From Oceanospirillaceae bacterium (GTDB taxonomy: Bacteria > Pseudomonadota > Gammaproteobacteria > Pseudomonadales > Oceanobacteraceae), in contig PBNY01000019.1 in the NCBI GenBank assembly GCA_002723385.1, positions 1 to 57,883 on the forward strand: a DNA stretch of 57,883 bases, read 5' to 3'. Below are positions 1 to 57,883 of the stretch, one piece after another. The notes under the pieces are model-generated. The model ran no database searches and was not told where the DNA came from. It worked only from the letters and a program-made list of their open reading frames with translations. How positions within the stretch are numbered: position 1 is the first letter of the stretch; every line of letters begins with the position of its first letter. Both the position numbers and the translations under genes were made by a program.

Positions 1-2
1 AA

Positions 3-1244
<1,242 letters not shown>

Positions 1245-1260
1245 GGCAGAAGTAAAACAT

Positions 1261-1287
1261 AGGCCCGGTCTTCCGGGCCTTTGCTTA
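1261..1287 (+). terminator. Candidate intrinsic terminator after lpd
   Basis: Perfect 8-bp stem AGGCCCGG/CCGGGCCT (1261-1268 and 1273-1280) with loop TCTT, followed by a poor T-tract (TTGCTTAT). It lies 17 bases after the lpd stop. It may only partly separate lpd from sucCD. Confidence 0.6.
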
Positions 1288-1333
1288 TATTGCCGGGTGC
1301 AAACTCTGGGGGGAGTGCCCGGTTAACAACGAC

Positions 1334-1350
1334 TGTTGGTCTGACCAACA
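1334..1350. promoter_or_regulatory. PdhR-like (FCD-GntR type) palindrome in the sucC leader
   Basis: A perfect 7+3+7 inverted repeat, TGTTGGT-CTG-ACCAACA, sits 24 bases before the sucC start codon. Its core TTGGT-N3-ACCAA equals the core of the known PdhR operator consensus (ATTGGTnnnACCAAT). Read as RNA it would also form a short hairpin just upstream of the AGGA ribosome-binding site. Whether it acts as DNA operator or RNA structure is not decided by sequence. Confidence 0.5.
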
Positions 1351-1373
1351 AAAAAAGAAACAGGACGAAAGCG

Positions 1374-2539
<1,166 letters not shown>

Positions 2540-2540
<1 letters not shown>

Positions 2541-3412
2541 TGAGCGTCTTGATCAACAAGGACACCAAGGTTATCTGTCAGGGTTTCACTGGTGCACAGG
2601 GTACCTTCCACTCTGAACAGGCAATCGCTTACGGTACCAACATGGTTGGTGGTGTAACTCCAGGCAAAGGTGGTCAAACTCACCTGGGTCTGCCAGTTTT
2701 CAACACAGTACGTGAAGCTGTTGAAGCGACCGGTGCAGATGCTTCTGTTATCTACGTTCCAGCTCCTTTCTGTAAGGATTCTATCCTGGAAGCTGCAAAC
2801 GGTGGCGTTAAGCTGATCGTTTGTATCACTGAAGGCATTCCGACTCTGGACATGCTGGACGCCAAAGTTAAGTGTGATGAGCTGGGTGTTCGTCTGATTG
2901 GTCCTAACTGCCCAGGCGTTATCACTCCAGGAGAGTGCAAGATCGGCATCATGCCTGGTCACATTCATCTGCCAGGTAAAGTGGGCATCGTTTCCCGCTC
3001 CGGTACTCTGACTTACGAAGCGGTTAAGCAGACTACTGATTACGGTTTCGGCCAGTCTACCTGTGTTGGTATTGGTGGTGACCCAATCCCGGGTTCCAAC
3101 TTCATCGACGTACTGGAAATGTTCCAGAACGATCCACAGACTGAAGCCATCGTTATGATTGGTGAGATCGGTGGTACTGCTGAAGAAGAAGCCGCTGCAT
3201 TCATCAAGGAAAACGTAACCAAGCCGGTTGTTTCCTACATTGCTGGTGTTACTGCACCTCCAGGCAAGCGTATGGGTCACGCTGGTGCGATCATCTCTGG
3301 TGGTAAAGGTACTGCTGACGAGAAGTTTGCTGCTCTGCAGGACGCTGGTGTTACTACCGTTCGCAGCCTGGCTGACATCGGTAAGGCTCTGAAGGAAAAA
3401 ACCGGTTGGTAA
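2540..3412 (+). CDS. sucD: Succinyl-CoA synthetase, alpha subunit
   Basis: Alpha subunit of succinate-CoA ligase. It carries the CoA-binding Rossmann domain at the N-terminus ([17 protein letters not shown]) and the histidine that is transiently phosphorylated, H247 in [14 protein letters not shown]. The length of 290 residues is normal. It overlaps sucC by one base and is closed by a strong intrinsic terminator, so sucCD ends here and prpE should have its own promoter. Confidence 0.98.
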
Positions 3413-3428
3413 TTTCCTGACTTGAGTC

Positions 3429-3458
3429 AAAAAAACCCGCCTTCGAGCGGGTTTTTTT
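3429..3458 (+). terminator. Intrinsic terminator after sucD
   Basis: Twelve-base arms AAAAAAACCCGC/GCGGGTTTTTTT around loop CTTCGA (3441-3446), with the T-run forming the end of the stem. It lies 16 bases after sucD. The flanking A- and T-runs would allow it to work on both strands. Confidence 0.9.
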
Positions 3459-3651
3459 ATGCCTGTCGATATAACAGATGTGCTCGGATCGTTCTCTTTT
3501 GTTGAAAAGCAGCAGTGCAATCAGAAGAGTTTTTATACCAGTTTTTTCGAATTTGGGTGGCTATTAGACAAAGGTTTGATGACCCATAGTCGAATTGTTC
3601 CAAATTGAGTAATTCCCCTATTGTGGTTCTTCATCTAAGTGGGGATTTAGT

Positions 3652-5535
3652 ATGAGCTACAAAGAACAATACGAATTATCAATCAACAATCCGACGGAGT
3701 TCTGGGGTCAGCAAGCCGAGCGCGTAGAGTGGTTTAAAAAGCCTGAAACTGTGCTGAGCCAGGATGACAACGGCATTGATCGCTGGTACGCCGGTGGTGA
3801 GTTGAATACAGCTTACCTGGCACTGGATTACCATGTTGAGCAAGGTCGCGGTGATCAACTGGCGTTAATCTACGATTCGCCGGTTACTGACAGCAAGAAA
3901 ACCTACACCTACAGCCAGCTGACTGATGAAGTTGCTCGCTTTGCCGGTGTTTTGGCGTCTCAAGGCGTTGAAAAAGGCGATCGCGTTGTTGTTTACATGC
4001 CAATGGTGCCGGAAGCGGCAATTGCAATGCTGGCATGTGCGCGTTTGGGGGCTGTTCACTCGGTAGTATTTGGTGGTTTTGCTGCCAATGAGCTGGCTGT
4101 ACGTATCGATGACGCCGCACCTAAAGTGATCGTTTCGTCTTCCTGTGGTATCGAAATCAACCGTGTTATTGCTTACAAGCCAATTCTGGATGAAGCGATT
4201 GAGATTTCTACCCAGAAGCCTTCAAGCTGCGTGATTCTGCAGCGTGAGCAACAGACCTGTGATCTGGTCGAAGGTCGTGATGTTGACTGGACTGAGGCCA
4301 TGGCTTCTGCTGAGCCAGCTGCTTGCACGCCGGTTCAATCAACTGACCCTCTGTACGTACTCTACACCTCTGGCACCACGGGTAAGCCAAAGGGTGTTGT
4401 ACGTGACAATGGCGGTCATGCGGTTGCCATGAAGTACTCCATGGAGCTGGTTTATGACATGGAAATCGGTGACGTCTTCTGGGCGGCTTCCGATGTCGGT
4501 TGGGTAGTTGGTCACTCCTATATCGTGTACGCACCGCTGCTGGCGGGTTGCACTACGGTTTTCTACGAAGGCAAGCCGGTTCGTACTCCTGACGCAGGCG
4601 CTTTCTGGCGCGTGTGTGAAGAATACGGCGTTAAAGGTTTGTTTGCGGCACCAACGGCTTTCCGCGCGGTACGCAAAGAAGATCCTGAATGCTCCATGGC
4701 GGCCAAGTACGACCTGAGCAAGTTGAAGACCATCTTTATGGCCGGTGAGCGTCTGGATCCACCAACCTACGATTGGGTTTCCGAACACATTCAGCGTCCA
4801 ATTGTTGATCACTGGTGGCAGACTGAAACTGGCTGGGCGATCGCCGGTAACCACATGGGTCTGGAGCCGGGTGAAGTAAAAGCGGGTTCTGTGACTCGTC
4901 CATCACCGGGTTACAACGTTCAGATTCTGGACTCCAAAGGCAGCCCGGTGGGTGCCAACGAACAAGGCAGTATTGCGATCAAATTGCCTCTGCCTCCGGG
5001 TTGTCTGCCAACCGTTTGGGGTGATCACGATCGTTTCGTTAACGGTTACCTTGGTACCTATGATGGCTACTATGTAACTGGTGATGGTGGTTACCTGGAC
5101 GACGACAACTACCTGTTCGTTCTGGGTCGTACCGACGATATTATCAACGTGGCTGGTCATCGTCTGTCTACCGGTGAGATGGAAGAAGTTGTTGCTGGTC
5201 ACTCCGCCGTTGCTGAATGTGCGGTCATTGGTCAGAAGAGCGATCTGAAAGGTGAAGAGCCATTGGGTCTGGTGCTTCTGAAAGACGGCGTTGATGTTGA
5301 TGAAGAAGAACTGAAGAAAGAGCTGGTTCAGCGCGTTCGTTCACAGATTGGTGCCGTTGCGTCGTTCAAGAACGCCGTTGTGGTTCAGCGTCTACCAAAA
5401 ACCCGTTCTGGCAAGATCTTGCGCAAGGTTCTGCGTAACATTGCCAATGGTGAAGAGTACGTAGCGCCATCCACTATTGACGATCCAGCATGTCTGGCAG
5501 AAATCGAGGAAACCCTCAACAAGAAGGGTAAATGA
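3652..5535 (+). CDS. prpE: Propionyl-CoA synthetase (acyl-CoA synthetase family)
   Basis: AMP-forming ligase activating propionate, and probably acetate less well, to the acyl-CoA. At 627 residues it has the PrpE length rather than the roughly 650 of Acs. The P-loop-like motif LYTSGTTGKPKGVVRDNGGH and the block SSSCGIEINRVIAYKP are typical of PrpE. The C-terminal catalytic lysine, the target of reversible acetylation in this family, is K588 in KTRSGKILRK. The usual prpBCD 2-methylcitrate genes are not adjacent, so the assignment rests on sequence alone; a related acetyl-CoA synthetase is the alternative. About 190 bases lie between the sucD terminator and this start, room for a promoter, though I recognise no convincing one. 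A terminator shared with uspE follows. Confidence 0.88.
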   Translation: MSYKEQYELSINNPTEFWGQQAERVEWFKKPETVLSQDDNGIDRWYAGGELNTAYLALDYHVEQGRGDQLALIYDSPVTDSKKTYTYSQLTDEVARFAGVLASQGVEKGDRVVVYMPMVPEAAIAMLACARLGAVHSVVFGGFAANELAVRIDDAAPKVIVSSSCGIEINRVIAYKPILDEAIEISTQKPSSCVILQREQQTCDLVEGRDVDWTEAMASAEPAACTPVQSTDPLYVLYTSGTTGKPKGVVRDNGGHAVAMKYSMELVYDMEIGDVFWAASDVGWVVGHSYIVYAPLLAGCTTVFYEGKPVRTPDAGAFWRVCEEYGVKGLFAAPTAFRAVRKEDPECSMAAKYDLSKLKTIFMAGERLDPPTYDWVSEHIQRPIVDHWWQTETGWAIAGNHMGLEPGEVKAGSVTRPSPGYNVQILDSKGSPVGANEQGSIAIKLPLPPGCLPTVWGDHDRFVNGYLGTYDGYYVTGDGGYLDDDNYLFVLGRTDDIINVAGHRLSTGEMEEVVAGHSAVAECAVIGQKSDLKGEEPLGLVLLKDGVDVDEEELKKELVQRVRSQIGAVASFKNAVVVQRLPKTRSGKILRKVLRNIANGEEYVAPSTIDDPACLAEIEETLNKKGK

Positions 5536-5611
5536 GTTGATTTCTGACTGACTTGTCATTCATTGATGGTCGCTGCAGTCGTTTCTGTTTGTAGCCATCT
5601 GAAATGAACAT

Positions 5612-5644
5612 AAAAAAAACCGGACGTGACAGTCCGGTTTTTTT
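5612..5644. terminator. Bidirectional terminator between prpE and uspE
   Basis: Stem AAAAAAACCGGAC/GTCCGGTTTTTTT (5613-5625 and 5632-5644), loop GTGACA. The A-run and T-run make it symmetrical, suiting the convergent ends of prpE (plus) and uspE (minus). Confidence 0.9.
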
Positions 5645-5660
5645 GGTTTGAAGCGTCTAG

Positions 5661-6593
5661 CTATTCGTCGTGATCTTCCATTGCGACACCATCAGTGGGC
5701 TTCAGTACTACAACGTCGCAATTGATCTTGTCGACCAGTTCTTCCGAAGTGTTGCCTACGATGACACCGGAAAGACCATCTCGACCAACGGTTCCCACAA
5801 CCAGTAAATCCGCTTGTATGGCTTCGACAATCTCGGGCACGACATCCGTAGTGTCACCCTCCATGATGTGCACGTGGTTTTCCTGCACTTTGTATTTGTT
5901 CGCGATATGGCTGCAGGCATCATGATGCTGGGTGGAAATGTGCTTTTGCACTTCATCCGGTGCATTGATTTCCGGAACCATGGCAAATGCGACGTCCACA
6001 TCCGGATAGGCATTCACAAGATGCAAGTCGGTTTCGAAGTGATCGGACAAATGCTCTGCGAAAGCCAGAATATTGTCATTAATCACCTGATGTCGCGGAT
6101 CCATGGTAGTGGCATCGATCGATGCCAGAACCCGGTTGTGTTTCCAGGCATCAGGCTGCTTGACCAGCATCACAGGAGCCGGACAGTGGCGGATCATGTT
6201 CCAGTCAGTGTGGGTGAAAATCCGGTCGACAAGGTGATGCTCATGGGTGCCCTTGATGACCAGATCGAAGTCATCATGGTGCATGATCACCATCACGGCA
6301 TCATAAAGATGTTTTGCCCAGCTTACTTTACAGTGAGCCGTTACGCCCGCTGCCACGGATTTTTCCGCCAGATCCTTCAACCATTCCTCAGTGCGTTCCA
6401 CCTTGGACTTGTGGATCAGCTCCTTGGTGTCGCGTTCCAGGCTGCCCTGATTGTCGCCATGAGGGTCGTAGACAGAGGTCATCAGAGTCAGGTCTGCATT
6501 CACCGTGCTGGCTAACCAAATGGCCTTGTCCAATGCTATGTGCTCAGAGTGTTCTTGATCCAACACCACGAGAATGTGATTAATATCCAGCAT
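5661..6593 (-). CDS. uspE: Tandem universal stress protein, UspE type
   Basis: Cytoplasmic stress protein with two tandem Usp alpha/beta folds, one starting at HILVVLDQEHSEH and one in the second half ending in VVGTVGRDGLSGVIVGNTSEE. The C-terminal G-2x-G-9x-G-(S/T)-like motif is the ATP-binding signature of the family. The start at 6593 (MLDINHILVV) has AGAGGAGA about seven bases upstream; an ATG nine codons earlier (6620) has no such site and would place the AGGAGA inside the coding region. The result is 310 residues, close to UspE of enterobacteria (about 316). It follows the LysR gene on the same strand after 67 bases, so co-transcription is possible. Its molecular role is not established even in model species; resistance to stress and effects on motility are reported for UspE. 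Confidence 0.88.
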   Translation of the reverse strand: MLDINHILVVLDQEHSEHIALDKAIWLASTVNADLTLMTSVYDPHGDNQGSLERDTKELIHKSKVERTEEWLKDLAEKSVAAGVTAHCKVSWAKHLYDAVMVIMHHDDFDLVIKGTHEHHLVDRIFTHTDWNMIRHCPAPVMLVKQPDAWKHNRVLASIDATTMDPRHQVINDNILAFAEHLSDHFETDLHLVNAYPDVDVAFAMVPEINAPDEVQKHISTQHHDACSHIANKYKVQENHVHIMEGDTTDVVPEIVEAIQADLLVVGTVGRDGLSGVIVGNTSEELVDKINCDVVVLKPTDGVAMEDHDE

Positions 6594-6660
6594 GGTTGCT
6601 CTCCTCTTGTCCTGCTTCATTCCAGTGTAGGTCAGTTCGTCAAATCATCCATGTTTTGAA

Positions 6661-7536
6661 TCAACGAAACGTTGGACTGTTTATCAGCTCCAGAAAGGCG
6701 CGGCTGGCATTGCTCTCCGGTCGTTCCGCCAAGCGTACGACTCCGAGTGGTCGAATCAGTTCTTCGGCTGGCCAATCCAGATCATGTATCGACTCATCCA
6801 CCATGCTTTCGGGCAGCATTGACCACCCCAGTCCGACTGAGACCATCATCTTAATGGTTTCCAGATAGTTGGTGGGTATCGGACTGTAAAGTTTCAGGCC
6901 GTGTTTGTGAAAAGCCTCATTAACCATCTGATGGGTGATGGTGGTGGCATCGGGAAGAATCGCCGGTGTTTCGGCCAGCTGCTCCAGAGTCAAAGGTTGG
7001 CGATGGATCAGCTGATGTTCCGTCCCGCAGACGCAGACCAGTTTATCCTGCCAGATATTGTCACTGCTGAATTCGCCGGTCTGGTCTGGATCCAGTGTTG
7101 TCAGGGCCAGTTCCACCTGGCGGGTGCGGACGGCTTCGTAAGCACGCTCAGACCCCATGAATTCCAGCTTCAGATTGACGGATGGGTAGCGTTTGACGAA
7201 CTCTCTCAAAAAAGGTGGGAGCCGATGAATACCAATATGATGACTGGTGGCGATGTTCAGCGTGCCGCTCACCTGGCGTTGTGAGTTACTGATTTCTTGC
7301 TCGGTATCCTGAATCATTTCCAGAATTCGTCGTGCCTTGGGGAGCAGTAATGTACCGGCTTCTGTCAGGCTGACCGATCGGTTGTGGCGTTCAAAGAGCT
7401 GGATATCCAGGTGCTGTTCGAGCTGATGTATGCGCTTACTGACTGCCGATTGACTGATGCAGAGCTCTTCGCCGGCTTGTGAAAATGACCGATGTTGCTC
7501 GACCACCATGAATGCTTTCAGTAGCTGTTGATCCAT
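6661..7536 (-). CDS. LysR-family transcriptional regulator, divergent from leuC
   Basis: DNA-binding regulator of 291 residues. An N-terminal winged helix-turn-helix (LLKAFMVVEQHRSFSQAGEE, then ISQSAVSKRIHQLEQ) is followed by a substrate-binding effector domain from about residue 90. The start at MDQQLLKAF (7536) has AGAGG six bases upstream; an ATG five codons earlier is less well placed. The gene is divergent from leuC, and a perfect palindrome with LysR-site geometry lies between them at 7601-7615. A LysR gene beside leuC is also known in Pseudomonas. It therefore probably controls leucine biosynthesis and itself (inference); the effector could be the pathway intermediate 2-isopropylmalate, as for LeuO-like regulators, but that is a guess. 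Confidence 0.93.
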   Translation of the reverse strand: MDQQLLKAFMVVEQHRSFSQAGEELCISQSAVSKRIHQLEQHLDIQLFERHNRSVSLTEAGTLLLPKARRILEMIQDTEQEISNSQRQVSGTLNIATSHHIGIHRLPPFLREFVKRYPSVNLKLEFMGSERAYEAVRTRQVELALTTLDPDQTGEFSSDNIWQDKLVCVCGTEHQLIHRQPLTLEQLAETPAILPDATTITHQMVNEAFHKHGLKLYSPIPTNYLETIKMMVSVGLGWSMLPESMVDESIHDLDWPAEELIRPLGVVRLAERPESNASRAFLELINSPTFR

Positions 7537-7600
7537 AGTGAACCTCTTCATATGAGTTTGGGGGCATCAATAAATCGTTCTCCTGGCCGGGATCGATTTT

Positions 7601-7615
7601 ATTCCAATTTGGAAT
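7601..7615. promoter_or_regulatory. LysR-type binding site between lysR and leuC
   Basis: Perfect palindrome ATTCCAA-T-TTGGAAT containing the T-N11-A pattern expected of LysR recognition sites. It lies 64 bases upstream of the regulator's start codon and 159 upstream of leuC. Its centre (7608) falls at about -65 from the start point predicted by the candidate leuC promoter at 7637-7666, the classic position for a LysR recognition site. Confidence 0.7.
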
Positions 7616-7636
7616 GCAAAGTAGAAAAAGAATGAA

Positions 7637-7666
7637 TTGGAGTGCTCTGGCTGGGAGGCGTATGCT
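7637..7666 (+). promoter_or_regulatory. Candidate leuC promoter
   Basis: -35 TTGGAG (7637-7642), 18-base spacer, -10 TATGCT (7661-7666); predicted transcription start near 7673. The match to sigma-70 is moderate, as expected of an activator-dependent promoter. It gives an untranslated leader of about 100 bases before leuC. Confidence 0.42.
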
Positions 7667-7774
7667 TGCCACACTGGTCGTTTCCTGAGCGGCCTCGTTG
7701 TGTTCCAGCCTGATTTCCAACGGCGATAAGCAACGCATAATCAGAACGAAATAATCAGAATAAGGAGCTGTGAG

Positions 7775-9196
7775 ATGAGCGGGAAAACCCTCTACGACAA
7801 GTTGTGGGAGCAGCATGTTGTCAAAGAACGGGAAGATGGAACTGCCCTGATATACATCGATCGTCAGTTACTCCACGAAGTGACGTCACCGCAGGCCTTT
7901 GAAGGTCTGCGTATCGCGAGTCGCAAGCCATGGCGTCTTGATGCCAATCTGGCGACGCCGGATCACAACGTACCGACGACACAAAATGAGCGTGAAGCGG
8001 GCGTGGATGGCATTGTTGACCCGGTTTCCCGCATTCAGGTTGTGACTCTGGATAATAACTGCGACGAGTTCGGAATCACCGAATTTAAAATGCAGGATCA
8101 GCGTCAGGGCATTGTGCACGTGGTTGGCCCGGAGCAGGGCGCAACCCTGCCGGGCATGACAGTTGTGTGTGGGGACTCTCATACTGCTACTCACGGTGCC
8201 TTTGCGGCATTGGCTCATGGCATTGGTACGTCGGAAGTGGAACACGTGCTGGCAACCCAGTGCCTGATTCAGCGCAAGATGAAAAACCTGTTGATCAAGG
8301 TCGATGGTGAGCTGGCTGCCGGCATCACTGGTAAGGACGTTGTACTGCATGTGATCGGTATTATCGGTACGGCTGGAGGTACTGGTTATGCGATGGAGTT
8401 TGGCGGCTCTGCCATCCGTACCATGAGCATGGAAGGACGCATGACCATGTGTAACATGGCCATCGAAGCGGGTGCTCGGGTTGGAATGGTGTCTTTCGAT
8501 GAAGTAACTGCCAACTACGTTAAAGGCCGTCCATACGCGCCTGCGGCTGATCAGTGGGAACAGGCACTGGCTGCCTGGAGTGATCTGGTCTCTGACGCAG
8601 ATGCAGAATTCGATAAAGTGGTGGAAATTCGTGCGGAAGACATCAAGCCTCAGGTGACCTGGGGAACGTCGCCAGAAATGGTGACCACCGTCGATGCTAC
8701 CGTTCCGGTACTGGAAGATGCCCGTGATGATGTGGAGCGTTCGGCCTTCACCCGCGCATATGAATATATGGGGCTTGAACCAGGTCAGAAAATCACCGAC
8801 ATCAGGCTGGATCGGGTGTTCATTGGCTCTTGCACCAACAGCCGTATTGAAGACTTGCGCGCGGCTGCTGAGGTAGCCAAGGGCCGTAAGGTCGCTGACA
8901 GCCTGACTCAGGCTCTGGTAGTGCCGGGCTCTGGTCTGGTCAAGGCGCAGGCTGAAGCAGAAGGGCTCGACAAAATCTTTGTTGAAGCCGGTTTCGAATG
9001 GCGAGAGCCAGGTTGTTCCATGTGTCTGGCCATGAACGCTGACAAGCTGGGTAACGGCGAACACTGTGCTTCGACGTCCAACCGCAACTTTGAAGGTCGT
9101 CAGGGTTACGGTGGTCGTACGCATCTGGTTAGCCCTGCGATGGCTGCCGCCGCGGCGATTGCCGGTCATTTTGTTGACGTTCGTGATTTCAGCTAA
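7775..9196 (+). CDS. leuC: 3-isopropylmalate dehydratase, large subunit
   Basis: Large subunit of isopropylmalate isomerase, which converts 2-isopropylmalate to 3-isopropylmalate in leucine synthesis. It binds a [4Fe-4S] cluster; the three ligand cysteines are visible as C353 in [16 protein letters not shown] and C414/C417 in GCSMCLAMN. The length of 473 residues is close to that of the enterobacterial enzyme (466). The start [16 protein letters not shown] is preceded by AAGGAGCTGTGAG. It is first in the leuC-leuD-leuB-asd run and is separated from leuD by 15 bases. leuA is not in this window. Confidence 0.98.
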
Positions 9197-9211
9197 CGGG
9201 AGATATTTCTG

Positions 9212-9856
9212 ATGCAAGCATTTACTGTCCACCAGGGACTTGTAGCGCCAATGGATCGTGCCAATGTCGATACAGACATGATCATCCCCAAGCAGTTTCT
9301 GAAATCGATTAAACGCAGTGGCTTCGGCCCGAACCTGTTTGATGAACTGCGCTATCTGGACGAAGGTGTGCCGGATGCCGATAACAGCGGGCGTCCACTG
9401 AATCCTGACTTTGTGCTGAACTTGCCGCGCTATCAGGGTGCTTCGGTGTTGCTGGCACGTGAAAACTTTGGCTGCGGATCCAGCCGTGAACACGCCCCCT
9501 GGGCGTTGGAAGACTTCGGTTTCCGTACGGTCATTGCGCCAAGCTTTGCCGATATTTTCTACAACAACTGTTTTAAGAACGGCCTGCTGCCAATCGTTCT
9601 GGATGAATCCATTGTGGATCGCCTGTTCAAGGCGGTGGACACTCAGGAAGGTTACCAGCTGACTGTTGACCTTGAGCGCGAGGTTATCGAAACCGCTGAC
9701 GGCGAAAGCATCGCGTTTGAGGTCGATGCGTTTAGACGCCACTGCCTGTTGAATGGTCTGGATGATATCGGCCTGACGTTGCAGGACGCGGACGATATTC
9801 GTACCTATGAAGCGAGCCGTCGTGAGTCCGCTCCGTGGTTGTTTGGCACGGTTTAA
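9212..9856 (+). CDS. leuD: 3-isopropylmalate dehydratase, small subunit
   Basis: Swivel-domain subunit that completes the isopropylmalate isomerase active site with LeuC. The signatures [18 protein letters not shown] near the N-terminus and [19 protein letters not shown] in the middle are diagnostic. The length of 214 residues is slightly above the usual 200. The GGGAGA ribosome-binding site follows the leuC stop directly. A terminator-like hairpin lies 15 bases after its stop and before leuB, which may set the stoichiometry of LeuCD relative to LeuB and Asd. Confidence 0.98.
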
Positions 9857-9871
9857 GATTCTCAATTACTT

Positions 9872-9900
9872 CAGGCTTCCTGGGTGTGAAGCCTGTTTTT
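9872..9900 (+). terminator. Terminator-like hairpin inside the leu operon (leuD/leuB)
   Basis: Perfect 8-bp stem CAGGCTTC/GAAGCCTG (9872-9879 and 9888-9895), loop CTGGGTGT, followed by five Ts (9896-9900). It has the form of a weak intrinsic terminator. leuB starts 13 bases further on behind CAAGGAAA, so either transcription partly reads through or the structure stabilises the leuCD part of the message. Confidence 0.6.
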
Positions 9901-9913
9901 CAAGGAAAATGAT

Positions 9914-10993
9914 ATGAGCAAGAATATTCTGGTATTGCCTGGTGACGGTATTGGCCCGGAAATCATCGCAGAAGCTGTAAAAGTCCTGAATTGTGTCAAT
10001 GCCAGGTTCAATCTGGATCTGGCCCTGGAAGAAGGCCTGTTGGGCGGTGCGGCATATGAGGCCGAAGGCTCTCCGCTGCCGGATTCCACATTTGAAAAAG
10101 CCCGGGCCTGCGACGCCATTTTGTTGGGCGCTGTTGGCGGCCCTCAGTGGGACAAGCTGGAAAACCGCGATCTGCGCCCGGAAGCGGGTCTTCTGGGTAT
10201 TCGTTCGCGACTGGAACTGTTCGGTAACCTGCGCCCTGCCATTCTGTATCCTCAGCTGGCGGATGCGTCGACCCTGAAGCCAGAGGTTGTGTCGGGTCTT
10301 GACATCCTGATCGTTCGCGAGCTGACGGGGGGTATTTACTTTGGCGAGCCTCGCGGTGTTCGCACACTGGAAAACGGTGAGCGTCAGGGCTACAACACCT
10401 ACGTCTACAGCGAGTCAGAAATTCGTCGTATTGGCCGTGTGGCGTTTGAATCGGCCCAAAAGCGTGGTGGCAAACTGTGCTCTGTCGACAAGGCCAATGT
10501 GCTGGAAGTGACCGTACTGTGGCGCGAGATTATGGAAGACCTGGCCAGTGAATATCCGGATGTTGAGCTGTCTCACATGTACGTCGACAACGCTGCCATG
10601 CAGCTGGTACGAGCGCCAAAACAGTTTGACGTGCTGGTGACTGGCAACATGTTCGGCGACATCCTGTCTGACGCTGCGGCCATGTTGACCGGTTCGATTG
10701 GTATGCTGCCATCTGCGTCACTGGACAAGAACAACAAGGGGATGTACGAGCCTTGTCATGGTTCCGCACCGGATATTGCGGGTCAGGGAATTGCAAACCC
10801 TCTGGCAACCATTCTGTCTGCAAGTATGATGTTGCGTTACTCCCTGAATGAAGGAGAAGCGGCAGACGCTATTGAGGCAGCGGTGAGTGCTGTTCTTGAT
10901 CAGGGCCTGCGTACCGCAGACATCTTCTCCGAGGGTATGACTCGCGTCAGCACGTCTGAAATGGGCGACGCTGTCATCAATGCATTGCAGTAA
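9914..10993 (+). CDS. leuB: 3-isopropylmalate dehydrogenase
   Basis: NAD-dependent oxidative decarboxylase giving 2-oxoisocaproate, the last leucine-specific step before transamination. The N-terminus [13 protein letters not shown], the substrate-binding segment [14 protein letters not shown], and the C-terminal metal/NAD region [14 protein letters not shown] with [14 protein letters not shown] are all present. Length is 359 residues, normal for the family. The start has AAGGAAA nine bases upstream. It is 12 bases from asd, so the two are probably co-transcribed. Confidence 0.98.
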
Positions 10994-11005
10994 GGTAAAC
11001 AATTT

Positions 11006-12124
11006 ATGATGAAGACCGGACTGGTTGGTTGGCGTGGCATGGTGGGATCCGTGCTTATGCAACGGATGGAGGAAGAGGGTGACTTCGACCTGATTCAACC
11101 AACATTTTTCACCACATCCCAGAAAGGCAAGCCAGCCCCTGTGCTGGGCGGTAAAGACGCTGGTCTGCTGGAAGATGCTTTTGATATTGAAAAGCTGGCC
11201 GAGCAAGATGTGGTTATTACCTGTCAGGGTGGCGATTACACCAAGGCGGTTTACTCCAAGCTGCGTGAGGCAGGTTGGAACGGCTACTGGATTGACGCAG
11301 CATCGAGCCTGCGTATGGCGGAGGACGCCATCATCGTTTTGGATCCGGTCAACGCAGACGTCATTGATCAGGGACTGGATAGCGGCATCAAGACCTATGT
11401 TGGTGGTAACTGTACCGTCAGCTTGATGTTGTTGGCTCTGGGTGGTCTGTTTGAAAAGGATCTGGTGGAGTGGGTTTCACCCATGACTTATCAGGCCGCT
11501 TCCGGTGCCGGTGCCCAAAATATGCGCGAGCTGATTTCCCAGATGGGTGCGATTCACGCTGACGTCAAGGAGCAGCTGGATAATCCTTCGGCTGCAATTC
11601 TGGATATCGACCGCCAGGTTTCTGAATTCATTCGCAGTGATGATTATCCGAAGGATAATTTCGGTGTCCCGCTGGCAGGCAGCCTGATTCCATATATCGA
11701 CACGCAGCTGGAAAGCGGCCAAAGCCGTGAAGAATGGAAAGCGGAAGTCGAAGCCAACAAGATTCTGGGCCAGTCCGATGCGCCGGTTCCGGTAGACGGC
11801 ATTTGTGTTCGTGTCGGCGCCATGCGTAGTCACAGTCAGGCGATGACCATCAAGCTGAAGAAAGATCTTCCGGTGGATGAGATCGAAGCTATTCTGGATG
11901 CTCATAACGAATGGGTATCTGTGGTGCCAAACGATCGTGATGTCAGCATGCAGAAACTCACTCCGGCCGTCGTAACAGGTACTCTGAATATTCCTGTTGG
12001 TCGTATTCGCAAGCTGAATATGGGCCCTGAGTATATTTCTGCCTTTACTGTTGGCGACCAGCTCCTCTGGGGGGCTGCAGAGCCGTTACGCCGCATGTTG
12101 CGTATTTTGTTAAATCGTTCATAG
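11006..12124 (+). CDS. asd: Aspartate-semialdehyde dehydrogenase
   Basis: Reduces aspartyl phosphate to aspartate semialdehyde with NADPH, the branch point to lysine/diaminopimelate, threonine and methionine. The nucleotide-binding motif [14 protein letters not shown] at the N-terminus and catalytic C136 in [10 protein letters not shown] place it in the enterobacterial-type Asd group. Two consecutive ATG codons exist; starting at the second gives the enterobacterial form and moves the cysteine to 135. Length is 372 residues. The product feeds peptidoglycan synthesis, so the gene is probably essential. A clean terminator follows, ending the leu-asd transcript. Confidence 0.97.
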
Positions 12125-12133
12125 AAACGTGAC

Positions 12134-12160
12134 AAAAAAGCGGAAAGGACTCCGCTTTTT
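12134..12160 (+). terminator. Intrinsic terminator after asd
   Basis: Ten-bp stem AAAAAGCGGA/TCCGCTTTTT (12135-12144 and 12151-12160), loop AAGGAC, ending in a T-run. It lies 10 bases after the asd stop. Confidence 0.9.
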
Positions 12161-12478
12161 CATCTGAATTCTAGGAAACATGTCATAACTTGTTCACTTA
12201 CAAGACTTTTATCCCTGCTAGCCTCCGCGCATATATTGCGTAGTCTATGGTTATCCCTGATACTTACGCCTGATTACGATTGTGGATTTTTTGACCATAA
12301 ACGGCTATCAGCTCCGAATTCCAATTATCTGAAATACATATCGACGTCATGTTATTTCAGGCTTCCGCCGAGGCGGGATTTGGAATCGAGCGTCCGCTGA
12401 TTATGAATGTCGTCAGAAATTTGCAGAAGGTTCTACTCAAAGTGGCATAGCTGCCAAGAAATAACCAAGGAAGCACCA
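12161..12478 (+). promoter_or_regulatory. fimV upstream region with a candidate promoter
   Basis: Non-coding, AT-rich stretch of 318 bases between the asd terminator and fimV. A possible sigma-70 promoter is -35 TTGCGT (12236-12241), 17-base spacer, -10 GATACT (12259-12264), which would leave a leader of roughly 205 bases. Near the gene, AAGGAAG (12468-12474) is the ribosome-binding site. A GTG at 12407 is in frame with fimV but would put 24 polar residues in front of the signal peptide, so I do not use it. I see no RNA gene here. Confidence 0.35.
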
Positions 12479-15400
12479 ATGATGCGCTTATTTGCGAAGG
12501 TCTTGATGCTGGTCGGATGTCTGACCATTTCAACTCAGATTCTGGCACTGGGCCTGGGGGAGCTGACATTACGCTCCGCGCTGAATCAGCCACTTGACGC
12601 CGAAATTGAACTGGTTGATGCCGAAGGCCTGTCCCAGTGGGAAATCAAGCCTTTTCTGGCCAGCAACGTTGCCTTTGAGCAGGCCGGGGTGGATCGCCCT
12701 TATTTTCTGACCAAGATTCGTTTCAAGGTTGAAGGCCAGAAAGTTCGATTGACGACAAAAGACCCGGTTACTGAACCATTCCTGAACTTTTTGATGGAGT
12801 TGAACTGGCCATCAGGGCGTGTTTTGCGGGAATACACTGTGCTGCTGGATCCTCCGACTTTCGAGGACGACAACTATCAGCCGCTGGCATCTACCCCTTC
12901 ATCCGCTGGTATGGAGACAACCCAATTTCAGGGAGGTTCCAATCAGGTTCGATCATCTCAGTCTCGCCCTACACCTCCGGCTTACGCGCCGACGCCAGAG
13001 CGAGCCCCGACAGAGCAGGCTCCGGTAGAGCAGCCGGGTACATATCGGGTTCAGCCGAACGATACTCTGTGGAGCATTGCTCTGCGTACCCGTCCTTCCC
13101 GTGATATCACACCACAGCAAATGATGGTGGCGATTCAGAGCGACAACCCGGAAGCTTTTATCGGTGGCAACATCAACCGCCTGAAAACCCATTCCGTACT
13201 TCGGATTCCGGATCAGGAACGGGTCAATGGCATTACCTTCAATGCGGCCGTCTCAGAAGTGGCTCGCCAGAACCGTGAAGTCAATGCTGGCCCGGCACAG
13301 CTGGATGCAACAGGTCGGGATTTCTCAACTGGCCGTGATCAGCGCGAAGCATCAGGCGGTGAAGTCAAACTGGTTTCAGCTCGCGCCAACGAAGCCCGCT
13401 CTGCCGGTGCCAGTGGTGATGTAACTCGTGGTAGTGGTGGTCGTCAGGAAGCACTGGAAAATGAACTGGCCATCAGCCTTGAGAATCTCGACAAAACCCG
13501 TCGGGAAAACAAGGAATTGCGCGATCGCCTCGAAGATTTGAGTGAGCAGCTGGATGAAATGCAGCGCTTGCTGACAATGAAAAACAGTCAGCTCGCGCAC
13601 ATGCAAGCAAACGCAGCTCAGCAGGCTGGCACCTCTGTTCTCGATGAAAGTCCGATTTCTTCCATAGATGGATCCAGTACTCAGCTGGAGGCCGGTGCTC
13701 CTGAATCCGATGCTACTGCCCCGGTACCACAGCCCGCGCCAGCCATAGATGCACAGCAGCAGGCAGCAACAGCACCACCGGCGCCAGCTCCTCGTCCTGA
13801 AGAGCCGATTCAACCGCGTAAGAAATTCACTCCACCACCTCCACCGCCGACCTTCCTTGAATCACTGATGGAAGACCCGATAACTCTGGTTGGAGGCTTG
13901 GGCGCCTTGTTGTTATTGGTTGGCCTGGCAGTGATGTACGTCCGCAAGCGCAAAGAGGGTGATGAAGAAGATGCCATGGCCGCCGAAGACACGGCTATTG
14001 CAGAACCGATTTCGCTTGAAGTAGAGGACAGCCAACTGGTGGCTGCAGAAGAGGCGCCTAAAGATGATTTCGATGACCTGAACAACTTCAACTTCGACAC
14101 CGTGTCCGATGACGACGGTGGAAGTTTGATGGGTGGTCTGGATCTTGGAGATGAACTGACGTCCGCCGATGATACGTCTTCAGAGACTGTTTCTTCCGAG
14201 TTGTCAGAAGTAGCCAGCCCTGAGGATGACAGTGTTGATGTGTCAGACCTTGACTTTGGCGACGAAGATGATGACCTGTTCGAGCTGGTAGACCTGGATG
14301 TTGCGTATGGTAGATTCGATGATGCGGTCAGCCGACTGCAGTCTGCTATTGATGCCCAGCCAGGTCGCACCGATGTTCGTCTGCGTTTGCTTGAGCTGTT
14401 GGTGGAAATGGGTGATTCACAGCGTTACGTCGAGCAGGAAAATGCGGTCATTGAATTGGGTGATGCTGAATTGATTCAGCAAGCTTCCGATTTGCGTCAA
14501 TTGCTCAGTGATCCAATTGAGCCGACGGCAGAACCCGCCGCAGACCAGGACGATGTCGCTTCCGATGTGGATGTCTCTATCGACCAAATAGGACGTGATC
14601 TGAACGATTCTCTCGAAGACGGTATTTCGTTTGGCGATGCACTCGATATTTCTGACGATGATCAGGCTCTGGAAGAGTTTAGCTTTGATGAATCCGAGAC
14701 ATCCGAATTGGCCGAGCTGGCTGACGAGAGTGAAGTCTCTGAAGACGATATGCTTGATTTGGCGACGCTTGAAGCTGAGCTGGGAGAAGACGTTGCTGAG
14801 CTTGAAAAGCAGGATGAAGAAGCTTCCGAAGCGGAAGGTGGCCTGGAATTCGATCTTTCCAGTCTTGCTGAACAGCACGATGAAGAAGAATCCTCAACCG
14901 ATGTTGAGGTCGATGACTCCAATTTGATGGAGTTTGATGCGGCAGAAATCGATCTGGATCAGCTGGACGAAGTCGCTGAGCCGGATGATGTCTCTGAAGT
15001 TGACGACGAAAACAGCATGGAATTTGATCTGAGCTCGCTGGAAGAGCTTGATGAAATGGATGTTGTATCGGAAGCAATGGAGGATGAAGAGCCTGATAAC
15101 CTGATGGACTTCGAAGAAATCGAAGTCCTGACTGAGACTGAAGGCGAAGCAGACAACGTCGACGAAGAAACCTTTGAAGAAGAAAATCAGGTTGATTTCG
15201 ACCTGGGAGAACTCGAAGACGAACTGGGTGAGCTGGAAGAACCAGAAGAAGTAGCATTGGATGCCGAAGACGATCAGGCCGTTGACTTCGATTTGTCTGA
15301 ACTGGATGCAGAACTGGGTGGCTTGGAAGAAGAGTCTTCGGAAATTGCTGACTCCGGTGATGCGATGGCAATGGATTCCGATGACATCGAGGCACTTGAT

Positions 15401-17221
15401 TCTGACTTGAGTGAAGTTAGCCTAGAAGCTCTGATGGATGCAGAATCTGCGGAGCACGGCGAATTTGACCTTGCTGAGCTAAAGAGCGAGTTCTCTGCGG
15501 ATGAACCCCTGGAAGATGGAAATGTTCCGAGTCTGGATGCTCTTGGTGATCTGCCAGAGTTGGATTCCCTTGCTGACGATGAATCAGTAGATGGTTTGGC
15601 TGCTCTTGAAGCTGAGCTGGAAGGGACTGAGTTGCCTGCTGCCGACGACCTGGAAGATATGCCAGAGCTTGAAGTGGCAGATGGTGATCTGGAGACACTG
15701 GAAGCTTTAGACGAGCTTCCAGAGCTGGAAAGTCTGGAAGAGTTGCCAGAGCTTGAAGCCGAGGCTGGAGACGGTGAAGAGTCAGTCGATGTCTTGGCTT
15801 CTCTTGACGAGGAGTTGCCTGAACTGGAGTCTCTGGAAACCGCAGACGTCGCCGAATTGGATGAGCTTCCTGAGCTGGAAAGTCTGGAAGAGTTGCCAGA
15901 GCTTGAAGCTGAGGCCGGAGACAGTGAAGAGTTAGCTGATGCCTTGGCTTCTCTTGATGAAGAGTTGCCGGAACTGGAGTCTCTGGAAACTGCAGACGTT
16001 GCCGAATTCGATGAGCTTCCGGAGCTGGAAAGTCTGGACGAGTTACCAGAGCTGGAAGTCGAGTCTGAAGGAAATGAAGAATCAGCCGATGTCCTGACTT
16101 CTCTTGATGAAGAGCTGCCGGAACTGGAGTCTCTGGAAACCGCAGGCGTCGCCGAGTTGGACGAGCTTCCGGAGCTGGAAAGTCTGGACGACTTACCAGA
16201 GCTGGAAGTTGAGTCTGAAGGAAATGAAGAATCAGCCGATGTCCTGGCTTCTCTTGATGAAGAGCTGCCGGAACTGGAGTCTCTGGAAACCGCAGGCGTC
16301 GCCGAGTTGGACGAGCTTCCGGAGTTAGATGATCTGGACGACTTACCAGAGCTGGAAGTCGAGTCTGAAGGAAATGAAGAATCAGCCGATGTCCTGGCTT
16401 CTCTTGATGAAGAGTTGCCAGAACTGGAGTCTCTGGAAGTTGCCGATGTTGCAGAGGTGGACGAGCTTCCTGATCTGGACGATTTGCCAGAGCTGGAAGT
16501 CGAGCCTGATGAAAATGAAGATCCAGCCGATGTCCTGGCTTCTCTTGATGAAGAAGTGCCAGAACTGGAGTCTCTGGAAGTTGCCGATGTTGCAGAGGTG
16601 GACGAGCTTCCAGAGCTGGATGATCTGGACGACTTACCAGAGCTTCAAGTAGGGTCTGATGAATCAGTTGATGTGCTGGCATCTCTAGATGAAGAGCTGC
16701 CCGAGCTGGATTCTCTTGATGAGCTTCCTGAACTGGGTGATGACGATACATTACCAGAGTTGGATGAGACTGCTTCACTTGATGATCTGCCAGTTCTGGA
16801 TGAACCAGATCTGGATGAGGCAGTCGATGAAATCCCTGAGTTGGATGCGTTGCCAGAGCTTGAGCCGCTGGAAGTAGCAGAGGAAACGGAGACAGCTTCG
16901 GATGTAGAGCCTTCCGTCATTGATTCCGTCGTAGACGCAGCTCCGGTTGCAGGTCTGGCAGCAGCCGCGTCGGCAGTTGCCGCTTCGAGTGATAGTGGTG
17001 TCAAAACCAACGACATTGATTTGGAAGCTTTGGCGAAAACGGACGATGAGTTTGATTTCCTGTCCGGCACCGACGAGTGTGATACCAAGCTGGAACTGGC
17101 TCAGGAATACCTGAATATGGGTGATGAAGACGGTGCTCGGGAGCTGCTTGGAGAAGTGGTTTCTGAGGGAACAGACCCTCAAATTCACAAGGCTAGAGAA
17201 CTGCTGGACACATTTGCCTGA
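12479..17221 (+). CDS. fimV: FimV-type polar/pilus assembly protein with an expanded acidic repeat region
   Basis: Inner-membrane, peptidoglycan-binding organiser of the cell pole, type IV pili and twitching in relatives. Domains in order: signal peptide (1 to about 23, cut before LGLGELTLRSALNQPL); FimV N-terminal domain; LysM domain (about 187-245, YRVQPNDTLWSIALRTRPS); coiled coil (about 324-381); Pro-rich segment; one membrane helix (about 467-492, VGGLGALLLLVGLAVMYVRKRK); a short TPR-like stretch (about 598-677); a very long Asp/Glu-rich cytoplasmic region; and the conserved FimV C-terminal TPR-like domain ending KLELAQEYLNMGDEDGARELL. At 1580 residues it is much longer than typical (about 700-1000). 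The excess is in the acidic region, which contains seven tandem 47-50-residue repeats. AAGGAAG upstream and the signal peptide fix the start. truA begins three bases after its stop. Confidence 0.95.
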   Translation: MMRLFAKVLMLVGCLTISTQILALGLGELTLRSALNQPLDAEIELVDAEGLSQWEIKPFLASNVAFEQAGVDRPYFLTKIRFKVEGQKVRLTTKDPVTEPFLNFLMELNWPSGRVLREYTVLLDPPTFEDDNYQPLASTPSSAGMETTQFQGGSNQVRSSQSRPTPPAYAPTPERAPTEQAPVEQPGTYRVQPNDTLWSIALRTRPSRDITPQQMMVAIQSDNPEAFIGGNINRLKTHSVLRIPDQERVNGITFNAAVSEVARQNREVNAGPAQLDATGRDFSTGRDQREASGGEVKLVSARANEARSAGASGDVTRGSGGRQEALENELAISLENLDKTRRENKELRDRLEDLSEQLDEMQRLLTMKNSQLAHMQANAAQQAGTSVLDESPISSIDGSSTQLEAGAPESDATAPVPQPAPAIDAQQQAATAPPAPAPRPEEPIQPRKKFTPPPPPPTFLESLMEDPITLVGGLGALLLLVGLAVMYVRKRKEGDEEDAMAAEDTAIAEPISLEVEDSQLVAAEEAPKDDFDDLNNFNFDTVSDDDGGSLMGGLDLGDELTSADDTSSETVSSELSEVASPEDDSVDVSDLDFGDEDDDLFELVDLDVAYGRFDDAVSRLQSAIDAQPGRTDVRLRLLELLVEMGDSQRYVEQENAVIELGDAELIQQASDLRQLLSDPIEPTAEPAADQDDVASDVDVSIDQIGRDLNDSLEDGISFGDALDISDDDQALEEFSFDESETSELAELADESEVSEDDMLDLATLEAELGEDVAELEKQDEEASEAEGGLEFDLSSLAEQHDEEESSTDVEVDDSNLMEFDAAEIDLDQLDEVAEPDDVSEVDDENSMEFDLSSLEELDEMDVVSEAMEDEEPDNLMDFEEIEVLTETEGEADNVDEETFEEENQVDFDLGELEDELGELEEPEEVALDAEDDQAVDFDLSELDAELGGLEEESSEIADSGDAMAMDSDDIEALDSDLSEVSLEALMDAESAEHGEFDLAELKSEFSADEPLEDGNVPSLDALGDLPELDSLADDESVDGLAALEAELEGTELPAADDLEDMPELEVADGDLETLEALDELPELESLEELPELEAEAGDGEESVDVLASLDEELPELESLETADVAELDELPELESLEELPELEAEAGDSEELADALASLDEELPELESLETADVAEFDELPELESLDELPELEVESEGNEESADVLTSLDEELPELESLETAGVAELDELPELESLDDLPELEVESEGNEESADVLASLDEELPELESLETAGVAELDELPELDDLDDLPELEVESEGNEESADVLASLDEELPELESLEVADVAEVDELPDLDDLPELEVEPDENEDPADVLASLDEEVPELESLEVADVAEVDELPELDDLDDLPELQVGSDESVDVLASLDEELPELDSLDELPELGDDDTLPELDETASLDDLPVLDEPDLDEAVDEIPELDALPELEPLEVAEETETASDVEPSVIDSVVDAAPVAGLAAAASAVAASSDSGVKTNDIDLEALAKTDDEFDFLSGTDECDTKLELAQEYLNMGDEDGARELLGEVVSEGTDPQIHKARELLDTFA
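15710..16720 (+). repeat. Seven-copy ~150-bp in-frame tandem repeat in fimV
   Basis: Unit starts at 15710, 15860, 16010, 16160, 16310, 16460 and 16601; the sixth copy is 141 bases and the last about 120. Each encodes a variant of DELPELESLxELPELE, then ASLDEELPELESLE, ending in (T/V)A-V-A-E. Copies three and four differ at only about five positions, pointing to recent duplication, while the outer copies have diverged. All copies keep frame. Confidence 0.93.
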
Positions 17222-17224
17222 TCA

Positions 17225-18049
17225 ATGACTGAAAACCTGAGGCGGCGTTATGCCGCCATTGTTGAATACAACGGCGCCAACTTTCATGGTTGGCAAAAGC
17301 AAAAACATCATGATGAACCCACGGTTCAGGCCGCTCTGGAAGCGGCTATCTCCAAGGTCGCGAATCATCCGGTTGAAATTGTTTGCGCTGGCAGAACCGA
17401 TGCCGGTGTTCACGCAACGAGGCAAGTGATTCACTTTGATACCGATGCCATACGCTCAGACTATGGTTGGATCATGGGGATCAACACCAATACTCCGGCT
17501 GCTGTTTCTGTGCAGTGGCTGCAACAGGTAGATACGGATTTTCATGCCCGTTTCAAAGCTCAGGCTCGTTGCTACCGGTATTTGATTAATAATTCAAAGT
17601 ATCGTCAGGCCCTCCAGCATGAGCAACTGACCTGGTGGAAGTACGACCTGGATGTTGATCGAATGCAAATGGCTGCCAATCAGCTCTTGGGCGAACATGA
17701 CTTCTCTGCCTTCCGTGCCAAAGACTGCCAGGCCAAAAGCCCGGTGAAAACCATGCATCGCATATCGGTGAAGCGCTGGGGAGCTCTGATTATGGTGGAA
17801 TTGGAATCCAGTGCTTTTCTTTACCATATGGTAAGAAACATCATGGGAGTGTTGATTCCCATCGGTGAGGGAAACAAGCCAGTTGAATGGATGACAGAGG
17901 TTCTTGAAAGTCGATCTCGTTTGGCCGCTGGTGTGACCGCTCCCGGAGATGGTTTGCATTTTGTGGGGGTGCGTTTTCCTGAACAGTTTGGTATCCCGTC
18001 AGCGCCATACGGCCCTCTTTTGTTGGAGCCTGTATTGTCCCTGAGCTGA
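17225..18049 (+). CDS. truA: tRNA pseudouridine(38-40) synthase
   Basis: Makes pseudouridine at positions 38-40 of the anticodon arm of many tRNAs. The catalytic aspartate is D59 in CAGRTDAGVHATRQVIHF, the defining TruA motif, and the C-terminal half has FLYHMVRNIMGVLIPIG. Length is 274 residues, normal. It starts three bases after fimV, and the fimV-truA-trpF order is the one known from Pseudomonas. It is probably expressed from the fimV promoter. Confidence 0.97.
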   Translation: MTENLRRRYAAIVEYNGANFHGWQKQKHHDEPTVQAALEAAISKVANHPVEIVCAGRTDAGVHATRQVIHFDTDAIRSDYGWIMGINTNTPAAVSVQWLQQVDTDFHARFKAQARCYRYLINNSKYRQALQHEQLTWWKYDLDVDRMQMAANQLLGEHDFSAFRAKDCQAKSPVKTMHRISVKRWGALIMVELESSAFLYHMVRNIMGVLIPIGEGNKPVEWMTEVLESRSRLAAGVTAPGDGLHFVGVRFPEQFGIPSAPYGPLLLEPVLSLS

Positions 18050-18091
18050 CTTTGCAGTCATCACGTTTCACCAAAAATAACGAGGGTTCTA

Positions 18092-18730
18092 ATGAGTACC
18101 TGTGCTACCGGGTTTCGAACCCGCGTCAAAATTTGTGGCTTAACCCGACCTGAAGATGTCCAGTGTGCAGTAGACAGTGGTGCTGACGCATTGGGGTTTG
18201 TGTTCTATCCGCCTAGCCCACGCGCAATTGAAGCGGAACAGCTTGCTGAGTTGGTCAAATCTGTGCCAGCCTTTGTTACGGTCACAGCGCTGTTTGTCAA
18301 TCCGTCACAAGAGGAAGTGCAAAGCGTACTGGATGCCGCTAGAATTGACTTACTGCAATTTCATGGTGATGAAGACGATGGTTTCTGCCGTCAGTTTCAC
18401 AAGTCCTATATCAAGGCCGTCCGTGTCCGGCAAGCGTCGGATATGGTGGAGGCGTGCCTGCGCTTCCCAGGTGCCTTGTCCCTTCTGTTAGACAGTTACA
18501 AACCCGGTGTGCCGGGTGGAACCGGAGAAAGTTTTGACTGGTCTCTGATTCCTGAAGATCTCAACAAATCCATTATTCTTGCTGGTGGTCTGGATCCATC
18601 AAACGTGAAAACTGCCATTCAACAGGTGCGTCCGTTTGCAGTGGATGTCAGCGGTGGCGTTGAAGCATCCAGAGGCATTAAAGATGCCAGCAAGATAAAA
18701 GCCTTTATGAACGAGGTATATCGTGACTGA
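18092..18730 (+). CDS. trpF: Phosphoribosylanthranilate isomerase
   Basis: Single-domain (beta/alpha)8 enzyme performing the Amadori rearrangement in tryptophan synthesis; it is not fused to TrpC. The N-terminal motif [12 protein letters not shown] carries the catalytic cysteine, and the phosphate-binding end [11 protein letters not shown] and AVDVSGGVE are present. Length is 212 residues. The upstream sequence AACGAGGGTTCTA provides a ribosome-binding site. It overlaps trpB by eight bases, indicating coupled translation. Confidence 0.97.
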
Positions 18731-19937
18731 TAACAGCGCTATTGATATGACATTGCCAGACGAACGTGGCCACTTCGGCATTTTTGGTGGACGGTTCGTC
18801 TCGGAAACTCTGACCTATGCTCTGGACGAATTGCAGGAAACCTACACCAAGCTTCGAGATGACCCTGATTTTCAGCGTGCATTTGATAACGATTTGGCGC
18901 ACTACGTGGGGCGTCCCTCTCCTTTGTATCATGCCGAGCGCCTGAGCTCTCATTGTGGCGGGGCAAAGATTTATCTGAAGCGTGAAGACCTGAACCACAC
19001 GGGCGCTCACAAGATCAACAACACCATTGGGCAGGCGTTGTTGGCTCGCTTCATGGGTAAGAAGAAAGTGATTGCCGAGACGGGTGCTGGTCAGCACGGT
19101 GTGGCTTCTGCCACGGTTGCAGCCCGCTTTGGTCTGGAATGCAAAGTGTTTATGGGTTCAACCGATGTTGAACGCCAGAAGCTGAATGTCTATCGCATGA
19201 AGCTGTTGGGAGCATCGGTAGAGTCAGTGGAATCCGGTACCAAAACCCTGAAAGATGCCATGAACGAAGCCATGCGACACTGGGTGACTCATGTTGATGA
19301 CACCTTCTACATCATTGGTACAGCAGCAGGTCCGCATCCATACCCAATGCTGGTTCGCGACTTCCAGAGTGTCATTGGCCGTGAAACCCAACGTCAGTGT
19401 GACGAACAACTGGGACGTCAGCCAGATGCACTGGTTGCCTGTGTGGGCGGTGGTTCCAACGCAATTGGCTTGTTCTATCCCTACATCAACGACACATCGG
19501 TTGCCATGTACGGCGTAGAGGCTGGTGGCCTGGGGCTGGATGGTGATGATCATGCGGCGCCCTTGAGCAAGGGTCGCCCTGGTGTTCTTCATGGGAATCG
19601 GACTTACTTGATGGAAGACGAAAACGGCCAGATCATGGGGACGCATTCGATTTCCGCCGGTCTGGATTACCCGGGGGTTGGTCCTGAGCACGCCTGGTTG
19701 AAAGATATTCATCGCGCCCAATACGTTGCGGCGACCGATGACGAAGCCATGGATGCTTTCCACAAACTGACCATGCTGGAAGGCATCATGCCTGCTTTGG
19801 AAAGTTCACATGCGGTGGCCTATGCGATGAAACTGGCCGCTTCAATGAGCAAGGATGAAGTGATTGTTGTGAATCTCTCCGGTCGAGGTGACAAGGACAT
19901 TCACACGGTAGCGGCTCTGGATGGCGTAACCGCCTGA
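18723..19937 (+). CDS. trpB: Tryptophan synthase, beta chain
   Basis: PLP enzyme joining indole and serine to give tryptophan. The PLP lysine is K97 in [18 protein letters not shown], and the phosphate-binding glycine loop [10 protein letters not shown] is present. The start is GTG at 18723, overlapping the last eight bases of trpF; GAACGAGG just upstream is the likely ribosome-binding site. An ATG at 18747 would remove residues that precede the conserved core and is less likely. Length is 404 residues. A GC hairpin and about 90 bases separate it from trpA. Confidence 0.97.
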
Positions 19938-19990
19938 GCAACTTGCCATTCAGTTGCAGTGTAACTTCAAACTGACATTTCACCTTGATT

Positions 19991-20010
19991 GCCCGGTATG
20001 GCCGGGCTTT
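19991..20010 (+). terminator. Weak hairpin between trpB and trpA
   Basis: Six-bp stem GCCCGG/CCGGGC (19991-19996 and 20002-20007), loop TATGG, followed by only three Ts. It could be a weak terminator, an RNA processing or stability element, or chance. Confidence 0.35.
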
Positions 20011-20027
20011 GGATGAGACCGACTAGC

Positions 20028-20831
20028 ATGACACGTATTCAAACAACTCTGGCTGCTCTGGAAGAGCAGTCACGTAAGGCCCTGATCCCATACATTACCG
20101 CTGGTGATCCGGACAAGGCGTCTACAGTGCCGATGATGCACGCTTTGGTGGAAGCGGGCGCTGACATTATTGAACTGGGCGTTCCTTTCTCTGACCCCAT
20201 GGCTGATGGCCCAACAATCCAGCTGGCATGTGAACGCGCGTTGGAGCACGGCACGTCGTTGAAAGACGTATTGGACATGGTTGCTGCTTTCCGTGAGCAA
20301 GACAAAATCACACCCGTTGTATTGATGGGCTACCTGAATCCGGTTGAAGCCATGGGTTACGAAACCTTCGTTGCTCGTGCTGTTGAATCCGGCGTTGACG
20401 GTGTTCTGATGGTGGATCTGCCACCAGAAGAAGCCGCGGACGTTGAATCCATCTTCAGCACTGCCGGTCTGGATATGATTTATCTGATTGCGCCGACTAC
20501 CACCGATGCGCGTATTGAAGCCATTGGCAAGGCTGGCAGTGGCTACGTTTACTACGTATCCCTGAAAGGCGTTACCGGCTCCAGGGCATTGGATGTCGAT
20601 GATGTGGCTCGCAATCTGGACCGCATTCGCCAGCATGTCAGCATTCCAGTTGGCGTTGGTTTTGGCATTCAGGATGGTCAAACTGCTGCGGCCGTTAGCA
20701 AGGTAGCTGATGGTGTGATCGTTGGTAGTGCTATCGTCAACCGTATAGCGGCGAACGCTGACAATCCTGAGCAAGCACGCGCTGACGTGGTTGAGTTGGT
20801 TGCTGGCATGCGTCAGGCAATGGATGCCTGA
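20028..20831 (+). CDS. trpA: Tryptophan synthase, alpha chain
   Basis: Cleaves indole-3-glycerol phosphate and channels indole to TrpB. The catalytic region [17 protein letters not shown] contains the conserved Glu and Asp, and the phosphate site GVGFGIQDG is near the C-terminus. Starting at [11 protein letters not shown] gives 267 residues, the family length; in-frame ATGs at 19989, 19998 and 20013 would read through the trpB/trpA hairpin and add non-conserved residues. No strong ribosome-binding site is seen for any of these starts. The stop overlaps the folC start (TGATG). accD, which commonly precedes folC, is absent at this junction. Confidence 0.96.
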
Positions 20832-22156
20832 TGATGAAAGGAGACGTAGCTGAATCATGTGAGCAGTCATCCTGGACGGTTAGCCGGTGGCTGGAGCACC
20901 TGGAATCACTGCACAGTGCTGATATAGAACTTGGCCTTGATCGGGTAAAAGCAGTCGCCAGCCAGCTGGATTGCTTGCGTCCGGCTCCTTGTGTGGTGTT
21001 GGTCGCTGGTACCAACGGCAAGGGCACAACTACTGCCTTGCTTGCCGCCTTGTTGCGTAAACAGGGTCTGAGAGTCGGCTGCTACACGTCTCCGCATATC
21101 CGTCGATACAACGAACGGGTCACACTGGACGGCACGGAGATCAGTGATGCTGATCTTTGTCGTTCTTTCGAAAGCGTTGAATCTGCTCGCGGCAGTACGG
21201 CATTAACCTATTTTGAATTTGGCACGTTGGCGGCCTTGAACTGGTTTAAGGATCAGCCGCTGGATGTTTGTATTCTGGGAATTGGTCTTGGCGGACGTCT
21301 GGATGCTGTCAATATCGTCGAAGCAGACATTTGTATCGTCACCAGTGTCGGACTGGATCACCAGGCCTGGCTTGGTGATACCCGCGAGGCCATCGCGCGT
21401 GAAAAATACGCCATTGCGCGCAGTGGCAAGTACCTGATTTCCGGAGATCCGAATCCGCCTGCCTCAGCGTCTGAAACGGTTGAAGAAAACGGTGGCATCT
21501 GGATTGGGAGCGGGGAGCAGTTTGAATGGCTGCCGCAGGAAGACAGCTCTGTCTGTTCGATTCGATTCAAACCCCAGCTGGATGATCCATCCTCAATTCA
21601 GTGGGACTTGCCCGGCGCGGCCGTACCGTATCCCAATGTAGCGACTGCCCTCCAGACCCTGGCGTTGATGGGACACCTGCTACCTGAGCAGGAAGTCATT
21701 GATGTTCTGTCTCGCCTGAAAGTCGATGGCAGAATGCAGCGCTGGCAGTGGCTTCGAAATGAATCTGAGCACGTGCTTGTGACTCTGGATGTTGCCCACA
21801 ATGAGCAAGCTGCCCGGTATCTGAAGTCCAGACTACAGCACGTGGACGGAATTGTGCTTGCGATGCTGTCTGACAAGCCTGTTGAAGACGTTCAAAGTGC
21901 ATTGCCCAATGCCAAGCAGTGGGTGTGTGCCGGGCTTGATTGCCCACGAGGTTTGTCATCCGGGCAGCTGCAGCAACGATTGACGATGGCGCCAGAACAG
22001 GTCTGCACGGTTGTAGACAGCGTGGCTGCCGGTATTGAACATATTCAATCGGTAGCAAAGGCAAATGAACACTGGCTGATTGTCGGATCTTTCTTTACTG
22101 TTGAAGCCGCTCTGAAACAGATTGAAGCGGGTGGCGAGGCATGGAAAAGCATCTGA
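20831..22156 (+). CDS. folC: Dihydrofolate synthase / folylpolyglutamate synthase
   Basis: Mur-ligase-type enzyme that adds glutamate to dihydropteroate and to folates. The ATP-binding P-loop VAGTNGKGTTTALLAALL, the segment TYFEFGTLAALNWF, and the C-terminal LDVAHNEQAARYL are diagnostic. Length is 441 residues. Two adjacent ATGs (20831 and 20834) are possible starts. It overlaps trpA by one base and the SPOR gene by 16, so the three are translationally linked. The usual upstream neighbour accD is missing. Confidence 0.96.
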   Translation: MMKGDVAESCEQSSWTVSRWLEHLESLHSADIELGLDRVKAVASQLDCLRPAPCVVLVAGTNGKGTTTALLAALLRKQGLRVGCYTSPHIRRYNERVTLDGTEISDADLCRSFESVESARGSTALTYFEFGTLAALNWFKDQPLDVCILGIGLGGRLDAVNIVEADICIVTSVGLDHQAWLGDTREAIAREKYAIARSGKYLISGDPNPPASASETVEENGGIWIGSGEQFEWLPQEDSSVCSIRFKPQLDDPSSIQWDLPGAAVPYPNVATALQTLALMGHLLPEQEVIDVLSRLKVDGRMQRWQWLRNESEHVLVTLDVAHNEQAARYLKSRLQHVDGIVLAMLSDKPVEDVQSALPNAKQWVCAGLDCPRGLSSGQLQQRLTMAPEQVCTVVDSVAAGIEHIQSVAKANEHWLIVGSFFTVEAALKQIEAGGEAWKSI

Positions 22157-22899
22157 AAAAACGCATTGTGGGAGCCGTTGTGACTGTCACAGCGGTTGCG
22201 ATTACTTTGCCGGTGATTATTGATGGCTCGCGCAAGCAGTTAACGCTGGACGACGATATTCCAGCCATGCCTCCGATGCCGGAGTGGGCCAAGGTAGAAA
22301 ACCAGAAACGCATCAAGATTGATCTCGAAAAGCTTGCCAGTGGAGATGCGGCTCGTCACCTGACGCCTCCGCCAATGGATACCAGCCCGACTGATGATCC
22401 CGTTCCTGTTCCTCCACCAACAGCGGATGAAATCGCCAGAGTATTGGCTGCCAATGCTGAATCAGCCTCAGCTTCCTCGCTGTCAGGGGCGGCGACCAGT
22501 TCCTCCGAGAGTAACAATTCTACCAACAAAACGGCTTCTGCCGTTGCTGCGAAGCCAGCAGGAACGCCAAAAGCAGAGACAAAAGCCGCAGCACCTGAAC
22601 CGACGCCAGTTCCCAAAGCTCCAGATCCGAAAGACGCTCCGCAGCTGGATGACAACAACCTGCCCTTTGCCTGGGTTGTGCAACTGGGCGCATTTGCCAG
22701 CGAAGAGAATGCACGCAAGTTTCGCGACAAGCTCCGGGATCAGGGAATCAAGTCCTACACCAACACCCAGATCGATGGGCTCACCCGGGTTTATGCCGGG
22801 CCAGAGTTGAAACGTGAAGCGGCTGAGTCGTTGCGCCAGCGCTTGGTTTTACTGCTGGACAAGGACAACCTGCCAATCAAACGCTACCGTGCACGCTGA
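22141..22899 (+). CDS. SPOR-domain membrane protein (DedD-like)
   Basis: Bitopic inner-membrane protein whose periplasmic SPOR domain binds denuded glycan strands at the division septum. A membrane segment lies near the N-terminus (about 9-26, RIVGAVVTVTAVAITLPVII), followed by a Pro/Ala/Ser-rich linker and a C-terminal SPOR domain of about 80 residues (AWVVQLGAFASEENARKFRD onward). Its position between folC and cvpA is that of dedD in enterobacteria, but the linker is not conserved enough to call orthology from sequence alone. It starts inside the last 16 bases of folC. Confidence 0.9.
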   Translation: MEKHLKKRIVGAVVTVTAVAITLPVIIDGSRKQLTLDDDIPAMPPMPEWAKVENQKRIKIDLEKLASGDAARHLTPPPMDTSPTDDPVPVPPPTADEIARVLAANAESASASSLSGAATSSSESNNSTNKTASAVAAKPAGTPKAETKAAAPEPTPVPKAPDPKDAPQLDDNNLPFAWVVQLGAFASEENARKFRDKLRDQGIKSYTNTQIDGLTRVYAGPELKREAAESLRQRLVLLLDKDNLPIKRYRAR

Positions 22900-23052
22900 T
22901 CAAACCATCTTTCTTAAAATGCGCCATTCGAAGGATACACTTGAACATTAGGCTCATTCCCGGGCAAAAGTGTTTGGTGACGTCTGAAGTTGCTAGCCGT
23001 AGTGACAGAACCTATACTTCGCGCTTTGCTGTTTCACCTCGGAGTCGGTTCC

Positions 23053-23547
23053 ATGGCAGTGGTTGATTGGGTGATCCTCGGTGTGCTGGGTATTTCGGCA
23101 CTCATCAGTTTGCAACGAGGATTCGTTCGTGAAGCGCTATCACTGGCAGTCTGGGCCGGAGCCTTTATTCTCGCCAGACTATTCAGTGGCAATTTGGCGA
23201 CCTTGCTGGTCGATCATATTGCTGCGGATTCTGTTCGCTGGATGGCCGCGTTTGTCATCCTCTTTTTGGGTACTGTGATCGTTGGTTCCATGGTGACTCA
23301 CCTGATTGTTGAGTTCGTCCGTATGACCGGACTGAGTGGAACTGATCGTTTGCTGGGTATGGTATTTGGCGCCTTTCGAGGTGTGATTGTGCTGGTCGCG
23401 CTGGTGTATGGCGCGCAGTTCACCATGTTGCCAAAAGATGCCTGGTGGCAGGAATCCCAAATTATTCCTCATCTGGAAGTGTTAGCTGACTGGGCCAGAA
23501 AAACCCTGCCCGGCGCCACCGACCAGGTGATGTCTTTTTCCAAATAA
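23053..23547 (+). CDS. cvpA: CvpA family membrane protein
   Basis: Small polytopic inner-membrane protein of 164 residues with about four hydrophobic segments, starting MAVVDWVILGVLGISALISL and including the conserved RGFVREALSLAVW. In E. coli it is needed for colicin V production and has been linked to envelope and bile resistance; its molecular activity is unknown. I chose the ATG at 23053, with GGAG about eight bases upstream, because the alternative TTG at 22990 would add 21 non-conserved residues. It lies 27 bases before purF, the classic cvpA-purF pair. Confidence 0.93.
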   Translation: MAVVDWVILGVLGISALISLQRGFVREALSLAVWAGAFILARLFSGNLATLLVDHIAADSVRWMAAFVILFLGTVIVGSMVTHLIVEFVRMTGLSGTDRLLGMVFGAFRGVIVLVALVYGAQFTMLPKDAWWQESQIIPHLEVLADWARKTLPGATDQVMSFSK

Positions 23548-23574
23548 CTCGTCAGATTACGGGGAAGTACGCGC

Positions 23575-25095
23575 ATGTGCGGAATTGTGGGTATCGTTGC
23601 CAAAACCCATGTCAACCAGTCTATTTATGATGCTTTGACCGTGTTGCAACACCGGGGACAAGATGCCGCCGGTATTGTGACCAGTGACCAGGGCAAGTTT
23701 TATCTGCGCAAGGACAATGGATTGGTCGGCGATGTGTTCCGCACTCGCCATATGCGTCGCCTGGTCGGTAACATGGGGATTGGCCATGTTCGCTATCCGA
23801 CCGCTGGCAGCTCCAGCTCAGCTGAAGCCCAGCCTTTCTACGTTAACTCTCCTTACGGCATTGTGCTGGCGCACAACGGTAACCTGACCAATACCGCTGA
23901 TCTGAGTGAGGACATCTATCGCGAGGATCTGCGTCATATCAACACCACGTCGGATTCCGAAGTGTTGTTGAATATCTTTGCGCATGAGTTGCAGGAACAG
24001 AAGCAGCTCAAGCCAACACCGGAATCCGTATTTGAAGCGATCAAAAAGGTTCACAAGCGCATTCGCGGCGGGTACGCAGTGGTCGCCATGATTTGTGGTT
24101 TCGGTATTGTGGCCTTCCGAGATCCCAACGGTATTCGCCCGGTGGTATTCGGCAAGCGCAGCAGTGACGAAGGCGATGAGTTTATGGTTGCCTCCGAATC
24201 CGTTGCACTGGATGGCCTGGGTTACAAGCTGGAACGCGATTTGGCTCCTGGTGAAGCGTTGGTGATAACTGAGGGCGGTGAGATTTTCACCCAGCAGTGC
24301 GCTGAAGAAACTCGTCTGACGCCGTGCCTGTTTGAACAGGTGTATTTCGCTCGTCCAGACTCCATTATCGATGGCATTGCGGTTTACAAGGCGCGTTTGC
24401 GTATGGGTGAGAAGCTGGCTGAGAAGATCATTCGCGACTGGCCAGATCACGATATCGACGTGGTGATCCCGATCCCGGACACCAGCCGAACTTCTGCGTT
24501 GGAACTCGCCAATCGGCTGGGCGTGAAGTACCGCGAAGGCTTTATGAAGAATCGCTACATTGGCCGAACATTTATTATGCCGGGTCAGCAACAGCGCAAG
24601 AAGTCGGTGCGCCAGAAACTGAACGCGCTGGATCTTGAGTTCCGCGGCAAAAATGTCCTGCTGGTGGACGATTCGATTGTTCGGGGAACCACCTGCGAGC
24701 AAATTATTGAGATGGCTCGTGATGCTGGTGCCCAGAATGTGTATTTCGCTTCTGCAGCACCGGCTGTTCGATTCCCGAATGTGTACGGCATCGATATGCC
24801 AGCCAAGGAAGACTTCATCGCACACAATCGGACTACCGAACAAATCGCTGATGAGATTGGTGCCGATCGCCTGATTTATCAGGATCTGGAAGATCTCAAG
24901 GATGCTTGCCTGGAAGGCAGCAAGACGACAGCAACTGATTTCGACAGCTCGGTATTTGATGGCACCTACGTCACTGGTGATGTGAACGATCAATACTTTG
25001 CCCGATTGTCACTAATGCGCGGCAACAGTGCTGATTCAGCCAAGGCTGCTGTCGAAAACGTTGGCATTGATTTGCACAATGAGTCCGAATCCTGA
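23575..25095 (+). CDS. purF: Amidophosphoribosyltransferase
   Basis: Commits PRPP to purine synthesis by making phosphoribosylamine from glutamine. The N-terminal glutaminase begins MCGIVGIV, so Cys2 becomes the nucleophile after Met removal and there is no propeptide, as in the E. coli-type enzyme. The PRPP-binding loop [17 protein letters not shown] is in the C-terminal phosphoribosyltransferase domain. Length is 506 residues. It is in the conserved cvpA-purF-metZ order. I do not see an obvious PurR operator upstream of cvpA, but I did not score for one. Confidence 0.98.
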
Positions 25096-25128
25096 TTTCG
25101 TACCCGTTGATTTTTCGGATATCCGTAC

Positions 25129-26352
25129 ATGAAAAAACTTAGCTCCTCATCTCTGCCGCTGGAATCTGACTTTGAAGACGCGGGTCTTCAAACATTGGCG
25201 GTCCGAGCCGGACAGCACCGCAGCCAGTTCAACGAACATGCGGAAGCCATTTACCCGACCAGCAGCTTTGTGTTCGCATCGGCGGCAGAAGCGGCAGCGC
25301 GTTTCTCGGGGGATGACGATGGTAATGTTTACTCACGTTACACCAATCCAACCGTACAGATGTTCGAGGAGCGTCTTGCGGCAATGGAAGGCGGCGAGGA
25401 GTGTGCTGCGACCTCTTCCGGTATGGCAGCCATTTATGCGGTTTGTATTGCCCACCTGAAATCAGGCGATCATGTCCTGTGTTCTCGCAGTGTGTTTGGC
25501 AGTTCTATCGTCCTGATGGAGAAATTCCTGCGCAAGTTCGGTATCGACATTGATTATGTTGATCCGGTCGATTCCTCTGCCTGGAAAGCACAATGCCGTG
25601 CCGAGACCAGAATCCTGTTCCTGGAGTCGCCATCCAATCCGATGCTGGAAGTGGCGGATCTGGAAGCTCTGGCTCAGATCGCCAAAGAAGCGGGTGCTTT
25701 GCTGGTGGTTGACAACTGTTTCTGTACTCCGGCCATTCAGCGTCCATTGTCGTTTGGTGCTGACCTGGTGGTGCATTCAGCGACCAAATACATTGATGGT
25801 CAGGGGCGCTGTCTGGGTGGTGCCGTTGTGGGCTCATCGGAGTTGATCGAACCTGTGATCGGGGTACTGCGTTCCGCTGGACCGACCATGAGTCCGTTCA
25901 ATGCCTGGGTGTTCACCAAAGGTTTGGAAACCCTCATGCTGCGGATGAAAGCACACAGTGAAAATGCGGCGTTGCTGGCCGACTGGCTGGAACAGCATCC
26001 TGCTGTGGATCGGGTCAACTTCTGTGGCCTTGAAAGTCATCCGCAGTACGAACTGATTCAGAAACAACAGTCGTTGCCGGGGGGTGTGCTGTCGTTTGAA
26101 ACCAAAGGTGGCAAAGAAGCAGCCTGGCAAGTGGTGGATGCCACCCAAATGATTTCAATTACGGCAAACCTGGGGGATACCAAAACCACCATTACACATC
26201 CCGCCAGTACTACCCACGGGCGTTTGTCGGATGAAGAGCGTCAATCGGCTGGTATTACCGACGGGTTGATTCGTGTTGCTGTGGGTATCGAAGACATTGA
26301 AGATATCAAACGCGATCTGGCTCGCGGTCTGGATGCCTTGATCACAGACTGA
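25129..26352 (+). CDS. metZ: O-succinylhomoserine sulfhydrylase
   Basis: Cys/Met-metabolism PLP enzyme (gamma family) that converts O-succinylhomoserine and sulfide directly to homocysteine, bypassing cystathionine. The PLP lysine is K220 in VHSATKYIDGQGRCLGG; the IDGQGR stretch after the lysine is typical of MetZ rather than MetB. The C-terminal ITHPASTTHGRLSDEE segment is also conserved. Length is 407 residues. The position after purF is the Pseudomonas arrangement and supports the MetZ call over cystathionine gamma-synthase. Confidence 0.93.
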   Translation: MKKLSSSSLPLESDFEDAGLQTLAVRAGQHRSQFNEHAEAIYPTSSFVFASAAEAAARFSGDDDGNVYSRYTNPTVQMFEERLAAMEGGEECAATSSGMAAIYAVCIAHLKSGDHVLCSRSVFGSSIVLMEKFLRKFGIDIDYVDPVDSSAWKAQCRAETRILFLESPSNPMLEVADLEALAQIAKEAGALLVVDNCFCTPAIQRPLSFGADLVVHSATKYIDGQGRCLGGAVVGSSELIEPVIGVLRSAGPTMSPFNAWVFTKGLETLMLRMKAHSENAALLADWLEQHPAVDRVNFCGLESHPQYELIQKQQSLPGGVLSFETKGGKEAAWQVVDATQMISITANLGDTKTTITHPASTTHGRLSDEERQSAGITDGLIRVAVGIEDIEDIKRDLARGLDALITD

Positions 26353-26650
26353 ATTCTTTTTCGAGTGCTGGCAGTCGTCAGCACTCCATTTGCTCCGACA
26401 GCTCTGCTTGTTCTCTGAAGTTTTCCTGACCGGAAGTTATCTTGCTGTTCTATGTTTGGTTTTAAGTATTCCAGCTCTTTGCGTGAACAATTTCCCGTTT
26501 GCTAACGGGTTTTTAAACTGGAATGTGATAAAAACTTACTTCAAATCAAACTGGATGCAGTGCTGCTCTCTGGGTCGGTCGACGGCTGATTTTCGTGAAT
26601 GGCATGAGTCCGTTCAGTTTGGATGTTTATCTTTCGTCGGAGATCTATGA
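26353..26650 (+). other. Intergenic region between metZ and moxR
   Basis: 298 bases without a supportable gene. The first part holds a perfect 8-bp hairpin, GAGTGCTG/CAGCACTC (26363-26370 and 26379-26386, loop GCAGTCGT), with a poor T-tract after it; it may be a weak metZ terminator. The rest is AT-rich and should contain the promoter of the moxR-DUF58-tgpA operon, but I recognise no clear -35/-10 pair. An 86-codon frame spans 26390-26650 but has no protein-like features. Confidence 0.4.
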
Positions 26651-27574
26651 ATGAGTCGCGCACTGACCGACGCACTTCAGCAATTGAATCAGGTTATTCT
26701 GGGTAAGGAAGAGCAGATCAAAATGTCTGTCAGCTGTTTGCTGGCGGGTGGGCATTTGCTGATTGAAGACTTGCCGGGAATGGGGAAAACCACTCTGTCT
26801 CATGCTCTTGGCGCTGTTCTCGGTTTGAAATACAACCGGATTCAATTTACCTCCGATTTGTTGCCCGCCGATATTCTCGGTGTGAGTATTTTTGAGAAAG
26901 AACCGGGAACAGATCTGGGACGTTTTCGTTTTCATCCTGGCCCTGTGTTCAGTCAATTGCTGTTGGCTGATGAAATCAACCGGGCGACCCCCAAGTCGCA
27001 GAGTGCGTTGCTGGAAGCCATGGAAGAACGTCAGGTGACGGTCGAAGGGGAAACCCGTGCCTTGCCTGAGCCGTTTTTTGTGGTTGCGACGCAAAACCCG
27101 GTGAATCAGTCGGGCACGTTTCCGTTGCCAGAATCCCAGCTTGACCGTTTCCTGATGCGTATCTCACTGGGGTATCCCAGTGAGTCGGCTGAACGTGCGT
27201 TATTGGAAGGCAAAAGTCGTCGTGACATGGTCGATCAGCTGGATCCTGTGCTGAGCTTTGAAGAACTGAAGGCTCTGCAACAACGGGTCGATCAGGTCAG
27301 TGCATCCCGCTCTGTGCTCGATTACCTGCAAAGAATCATTGCCTTCACCCGTTATGAAGCGGGCTATCACTATGGGCTGTCGCCGCGTGGTGCGCAGGCT
27401 TTGTTAAGGGCTTCCAGAGCCTGGGCACTGGTTGATGGACGAGAACACTTGCTGCCGGAAGACATTCAGACAGTGCTGCCGTCTGTTGTCGATCATCGTC
27501 TGGTCGACGCTGCGGGAGGCGGCGCTCACACTCCATCTGGCCGAATTCTGAACACTGTTCCTGTACTGGTATGA
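26651..27574 (+). CDS. MoxR-family AAA+ ATPase (TgpA-linked)
   Basis: AAA+ chaperone-like ATPase of the MoxR branch, 307 residues. Walker A is LPGMGKTT (about 41-48), Walker B LLLADEINRATPKSQSALLEAMEER, sensor 1 VVATQNPVNQSGTFPLPESQLDRF. MoxR proteins usually act with neighbouring vWA or DUF58 proteins in metal insertion or maturation of complexes; the client here is unknown. The stop overlaps the DUF58 start (ATGA), and DUF58 overlaps tgpA the same way, so the three products are made together. A second, different MoxR is at 53878-54837. Confidence 0.94.
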   Translation: MSRALTDALQQLNQVILGKEEQIKMSVSCLLAGGHLLIEDLPGMGKTTLSHALGAVLGLKYNRIQFTSDLLPADILGVSIFEKEPGTDLGRFRFHPGPVFSQLLLADEINRATPKSQSALLEAMEERQVTVEGETRALPEPFFVVATQNPVNQSGTFPLPESQLDRFLMRISLGYPSESAERALLEGKSRRDMVDQLDPVLSFEELKALQQRVDQVSASRSVLDYLQRIIAFTRYEAGYHYGLSPRGAQALLRASRAWALVDGREHLLPEDIQTVLPSVVDHRLVDAAGGGAHTPSGRILNTVPVLV

Positions 27575-28599
27575 CATCGAACAAGGCACCTTCCGAGCTA
27601 CGCAACCGGGCCAGGCAACGCTGGAGTCGCTGGCTTGATCAGCGTATCCCGCTGTCACGTTCGGTCGAGCTGGGCCATCGGTCTATTTTCATCGTTCCTA
27701 CTTCTACCGGGCTGATCTTCACGGTGCTGTTGTTGGTCCTGCTGGTGACCGCTATCAATTATCAGAACAGCCTGATTTACGGTGTTTGCTTCTGGTTGTT
27801 CAGTATGGCGATGGGCGGAATGTACTTTACTTTTCGTAACCTGAAGGGGTTGACGCTCTCTGCTCGGGAAGCGGTGCCCTGTTTTGCTGGTGAGGCTGTG
27901 GATATCCCTGTGCGTCTGGATGCGGCTCCGAAACGCTCTCACCTGGCTCTCTGGATGAACTATCCCGATCCGGAAGACGACAGTCCGCCCAAGGTGATTT
28001 CGGTGGCCAACGGTATTGAAACCGAAGCCTTGCTGGGATTTCGAACTCATCAGCGTGGGCGTTTACGTCCGGGACGGCTGAAGCTGGAGACCCGTTTCCC
28101 ACTGGGGTTGTATCGGGCTTGGAGCTACGTGGATCTCGAAGTTGGGTCTCTGGTTTACCCAACACCAGAGTACACCCCCTATATTTTTGCCACCGGCGAT
28201 GATGATCAGGGGGATCTGGAAGGTGCGACACTGGATGCCTCTGGCGATCAGGATTTTCGCGGCTTGCGGCCTTACCAGCCGGGTGATTCCCTGAAGCAGA
28301 TTGCCTGGAAGCAGATGGCTCGTGGCAAGGGGTTGGTCAGCAAGGATTTCGACAGTGACCAGGGAGCCAGTTGCTGGCTGGACTGGAGTAACCTGGGCGG
28401 TGATATCGAGACTCGCTTGAGTCGCATGTGTGGCTGGATCCTCAACGCACATGAAGAGGGATTGTTGTATGGCGTTCGTATGCCGGGGCTGACTGCTGCT
28501 CCGGAGCATAGCGAAACCCATCTGCGTCGCTGCTTGCAGCACCTGGCTTTGTATGGAGAGGCAGCAAGTGACTCCGTGATGACGGAGGGTGGAGCATGA
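27571..28599 (+). CDS. DUF58 membrane protein (TgpA-linked)
   Basis: DUF58 protein of 342 residues with two adjacent membrane segments (about 44-85, from FIVPTSTGLIFTVLLLVLL through the FWLFSMAMGGMYF segment) and a cytoplasmic or peripheral domain carrying the DUF58 signature DFRGLRPYQPGDSLKQIAWKQ. The DUF58 fold is related to von Willebrand A domains. It lies between a MoxR ATPase and the TgpA transglutaminase, overlapping each by four bases. Function is inferred from context only: a partner of MoxR. The paralogue at 52868-53878 lacks the membrane segments. Confidence 0.92.
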   Translation: MTSNKAPSELRNRARQRWSRWLDQRIPLSRSVELGHRSIFIVPTSTGLIFTVLLLVLLVTAINYQNSLIYGVCFWLFSMAMGGMYFTFRNLKGLTLSAREAVPCFAGEAVDIPVRLDAAPKRSHLALWMNYPDPEDDSPPKVISVANGIETEALLGFRTHQRGRLRPGRLKLETRFPLGLYRAWSYVDLEVGSLVYPTPEYTPYIFATGDDDQGDLEGATLDASGDQDFRGLRPYQPGDSLKQIAWKQMARGKGLVSKDFDSDQGASCWLDWSNLGGDIETRLSRMCGWILNAHEEGLLYGVRMPGLTAAPEHSETHLRRCLQHLALYGEAASDSVMTEGGA

Positions 28600-30623
28600 A
28601 TCAGTTACCTCGCAGTGCCTTGCTGTGGCTACTGGCAGCGCTGGTGCTGGCCTTGTTGCCGCACAGCACGCATCTGCCTTGGGGATTTGCCTTGCTGGGC
28701 GTTCTGGTTATTGGCTGGCGCTGGCAAATGCACCGTGGTCGTTTGCCCTATCCGGGTAAGGTGACCAAGGCGATTGCCGTGGCACTGGCTTGTCTCGGGA
28801 TTGCAGTCGCGTTCCGAAACCAGTTTTCTCTGGAAAGTGCTACAGCCTTCTTTGTCACCGCGTCGCTGCTCAAACTGCTGGAGATGAAAGCTCGACGAGA
28901 TGGCTACCTGGTGGTGTTTCTGTCGTATTTTCTGCTGTCGGTTGGATTTCTGTTCGAACAAGGGTTACTGCAGGCACTTTACGGCATTGCGGTGATGTGG
29001 GTGATTACGGCAGCGTTGGTGTCACTGCAACTGCTGAATTCCGGCCAACAGAGTTTTTCGATTGCCAGTCGGTACTCTGTTGGCATGTTGGCGGCAGCCT
29101 TGCCTTTGATGCTGGTGTTCTATCTGTTTTTCCCACGAATGTCGCCACTGTGGAGCATGACACTGCAGTCCAACAAGGCGATTACCGGCTTGTCCGGAGA
29201 GATGAGTCCAGGGGACATCGCATCGCTGAGCCGTAGTGACGAGCTGGCATTTCGGGTGACTTACGATGATGGCATCAAGCCGGAGCGCGAGGATCTCTAC
29301 TGGCGTGGCCTGGTGTTGGATCGTTTTGACGGTCGCACCTGGCGTTTCTCTAAAAACGATCGTTCAGTCGAGTGGTTTCCCAAGGTTTATCAACCTGCAC
29401 CGGACAATACGGAAGCCCGTTTCTACGAAATTATTCAGGAACCGACGGCTCAGCATTGGCTGTTCACACTCAAACACGGTTCTGCTCTGGAGCGCCATAT
29501 TGGCCTGACCAGCACGGGGCTACTGGTGAGCCGCCGCCCGGTTCATCAGCGCAAGCGCTACAAAGGTGTCACTGACCCCTACAATCCGGTTTTGACATCA
29601 CTGAACCAGTTTCAGCGTCGACACAATCTCGCACTGCCATCTGATTCCAATCCTCGCGCACGGAGCTGGGCGGCTGAGCAGTTCGCACAGGCTGCGGGTC
29701 CCGGAGCATTTATTCAGGGGGTGTTGCGGCACTTTAATCAGCAAGACTACTACTACACCCTGAATCCCCTAGAGCTGGGGGCTGATGATATTGATGCCTT
29801 TCTGTTTGATACCCGCCAGGGGTTTTGCGCTCATTATGCAGGGGCGCTGGTGTTTATGGCCCGATCGGTGGGCATTCCGGCACGTGTCGTGGCTGGTTAT
29901 CAGGGTGGTGAATGGAATGAGTCCGAAAAATACCTGACGGTACGGCAGTTTGATGCCCACGCCTGGACGGAACTCTGGATCGATGGACAGGGATGGGTTC
30001 GTGTGGATCCGACAGCCGCTGTAGCACCGGAACGCATTGAATTTGGTCTGGAAGCCGCGCTACAAGAGGAACAAAGTTTTCTGCAGGGGAATTTGCTGTC
30101 GCCTCATCGGTTCAGAGGCATTTCCTGGCTGAATTCCATTCGTATGGAACTCGATACACTGAACTATCTCTGGCATCGCTGGGTACTGTCGTACGACAGG
30201 GATCGGCAGAAAAGTGTGCTGGGGAACTTGCTGAACAGCACCAGTTACAAGGATATGCTGATGTGGCTGGCGGGTGGAATCGTGGTGTTGTTTCTGGTGA
30301 TGGGGGTGTTGCTGGTGTGGCGCCGTCCGGCACAAACTGCTTCGCCCCTGTTGAAACAATGGCTGAAACTGCAGCAAGCCGCCGCGCCGCTGAATCTGCA
30401 GCAGAGTCCGGGAGATACCAGCCGCAACTGGCTCAAGCGCTTGTCGGATCAGGTGCCGGAGTTGCAATCGCCATTGATGGCGGTGGCGGATAGGATGGAC
30501 AAGTTGCTGTATCTGCAACCGGAGATACCGGAGTCAGAAACGACCAGCCTGATCAAGGAGATGAAACGGTTGACCCGACAGGTGCAGCGACAGGCCCGTC
30601 GAGTTGCCGCTCAAAAGAACTAG
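28596..30623 (+). CDS. tgpA: TgpA-like membrane transglutaminase (DUF3488 + transglutaminase core)
   Basis: Inner-membrane protein of 675 residues. The N-terminal third has about five to six membrane segments (DUF3488), then a periplasmic transglutaminase-like domain, one more membrane helix (about 550-573), and a C-terminal cytoplasmic domain. The catalytic triad is C411 in QGFCAHYAGALVFMARSVG, H455 in FDAHAWTEL, and D471 in VRVDPTAAV. The Pseudomonas homologue TgpA is reported to be essential, with a periplasmic cysteine-dependent domain; the physiological substrate is not known. Translational coupling to MoxR and DUF58 suggests they control or assemble it (inference). Confidence 0.93.
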   Translation: MNQLPRSALLWLLAALVLALLPHSTHLPWGFALLGVLVIGWRWQMHRGRLPYPGKVTKAIAVALACLGIAVAFRNQFSLESATAFFVTASLLKLLEMKARRDGYLVVFLSYFLLSVGFLFEQGLLQALYGIAVMWVITAALVSLQLLNSGQQSFSIASRYSVGMLAAALPLMLVFYLFFPRMSPLWSMTLQSNKAITGLSGEMSPGDIASLSRSDELAFRVTYDDGIKPEREDLYWRGLVLDRFDGRTWRFSKNDRSVEWFPKVYQPAPDNTEARFYEIIQEPTAQHWLFTLKHGSALERHIGLTSTGLLVSRRPVHQRKRYKGVTDPYNPVLTSLNQFQRRHNLALPSDSNPRARSWAAEQFAQAAGPGAFIQGVLRHFNQQDYYYTLNPLELGADDIDAFLFDTRQGFCAHYAGALVFMARSVGIPARVVAGYQGGEWNESEKYLTVRQFDAHAWTELWIDGQGWVRVDPTAAVAPERIEFGLEAALQEEQSFLQGNLLSPHRFRGISWLNSIRMELDTLNYLWHRWVLSYDRDRQKSVLGNLLNSTSYKDMLMWLAGGIVVLFLVMGVLLVWRRPAQTASPLLKQWLKLQQAAAPLNLQQSPGDTSRNWLKRLSDQVPELQSPLMAVADRMDKLLYLQPEIPESETTSLIKEMKRLTRQVQRQARRVAAQKN

Positions 30624-30650
30624 GGCGCGTTCATCAATTGAGAACGCCCC

Positions 30651-31280
30651 CTAGCTCCCCCAGGCGCAAAAACAGCCGCTGCCTGCCACATTGATGAAGG
30701 GGCCATAGCGCCCCGACATCATCTTGCTCACCATATTGGGGAAGAAGTTGTCATCCGACAGGGTACAGAGCGCGCCAAATCCGTAAGCGCCAAAGTAACT
30801 CAGACGATAGCCCTGATCCCGGGTGTTCTGGAACAAGGCAACTGCCGGACTGGCTGGAATGGAAAAGTCATCCAGACTGAGCCGAATCACTTCCATATTG
30901 AAGCCCTGATTGAGCTGTTCAAACTCCTGAATCTGGCTATCGGTTGTTGAAGAGGGGGTTACGACGATACGTCGCATGGTGTCGGCTGTTTGGCTGTTGA
31001 TCAATCCCTGAAAATGCCGACGACTGACCTGGTTGCACAAACAGGATGGATTCCAGAAATGGATCATGGCAACCGGTTCGTCAGCGCCGATTTGCTGCAG
31101 TACCGGAGTGAGCCTGGAGGTCAGGTATGCCGTTTGAACCTGCATGGGATCATCGTCCTGTCCCAGAAAGGGTCTGACAGTGTTGCCCTGAAACCACCAC
31201 AGTCCAGCGGCGGTGATGGAAATCCACAAGATGACAAAGGCACCCATCATCAGGTGCCTGGAACGGTGGGTTTGGGACAT
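30651..31280 (-). CDS. DUF6436-like membrane-anchored thioredoxin-fold protein
   Basis: A 209-residue protein with one N-terminal membrane helix (about 11-30, MMGAFVILWISITAAGLWWF) and a likely periplasmic domain. The segment MIHFWNPSCLCNQVSRRHF resembles a thioredoxin-like beta strand and active-site helix, but with C80-x-C82 in place of CxxC. A second CxC pair (C203, C205) sits at the extreme C-terminus in GSGCFCAWGS. I recognise it as resembling the DUF6436 family; its substrate is unknown. The start at 31280 has GGAA nine bases upstream; an ATG 18 codons earlier would bury the membrane helix. It is divergent from cnoX and convergent with tgpA. Confidence 0.8.
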   Translation of the reverse strand: MSQTHRSRHLMMGAFVILWISITAAGLWWFQGNTVRPFLGQDDDPMQVQTAYLTSRLTPVLQQIGADEPVAMIHFWNPSCLCNQVSRRHFQGLINSQTADTMRRIVVTPSSTTDSQIQEFEQLNQGFNMEVIRLSLDDFSIPASPAVALFQNTRDQGYRLSYFGAYGFGALCTLSDDNFFPNMVSKMMSGRYGPFINVAGSGCFCAWGS

Positions 31281-31369
31281 AAAAGACGTTTCCTTAACGA
31301 ACAGACGCTTGAAGCACTCACTATGCGCCCGCATGTTACCGGTAATTCAGTAACTTGGGGGAGTGAGAT

Positions 31370-32236
31370 ATGGCAAGTCATACGGTGATTTCCAATGACC
31401 AGAGCTTTGAAAATGATGTAATTCGGGCATCGGAAGGCAAACTGGTACTGGTGGATGTATGGGCAGACTGGTGTTCCCCTTGTCGTGCGTTGATGCCTGT
31501 ATTGGAAAAGCTGGCACAGGAAATGTCAGATCAGCTGACGCTGGTTAAGGTGAATGCGGACGAGTGTCCTGAGGTCAGTGCCCGTTTTGGCGTGCGCAGT
31601 TTGCCAACGGCGCTGCTGTTCAAGGATGGCGAGGTCGTGGATCGATTTCAGGGCGCTTTGCCGGAACAGCAGATACGGTCTTTTCTGGATGCGTACGTGG
31701 AGCATGAATATGACCGTCTGGTGACTCTGGGGCAGTCGAAGCTGGAACAGGGAGACCTTGGCGGTGTGACTGAATTGAGAGAGGCCGTTGCTCTGGCTCC
31801 TGATAACGCCAGGGTCTTGAGTTCATTGGTGATGGCGTTGATGGATTTTGGCGGTCAAAAGCCGGAGTGGCTGCAAGAAGCCGGAGAGCGACTGTCTTCC
31901 GCCAATCTGATTCTTGAACGCGATCCACTGATTCAAAAAGCCCGCTCTCGCTATCAGCTATTGTCGCAGGGCATCGGCGACAGCGATTTGGGCACGCTGG
32001 AGCAACAGGCCAACCGGAATCCTGTCGGCCCCGAGGCCTTTGAGTATGCCAAGGCCCTGGCCGCCCAGGAACAATACGCCAATGCACTGGAACGCATGAT
32101 GATGATCATGAATGCACCGGGAGAGGGCGTAGAACCTTCACGGGTCAAGGAGTCCTTGATCGCACTGATTAACACCTGCCCGGATGCCAAGCTGGCCAAC
32201 CAGTGGCGTCGTCAACTATTTACTCTTTTGCACTGA
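31370..32236 (+). CDS. cnoX: Chaperedoxin CnoX (thioredoxin + TPR)
   Basis: Cytoplasmic protein with an N-terminal thioredoxin domain and a C-terminal TPR region of about 170 residues, 288 in all. In E. coli CnoX (YbbN) holds client proteins under hypochlorite stress and passes them to GroEL and DnaK. The active site here is W34-C35-S-P-C38, an intact CxxC, whereas the E. coli protein has SxxC; CxxC homologues such as the Caulobacter one retain reductase activity. The remaining thioredoxin features, VDVWADWCSPCRALMPVLEK and the cis-proline region SLPTALLF, are complete. The start has GGGGGAG upstream. A terminator follows before pyrD. Confidence 0.9.
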   Translation: MASHTVISNDQSFENDVIRASEGKLVLVDVWADWCSPCRALMPVLEKLAQEMSDQLTLVKVNADECPEVSARFGVRSLPTALLFKDGEVVDRFQGALPEQQIRSFLDAYVEHEYDRLVTLGQSKLEQGDLGGVTELREAVALAPDNARVLSSLVMALMDFGGQKPEWLQEAGERLSSANLILERDPLIQKARSRYQLLSQGIGDSDLGTLEQQANRNPVGPEAFEYAKALAAQEQYANALERMMMIMNAPGEGVEPSRVKESLIALINTCPDAKLANQWRRQLFTLLH

Positions 32237-32299
32237 TCATTGATGCCGAGAGCGGCTATACCTCTTCCTTCTGCCGCCGTATAATCGCCGCCTCATTCG

Positions 32300-32326
32300 C
32301 CCGCAGACCGGCTGTCTGCGGGTTTT
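32300..32326 (+). terminator. Intrinsic terminator after cnoX
   Basis: Nine-bp perfect stem CCCGCAGAC/GTCTGCGGG (32300-32308 and 32314-32322), loop CGGCT, then TTTT. It separates cnoX from pyrD. Confidence 0.82.
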
Positions 32327-32358
32327 CTGCCTGATCTCACACTCCCGCGAGGATTGAT

Positions 32359-33381
32359 ATGAATTGGTACAACGCCATTCGTCCGCTCCTGTTTTCCATG
32401 AATGCCGAAACAGCACACGAATTCAGCCTGGATATGTTGGGAGTGATTGAGCGCCTGAAGTTGTTGCCACATCTGGTGCCAAATGTGGCGGATTACCCGG
32501 TCACTGTGGCAGGTATTGAATTCCCGAATCCTGTTGGTCTGGCCGCCGGGCTGGACAAGAACGGCGACTATATTGATGCGCTGGCCAGTTTGGGATTCGG
32601 TTTTATTGAGATCGGTACTATCACACCACGCCCTCAACCGGGTAATCCAAAGCCGCGCATGTTCCGTATCCCGGAGCGTCAGGCGATTATTAACCGAATG
32701 GGTTTCAACAATCGCGGCGTTGACTACCTCGTCGACCGGGTCAAGGCGGCCAGATATCGAGGTGTGTTGGGGATCAATATTGGCAAGAATTTCGATACTC
32801 CGGTGGAGAGCGCGGTCACCGACTATTTGATCTGCCTTGAGAAGGTGTATCAGTACGCAACCTACATTACCGTGAATATCTCGTCTCCGAATACGCCCGG
32901 ACTGCGTACCCTGCAGTACGGTGATTCCCTGAGAGAACTGCTGCAGCCACTGAAACAGCGTCAGCTGGAACTGGCCGAGAGCTGGGGATACAAGCCTATC
33001 TTCGTCAAGATCGCGCCGGACATGAACGAAGAAGAAATCGGTATGGTCGCCCAAACGTTGCTGGAATGCGAAATGGATGGTGTCATCGCCACCAACACAA
33101 CTCTGGACCGAGAGGGTGTTCAGGGCTGTGAACATGCCGGGGAACAAGGTGGTCTGAGTGGTGCGCCAGTGGAAGACAAGGCCACGGAAGTGCTGGAAAC
33201 TCTGTGCAAGGTACTGGATGGGCGCATGCCAGTGATTGGTGTTGGCGGTATTACCACCGGTGCCGGTGCCGTTGAGAAGAAAAAAGCGGGAGCGGATCTG
33301 GTGCAAGTTTACAGTGGCTTTATTTATCGCGGTCCTGAGCTGGTTCGAGAAGCCGTTGATGCGCTGAGCTCTGTTCGATAA
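32359..33381 (+). CDS. pyrD: Dihydroorotate dehydrogenase (quinone), class 2
   Basis: Membrane-associated flavoenzyme oxidising dihydroorotate to orotate with quinone, the fourth step of UMP synthesis. The N-terminal extension before [21 protein letters not shown] and the length of 340 residues mark class 2. The catalytic loop [15 protein letters not shown] holds the serine base used by class 2 enzymes, and the FMN phosphate site is [20 protein letters not shown]. The GCGAGGAT ribosome-binding site precedes [12 protein letters not shown]. The pyrD-rmf-rlmKL grouping is conserved in related bacteria. It is flanked by terminators, so it is probably monocistronic. Confidence 0.97.
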
Positions 33382-33406
33382 CAGCGGTTTTCCGTACCCA
33401 TAAAAA

Positions 33407-33451
33407 GGCCCCGTCTTGCGGGGCCCGATCCTCCTGGGGGGGGAGGTTTTT
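33407..33451 (+). terminator. Terminator region after pyrD (two hairpins)
   Basis: First hairpin GGCCCCG/CGGGGCC (33407-33413 and 33419-33425) lacks a T-run. A second, CCTCC/GGAGG (33430-33434 and 33442-33446), is followed by TTTTT. Its loop includes part of an eight-G run (33436-33443), a possible slippage or sequencing-error site. Together they should end pyrD transcription. Confidence 0.7.
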
Positions 33452-33502
33452 GATCAGCCGGTTCAAGGCTGTTTCGTACTTACAAAATTCTGTTTATTCC
33501 GT

Positions 33503-33700
33503 TCAAACTACCATTCGATGAAGACCAGAAACGCCTGTGTAACCATCCCAGTGGTCTGAACGTCCCGAACGCCACCCAGCCAACCAGGATTCTCGCAGCG
33601 GCCCCTCGCTTGGTGCCAGATCTTTTGAACGACGTTCAATACCAGCACGGTAGCCACGGGAAAAGGCGCGTTCTTGCAGGTTGCGTTTCTGTTTTCTCAT
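33503..33700 (-). CDS. rmf: Ribosome modulation factor
   Basis: Small basic protein that dimerises 70S ribosomes into inactive 100S particles in stationary phase. The N-terminal half MRKQKRNLQERAFSRGYRAG closely follows the E. coli RMF pattern, and WLAGWRSGRSDH matches its conserved C-terminal block. It has 65 residues against 55 in E. coli; the extra residues are a C-terminal tail (GYTGVSGLHRMVV). The start at 33700 has GAGG about nine bases upstream; an ATG three codons earlier abuts the GAGG and cannot use it. It is transcribed divergently from rlmKL. Confidence 0.93.
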   Translation of the reverse strand: MRKQKRNLQERAFSRGYRAGIERRSKDLAPSEGPLRESWLAGWRSGRSDHWDGYTGVSGLHRMVV

Positions 33701-33877
33701 ACGATGCATCCTCGCGTTGATTAACTTGTTGGCATCAGCGTCAGTCTGTCACGATGATCTGCTGAATGCCGACAATTATGTAACCTGCCTGACAGGTGTT
33801 TGTTAACTATTTTTTTTAACTAAGTCGTAACATTTTTGTAACGACTGGTTATGAAACGCTTTCAGCTAAGAGGCCAT

Positions 33878-36058
33878 ATGCAAGCTATTACCATTGACCA
33901 AACCACCACCTGGCTGGCCAGCTGCGCCAAGGGTATCGAACCCCTGTTAGCTAACGAAATCATGCAGTTAGGCGGTGAAGTTGAGCGTGAGACTCATCTT
34001 GGGGTGATCTGGAAAGGTGGTTTGGAAACCGCTTACAAGGTGTGTTTATGGTCTCGATTAGCTAACAGAATCCTGCTGCCATTGAATGAAAGTCAGGTCA
34101 ACAATGTCGACGAAATGTACACACAAACGCGCCAAGTTGATTGGCCATCGCTGTTCAGGGCATCGTCATCGTTTCGTGTGGATTTCTTTGGCCGGAGCCC
34201 GTTTGTCAACAATACCCAGTTTGGTGCCCAGAAAGTCAAGGATGCCATCGTTGATCGCTTTCGGGATGAAACGGGTGTTCGACCCGGGGTCGATAAACAG
34301 GCGGCCCTCAGAATTGAAGCACAGTTGCGCAAGGGCAAGCTGTTTCTTTATCTGAACTTCAGTGGCTCTGGTATGCATCGCCGTGGGTATCGTCTCCAGC
34401 CAGGGCTGGCTCCTTTGAAGGAGACACTGGCCGCTGCGATTCTGATTCGTTCCGGATGGCCGGAGCTGGCGGCAGAAGGCAAGCATCTGGTTGACCCCAT
34501 GTGCGGGTCTGGCACCTTGCTGATTGAAGCCGGTTTGATGGCGGCAGACGTCGCTCCTGGTTTGAACCGACAAGAGCATGGCTTCGAACACTGGTTAGGG
34601 CACGAACGCAAGCTCTGGTCTGAGTTGGTCGAGGATGCTCGACAGCGTCGTACCGCGGGTATTACGAATCTGACGTCCCGTCTGTACGGCTTTGATATTG
34701 ACAACCGTCAGCTGGAAGCCGCGAATGCCAACCTGGCGCGGTCCGGGCTGGCAGGCAAGGTACATCTGGAGCGCCGTCCGGTGGAGCAACTCAGGGTGCA
34801 AAAAGGCAGCATCGCGGAAGGCGGAATGGTGATCTGTAACCCGCCGTACGGCGAGCGGCTGAGCGAGTTGCCTCAGTTGGCACCTCTGTATCAGCAGTTT
34901 CACGATGCCACCCTGCAGATGCCGGAATGGAAATTGGCCGTATTCACTGGCAATACCGATCTTGCCAAGGCGATTCGCCGCCCGCTATTGAAGCAGTACA
35001 ACCTGATGAATGGCCAAATTGCCACTCGGCTTCTGTTGTTTGGCGCAGCCGACCAACAAGCTTTACAGCCGGCTGGCAGTATGATTCGCGGCCCGGTAGA
35101 AGCGTTTGCCAACCGTCTTCGAAAGAATCTCAAAACCATTCGCAAGTGGGCGAGCCGAGAGCAGATCACCTGTTTTCGCATGTACGATCAGGATTTACCG
35201 GAATATGCGGTGGCGATTGATCAGTACGTCGATGCCACTACGGAGCAGACCTGGCTTCATGTGCAGGAATACGCGGCGCCAAAATCGATTGATGAAGCGC
35301 GAGCTGAACGGCGTTTGCTGGATGTGTTGGCTGTACTGCCAGAAGTGACCGGCGTTGCATCGGAACGAGTGATTCTCAAGCGTCGTGAACGTCAGTCTGG
35401 TCGAAAGCAGTATGAGAAACAGGATGGGGGCGGCAAGGCCTATTCGTTCCCGGTTCAGGAAGGCGCCGTGTCGCTGCGTGTGAATCTCAAGGACTACCTG
35501 GATACAGGGCTGTTTCTGGATCACAGACCCACACGTCTTGAGATTGCCAAGCGGGCGGCGAGCCAGAGTGACATAAGATTCCTGAACCTGTTTTGCTATA
35601 CCGCCACCGCCAGTGCCCATGCCGCCCGGTCAGGCGCGCAGTGCACCAGTGTGGACATGTCGCGTACTTATCTGAACTGGGGCCGGGAAAATTTTGCTTT
35701 GAATGGACTGGACGACAACCAGCATGGATTTATTCAGGCTGACTGCCTGCAGTGGTTGAAGCAATGCGACCAGCAATTTGATCTGATTTTTATGGATCCG
35801 CCGACCTTCTCCAATTCAAAGCGGATGGAAGGGGTGCTGGATATTCAAAGAGATCACGTTACCTTGATTCAGGATGCTGTTCGCTGCCTGGCGCCGGGAG
35901 GCCTGCTGATTTTCTCGACCAATCTGAGAAAGTTCTCGATGCAGGTGTCTGAACTTGACGGCCTGTCGATTCAGAACGTCAGCAAACGCTCGGTTCCGCA
36001 GGACTTTGCACGACGCGCCAATATTCATCATTGCTTCCACATTAGCCGCAATGTCTGA
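33878..36058 (+). CDS. rlmL: 23S rRNA methyltransferase RlmKL (m7G2069 / m2G2445)
   Basis: Fused two-domain enzyme methylating two guanosines in helix 74 of 23S rRNA. Domain order: THUMP (about 60-150); RlmL N6-adenine-type methyltransferase domain with DPMCGSGTLLIEAGLMAADV and catalytic VICNPPYGERL; then the RlmK domain with SAM-binding FLNLFCYTATASAHAARSGA and IFMDPPTFSNSKRM. I start at 33878, where AAGAGG is correctly spaced, giving 726 residues; an in-frame ATG at 33851 has no ribosome-binding site. E. coli RlmKL has about 700. The upstream region holds an inverted repeat AGTCG-N14-CGACT (33823-33846) containing two direct GTAAC copies. Confidence 0.95.
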   Translation: MQAITIDQTTTWLASCAKGIEPLLANEIMQLGGEVERETHLGVIWKGGLETAYKVCLWSRLANRILLPLNESQVNNVDEMYTQTRQVDWPSLFRASSSFRVDFFGRSPFVNNTQFGAQKVKDAIVDRFRDETGVRPGVDKQAALRIEAQLRKGKLFLYLNFSGSGMHRRGYRLQPGLAPLKETLAAAILIRSGWPELAAEGKHLVDPMCGSGTLLIEAGLMAADVAPGLNRQEHGFEHWLGHERKLWSELVEDARQRRTAGITNLTSRLYGFDIDNRQLEAANANLARSGLAGKVHLERRPVEQLRVQKGSIAEGGMVICNPPYGERLSELPQLAPLYQQFHDATLQMPEWKLAVFTGNTDLAKAIRRPLLKQYNLMNGQIATRLLLFGAADQQALQPAGSMIRGPVEAFANRLRKNLKTIRKWASREQITCFRMYDQDLPEYAVAIDQYVDATTEQTWLHVQEYAAPKSIDEARAERRLLDVLAVLPEVTGVASERVILKRRERQSGRKQYEKQDGGGKAYSFPVQEGAVSLRVNLKDYLDTGLFLDHRPTRLEIAKRAASQSDIRFLNLFCYTATASAHAARSGAQCTSVDMSRTYLNWGRENFALNGLDDNQHGFIQADCLQWLKQCDQQFDLIFMDPPTFSNSKRMEGVLDIQRDHVTLIQDAVRCLAPGGLLIFSTNLRKFSMQVSELDGLSIQNVSKRSVPQDFARRANIHHCFHISRNV

Positions 36059-36213
36059 TAGTGCGGAAACGGGGCGGTATGTAACCGTCGGGCGGTCTGG
36101 TGAATCCGTTGTTCGGGCGCTAGTCTTTCCTTGAGTACTTCTTATGTCAGCCTGGGACAAATTCCGGGCTGGTTCCTTGTCCATTGCAGTTGTACTGCCT
36201 TGTGAGTCAGTTA

Positions 36214-37038
36214 ATGGATATCAAGCCTCAATACCGAATCGCCCTTGTTTACCTGATTGTCGGTTTTCTCTGGGTGTTCTTTTCTGATCGTGTGGTCGAA
36301 CAGATGTTTGATAGCAAGGAAGCGTTGACCTCGGCACAAAACGTCAAGGGCTGGTTGTTCATTTGTGTGACGACCGTTTTACTTTGCTGGCTGGTTCGGC
36401 AAGCCCTCAGAGCCGTTGAGAAAAAGCATCGGCAGCTGGTGCGCAGCTATGATGAAACCATTCGTGGTTGGGTCTGTGTAATGGACATTCGCCATCAGGA
36501 AACCCGCGATCACACCCTGCGGGTGACCCGGATGATGCTGGAATTTTCCCAATGTTACGGCATCACGGATACGCGCCAGCTGAAGTTTATCGAGCGGGGA
36601 GCAACGTTGCATGACATCGGCAAGATCGGCATTTCGGATTCCATTTTGACCAAGCCGGGATCGCTCACCGATGAGGAAATGGAACAGATCCGCCAGCACC
36701 CGGTCATCGCCGCAGAGCTGATGAACAAGGTGAGTTTTCTCAAGCCGTGTATGGATATTCCCTTGTATCACCACGAACATTGGGATGGTTCAGGTTATCC
36801 AGAGGGGTTGAAAGGGGAAGACATACCGGTTGTTGCACGATTGTTCTCAATCGTGGATGTGTGGGATGCGTTAAGCCACAACCGGGTTTACAAAGAAGCC
36901 TGGTCAGAGGCGCAGGTGCTGGAGTATCTGGAAGAGCAGGCGGGAAAGCAGTTTGACCCGGATATGGTTCAGGTCTTTTTGGAGAACTATCGGGGCATTC
37001 GACAACGAGCCAGAGTTGGTGAACCCCTGGATCGTTGA
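36214..37038 (+). CDS. Membrane HD-GYP domain protein, probable c-di-GMP phosphodiesterase
   Basis: Protein of about 274 residues. Two membrane helices (about 9-24, ending in FSDR, and 47-64) enclose a short outer segment; a brief linker then leads to an HD-GYP domain. Metal and catalytic residues are intact: H100, H133-D134 in LHDIGKIGI, H162, H186-H187 and the GYP loop in HHEHWDGSGYPEGLKGEDIP, and D215. HD-GYP proteins hydrolyse cyclic di-GMP; the strict motif supports activity, but it is unproven here. No PAS, GAF or receiver domain is present, so input would come through the short membrane module. The start at 36214 lacks a clear ribosome-binding site; a TTG at 36184 is the alternative. 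It converges on the aminotransferase gene, with only 26 bases between stops. Confidence 0.9.
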   Translation: MDIKPQYRIALVYLIVGFLWVFFSDRVVEQMFDSKEALTSAQNVKGWLFICVTTVLLCWLVRQALRAVEKKHRQLVRSYDETIRGWVCVMDIRHQETRDHTLRVTRMMLEFSQCYGITDTRQLKFIERGATLHDIGKIGISDSILTKPGSLTDEEMEQIRQHPVIAAELMNKVSFLKPCMDIPLYHHEHWDGSGYPEGLKGEDIPVVARLFSIVDVWDALSHNRVYKEAWSEAQVLEYLEEQAGKQFDPDMVQVFLENYRGIRQRARVGEPLDR

Positions 37039-37064
37039 AGCGATGACCTTTGATCGGAAGTTGA

Positions 37065-38195
37065 TCAGCCCAGTACCTGATCCAGTACTTGCGCCAGATT
37101 CTCGACCGTGCGATCAATGTTATGGAGCTTGTCCAGGCCAAACAAGCCGATACGGAAAGATCGGTAATCCGGCCCTTCTTCACACTGAAGCGGCACACCC
37201 GCTGCGGCCTGAAGGCCTAATGCAGCAAACTTGCTGCCATTCTGAATATTCGGGTCATCTGTAAAGCTGACTACGACACCAGGTGCCTGGAAGCCTTCCG
37301 CCGCAACGCTTTGAACGCCCTTGCTGGCCAGCAGCTCTCGAACTCGTCGGCCAAGTTCCACTTGCTCCTCGCGTACCTTGTCGAAGCCATACTCTTTGGT
37401 TTCCAGCATGGTATCGCGGAATCGGGTCAGAGCATCCGTCGGCATGGTCGCGTGATAGGCGTGGCCACCATTTTCATAGGCGGACATGATCTGGTGCCAT
37501 TGCTTCAGATTGGCGGCAAAGCTGTCGCTGGTGGTGTTTTCCATCACTGACAGGGCCTTGTCATTCATCATGATCAGGGCTGCGCAAGGCGAAGCACTCC
37601 AGCCTTTCTGAGGTGCACTGATGAGCACATCCACACCCGTGGCTTTCATATCGACCCACAGAGTGCCCGAGGCGACGCAGTCCAAAACGAACAGACCACC
37701 AACGGCGTGTACCGCGTCAGCGACGGCTTTAAGGTAGCCATCTGGCAGCAACATACCGGAAGCGGTTTCAACATGTGGCGCAAATACCACATCCGGGGAT
37801 TCCGCATGAATCTGTGCAACGACCTCGTCCAGCGGCGCTGGAGCAAATGGAGCGGCTGGGCTGTCTTCAGTTCGGCGAGCCATACACACCTGGCTGCTGG
37901 ATGGAATGCCACCCATTTCGAAGATCTGGGTCCAGCGATAGCTGAACCAGCCGTTTCGGATCACCAGGGTTTTCTTGTCACGGGCGAACTGACGGGCAAC
38001 CGCTTCCATGCCATAGGTGCCACCACCCGGTACGACCACCACGGAATCCGCCTGATAAACGTCCTTGAGTGTTGACGAGATGTCGTTCATGACGCCCTGA
38101 AAATGCTTCGACATATGGTTCAGGGAACGGTCGGTGAAAACGACGGAATACTCCAGCAAACCATCTGGATCAATATCTGGCAGCAGACCGGCCAT
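37065..38195 (-). CDS. Class V PLP aminotransferase (alanine/serine-glyoxylate type)
   Basis: Fold-type I PLP enzyme of 376 residues. The substrate/PLP loop VPGGGTYGMEAVARQF is near the N-terminus, the aspartate that pairs with PLP nitrogen is in FVLDCVASGTLWVDM, and the Schiff-base lysine is K197 in ISAPQKGWSASP. The overall plan fits the alanine-glyoxylate / serine-pyruvate group; the exact amino donor cannot be read from sequence. The start at 38195 has AAGGAG nine bases upstream; an earlier ATG at 38231 would put that site inside the gene. A 757-base gap separates it from the divergent GntR gene. Confidence 0.85.
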   Translation of the reverse strand: MAGLLPDIDPDGLLEYSVVFTDRSLNHMSKHFQGVMNDISSTLKDVYQADSVVVVPGGGTYGMEAVARQFARDKKTLVIRNGWFSYRWTQIFEMGGIPSSSQVCMARRTEDSPAAPFAPAPLDEVVAQIHAESPDVVFAPHVETASGMLLPDGYLKAVADAVHAVGGLFVLDCVASGTLWVDMKATGVDVLISAPQKGWSASPCAALIMMNDKALSVMENTTSDSFAANLKQWHQIMSAYENGGHAYHATMPTDALTRFRDTMLETKEYGFDKVREEQVELGRRVRELLASKGVQSVAAEGFQAPGVVVSFTDDPNIQNGSKFAALGLQAAAGVPLQCEEGPDYRSFRIGLFGLDKLHNIDRTVENLAQVLDQVLG

Positions 38196-38952
38196 GGGCG
38201 AAAACTCCTTAGCGTTGTAGTTATGCAGCAATAGAAAAAGCAGAGCGCTATCAGACTAAACTTTTTCTGGCGGGTAAAGGAATATCCTGATGCTGTTGAT
38301 CTTTCCACAAACCACCGGTGGTCGGAAATCAAGAGAGCCTGGGTTCAGAGATATTTTGTTGCCTGTATGGAAAAAATGGATGCAATTGGCTGAACCAGAC
38401 TGGGAGGCCCCAATGGTTCTGTTCCCTGGATTGTCACAAACGTCTCATTGTGAGCGACTTATGACATAAATTGTGCGTTTTTTGACTATGTCGACAGTTC
38501 TTCGTCTGGATATCTGTAACATTGCGCGCCTGTCGAATCGGCTGTAACAACATGTAACAAGGTGACTCATCGTTTGGGTATTTTCCTGAAGTGCCATTAA
38601 TCAGGCCCACTTTGTAGTGAATCACCCCAAACGACACAAATGGATCAACATTTTTTTGATACTGATCAATGCGTCAGCTTGGTAATACCGGATTCTAGCG
38701 GGCTCGTTATTTTCCGGTCAGAAGAGTGAACGATTGTTCAACTTTAGTCTGGGAACAGGATAGAATCGGTTTTTTTGCTCATACGCGGGAATCGATTCGA
38801 CCCTTTCCTGTATGGAAACAGAAGATTGTCTAAACTCTTCAATGTCGAATTGTCTGGCACTGGGTGCAACACGTAGAGAAACCTGCTGAGACAGGTGCTC
38901 ACTGGCGGTGAGTAAGCGCGACATGCCCATTGAGAGTGAGTTGGGAGGAAAC
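38196..38952. promoter_or_regulatory. Long intergenic region with several inverted and direct repeats
   Basis: 757 bases between the divergent aminotransferase and GntR genes, AT-rich and without a credible gene. Candidate operators: perfect palindrome ACCACCGGTGGT (38311-38322); three direct copies of TGTAACA at 38515, 38543 and 38553, the last two one helical turn apart; inverted repeat TTGAT-ACTG-ATCAA (38656-38669); and inverted repeat TGAAC-GATT-GTTCA (38727-38740). The last two have the size and symmetry of GntR-family sites. A small RNA or small peptide cannot be excluded. Confidence 0.4.
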
Positions 38953-39621
38953 ATGGCCTTTGTTGCCGCTGAAAGTTTGGCAGAACAGATTGCCAATCAC
39001 TTGGCTGAACGCATTATCAACGGCGATTTGAGGGGCGGCGAGCGCCTTCAGGAAGCACGTATTGTCTCGGAACTGGAGGTCAGTCGTGGATCTGTTCGCG
39101 AAGCCTTGCTGATTCTCGAACGTCGTAATCTGGTCACTATTTTGCCAAGACGTGGCGCGTTTGTGACTGAGTTGACCGAAGAACGTATTCGCGGTTTGTA
39201 CCGTCTGTACGGCAATTTGCTGGAAATGCTGGCAGAGAAACTGTCATGGAGCGGCACGGCTGAGCACAAGGCCAGGCTGGATGCGCTGATTGAACGTCTG
39301 GGACACTCGGCCATTGAACATGACCGTTCCCGTTTTATCGAAGATAATTTTGCTCTGGTGTCGGTGGCCGCCGCGTGTGCGGGTAATGAGTACCTGAAAG
39401 ATGCACTGGAAAATCTGCGTCCACCTCTGCATCGTGCCCTGGTCTCCATCATTCAGCACACACCGAAAGAAATGGAAGAAACATCGGTATTCATCCGTTC
39501 GCTGGTGGAGAGTTCGATGTCAGGTGACTTGACCAAGGTTGCCGAGCTGGTAAATGGCTACTGCAAGCGCCACAGCTACCTTGCCATTGAGGCCATTGAT
39601 TCACAGCAGACCGCCGATTGA
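38953..39621 (+). CDS. GntR-family (FCD subfamily) transcriptional regulator
   Basis: Regulator of 222 residues with an N-terminal winged helix (LAEQIANHLAERIINGDLRG, then IVSELEVSRGSVREALLILE) and an all-helical FCD effector domain of about 140 residues. FCD regulators usually sense carboxylic acids through a metal-dependent pocket. A strong GGGAGGAAAC ribosome-binding site sets the start at 38953; upstream in-frame starts lack one. It is divergent from the class V aminotransferase and lies 92 bases before smc. Targets are unknown; the aminotransferase and the gene itself are the nearest candidates (inference). Confidence 0.9.
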   Translation: MAFVAAESLAEQIANHLAERIINGDLRGGERLQEARIVSELEVSRGSVREALLILERRNLVTILPRRGAFVTELTEERIRGLYRLYGNLLEMLAEKLSWSGTAEHKARLDALIERLGHSAIEHDRSRFIEDNFALVSVAAACAGNEYLKDALENLRPPLHRALVSIIQHTPKEMEETSVFIRSLVESSMSGDLTKVAELVNGYCKRHSYLAIEAIDSQQTAD

Positions 39622-39713
39622 GCACTGGCTCATGAATCAGGATCAGGACGTATCCCAACTGCCATCATCTTGGCGTATGATGCCCCAAATTTTTTTGATG
39701 CTGCCACACCATC

Positions 39714-42700
39714 ATGCGCCTGAAAGCGATCAAGCTCTCTGGATTCAAGTCCTTCGTTGATCCAACCACCGTATCCTTTACGACCAACATGACTGGCATT
39801 GTTGGTCCGAACGGCTGTGGCAAATCCAATACCATCGACGCCGTACGCTGGGTAATGGGCGAAAGCTCCGCCAAGTATCTGCGCGGCGACGCCATGACGG
39901 ACGTTATTTTCAACGGTTCTACCGAACGCAAGCCCGTCAGCAAGGCCAGTGTCGAGCTGATGTTCGACAATACCGACCGAACCCTTCGTGGCGAGTACGC
40001 CAGTTACAACGAGATCAGCGTTCGACGCCAGGTCAGCCGTGACGGGCAATCCCAATATTTTCTCAATGGCAGTCGCTGTCGTCGTCGTGATGTCACTGAC
40101 CTGTTTCTGGGCACCGGTCTGGGTCCGCGTTCCTACGCCATCATTGAACAGGGCATGATTTCCCGTTTGATCGAAGCCAAACCGGATGAATTAAGGGTAT
40201 ACGTTGAGGAAGCTGCCGGTATTTCCCGCTACAAGGATCGACGCCGTGAAACCGAAAATCGCATGCGGCGTACCGGCGAGAACCTTGAACGGCTGCAGGA
40301 TATTCGCGACGAGCTGGAACGCCAGCTGGTGCATCTGGAACGTCAGGCCGAGGCCGCTGAAAAATACAAAGGCCTGAAGGCCGATGAACGACAGAAGAAA
40401 GCCGAGCTACTGGCGCTGAAGTGGCAAGCTCTGGACGCGGATTTCCAGGATCGGGAAGCCGTGATCAGCGAAGTCGAAACCGCTGTTGAAGGACGTATTG
40501 CAGAACAAACCGCATTTGATACTCAAATGGAAGAAGTGCGTCTGCGGGTCACGGATTACAGCGACGCTTTTCAGGAAGCACAGGGTGTTTTCTATGATCT
40601 GGGATCCCGGATTGCCCGCCAGGAACAAAAACTCGAACACCAGGCACAAATGGCCTTGCAGCTGGATGAAAATCTGGCCCAGGTCGAGCAGTCACTGACC
40701 ACCAATCGCCTTGCTTTGGAAAAAGATGATCTGGCAATCGCTGAGGCCAGGGAGCAGCTGGAGTTCGTCGATGAAGAACTGGCTTTGCTTTCCTTGCAGC
40801 AGGAAGAGCAGGAGCAAACAGCCATGCTGGCGGAAGAACGCTGGGATGGGTGGCAGGAAAGCTGGAACGGCTTTACCGAGAAAGCCGGAGCGCCTGCACG
40901 TCAGAGTGAAGTCTCTCGTACGCGTATTCGGTCGCTTCAACAGCAGTTGGAATCACTACAGCGTTCTCTCGAACGGCGCCAACAGGAACGTGAGCAGCTG
41001 CAGCTTCAGGCTGACGACGATGAGCTGCCCATACTGGAGGCTGAACTGGCAGAGCAGGAGCTGTTGTTGGAGTCGGCGGCTGAGCAGGAACAACACGCCA
41101 AGGAAAGTCTTGTTCAGGCACGTCAACATGTGACACAAGGGCGCGAAGCGCTGGAGGCTGACCGGCAACGACTGTCACAGCTGGTACAGCGCAAAGCCAC
41201 ATTGGAAGCCTTGCAAAAAGTGGCTCTGGGTAATGACAATCAGGCTGGCGTGCGCTGGTTGGAAAGCCATCAGCTGGCCCGGAAACCGCGGCTGAGCTCA
41301 GCCCTGCATGTCGATAGTGGCTGGGAAGTGGCAGTTGAAACGGTACTGGGTACGCGTCTGAATGCCGTCATGGTTGATGATCTGAATGCGCTGGTGCCAT
41401 TGCTTGATCACCAAACCCCTCCGGAACTGTGTTTTTGGCAGCGAACTGATTCAAAAGCCGCTTCTGGCAAAGATTCCAGAGATTGCCTGTCTTCGAAAGT
41501 ACGTGCTGATGGCGAGATCGTCGAGTTGCTGGCTTCTGTGCATGTCGCAGAATCATTGGAAACTGCACTGGCTCTGCGTTCCGCTTTGACTCCTCAGGAG
41601 TCCGTTATCCTGCCGGACGGCACCTGGCTGGGTGCGAACTGGCTGCAACTGCCTGGCTCTGCTGATGAAGATGGCAGCCTGTTGCAACGTCAGCAAGAAC
41701 TGGAGCAGGTCACCGAAGAATGGGATTTGCTCGATATGGAAGTTGAGGAGCGATCAGCTGATCTGGATGGTTTGCAGTTACGGATTCATTCACAAGAACA
41801 GGAAGCGGAAAGCGCTGCCGGACGTACGCGAGAATGTCAGTCGCGTCTCTCCGAGCTCAGCGTTCGAGAAGCCAGCCTGCGAGCGCAGCTGAATCAACGT
41901 TCAAAACGTCTGGAGGACGCGGAACAGGAAATAGTGGAACTTCAGGAGCAAAAGCAGTTGCTGCTTGAAGAGCTGGAAATGGCCAGAATGGACGAACAAG
42001 AGGCCCTTTCATTACTGGAAGCTTTTGCGTCTGAGCGGGATCAACTGCAATCTCAGCGTGATGGTTTGCAGAGGGCATTATCAGATGCTCGCCAATCAGT
42101 AACCGATGTCCGTCAGAAAGCGCACCAACAACAACTGGTGCAGCAGCAGCTGCGCAGTCAAATTCAGGGATTCGAAACGGCACGACAGCGTCTGCTTCAG
42201 GAACGCGAACATCTGCAGGAACGTCAACGCCATTTGGTGGCCAGCCAGGATCAGGATCACCAGCAGGAACTGGATCTGATTCAGGCGGAGCTTCAGCAGC
42301 TGCTGGAGCAACGGCAACTTGCTGAACAGCGCATGGCACAGGAACGTCAAAGGCTTGAAGAGGCCGAAAGCACCCTCAAGGGGCTGGATGAGAAACGTCA
42401 GTCCGTCGAACGACAGGTGATGGATTTACGGAACCGATTGGAAAGCGTCAGACTGGAATGTCAGGCTCTGACCATTCGCCGCCAGACGTTGATCGAACAG
42501 CTGTCAGAAAACGGTCTGACGCTGAAGGAAGTAATCGAATGCCTGTCCAGTGACGCGAATGTCGAAGAGTGGCAAAAGGCGTTGACCAGCATTGCCGAGA
42601 AGATTCGTCGACTGGGCGCCATCAATCTGGCCGCCATTGACGAGTTCCAGCGGCAGAGTGAGCGCAAGCAGTACCTTGATGCTCAGCATCATGATCTGTT

Positions 42701-43223
42701 GACGGCACTGGAAACATTGGAAGGCGCTATTGTCCGCATTGACCGAGAAACTCGAGCCCGTTTCCGGGAGACGTTTGAAACCATTAACAGTGGATTGTCA
42801 GAACTGTTCCCTAGAGTGTTCGGCGGCGGTAATGCTTGGCTGGAACTGACGGATGACGACTTGTTGACTACCGGGGTTGCTATTATGGCGCGTCCCCCCG
42901 GTAAGAAAAACAGTACCATCCACCTGTTGTCGGGTGGCGAAAAAGCACTGACGGCGATTGCTCTGGTATTTTCCATTTTCCAATTAAACCCGGCCCCCTT
43001 TTGTATGTTGGATGAGGTGGATGCACCCCTTGATGATGCAAATGTGGGACGTTATGGCCGCCTGGTTAAAGCTATGTCGGATCGCGTGCAATTTATCTAT
43101 ATCACACACAATAAAATTGCGATGGAAATGGCGTCTGATTTATTGGGAGTTACCATGCAGGAACCTGGTGTATCCAGATTGGTCTCGGTCAGTGTTGATC
43201 AAGCTGCCGATATGGTGGATTAG
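39714..43223 (+). CDS. smc: Chromosome segregation protein SMC
   Basis: Full-length bacterial SMC ATPase, 1169 residues. The N-terminal head carries Walker A GPNGCGKSNT (31-40), followed by a long Glu/Gln-rich coiled coil, a hinge at about 500-650 and the returning coiled coil. The C-terminal head has the signature LLSGGEKALTAIALVFSIF and Walker B CMLDEVDAPLDDANVGRYG. With ScpA and ScpB, which are not in the window, it compacts and helps segregate the chromosome. A gammaproteobacterium with SMC rather than MukB fits the Pseudomonas/Oceanospirillales side. It starts with a TTG-free ATG at 39714 beginning MRLKAIKLSGFKSFVDPT. Confidence 0.97.
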   Translation: MRLKAIKLSGFKSFVDPTTVSFTTNMTGIVGPNGCGKSNTIDAVRWVMGESSAKYLRGDAMTDVIFNGSTERKPVSKASVELMFDNTDRTLRGEYASYNEISVRRQVSRDGQSQYFLNGSRCRRRDVTDLFLGTGLGPRSYAIIEQGMISRLIEAKPDELRVYVEEAAGISRYKDRRRETENRMRRTGENLERLQDIRDELERQLVHLERQAEAAEKYKGLKADERQKKAELLALKWQALDADFQDREAVISEVETAVEGRIAEQTAFDTQMEEVRLRVTDYSDAFQEAQGVFYDLGSRIARQEQKLEHQAQMALQLDENLAQVEQSLTTNRLALEKDDLAIAEAREQLEFVDEELALLSLQQEEQEQTAMLAEERWDGWQESWNGFTEKAGAPARQSEVSRTRIRSLQQQLESLQRSLERRQQEREQLQLQADDDELPILEAELAEQELLLESAAEQEQHAKESLVQARQHVTQGREALEADRQRLSQLVQRKATLEALQKVALGNDNQAGVRWLESHQLARKPRLSSALHVDSGWEVAVETVLGTRLNAVMVDDLNALVPLLDHQTPPELCFWQRTDSKAASGKDSRDCLSSKVRADGEIVELLASVHVAESLETALALRSALTPQESVILPDGTWLGANWLQLPGSADEDGSLLQRQQELEQVTEEWDLLDMEVEERSADLDGLQLRIHSQEQEAESAAGRTRECQSRLSELSVREASLRAQLNQRSKRLEDAEQEIVELQEQKQLLLEELEMARMDEQEALSLLEAFASERDQLQSQRDGLQRALSDARQSVTDVRQKAHQQQLVQQQLRSQIQGFETARQRLLQEREHLQERQRHLVASQDQDHQQELDLIQAELQQLLEQRQLAEQRMAQERQRLEEAESTLKGLDEKRQSVERQVMDLRNRLESVRLECQALTIRRQTLIEQLSENGLTLKEVIECLSSDANVEEWQKALTSIAEKIRRLGAINLAAIDEFQRQSERKQYLDAQHHDLLTALETLEGAIVRIDRETRARFRETFETINSGLSELFPRVFGGGNAWLELTDDDLLTTGVAIMARPPGKKNSTIHLLSGGEKALTAIALVFSIFQLNPAPFCMLDEVDAPLDDANVGRYGRLVKAMSDRVQFIYITHNKIAMEMASDLLGVTMQEPGVSRLVSVSVDQAADMVD

Positions 43224-43599
43224 TCAATTTGAGCGTGCAGCGATAAGAAAACCGGCTATCATTTATTGGATTAGGGTGTGATCAAATGTTTGTCCGGTTT
43301 TTATGGTCGTTATCCATTGATAACAGAGCGCTGGCCAGAGCCCTGAATAGCCCCTAAAATCGCGTGAATTTAACGGATGTTCAGTTTTTCGGCAGAATTA
43401 TTTTGAATCTCGTCTAAAAACGACATTTTTTGTCACAAAGAAACAGAAAAACAGCTTTAATATTAGTAAGATAGAATGATCTGTTAGTTACTCATTCTTA
43501 GAGTCATCACTCACCGGGAGATTTCTGGGCTGACTTTGTGGCTGCTCGGAGTCTTTTCATCGTGCGAACGCCGGTATTGTTAATTGTTTAGAGGAACTT
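43224..43599 (+). other. Intergenic region between smc and zipA
   Basis: 376 bases, AT-rich, with no gene that I can support. Early on, AAAACCGG (43248-43255) can pair with CCGGTTTT (43294-43301) across a 38-base loop, a possible smc terminator with a T-run but an unusually long loop. The downstream part (about 43425-43500) is A/T-rich and probably contains the zipA promoter; TTGTCA at 43430 could be a -35, but I find no well-spaced -10. Confidence 0.35.
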
Positions 43600-45186
43600 A
43601 TGGAATTCAGTTGGCGCACAGTTATGCTCCTTTTGGGAATCCTGACTGTTGTTGTAATTATCTTTGATGGTTTCCGCCGTATGCGTCGAAACCGCGAAGA
43701 GTCCCTTCGCCTGGATATACGCCAGGACTTTAAATTCCCTTCGGCCGAAGAACGTTCGGAATTTCCTTCCGGCGGCTTTCGGGTAGTAGATGAAGAAGCG
43801 GGTAGCCCATCCGTTCAGCGCAAGCCATCAGTCGCCCCGGTATCGAAAGCCAAATCAGCTTCTGCCGACCAGGTTCAGGCTTCTTCGAAGCCAGTCAACT
43901 GTACAGAGCAAGAGAGTGTTGATTTGCCGGATTACCGCAGTGAACCTTTCTTCAGTAACGATTTTTCTGCATCAGGCGGCTCCCTGCTGGATCCTGAAAT
44001 TGGAGCCAGTCTTTCCTCGAAACCGGAAGCCAAAAAGTCCGCTCAAAAAGCCGCTGATCAAGCTGTTCGAAAAACAGTTTCTGCCAAGCCCCAGTCCTCT
44101 TCCAGACCTGTTGCTTCCAAGGCAGCCAAGCCTGCGGTGACGGGAACGTCTGAAGGTCAAACGGCTGTAGAACCCACAACATCTCCTCGCCGCAGGAAAG
44201 TCGTCAAGCCAAGAGATGCTCGCAAGGCAAACGCATCATCCCAGGCTGGAGAAACCGATAAGGCGATGCTGGCGAAGAAGGCTGCAGCGGCGAAGATCAA
44301 AGCTGGCGCGGCTGCCGCAAGACAGAAGGCTCTCGAAGAGAAGCTGGCAGCAGAGCAATCTGACACTCGTTCAGTTGATCTGGAAAAATCTGTCCCGGTT
44401 CTGATGAATGTCGATGTGTTGGGTAAGGAAGAAACGTCTCTTGCCATGCAAGCGTTGCGTCCGGATTCCGAGGCCGCGACTAAAAAAGAAGAGGCACCAA
44501 CGCTTTCCGATGAAGTGGAAGCAGCGATTGATGACACTTCAATGGATGGTTTGGATGAGACTGGGTCCAGAGAAGAACCGACACTGACGTTGACAGAAGA
44601 CTCTCTGGAAGACTTCGAGCCAGAAGACGCTGACCCGCATCTTGAAGATGAAGTGGATGACGAAATCGCTAACGAGCGATCGAATCTGGTGATCTACGCT
44701 AATGACGACGCCGAGAATCTGGCTGAGCGTGATCCTGCCAAGGTCGCTCTGGTGATTCGTGTACTGTCTCGCGATCCTAAAGGTTTCCACGGTTCCATGC
44801 TCTTGCGCCTGTTCGAAGATTGCGATTTGAGATATGGCAGTGAAGGCATTTTCCACCGTTTTGAAGAAGCCGATGGTCTGGGCCCAATCCAGTTTTCCAT
44901 CGCACAGGCGGTAGAGCCGGGCATCTTCACACCAGACAAAATGGAAGAGCAGCACTTTGAGGGGCTGACTTTCTTTATGGGACTGCCTGGTGCTCGTCGC
45001 CCGATGGAAGCCTTCCGTGCGATGTCAGAACTGGCGAAAGTACTTTCGCGCAATCTGGACGCTGTGTTGCGTGATGAGAAAGACAGCGTTCTGAGTGATC
45101 AGACTCTGGAACATTACCGTTCACAGGTACTTGAGTACGAACGTCAGCAGTATCTTGCCAAACGCGTAGCCGCTGATCGTCGATAG
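43600..45186 (+). CDS. zipA: Cell division protein ZipA
   Basis: Inner-membrane protein that anchors FtsZ protofilaments to the membrane. The N-terminal helix (about 8-24, VMLLLGILTVVVIIF) precedes a basic RRMRRNRE stretch, a very long Pro/Ala/Ser/Lys- and acid-rich linker, and the conserved C-terminal FtsZ-binding domain (about 370-510, with KGFHGSMLLRLFEDCDLRYG and FFMGLPGARRPMEAF). At 528 residues it is well above E. coli ZipA (about 330), all the excess being in the linker. It is followed by a large RNA stem-loop and then ligA, the conserved zipA-ligA pair. Confidence 0.95.
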   Translation: MEFSWRTVMLLLGILTVVVIIFDGFRRMRRNREESLRLDIRQDFKFPSAEERSEFPSGGFRVVDEEAGSPSVQRKPSVAPVSKAKSASADQVQASSKPVNCTEQESVDLPDYRSEPFFSNDFSASGGSLLDPEIGASLSSKPEAKKSAQKAADQAVRKTVSAKPQSSSRPVASKAAKPAVTGTSEGQTAVEPTTSPRRRKVVKPRDARKANASSQAGETDKAMLAKKAAAAKIKAGAAAARQKALEEKLAAEQSDTRSVDLEKSVPVLMNVDVLGKEETSLAMQALRPDSEAATKKEEAPTLSDEVEAAIDDTSMDGLDETGSREEPTLTLTEDSLEDFEPEDADPHLEDEVDDEIANERSNLVIYANDDAENLAERDPAKVALVIRVLSRDPKGFHGSMLLRLFEDCDLRYGSEGIFHRFEEADGLGPIQFSIAQAVEPGIFTPDKMEEQHFEGLTFFMGLPGARRPMEAFRAMSELAKVLSRNLDAVLRDEKDSVLSDQTLEHYRSQVLEYERQQYLAKRVAADRR

Positions 45187-45216
45187 CATTTGATAGACAT
45201 TTAGACAAGTAAATGA

Positions 45217-47325
<2,109 letters not shown>

Positions 47326-47351
47326 CAGAGTTTTACCGGGTCAGTTGATTG

Positions 47352-47379
47352 TACGGAGCAGCTAACCCGCTGCTCCGTA
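47352..47379. repeat. Inverted repeat spanning the batD stop codon
   Basis: Perfect 11-bp arms TACGGAGCAGC/GCTGCTCCGTA with loop TAACCC. The batD stop codon lies at the inner end of the left arm. Neither strand has a T-run after it, so it is not a standard terminator; it could protect the 3' end or block convergent transcription from ligA. Confidence 0.6.
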
Positions 47380-49176
47380 GAGTGATGGCAGCTCCGATGC
47401 TGCCAACCCTTTCTTGTTTTTCAATTGTTTCAGTAGCTCCGGGCGCTGCTGTTCGAGCAATTCGAGCAACGCTTTCTTCTCGGTTTCACCAAAGCCTGCT
47501 GAGTCCTGAGGCGAAAACAAACTCCGATCCAGTTGTGTCAACAAACGCTGGAGTTCGTCCGAATCCTTGAACCGATTTTGAACATCCGTCAGGGAAACCG
47601 ACGTGTTCGAGGCGATGGTTGAACCACTGCCAAGGCTGGCGGCCCATGCAATCAACTGCTGGCGTATCGTTGCGGCATCTTGTTGCTGACAGGCTTTTCG
47701 CAGCAATCTCCAGTGTTTGGCTTCCGAGTCGTTTCCAGCATCCGGGTTATCGGATGTTTCCGGTACCACAATTCTGCGCCACAGCAGGAATCCGGTGACG
47801 AAGTTACTGATTAACAACAGGGCAGCAATCAGCATCCAGGGGCCAGAATCCGGGGCGTTGTGCCGGGAACCGTCTGAAGATGGGCTGCCTGATGACGCGC
47901 CCATGGTATTGCCGTTCATACTCCTGGAAGCGGAATTGGCTGTGTCTGAATCTGTGGCTCCTACCTGAGGTTTGATCGCCAGCCGACGTTCCTGCAGGGT
48001 TGCATACTCCAGACTGTTCGTCCGTGTGTTCCACCAGGGCACTCGAATTTCAGGCAGGGTAATACTCCCGGCCTGAGTCGGAACGAGCGCTACCGGTTGA
48101 GTGAATACGCCGCTGATTCCAGTATCCGAACGAGCGTCCTGATAATTGGTTTGGTCTGGATATTGTTTGAGCGTGGAAGGCAAGGTGACTTCCGGAAGCA
48201 CAATTTCACTGGCCGCCAGGCCATCGGCCTGAATGCGAATCGTGCGCGTGATTGGTGTACCTGCCTGCCATTCTGCTGGATCTTCAGACCAGACTTCCCG
48301 AATACTCAGCTGGCTGGCGGGTAACCAGGGAGCAACCGGGTAGCTGTCTGGAATCGGTTTGATATCCAGCGTGATTGGACGCGAAACTGCCGACAGTGAG
48401 CGTGTGCGGCTCGACCAGCTGTTGAAATTGCGCGAGACAGCCATGGCCTGAAAGCGCTGGCCGGGAATCACCAGAGTACCGGCTTTTTCAGGGAAAATGG
48501 CGAACCGACGCTCGTACACTCCCAAGCGCTGGTCATTGATCACCGTGGTGTAATTTTTCGGTTCCTGCAGTTCTTCGACGCGCGCCCCTTCAATTTCAAG
48601 AGAGGTGAGGTTGGCGTCCTGATGATTCATCCGGTAGTAGAGTTTTTCTACGTAAAGAATCTGGCCCTGAACGTAATAGTCGTTCTTCTCGGTGATCTGA
48701 ATGTCGAAGAACGCGTCCTTGTCTTGCTGCTCTTGTACGGACTGGGACACTTTGCTGACGGTGATCTGAATCGGATCGGTACGCTCTCCATCCAGTTCCA
48801 GAGCGGGAATGGTCAGCTCCCCAAGTCGCTTGGGCATCAACAGATAGGTCCATTCGGTTTTGGATTCCGACTTGCCATTGATGGTGTGGTGGCTGGTCAT
48901 CTGCCTGGGCCCACCAACGATGTCGAAATCTGCGGTCACCGGATCAATATCCGGGCTGCTCAATACCACCATGGGACTGTAGCTCAGCGTCAGCTGAAAG
49001 GTTTCCTGTTCGGTCAGCTCTTTTCGGTCGACGCTGGCGGTAAAGCTGTCTGCCAGGGCGCTGGACGAGAGCAGCAACAGAACCAACGAGAGTAATGCCT
49101 GAAAGCCTCGGGTAATCCGATCCTGGCTACTGGATTGGCCAGCGGTACGGTTGGTGTTTGGGTGGATGCTCACCAT
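47362..49176 (-). CDS. batD: BatD family protein (bat operon)
   Basis: Envelope protein of 604 residues. A signal peptide (hydrophobic core ALLSLVLLLLSSSALA, cut before about residue 44) precedes two or more Ig-like beta domains of the BatD family (DSFTASVDRKELTEQETFQL onward). A C-terminal membrane helix (about 440-462, WMLIAALLLISNFVTGFLLW) and a small cytoplasmic domain follow. Bat proteins were named for aerotolerance in Bacteroides, but their role in proteobacteria is unclear. The ATG overlaps the end of batB by seven bases (ATGGTGA), so it is coupled and last in the operon. Confidence 0.9.
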   Translation of the reverse strand: MVSIHPNTNRTAGQSSSQDRITRGFQALLSLVLLLLSSSALADSFTASVDRKELTEQETFQLTLSYSPMVVLSSPDIDPVTADFDIVGGPRQMTSHHTINGKSESKTEWTYLLMPKRLGELTIPALELDGERTDPIQITVSKVSQSVQEQQDKDAFFDIQITEKNDYYVQGQILYVEKLYYRMNHQDANLTSLEIEGARVEELQEPKNYTTVINDQRLGVYERRFAIFPEKAGTLVIPGQRFQAMAVSRNFNSWSSRTRSLSAVSRPITLDIKPIPDSYPVAPWLPASQLSIREVWSEDPAEWQAGTPITRTIRIQADGLAASEIVLPEVTLPSTLKQYPDQTNYQDARSDTGISGVFTQPVALVPTQAGSITLPEIRVPWWNTRTNSLEYATLQERRLAIKPQVGATDSDTANSASRSMNGNTMGASSGSPSSDGSRHNAPDSGPWMLIAALLLISNFVTGFLLWRRIVVPETSDNPDAGNDSEAKHWRLLRKACQQQDAATIRQQLIAWAASLGSGSTIASNTSVSLTDVQNRFKDSDELQRLLTQLDRSLFSPQDSAGFGETEKKALLELLEQQRPELLKQLKNKKGLAASELPSLYGAAG

Positions 49177-51116
49177 AGTACGTCCTCGGACTCCTGTGAT
49201 TCAGACTGTCGATGCTGTTGTTGATATTGATAGAGGAACTTGCGTTCAAGCAGTTTGCCGGGTTGGTCTGGCACCCGGTTGAGCCATTGCTTCAGGCGGG
49301 TTTGTTGTTCTGCTGTGAGTGATTGATCCGGCTGGCCCTGCTGCTGATCAGTGGATTCTGTTTCACTCTGTTGCTCTCGTTCGGCTTGTTCTTGATCTGC
49401 TTGCTGCTGGCGAGTGTCGTTTTCATCGCCTTGCTCTGCATTCTCATCCGATGGCTGCTGCTCGTTTTCCTCGCTGGTGTCATCAGAATTCCGGGCGCTG
49501 TCTTCTTCTGAGCGGCTTTGCTGCGGGTCCTGGGAGCCGTTTTCCTGCTGATTTTCACCACCACTCTGGCCATCGGACTCGTCCTGCTCCGAAGAGTCGC
49601 CTGAATTCTGTTGCTGACTCTGTTCGTCGCCTTGCTGCTTATCAGAGTTTTCACCGTCTTGTGAATCCCCGGAATCTTGCTGCTGGTCTTGCTGTTGGTT
49701 GTTCTGTTGATTGTTCTGTTGATTGTTCAGCGCTTCCTGAACGCGTTCGCGGTTGGTGGCGGCGTCCCTGAGTTCCGGGTTCAGTGCCAATGCCCGGTCG
49801 TAGGCTTCAATTGCGGCCTGTAATTGCCCCGATTGTGCCAGCGCATTACCAAGGTTGTAGTGACCGGTTGCCGACTGATCCTGACCGAATGCCTCAATGG
49901 CTTGCTGATATTGTCCGGCCCGGTAGGCGGCTGTGCCTTTCCAGTTGGGGTCGTCGAAGGCTTCAGAGGCCGCCGCCGGATCATCCTGCAGCAACTCGGC
50001 TCCCTGCTGATCCGGGGTTTGCCAGAGGTCTTTCCATTCCAGGGCGTAAACCGGTTGTGGTGAAGCCAGCAGCAGAGCCAGTCCGATGGCTGGGCCTGTC
50101 ATGGAGAACAGAACCCCGCGACGGAATGCCAGCAGGGCCACCGGCAGCATCAGTAGCAACAACCAGTAACCCTGATCCAGCCAGAGATCGAACTGACGCT
50201 GCTCTTTGTCGGCGGATTCATCTGGCGAGGCGTCAGTAAAGGTCTGTGGACCAGTACTGATCAGGCTTTTCCAGTCGTTATCGGTCAGCCCCATAGGGCG
50301 CCAGCGCACACCGGCTTCCCTGGACAGTTGTTCGATCGGCCCGGTATTCAACTGTGGTAGTACCACGGTGCCGCTGGCGTCCTTCAGAAAGCCGCCTTTG
50401 GGCAGCGGGATCGGCGCACCTTCGGCGGTACCCACTGCCAGCACCGAGAGGGTGAAATGCTCGCTGTCCATTACCCGGTCGATTCGATCAATGTCTTTGG
50501 TTTGAATGCCATCCGTGATCAGCAGTAGCTCGGCCTGATTGATATTGCTGTTGCGAACCAGTTGCTGCGCCAGCTCAATCGCCAGATCGGGGCGGCTACC
50601 GGGTTTGGGCATGATGTAAGGCGACATGGATGGCAACAGGTTGGTGATGGTATCGCTGTCGTCGGTGAGCGGCGTCACCGTATGTGCGGCACCGGAATAG
50701 GTGACCAGTGCGGTGAGGCCATCCTGACGGGCGCGCAGGATATCGGTCACTTTATGGCTGACCTGCTGGTAGCGGGACGGTTTAACGTCTTCTGCCGCCA
50801 TGGAATACGACATGTCGACCATGATCACCAACGCATGCAGGTTCTTGCTCACAGGTTGAGGCAGTTGTTGCCAGGTCGGCCCGGCAAGGGCGATGCTGGC
50901 GAGTAACCAGGCCAGTAATAGCCACCACAGGGACTGCTTGTCTTTGGGGCCGGGCGTGTAGTCCAGCATAAAAGGCTGTAATTCGGGATCAATCACGGTT
51001 TGCCACTGGCTGCGTCCAAAGCGGGCATTCAGCAGCAGAATAAACAGCAGCATGGCTGGAATCAGGGCCAGCAGCCATACGGGTCTGAGAAAGTGAAACT
51101 GGGTCAGAAGCTCCAT
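49170..51116 (-). CDS. batB: BatB-BatC fusion: vWA membrane protein with TPR and Gln/Asp-rich tail
   Basis: Protein of 648 residues. Two N-terminal membrane helices (about 13-30 and 62-78) are followed by a von Willebrand A domain with the metal site D101-M-S-Y-S105 and a later LLITDGIQT. A further hydrophobic pair lies at about 318-352. Then come a TPR segment (about 395-455, AIEAFGQDQSATGHYNLGNA), a low-complexity Gln/Asn/Asp/Glu/Ser tract (464-599), and a conserved C-terminus WLNRVPDQPGKLLERKFLYQ. This joins what are separate BatB and BatC proteins elsewhere; the fused form is common in proteobacteria. It lies 10 bases after batA. Confidence 0.9.
   Translation of the reverse strand: MELLTQFHFLRPVWLLALIPAMLLFILLLNARFGRSQWQTVIDPELQPFMLDYTPGPKDKQSLWWLLLAWLLASIALAGPTWQQLPQPVSKNLHALVIMVDMSYSMAAEDVKPSRYQQVSHKVTDILRARQDGLTALVTYSGAAHTVTPLTDDSDTITNLLPSMSPYIMPKPGSRPDLAIELAQQLVRNSNINQAELLLITDGIQTKDIDRIDRVMDSEHFTLSVLAVGTAEGAPIPLPKGGFLKDASGTVVLPQLNTGPIEQLSREAGVRWRPMGLTDNDWKSLISTGPQTFTDASPDESADKEQRQFDLWLDQGYWLLLLMLPVALLAFRRGVLFSMTGPAIGLALLLASPQPVYALEWKDLWQTPDQQGAELLQDDPAAASEAFDDPNWKGTAAYRAGQYQQAIEAFGQDQSATGHYNLGNALAQSGQLQAAIEAYDRALALNPELRDAATNRERVQEALNNQQNNQQNNQQQDQQQDSGDSQDGENSDKQQGDEQSQQQNSGDSSEQDESDGQSGGENQQENGSQDPQQSRSEEDSARNSDDTSEENEQQPSDENAEQGDENDTRQQQADQEQAEREQQSETESTDQQQGQPDQSLTAEQQTRLKQWLNRVPDQPGKLLERKFLYQYQQQHRQSESQESEDVLW
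49320..49727 (-). repeat. Low-complexity Gln/Asp-rich coding tract in batB
   Basis: Encodes residues 464-599 of the BatB-BatC protein, almost entirely Q, N, D, E, S and G. It begins with a repeated NNQQ unit and has no predicted fold. It links the TPR region to the conserved C-terminal helix and is prone to length variation. Confidence 0.85.
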
Positions 51117-51126
51117 CGTAATACCG

Positions 51127-52206
51127 TTATCTGTTGCCTGTTTGGGATGGAGAAGCGGTTTTTTTGTTCCCGCCAGAAGGTTGCTTCAGGCCGGAAAACA
51201 GTTCTGCCGGATTCATCAGCATGGGCCAGACGCGCATCAACGCCATGGTCAGGCTGATCAGCAGTGCGAAGGCGAGCGGCCAGTGATACAGGTTTTGCTG
51301 CGGACGGAATATCTCCGGGTCTTTTTCCGTCGGCTCCAGCTGGTCAATCAGCTGATAAATACCGGCCAGTTCTTTCAGGTTGCGAGCGCGGAAATAGGCT
51401 CCGCCGCTATCCGTGGCGATGGAACGCAGCAGGGATTCATCCAGATCCCGGGATGGATTAATGGTTCGGCTACCGAACCCGAACATCCCGGCCACTTCCA
51501 TTCTCTCGGCACCCAGGCCGATGGTGTAAATCCTCACACCATTTTCTGCCGCCAGCCTGGCGGCTTCTTCGGGGCTGACTTCACCAGCGGTATTGGCACC
51601 GTCGGTGAGCAGGATCATGACCCGGCTGTCAGCCGGGTGTTTGAGCAGGCGCTTGGTTCCTAGGCCAATGGCATCACCGATAGCGGTTTCCTTGCCTGCG
51701 AGGCCAATCTGGGCTTCTTCCATGTAGGTTCGGATGGTCTCCCGGTCGAACGTCAGAGGCGACTGCACATAGGCATTGGACGCAAACAGTATCAGTCCCA
51801 GACGGTCTCCCTGACGGCGGGTGATGAAGTCATCCAGCACGTGTTTAATCGCCTGGAGTCGGGTGACTTCGCGGCCTTCGATGATCATGTCTTCGCGCGC
51901 CATACTGCCGGAAATATCGACTGACAGCAGCATGTCACGGCCACTCACCGGCATTTCGATCACATCACCAAGCCAATAAGGGCGCGCCAGAGCAGCGACC
52001 AGGCCAAACCACATCAGTAGCGGCAACACCCATGGACTCCAGCTTTGTGCCGTCGGGGCTGTCATGGTCTCGGCATGTTGTTGCTGCCATTGATTCAGAC
52101 TGGATACTTTCAGTGCTGCTTGCTCGCGGTTGGTTGCGGGCAGAATCCAGCGCACCAGCCACGGCAGGGGCAAAAGCAAAAATGCCCAGGGCCAATGAAA
52201 TTCCAT
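51127..52206 (-). CDS. batA: BatA-like vWA membrane protein
   Basis: Protein of 359 residues with membrane helices at both ends (about 5-22 and 58-76 at the N-terminus; one near 315-335) flanking a periplasmic or cytoplasmic von Willebrand A domain. The metal-ion site is complete: D97-I-S-G-S101 in LSVDISGSMARED, with T in IGLAGKETAIGDAIGLG and D in MILLTDGANTAGE. Its start overlaps the DUF4381 stop by one base (TAATG). It is likely to bind BatB and be acted on by the MoxR ATPase of the operon (inference from the family). Confidence 0.92.
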   Translation of the reverse strand: MEFHWPWAFLLLPLPWLVRWILPATNREQAALKVSSLNQWQQQHAETMTAPTAQSWSPWVLPLLMWFGLVAALARPYWLGDVIEMPVSGRDMLLSVDISGSMAREDMIIEGREVTRLQAIKHVLDDFITRRQGDRLGLILFASNAYVQSPLTFDRETIRTYMEEAQIGLAGKETAIGDAIGLGTKRLLKHPADSRVMILLTDGANTAGEVSPEEAARLAAENGVRIYTIGLGAERMEVAGMFGFGSRTINPSRDLDESLLRSIATDSGGAYFRARNLKELAGIYQLIDQLEPTEKDPEIFRPQQNLYHWPLAFALLISLTMALMRVWPMLMNPAELFSGLKQPSGGNKKTASPSQTGNR

Positions 52207-52871
52207 TAGCTTGCACCTCCCGGTCCGGTTGGCTGACCCGCCACGTTTGCCTGCAAATGGGAACGCTCTTGCGGGGATTGGGATTCGGGTGATTTTTCTT
52301 CGGGGGATTGCTCTTCAGGGAATTGAAACGCTGCTTTGTCCAGCCAGGTCAGCACCGCGTCTCTGAGGCTGTCGGCATTCACGGCGGACAGATGCTCAAC
52401 GGGTTGATAAGGGCCTGAAGCCAGGGCTAATCGCTGTTCCGGGTTGAATCGGATACCTGAGCAGCTCTCCATCCAGTTCACCCAGTCTTCGCCCGACAGC
52501 GGCAGCGCAGCCGGAGCCTGCTTGCGACAATAGCGCTTGAGTTGGGTATTCACCTCGGCACAGAAGCGGGAGATATCACGATGCGACTGCCAGTCCTGAT
52601 AGCCGTGCAACACGGCCTCGCGGGCGTGTTTGTTCAGCTGACGTTGTGATTGCCACGGGTTGACCCAGCGCTTTTGGGCGTAGCGCAGGCATAGTGCCAG
52701 CACAATCGACAAGGCCAACAACAGCCACCATCCGGGGGCCAATGGCCAAAACGACACCGGATCAGGCTGGTGGATATCCTCCAGCTGCAAGGTCAGGGTC
52801 GGCTGAGGTAGTGCCGCAGATTGTGCCGCAGATTGTGGCGTTGCAGATGAAGGCGATGCCGTTGAGGTCAT
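52206..52871 (-). CDS. DUF4381 membrane protein
   Basis: Protein of 221 residues with a single membrane helix (about 54-73, PGWWLLLALSIVLALCLRYA), a conserved DUF4381 helical domain (LNKHAREAVLHGYQDWQSHR, then TQLKRYCRKQAP and GEDWVNWME), and a short Glu-Ser-Pro repeat near the C-terminus. The start at 52871 has AGAGG eight bases upstream and overlaps the DUF58 stop (ATGA); an in-frame start 42 codons earlier would lie deep inside the DUF58 gene. DUF4381 proteins occur almost only in MoxR-vWA operons, where their role is unknown. Confidence 0.87.
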   Translation of the reverse strand: MTSTASPSSATPQSAAQSAALPQPTLTLQLEDIHQPDPVSFWPLAPGWWLLLALSIVLALCLRYAQKRWVNPWQSQRQLNKHAREAVLHGYQDWQSHRDISRFCAEVNTQLKRYCRKQAPAALPLSGEDWVNWMESCSGIRFNPEQRLALASGPYQPVEHLSAVNADSLRDAVLTWLDKAAFQFPEEQSPEEKSPESQSPQERSHLQANVAGQPTGPGGAS

Positions 52872-53878
52872 GGCGATGTCCTCTTGCTGCGAGTGATGCC
52901 GAAGCCGTCTCTCAGACTCTGCAGCGGGTTCTGGTCGGTGGCGATCGAAATCAGTGGCGTGCCAATGCGGCGTGTGTCTGTCACCAGCTGCTGGCAAAAC
53001 TGTTCGAATGCGCGCCGATGAGCGCTTCGCAAGGTGGTTGAGTGGGTGTTCAGGCGCGCGCGCTGATTCCCATCGGTGACGTCATACACGCCGGGAGGTG
53101 GCAGTTCGGATTCCATACGGTCATATACCTGAATCGCGGTCAGATCACAGTGACGAGTGACCTGATACAGCTGTCGGAAAGCATCCTGTGACCAGCCATG
53201 CCAGTCACTGATGAAATACACCGATGACCCAGGGCGTGCGATGCGGCGCAAGTGCTGGCAAATGGCTTCAAAGCGTTGTTGGGGGTTTCTGAGCGGGCTA
53301 CTGGTCTGCTCCGCCGATTCATGACCGCTATCGTGCTCGGCTGCCAACGACTGAATCAGGTTCAACACCTGTTTGGCCCCGGTGCTCGGGCGCAAGTCGA
53401 TTTCCTTTTGATCATCGAAAATCAGGGCACCTATGCGATCACCTTCGTTCAGGGCGGCCCATCCCAGCAAGGCGCAGATATCAGCTGCCAGAACCCGTTT
53501 CAGGGCGCGGCGAGTGCCGAAACGCATGCTGGATCTCAGATCACACACCAGCAGTACCGGACGTTCTTTCTCTTCCTGAAACACCTTGATATGAGCAGAT
53601 CCGGTTCGCGCCGTTACGCGCCAGTCCATGGTGCGAATATCGTCTCCTGGCTGGTACTGACGTACTTCGGAAAAGTCGATACCTCGACCACGAATGCGCG
53701 ATATGTGGGTGCCCGCCAGCGTGCTCAATACCTTGCGTTGTTTGCGCAGCGGTAACTGTCGCGACAGTTTTTGCAACGCAACCAGATTGCCGGTTTCGAT
53801 ACGACCACCGGTGGAAAAGGCATCCGGTATCGCAGCCGAAGAGGAGCGGCCAGTGTGCTTCTGGGACGGCTTCATCAT
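52868..53878 (-). CDS. DUF58 protein (bat operon)
   Basis: Soluble DUF58 protein of 336 residues, without membrane helices. The signature RGRGIDFSEVRQYQPGDDIR with TMDWRVTARTGSAHIKVFQE is followed by a vWA-like core (VLLVCDLRSSMRFGT, a degenerate metal site). It lies directly downstream of the second moxR gene and overlaps it by one base (TGATG). It differs from the membrane-bound DUF58 paralogue at 27571-28599, so the two MoxR modules are not recent duplicates of each other. Confidence 0.92.
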   Translation of the reverse strand: MMKPSQKHTGRSSSAAIPDAFSTGGRIETGNLVALQKLSRQLPLRKQRKVLSTLAGTHISRIRGRGIDFSEVRQYQPGDDIRTMDWRVTARTGSAHIKVFQEEKERPVLLVCDLRSSMRFGTRRALKRVLAADICALLGWAALNEGDRIGALIFDDQKEIDLRPSTGAKQVLNLIQSLAAEHDSGHESAEQTSSPLRNPQQRFEAICQHLRRIARPGSSVYFISDWHGWSQDAFRQLYQVTRHCDLTAIQVYDRMESELPPPGVYDVTDGNQRARLNTHSTTLRSAHRRAFEQFCQQLVTDTRRIGTPLISIATDQNPLQSLRDGFGITRSKRTSP

Positions 53879-54837
53879 CAGATAACAGCAACCTGGGTAA
53901 GCAGGGTATCGATTACCTGATCCGGTGTGATGCCGTTGGCTTCGGCTTCAAAACTCAGCAACAGGCGATGGCGCAATACATCATGAGCGATGGCCTGAAC
54001 ATCGTCCGGGCTGACGTAATCACGGCCGGCTAACCAGGCATGGGAGCGGGCGCAGCGTTCCAGTGCCAGTGTGCCACGTGGGCTGGCGCCGTATTCGATC
54101 CAGCCTGCCAGCTCGGAGGAGTAGTCTTCGGGCTGTCGAGTGGCCATCACCAGCTGCACGATATATTGCTCAACGGCTTCGCTCATGTGCAGTTCCAGTG
54201 TTTGCTGGCGCGCGGCGAACACGTCTTCCTGACTCAGTTTGATGCCGCTTTCGGTGCGCTGCTGCCGTGCTTCGCCCCGTACCAGACGAAGAATTTCCAG
54301 CTCGGCAGCGGCGTCCGGATAGCCGATTTGCACGTGCATGATGAAGCGGTCGAGCTGGGCTTCCGGCAGCGGGTAAGTACCTTCCTGTTCGATCGGGTTC
54401 TGGGTTGCCATCACCATGAACAACGGCGGCAATGCGCGAGTTATGCCGCCGACGGTGGTCTGACGCTCGGCCATGGCTTCGAGCAGGGCACTTTGTACCT
54501 TGGCCGGAGCACGGTTGATTTCATCCGCCAGAATCAGATTGTGGAAAATGGGACCGGCCTGGAAAGCAAACTCCTGCTGTTCCGGGCGATAAATTTCGGT
54601 ACCCGTGATATCCCCAGGCAGCAAGTCCGGTGTGAACTGGATGCGTTTGAAATCACCTTCGAGGCAATCAGCCAGCGCATTGATGGCTTTGGTCTTGGCC
54701 AGACCCGGAGCCCCTTCAACTAACAGGTGTCCGTCACTGAGCAGTGACACAAGCAGACGATCAACCAGATGCGGTTGACCAATGATCCGGGCCTGAAGGG
54801 CAGTACGCAGCTGCCGGAATCCCTCTTGCTGAGTCAT
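53878..54837 (-). CDS. MoxR-family AAA+ ATPase (bat operon)
   Basis: AAA+ ATPase of 319 residues, first gene of the bat operon. Walker A is APGLAKTK (43-50), Walker B LILADEINRAPAKVQSALLE, sensor 1 VMATQNPIEQEGTYPLPEAQ. It has the family's lid domain with the ARG-finger region SPRGTLALERCARSHAWL. MoxR ATPases are thought to mature or remodel partner complexes by way of their vWA/DUF58 neighbours. It is divergent from gdhB across about 220 bases, a neighbourhood also seen in Pseudomonas. Confidence 0.95.
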   Translation of the reverse strand: MTQQEGFRQLRTALQARIIGQPHLVDRLLVSLLSDGHLLVEGAPGLAKTKAINALADCLEGDFKRIQFTPDLLPGDITGTEIYRPEQQEFAFQAGPIFHNLILADEINRAPAKVQSALLEAMAERQTTVGGITRALPPLFMVMATQNPIEQEGTYPLPEAQLDRFIMHVQIGYPDAAAELEILRLVRGEARQQRTESGIKLSQEDVFAARQQTLELHMSEAVEQYIVQLVMATRQPEDYSSELAGWIEYGASPRGTLALERCARSHAWLAGRDYVSPDDVQAIAHDVLRHRLLLSFEAEANGITPDQVIDTLLTQVAVI

Positions 54838-55058
54838 TCAGATTTCCTGATTCGTGATTAAGCGTTGTCTCGTTAACGCCAGCCTGTGATGCATCTGGAT
54901 TCAAATAGCGATCACCAGGCTGAGCCGGTTTCATCGCTCAGAGTAAGGGCGTTATTAGAAAGTTCAAGCCATCGTCACAGTAATACGGTGGCGATTTTTG
55001 TTCTGGAGTGGAATGATGGATGGCACGTTTGATAACCATTTTCCAAGAGATCAGACAT
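54838..55058. promoter_or_regulatory. Divergent promoter region, bat operon / gdhB
   Basis: 221 bases that must hold promoters for both directions. CAGCCTGTGAT (54880-54890) and ATCACCAGGCTG (54911-54922) form an imperfect inverted repeat around a 20-base spacer, a possible operator. GGAG at 55005-55008 is the nearest purine-rich element to the gdhB starts. I could not identify reliable -10 or -35 boxes. Confidence 0.3.
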
Positions 55059-57883
55059 ATGCTAACCGCCTTGCACGACATCATTCTGGAACGGAATTCT
55101 GACACCCAGGCTAGTATGCTGGGACGCTTTGCCGAGCTGTATTATGCCAACGCCCCAACGGACGAACTGCTGGCTCGGCCAGTTGCGGATCTTTATGGTG
55201 CGACACTCTCAAGTTGGCACTTCGTACAAGAGCGGAAGCCGAAGGAAGCCAAGGTTCGTGTGTTCAACCCGGATCACGAAAATCACGGCTGGCAGTCGTT
55301 GCACACCGTGGTTGAAATTGTCTGCGAAGACATGCCGTTTCTGGTTGATTCCGTCCGCCTGCAATTGAACGCCCGTCAGATGTCGCTGCATGCGATTCAC
55401 TACGCCGTGATCAATTCCAAACGTGATGAAAACCACCGCTTGTGCGATACCGACTGGTCCAGACCGACCGAAGAGACGACGTCCGAAGCGATCATTTACG
55501 TCGAATTCGATCATCATTCGGATTTGAATTTGCTGCAGGATCTCAGCGACAGCCTGGTGCAGGTGATTGACGAAGTGCGCTGCTGCGTTGAGGATTTTGA
55601 TCCGATCAGCCATCGAGTCATCGAAGTTGCCGATGAACTGGCTGAAGCCAGGGTTGACGGCGCGAAGGAAGCCGAAGCCTTTCTGCGCTGGTTGCTGAAT
55701 AATCACTTCACCTTCCTGGCCTCGGACGAATTCCATTTCGAAACCGATAGTGATGCTGACTATGTGGTCAGAACGGAGGCTCGGGATCTGGGTGTGTTCC
55801 GTTATCAGCCAGCTTCTCGCAATCGTCTGAAATTGCAGGATCTGGCGGAAGAAGTACGCCAGTTTATTACCCGTTCCCAGCCGATCAGTTTTATGAAATC
55901 CGGTACTCGCAGCCGGGTTCATCGTCCGGCGTACCCGGACTATGTGGTGGTCAAGCGTTACGACGCCAACGGCAATGCCATCGGTGGTGTGCGCTTTATG
56001 GGCTTGTTCACCTCGCTGGTGTACATCGAAACGCCAAACAACATACCAATTGTGCGTGACAAGCTGGCCGCTGTGCGGGATCGCGCCGGTTTTGACAGCA
56101 TTGGTCATAACGGCAAGGAGTTGAACCGGATTCTGGAAATCTATCCCAGAGACGAGCTGTTTCAGTCTCCGGTTGACCACTTGTACAAGACGGCTATCAG
56201 CATCCTGAATATTCAGGAGCGTCGTCAAACCCGCGTCTACATGCGCAAGGACCCATACAGCAAGTTTGTTTCCTGTCTGGCGTATGTACCGCGTGATATT
56301 TACAACACCGAACTGCGCCAGCGTATCGAGAGTGTGTTGGAGAGCGAGTTCTCACCGCTGGATATTGAGTCCACCACGCACTTCTCCGAATCGGTTCTGG
56401 CCCGCGCCCAATACACCGTTCGACTGGATCCGGAAAAGCCGGTGGAGTTTGACGAAGGGTTGGTGTCCCACAAGATCCGTCAGGTGGTGCGTTCATGGGG
56501 CGATGACCTGCACGATGCCCTGATCGAACAGGTTGGTGAAGAACGCGGTAACCGCCAGTTCCACGAATACCGCAGCGCCTTCCCGGCGGGTTATCGCGAA
56601 ACCTTTGTGGCGCGTACCGCGGTTGCCGACATCCAGCATATGGAATCCCTGAAGCACCTGGAAGCTGGCCATCTGGCGATGAGCTTCTATCGTGAGCTGG
56701 AAGAAAACAGCAATCAGCTACGCTTCAAACTGTTTAATCTGGGCAGCATTCTGCCACTGTCGGATGTGATTCCGGTGCTGGAAAATCTCGGCCTGCGCGT
56801 TCTGGGTGAGCATCCGTATGAGATCACACGCAGCGACGGCCAGGTGATCTGGATTCACAACTTCCTGCTTGAATACACCCTGGCCGACAAGGTTTCGATT
56901 GCTGAAGTGAAGAGCCTGTTCCAGGATTCTTTCAAGGCCATCTGGCAAGGTCAGGCTGAGAATGATGCCTTCAACCGTCTGGTTCTGGGCGCACAGCTGG
57001 GCTGGAAAGACATCGCGCTGTTGCGCGCCTATGCCCGGTACATGAAGCAGATTCGCTTCGGTATTTCCGAAACCTACATTGCTGCAACGCTGGCGCGTTA
57101 CATTCCGGTCAGCGCCTTGCTGGTGAAGCTGTTCCATGCCCGTTTCGGACTGGAACCGCAGCTGAAAGTCGACCGTGATGAGCACTTTGCCGAGCTGGAA
57201 CAGCAGCTGCTGGACTCCCTTGATGACGTTACCCAGCTCAACGAAGACCGCACCATTCGTCGCTATCTGGAGCTAATGAAAGCAACTCTGCGAACCAACT
57301 TCTTCCAGCTGGACGACAACGGTGAAACCAAGCCTTACATCTCGTTGAAGATCGACCCATCTGCGATTTCGGATATGCCGCTGCCGCGTCCGATGTTCGA
57401 GATCTTTGTCTATTCGCCACGGGTTGAAGGTGTGCACCTTCGCGGTGGCAAGGTGGCTCGTGGTGGTCTGCGCTGGTCGGATCGATCGGACGACTTCCGC
57501 ACGGAAATTCTTGGTCTGGTAAAAGCCCAGCAAGTCAAGAATGCGGTCATTGTGCCGGTTGGGGCAAAAGGCGGTTTTGTCGCCAAACAATTGCCCAAAA
57601 CCGGCGGTCGTGATGCCTTCATGGCCGAAGGTGTTTCCTGCTACCAGACCTTCATCAGCGCCTTGCTCGATGTCACCGATAATCTGGCGGAAGGCAAGGT
57701 AGTGCCACCTCAGGGCGTGATTCGCCATGACCCGGACGACACGTATCTGGTGGTTGCCGCCGACAAGGGCACCGCGACCTTCTCTGATATCGCCAATGCC
57801 ATCGCCATCGAACGCGGTTTCTGGATGGGCGACGCATTTGCCTCTGGCGGTTCGATCGGTTACGACCACAAGAAAATGGGTAT
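55059..57883 (+). CDS. gdhB: NAD-specific glutamate dehydrogenase, large (GDH-180) type, 3' end missing
   Basis: Catabolic oligomeric dehydrogenase converting glutamate to 2-oxoglutarate, normally around 1600 residues; 941 codons are in the window and the frame is open to the right edge. The N-terminal part is the ACT-like regulatory region (EIVCEDMPFLVDSVRLQLNA). The catalytic domain begins near the end, with GGKVARGGLRWSDR, VPVGAKGGFVAKQLPK and KGTATFSDIANAIA. The frame is unbroken between the first and last conserved blocks. The start is uncertain: ATG 55059 has AAGAGA eight bases upstream, while ATG 55020 adds 13 residues. The product feeds the TCA steps encoded at the left end of the window. 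Confidence 0.93.
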   Translation, partial: MLTALHDIILERNSDTQASMLGRFAELYYANAPTDELLARPVADLYGATLSSWHFVQERKPKEAKVRVFNPDHENHGWQSLHTVVEIVCEDMPFLVDSVRLQLNARQMSLHAIHYAVINSKRDENHRLCDTDWSRPTEETTSEAIIYVEFDHHSDLNLLQDLSDSLVQVIDEVRCCVEDFDPISHRVIEVADELAEARVDGAKEAEAFLRWLLNNHFTFLASDEFHFETDSDADYVVRTEARDLGVFRYQPASRNRLKLQDLAEEVRQFITRSQPISFMKSGTRSRVHRPAYPDYVVVKRYDANGNAIGGVRFMGLFTSLVYIETPNNIPIVRDKLAAVRDRAGFDSIGHNGKELNRILEIYPRDELFQSPVDHLYKTAISILNIQERRQTRVYMRKDPYSKFVSCLAYVPRDIYNTELRQRIESVLESEFSPLDIESTTHFSESVLARAQYTVRLDPEKPVEFDEGLVSHKIRQVVRSWGDDLHDALIEQVGEERGNRQFHEYRSAFPAGYRETFVARTAVADIQHMESLKHLEAGHLAMSFYRELEENSNQLRFKLFNLGSILPLSDVIPVLENLGLRVLGEHPYEITRSDGQVIWIHNFLLEYTLADKVSIAEVKSLFQDSFKAIWQGQAENDAFNRLVLGAQLGWKDIALLRAYARYMKQIRFGISETYIAATLARYIPVSALLVKLFHARFGLEPQLKVDRDEHFAELEQQLLDSLDDVTQLNEDRTIRRYLELMKATLRTNFFQLDDNGETKPYISLKIDPSAISDMPLPRPMFEIFVYSPRVEGVHLRGGKVARGGLRWSDRSDDFRTEILGLVKAQQVKNAVIVPVGAKGGFVAKQLPKTGGRDAFMAEGVSCYQTFISALLDVTDNLAEGKVVPPQGVIRHDPDDTYLVVAADKGTATFSDIANAIAIERGFWMGDAFASGGSIGYDHKKMG

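Follow-up and report, generated by a model that had tools for sequence, protein, structure and literature searches.

Acidic repeats are a recognized feature of HubP, in which their composition, length, and number differ even between close species, and they are said to be absent from FimV (accessible sections of PMC12918733). According to the same sections, an Ig-like domain and a second, internal TPR are found in FimV and reportedly lacking in HubP, and the FimV proteins of Pseudomonas aeruginosa and P. putida are 919 and 911 residues long. When domains were swapped between FimV of P. putida and HubP of Shewanella putrefaciens, as also described there, the acidic part proved not to be freely exchangeable. 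In S. putrefaciens HubP, FlhF binding lies in residues 860-1033, outside the C-terminal TPR (excerpt of PMC11236974), and the characterized partners of Vibrio cholerae HubP, which bears multiple acidic repeats, primarily contact its acidic cytosolic modules (excerpt of PMC8789113). Tandem repeats within genes annotated as fimV are known from bacterial strain typing: the Legionella pneumophila repeat LPG1299/Lpms35, 18 bp × 3 in the Philadelphia strain, is a typing locus (excerpt of PMC2639597), as is the Ralstonia solanacearum repeat VMGP8, present in 3-4 copies among strains (excerpt of PMC12366337). A further precedent is PopZ, a polar organizer tuned by its disordered region (excerpt of PMC9512792). 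The accessible part of PMC9140986 yielded nothing on repeats, and the literature covered on FimV and HubP repeats, mostly non-subscription, yielded no FimV that combines a long acidic array with both an Ig-like domain and an internal TPR.

The window analyzed here, 57,883 nucleotides of a contig from an Oceanospirillaceae bacterium, contains a fimV gene that combines these traits. Judged from its domain matches, the encoded protein carries the full FimV set, namely an Ig-like domain, a core/LysM region, a membrane helix, an internal TPR, an acidic arm, and a C-terminal TPR, arranged as follows:

12479..17221, + strand: fimV coding sequence, 1580 aa (open frame; FimV_core and FimV_Cterm over cut-off; start by congener alignment)
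12548..12856, + strand: periplasmic Ig-like FimV_N domain, aa 24-126 (PF25800, E 2e-36)
13061..13279, + strand: FimV core/LysM region, aa 195-267 (TIGR03505, E 8.8e-26)
13880..13939, + strand: predicted transmembrane helix, aa about 468-487 (20-mer with top mean hydropathy, 2.28)
14255..14509, + strand: internal cytoplasmic TPR domain, about aa 593-677 (PF14559 and arm model)
17084..17209, + strand: C-terminal FimV TPR domain, aa 1536-1577 (TIGR03504, E 5.4e-16; confident helices in arm model)

The open frame begins 72 bases upstream of codon 12479, which would give 1604 aa; the start at 12479 matches the N-termini of six congeners in an alignment. The Ig-like domain scores 124.8 bits against a cut-off of 27 and is present in all seven genus members. 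The FimV core scores 89.5 bits (cut-off 43.45), and the Pfam LysM model itself reaches 20.3 bits, slightly below its cut-off of 20.9. The membrane helix was placed by a hydropathy scan, not a dedicated topology predictor; its peak at aa 468 is aligned across the seven genus members. The Pfam match of the internal TPR covers aa 609-646 (E 1.5e-9), and in an AlphaFold2 model of the arm this region is drawn as a confident helical bundle with a pLDDT of about 90. The C-terminal TPR scores 58.4 bits (cut-off 30.65) and matches PDB 4mal/4mbq, "Motility protein FimV," with an E value of 6e-15. By eye, we take the neighboring frames to be asd-like upstream and truA-, trpF-, trpB-, and trpA-like downstream.

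Within this gene, positions 15710-16750 hold seven units placed head to tail:

15710..15859, + strand: repeat unit 1, 50 aa (Tandem Repeats Finder, TRF, and unit alignment)
15860..16009, + strand: repeat unit 2, 50 aa (TRF and unit alignment)
16010..16159, + strand: repeat unit 3, 50 aa (TRF and unit alignment; 97.3% identity with unit 4)
16160..16309, + strand: repeat unit 4, 50 aa (TRF and unit alignment)
16310..16459, + strand: repeat unit 5, 50 aa (TRF and unit alignment)
16460..16600, + strand: repeat unit 6, 47 aa (TRF and unit alignment)
16601..16750, + strand: repeat unit 7, divergent, its tail merging into irregular LPEL modules (unit alignment)

TRF reports a period of 150 over 15710-16644, with 6.3 copies, 88% matches, and a score of 1198, compared with a top score of 79 when the codons of the arm were shuffled 100 times. 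The initial annotation had described seven 150-bp units; the number stands and the uniform length does not, five units being 150 bp, one 141 bp, and the last divergent. It was right that the reading frame is kept throughout and that copies three and four are nearly identical: 4 of their 150 bases differ, which makes them the closest of the 21 unit pairs, and the remaining 20 pairs show 11 to 36 differences over 126-150 compared bases. Equal divergence among all units, which the same annotation had named, together with constant copy number in all strains, as refuting its reading, is not seen. Instead, mean identity drops steadily with the distance between units, from 0.878 for neighbors to 0.748 for units six apart, and only 18 of the 5040 possible orders, the real one and its reverse included, place neighbors at least as alike. 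Neighboring units are 75-97% identical in DNA, compared with the 67-75% expected from the proteins they encode and from codon usage elsewhere in the arm. None of 1000 resamplings of this codon null reached the observed identity for five of the six pairs, and 2 of 1000 did so for units 6 and 7, whose identity lies only just over the null. Selection on the protein alone is insufficient to explain this excess, and the DNA itself was duplicated step by step. As read from the DNA, then, the array is the product of stepwise, in-frame tandem duplication. The proposed recent unequal exchange is supported to that extent; slippage and unequal recombination cannot be told apart.

An antisense open frame of 453 aa with a GTG start (15417-16778, minus strand) covers the whole array. 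It matches no Pfam family above cut-off, with one match below threshold. Because the unit length is a multiple of three, an antisense frame free of stops in one unit will tend to stay free of them in the others, and this frame is probably a by-product of unit length. Short tandem repeats also occur elsewhere in the window, at 52265-52325 (15 bp), 49692-49728 (12 bp), and 52811-52837 (12 bp).

The array corresponds to aa 1078-1424, and its 347 residues include 49 aspartates, 98 glutamates, and not a single lysine, arginine, or histidine. The initial annotation had called for a look at charge and disorder: the array is 42% acidic with no basic residues, and it has no confident fold in either of two predicted models. 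When aa 1060-1470 were modeled alone with AlphaFold2, the mean pLDDT was 47.5 and the pTM 0.14, no solenoid formed, and six of the seven short helices coincided with ADVLASLDEE stretches of the units. The model of the whole arm, built with seven aligned sequences, features two confident helical domains at about aa 593-677 and 1524-1579, joined by about 850 residues, the whole array included, almost all of them with a pLDDT below 60; here the array is drawn with longer, low-confidence helices. The array is thus probably a disordered acidic linker, with low pLDDT a weak sign of disorder when the input is one or seven sequences. Since it sits between two confident TPR domains, it lengthens the linker that joins them. 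The further proposal that the array lengthens the cytoplasmic arm agrees with this placement, between the membrane-near internal TPR and the C-terminal TPR, as given by the domain matches and the arm model.

A repeated sequence element of the array is the tetrapeptide LPEL. In a typical unit this module occurs three times, at spacings of 9, 24, and 17 residues, together with the short ADVLASLDEE stretch of some helix tendency, and the arm as a whole contains 23 occurrences against 0.25 expected from composition. The six unit pairs that link the array differ by 98 base changes and only 39 residue changes, 10 of which are swaps between glutamate and aspartate. Neutral simulations in six settings of varied transition bias and base composition gave means of 61-67 residue changes, and in each setting none of 1000 runs came as low as 39. 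Correspondingly, dN is below dS in all 21 unit pairs, with dS reaching 0.96 between more distant units. The three proline columns of the unit do not vary at all; of the ten mostly-leucine columns, nine are free of substitution (one has a gap) and the tenth has a single valine. Column 50 is mixed, with L, F, and V, and, E/D swaps aside, variation falls mainly in columns 17-30 and 44-50. This pattern of substitution favors the view that the leucine-proline modules are constrained in addition to the charge. Part of the likeness between units reflects how recent the duplicates are, and part could stem from selection acting on charge and length alone.

The search of relatives comprised 55 genomes including this one, with a FimV core match in 54; the longest FimV open frames were 1604 aa (the present gene), 1370, and 1312. 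The 49 loci compared were the gene itself, 47 of the 53 other matching genomes (G035, G041, G044, G045, G047, and G049 being left out), and Marinobacterium arenosum, the only relative returned by a scan of named genomes; two of the 49, G022 and G023, end at a contig edge. A TRF score of at least 300 was found in three: the present array (1198), M. arenosum (519, 96-bp unit), and the congener G004 (355 and 362, units of 81 and 87 bp). A search of the order covered 390 genomes, 363 of them with a match, and 80 of the best-scoring matches listed, which are not a random draw, were compared. One of these 80 (G280, 518, 48-bp unit) scored at least 300 and six at least 100, and their frames, measured stop to stop, had a median of 1033.5 aa and a maximum of 1214. 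No frame among the order matches listed, which do not include the present gene, exceeded 1370 aa. Across the 129 FimV genes compared, the array described here has the top TRF score and its protein is the longest; no array like it was found in the 47 relatives or in the 80 further genomes sampled from the order. The remark that FimV is normally much shorter thus holds for Pseudomonas and for this order, and is too strong given the variable repeat arms of the HubP relatives. The comparison drew on one genome per species, and copy number may, as the initial annotation suggested, vary between strains.

The four strongly repetitive FimV proteins, those of the present genome, M. arenosum, G004, and G280, all have the Ig-like domain. 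An internal TPR was found in the present protein and in G280; in G004 it is visible below threshold only (PF13428, aa 645-682), and none was detected in M. arenosum by domain profile search. PF14559 matches all seven genus members; in G004, however, it scores best on the C-terminal stretch. The large tandem arrays of the three other proteins are also in frame and made of acidic units, at aa 875-998 and 1138-1177 in G004 (L050), aa 782-918 in M. arenosum (L049), and aa 826-943 of the G280 frame (L163). A 42-bp × 4.2 array lies at aa 217-274 of the G406 frame (L160), early in FimV and before the usual acidic arm. In blastp comparisons of array segments, the present array matched the 33-bp LPEL array of G004 with an E value of 0.007; the other nine of the ten pairs gave 0.47 or worse, or no match. 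A shared origin of the arrays was considered and set aside, the segments being mostly unlike. A tree of the conserved FimV ends did not resolve this genome (G000) against G004, and the LPEL richness of these two may be shared or separate. In that tree, support for the genus as a group is 60/0, and G005 clusters with G001 (100/98), a protein with a single LPEL.

Within the genus, the array occurs in one of seven members; the six others have shorter arms with 1 to 7 LPEL. The counts are graded, with 23 here, 7 in G005, 6 in G004, and 3, 2, 2, and 1 in the other congeners; the remaining 42 proteins have at most 2 and the 80 order proteins at most 1. Two congeners have amplified LPEL in tandem with other periods, 33 bp in G004 (where LPEL recurs after 11 and 22 residues) and 30 bp in G005 (after 10 residues). 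The small module thus already exists in the genus, and the 50-residue unit is a higher-order repeat of it.

As to potential clients, this genome has one gene over the PilQ cut-off and two adjacent genes over the pilT-family cut-off, presumably PilT and PilU. FlhF, FliG, and FlhA are over cut-off in five of the seven genus members, and none of them is in this genome or in G003; the sub-threshold FlhF matches presumably belong to other GTPases of the SRP type. Since flagellar genes tend to cluster and both genomes are 90-93% complete, the absence is likely to be real and a loss of the flagellum within the genus, in G000 and G003, is probable. If so, the usual flagellar clients are not what the arm recruits here. 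A link between the array and flagellar loss was rejected, as G003 also lacks all three genes, yet only G000 has the array.

We propose that the array is a disordered linker with repeated LPEL modules, lengthened by duplication, that tunes client capture at the pole, a reading for and against which we regard the scales as about level. The periplasmic part would be held at the polar wall, with the linker forming a long, strongly negative tether whose leucine-containing modules may act as many weak docking sites. More copies would strengthen client capture and extend the reach of the C-terminal TPR, and the clients here would more likely be type IV pilus or signaling proteins than flagellar ones. 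A broader claim, that FimV/HubP arms are tunable multivalent docking arrays and that LPEL is an undescribed client-docking motif in this genus, seems to us doubtful. It envisages a short module, here LPEL, being amplified in tandem repeatedly and independently; were it true, copy number would let a lineage set how strongly its pole recruits and how far the reach between its two TPR domains extends.

Several other explanations compete with tuned docking. The array may be a spacer in which no module binds, adding only length and negative charge, so that cluster properties follow linker length and repulsion. The relatives' arms are indeed all acidic (27-37% D+E) with widely different lengths, four FimV proteins have amplified mostly unlike units, as expected if composition alone counts, and the disordered region of PopZ offers a precedent (PMC9512792, as excerpted). 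Composition alone fits poorly, however, with residue changes well under the neutral expectation, with leucine and proline columns that are held, and with amplification of LPEL at three different periods in one genus, and we consider a mere spacer possible though on the improbable side. Drift would go further still, slippage or recombination expanding a tolerant, disordered coding region to no functional effect. Such a process would suit an array confined to one of seven genus members, as well as the 3 versus 4 copies in Ralstonia (PMC12366337, as excerpted) and the use of a Legionella fimV repeat for typing (PMC2639597, as excerpted). It is unlikely in view of the large synonymous change between distant units, across which residues were largely kept.

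Two more readings concern whether the array is real and whether it folds. The source genome is a draft of 104 contigs, 90.26% complete, in which copy number could have collapsed or expanded; units 3 and 4 are nearly identical, and fully identical copies may be lost in such an assembly. Yet no two units are identical and no exact repeat inside the array exceeds 77 bp, less than the usual length of a short read, such that an array of this kind is resolvable with ordinary short-read data; an artefact is very unlikely. Folding as a leucine-rich-repeat solenoid is suggested by a PF25019 match of 49.4 bits (cut-off 27) and a weaker PF23598 match below cut-off (E 0.019). The PF25019 match occurs in one of the seven genus members, however, no single stretch passes alone, and neither of the two low-confidence models contains a solenoid. 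With acidic residues making up so much of the array, we judge the match compositional and give a solenoid scarcely any credence.

The finding is an extreme case of known variation, in a branch said to lack repeats. The union of all FimV domains with a HubP-like array in one protein blurs the rule that only HubP has acidic repeats, and the large, mostly unlike arrays in three other FimV proteins with Ig-like domains suggest that arm amplification recurs in polar landmarks. The graded LPEL content of the genus also provides a natural series in which linker length, charge, and module number could be set against one another in client recruitment.

Relative to described systems, the protein resembles HubP of V. 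cholerae and S. putrefaciens in its LysM-like region, membrane segment, long, acidic, mostly unstructured arm with imperfect acidic repeats, and C-terminal FimV TPR. Unlike HubP, which is known here by description and not by sequence comparison, it has an Ig-like domain and an internal TPR, and because both are present we do not file it as HubP. With P. aeruginosa and P. putida FimV it shares the complete order of Ig-like domain, LysM, membrane segment, internal TPR, acidic arm, and C-terminal TPR; it differs from these proteins, reported to be repeat-free at 919 and 911 residues, in its 1580 residues and seven-unit array. In our view, the lack of arm repeats describes Pseudomonas FimV and does not define the family. 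Like the Legionella and Ralstonia genes, this one has tandem repeats inside a gene annotated fimV; those repeats, compared by description only, have fewer copies, and the Legionella unit is much shorter. PopZ of Caulobacter crescentus is comparable in manner of working alone, as a polar organizer with a disordered region, and is not claimed as a homologue. Variable numbers of acidic repeats were thus already known from HubP, and tandem repeats from Legionella and Ralstonia fimV; the novelty lies in a long acidic array that stands alongside FimV-type domains, and in FimV arms having repeatedly amplified units that are mostly unlike one another.
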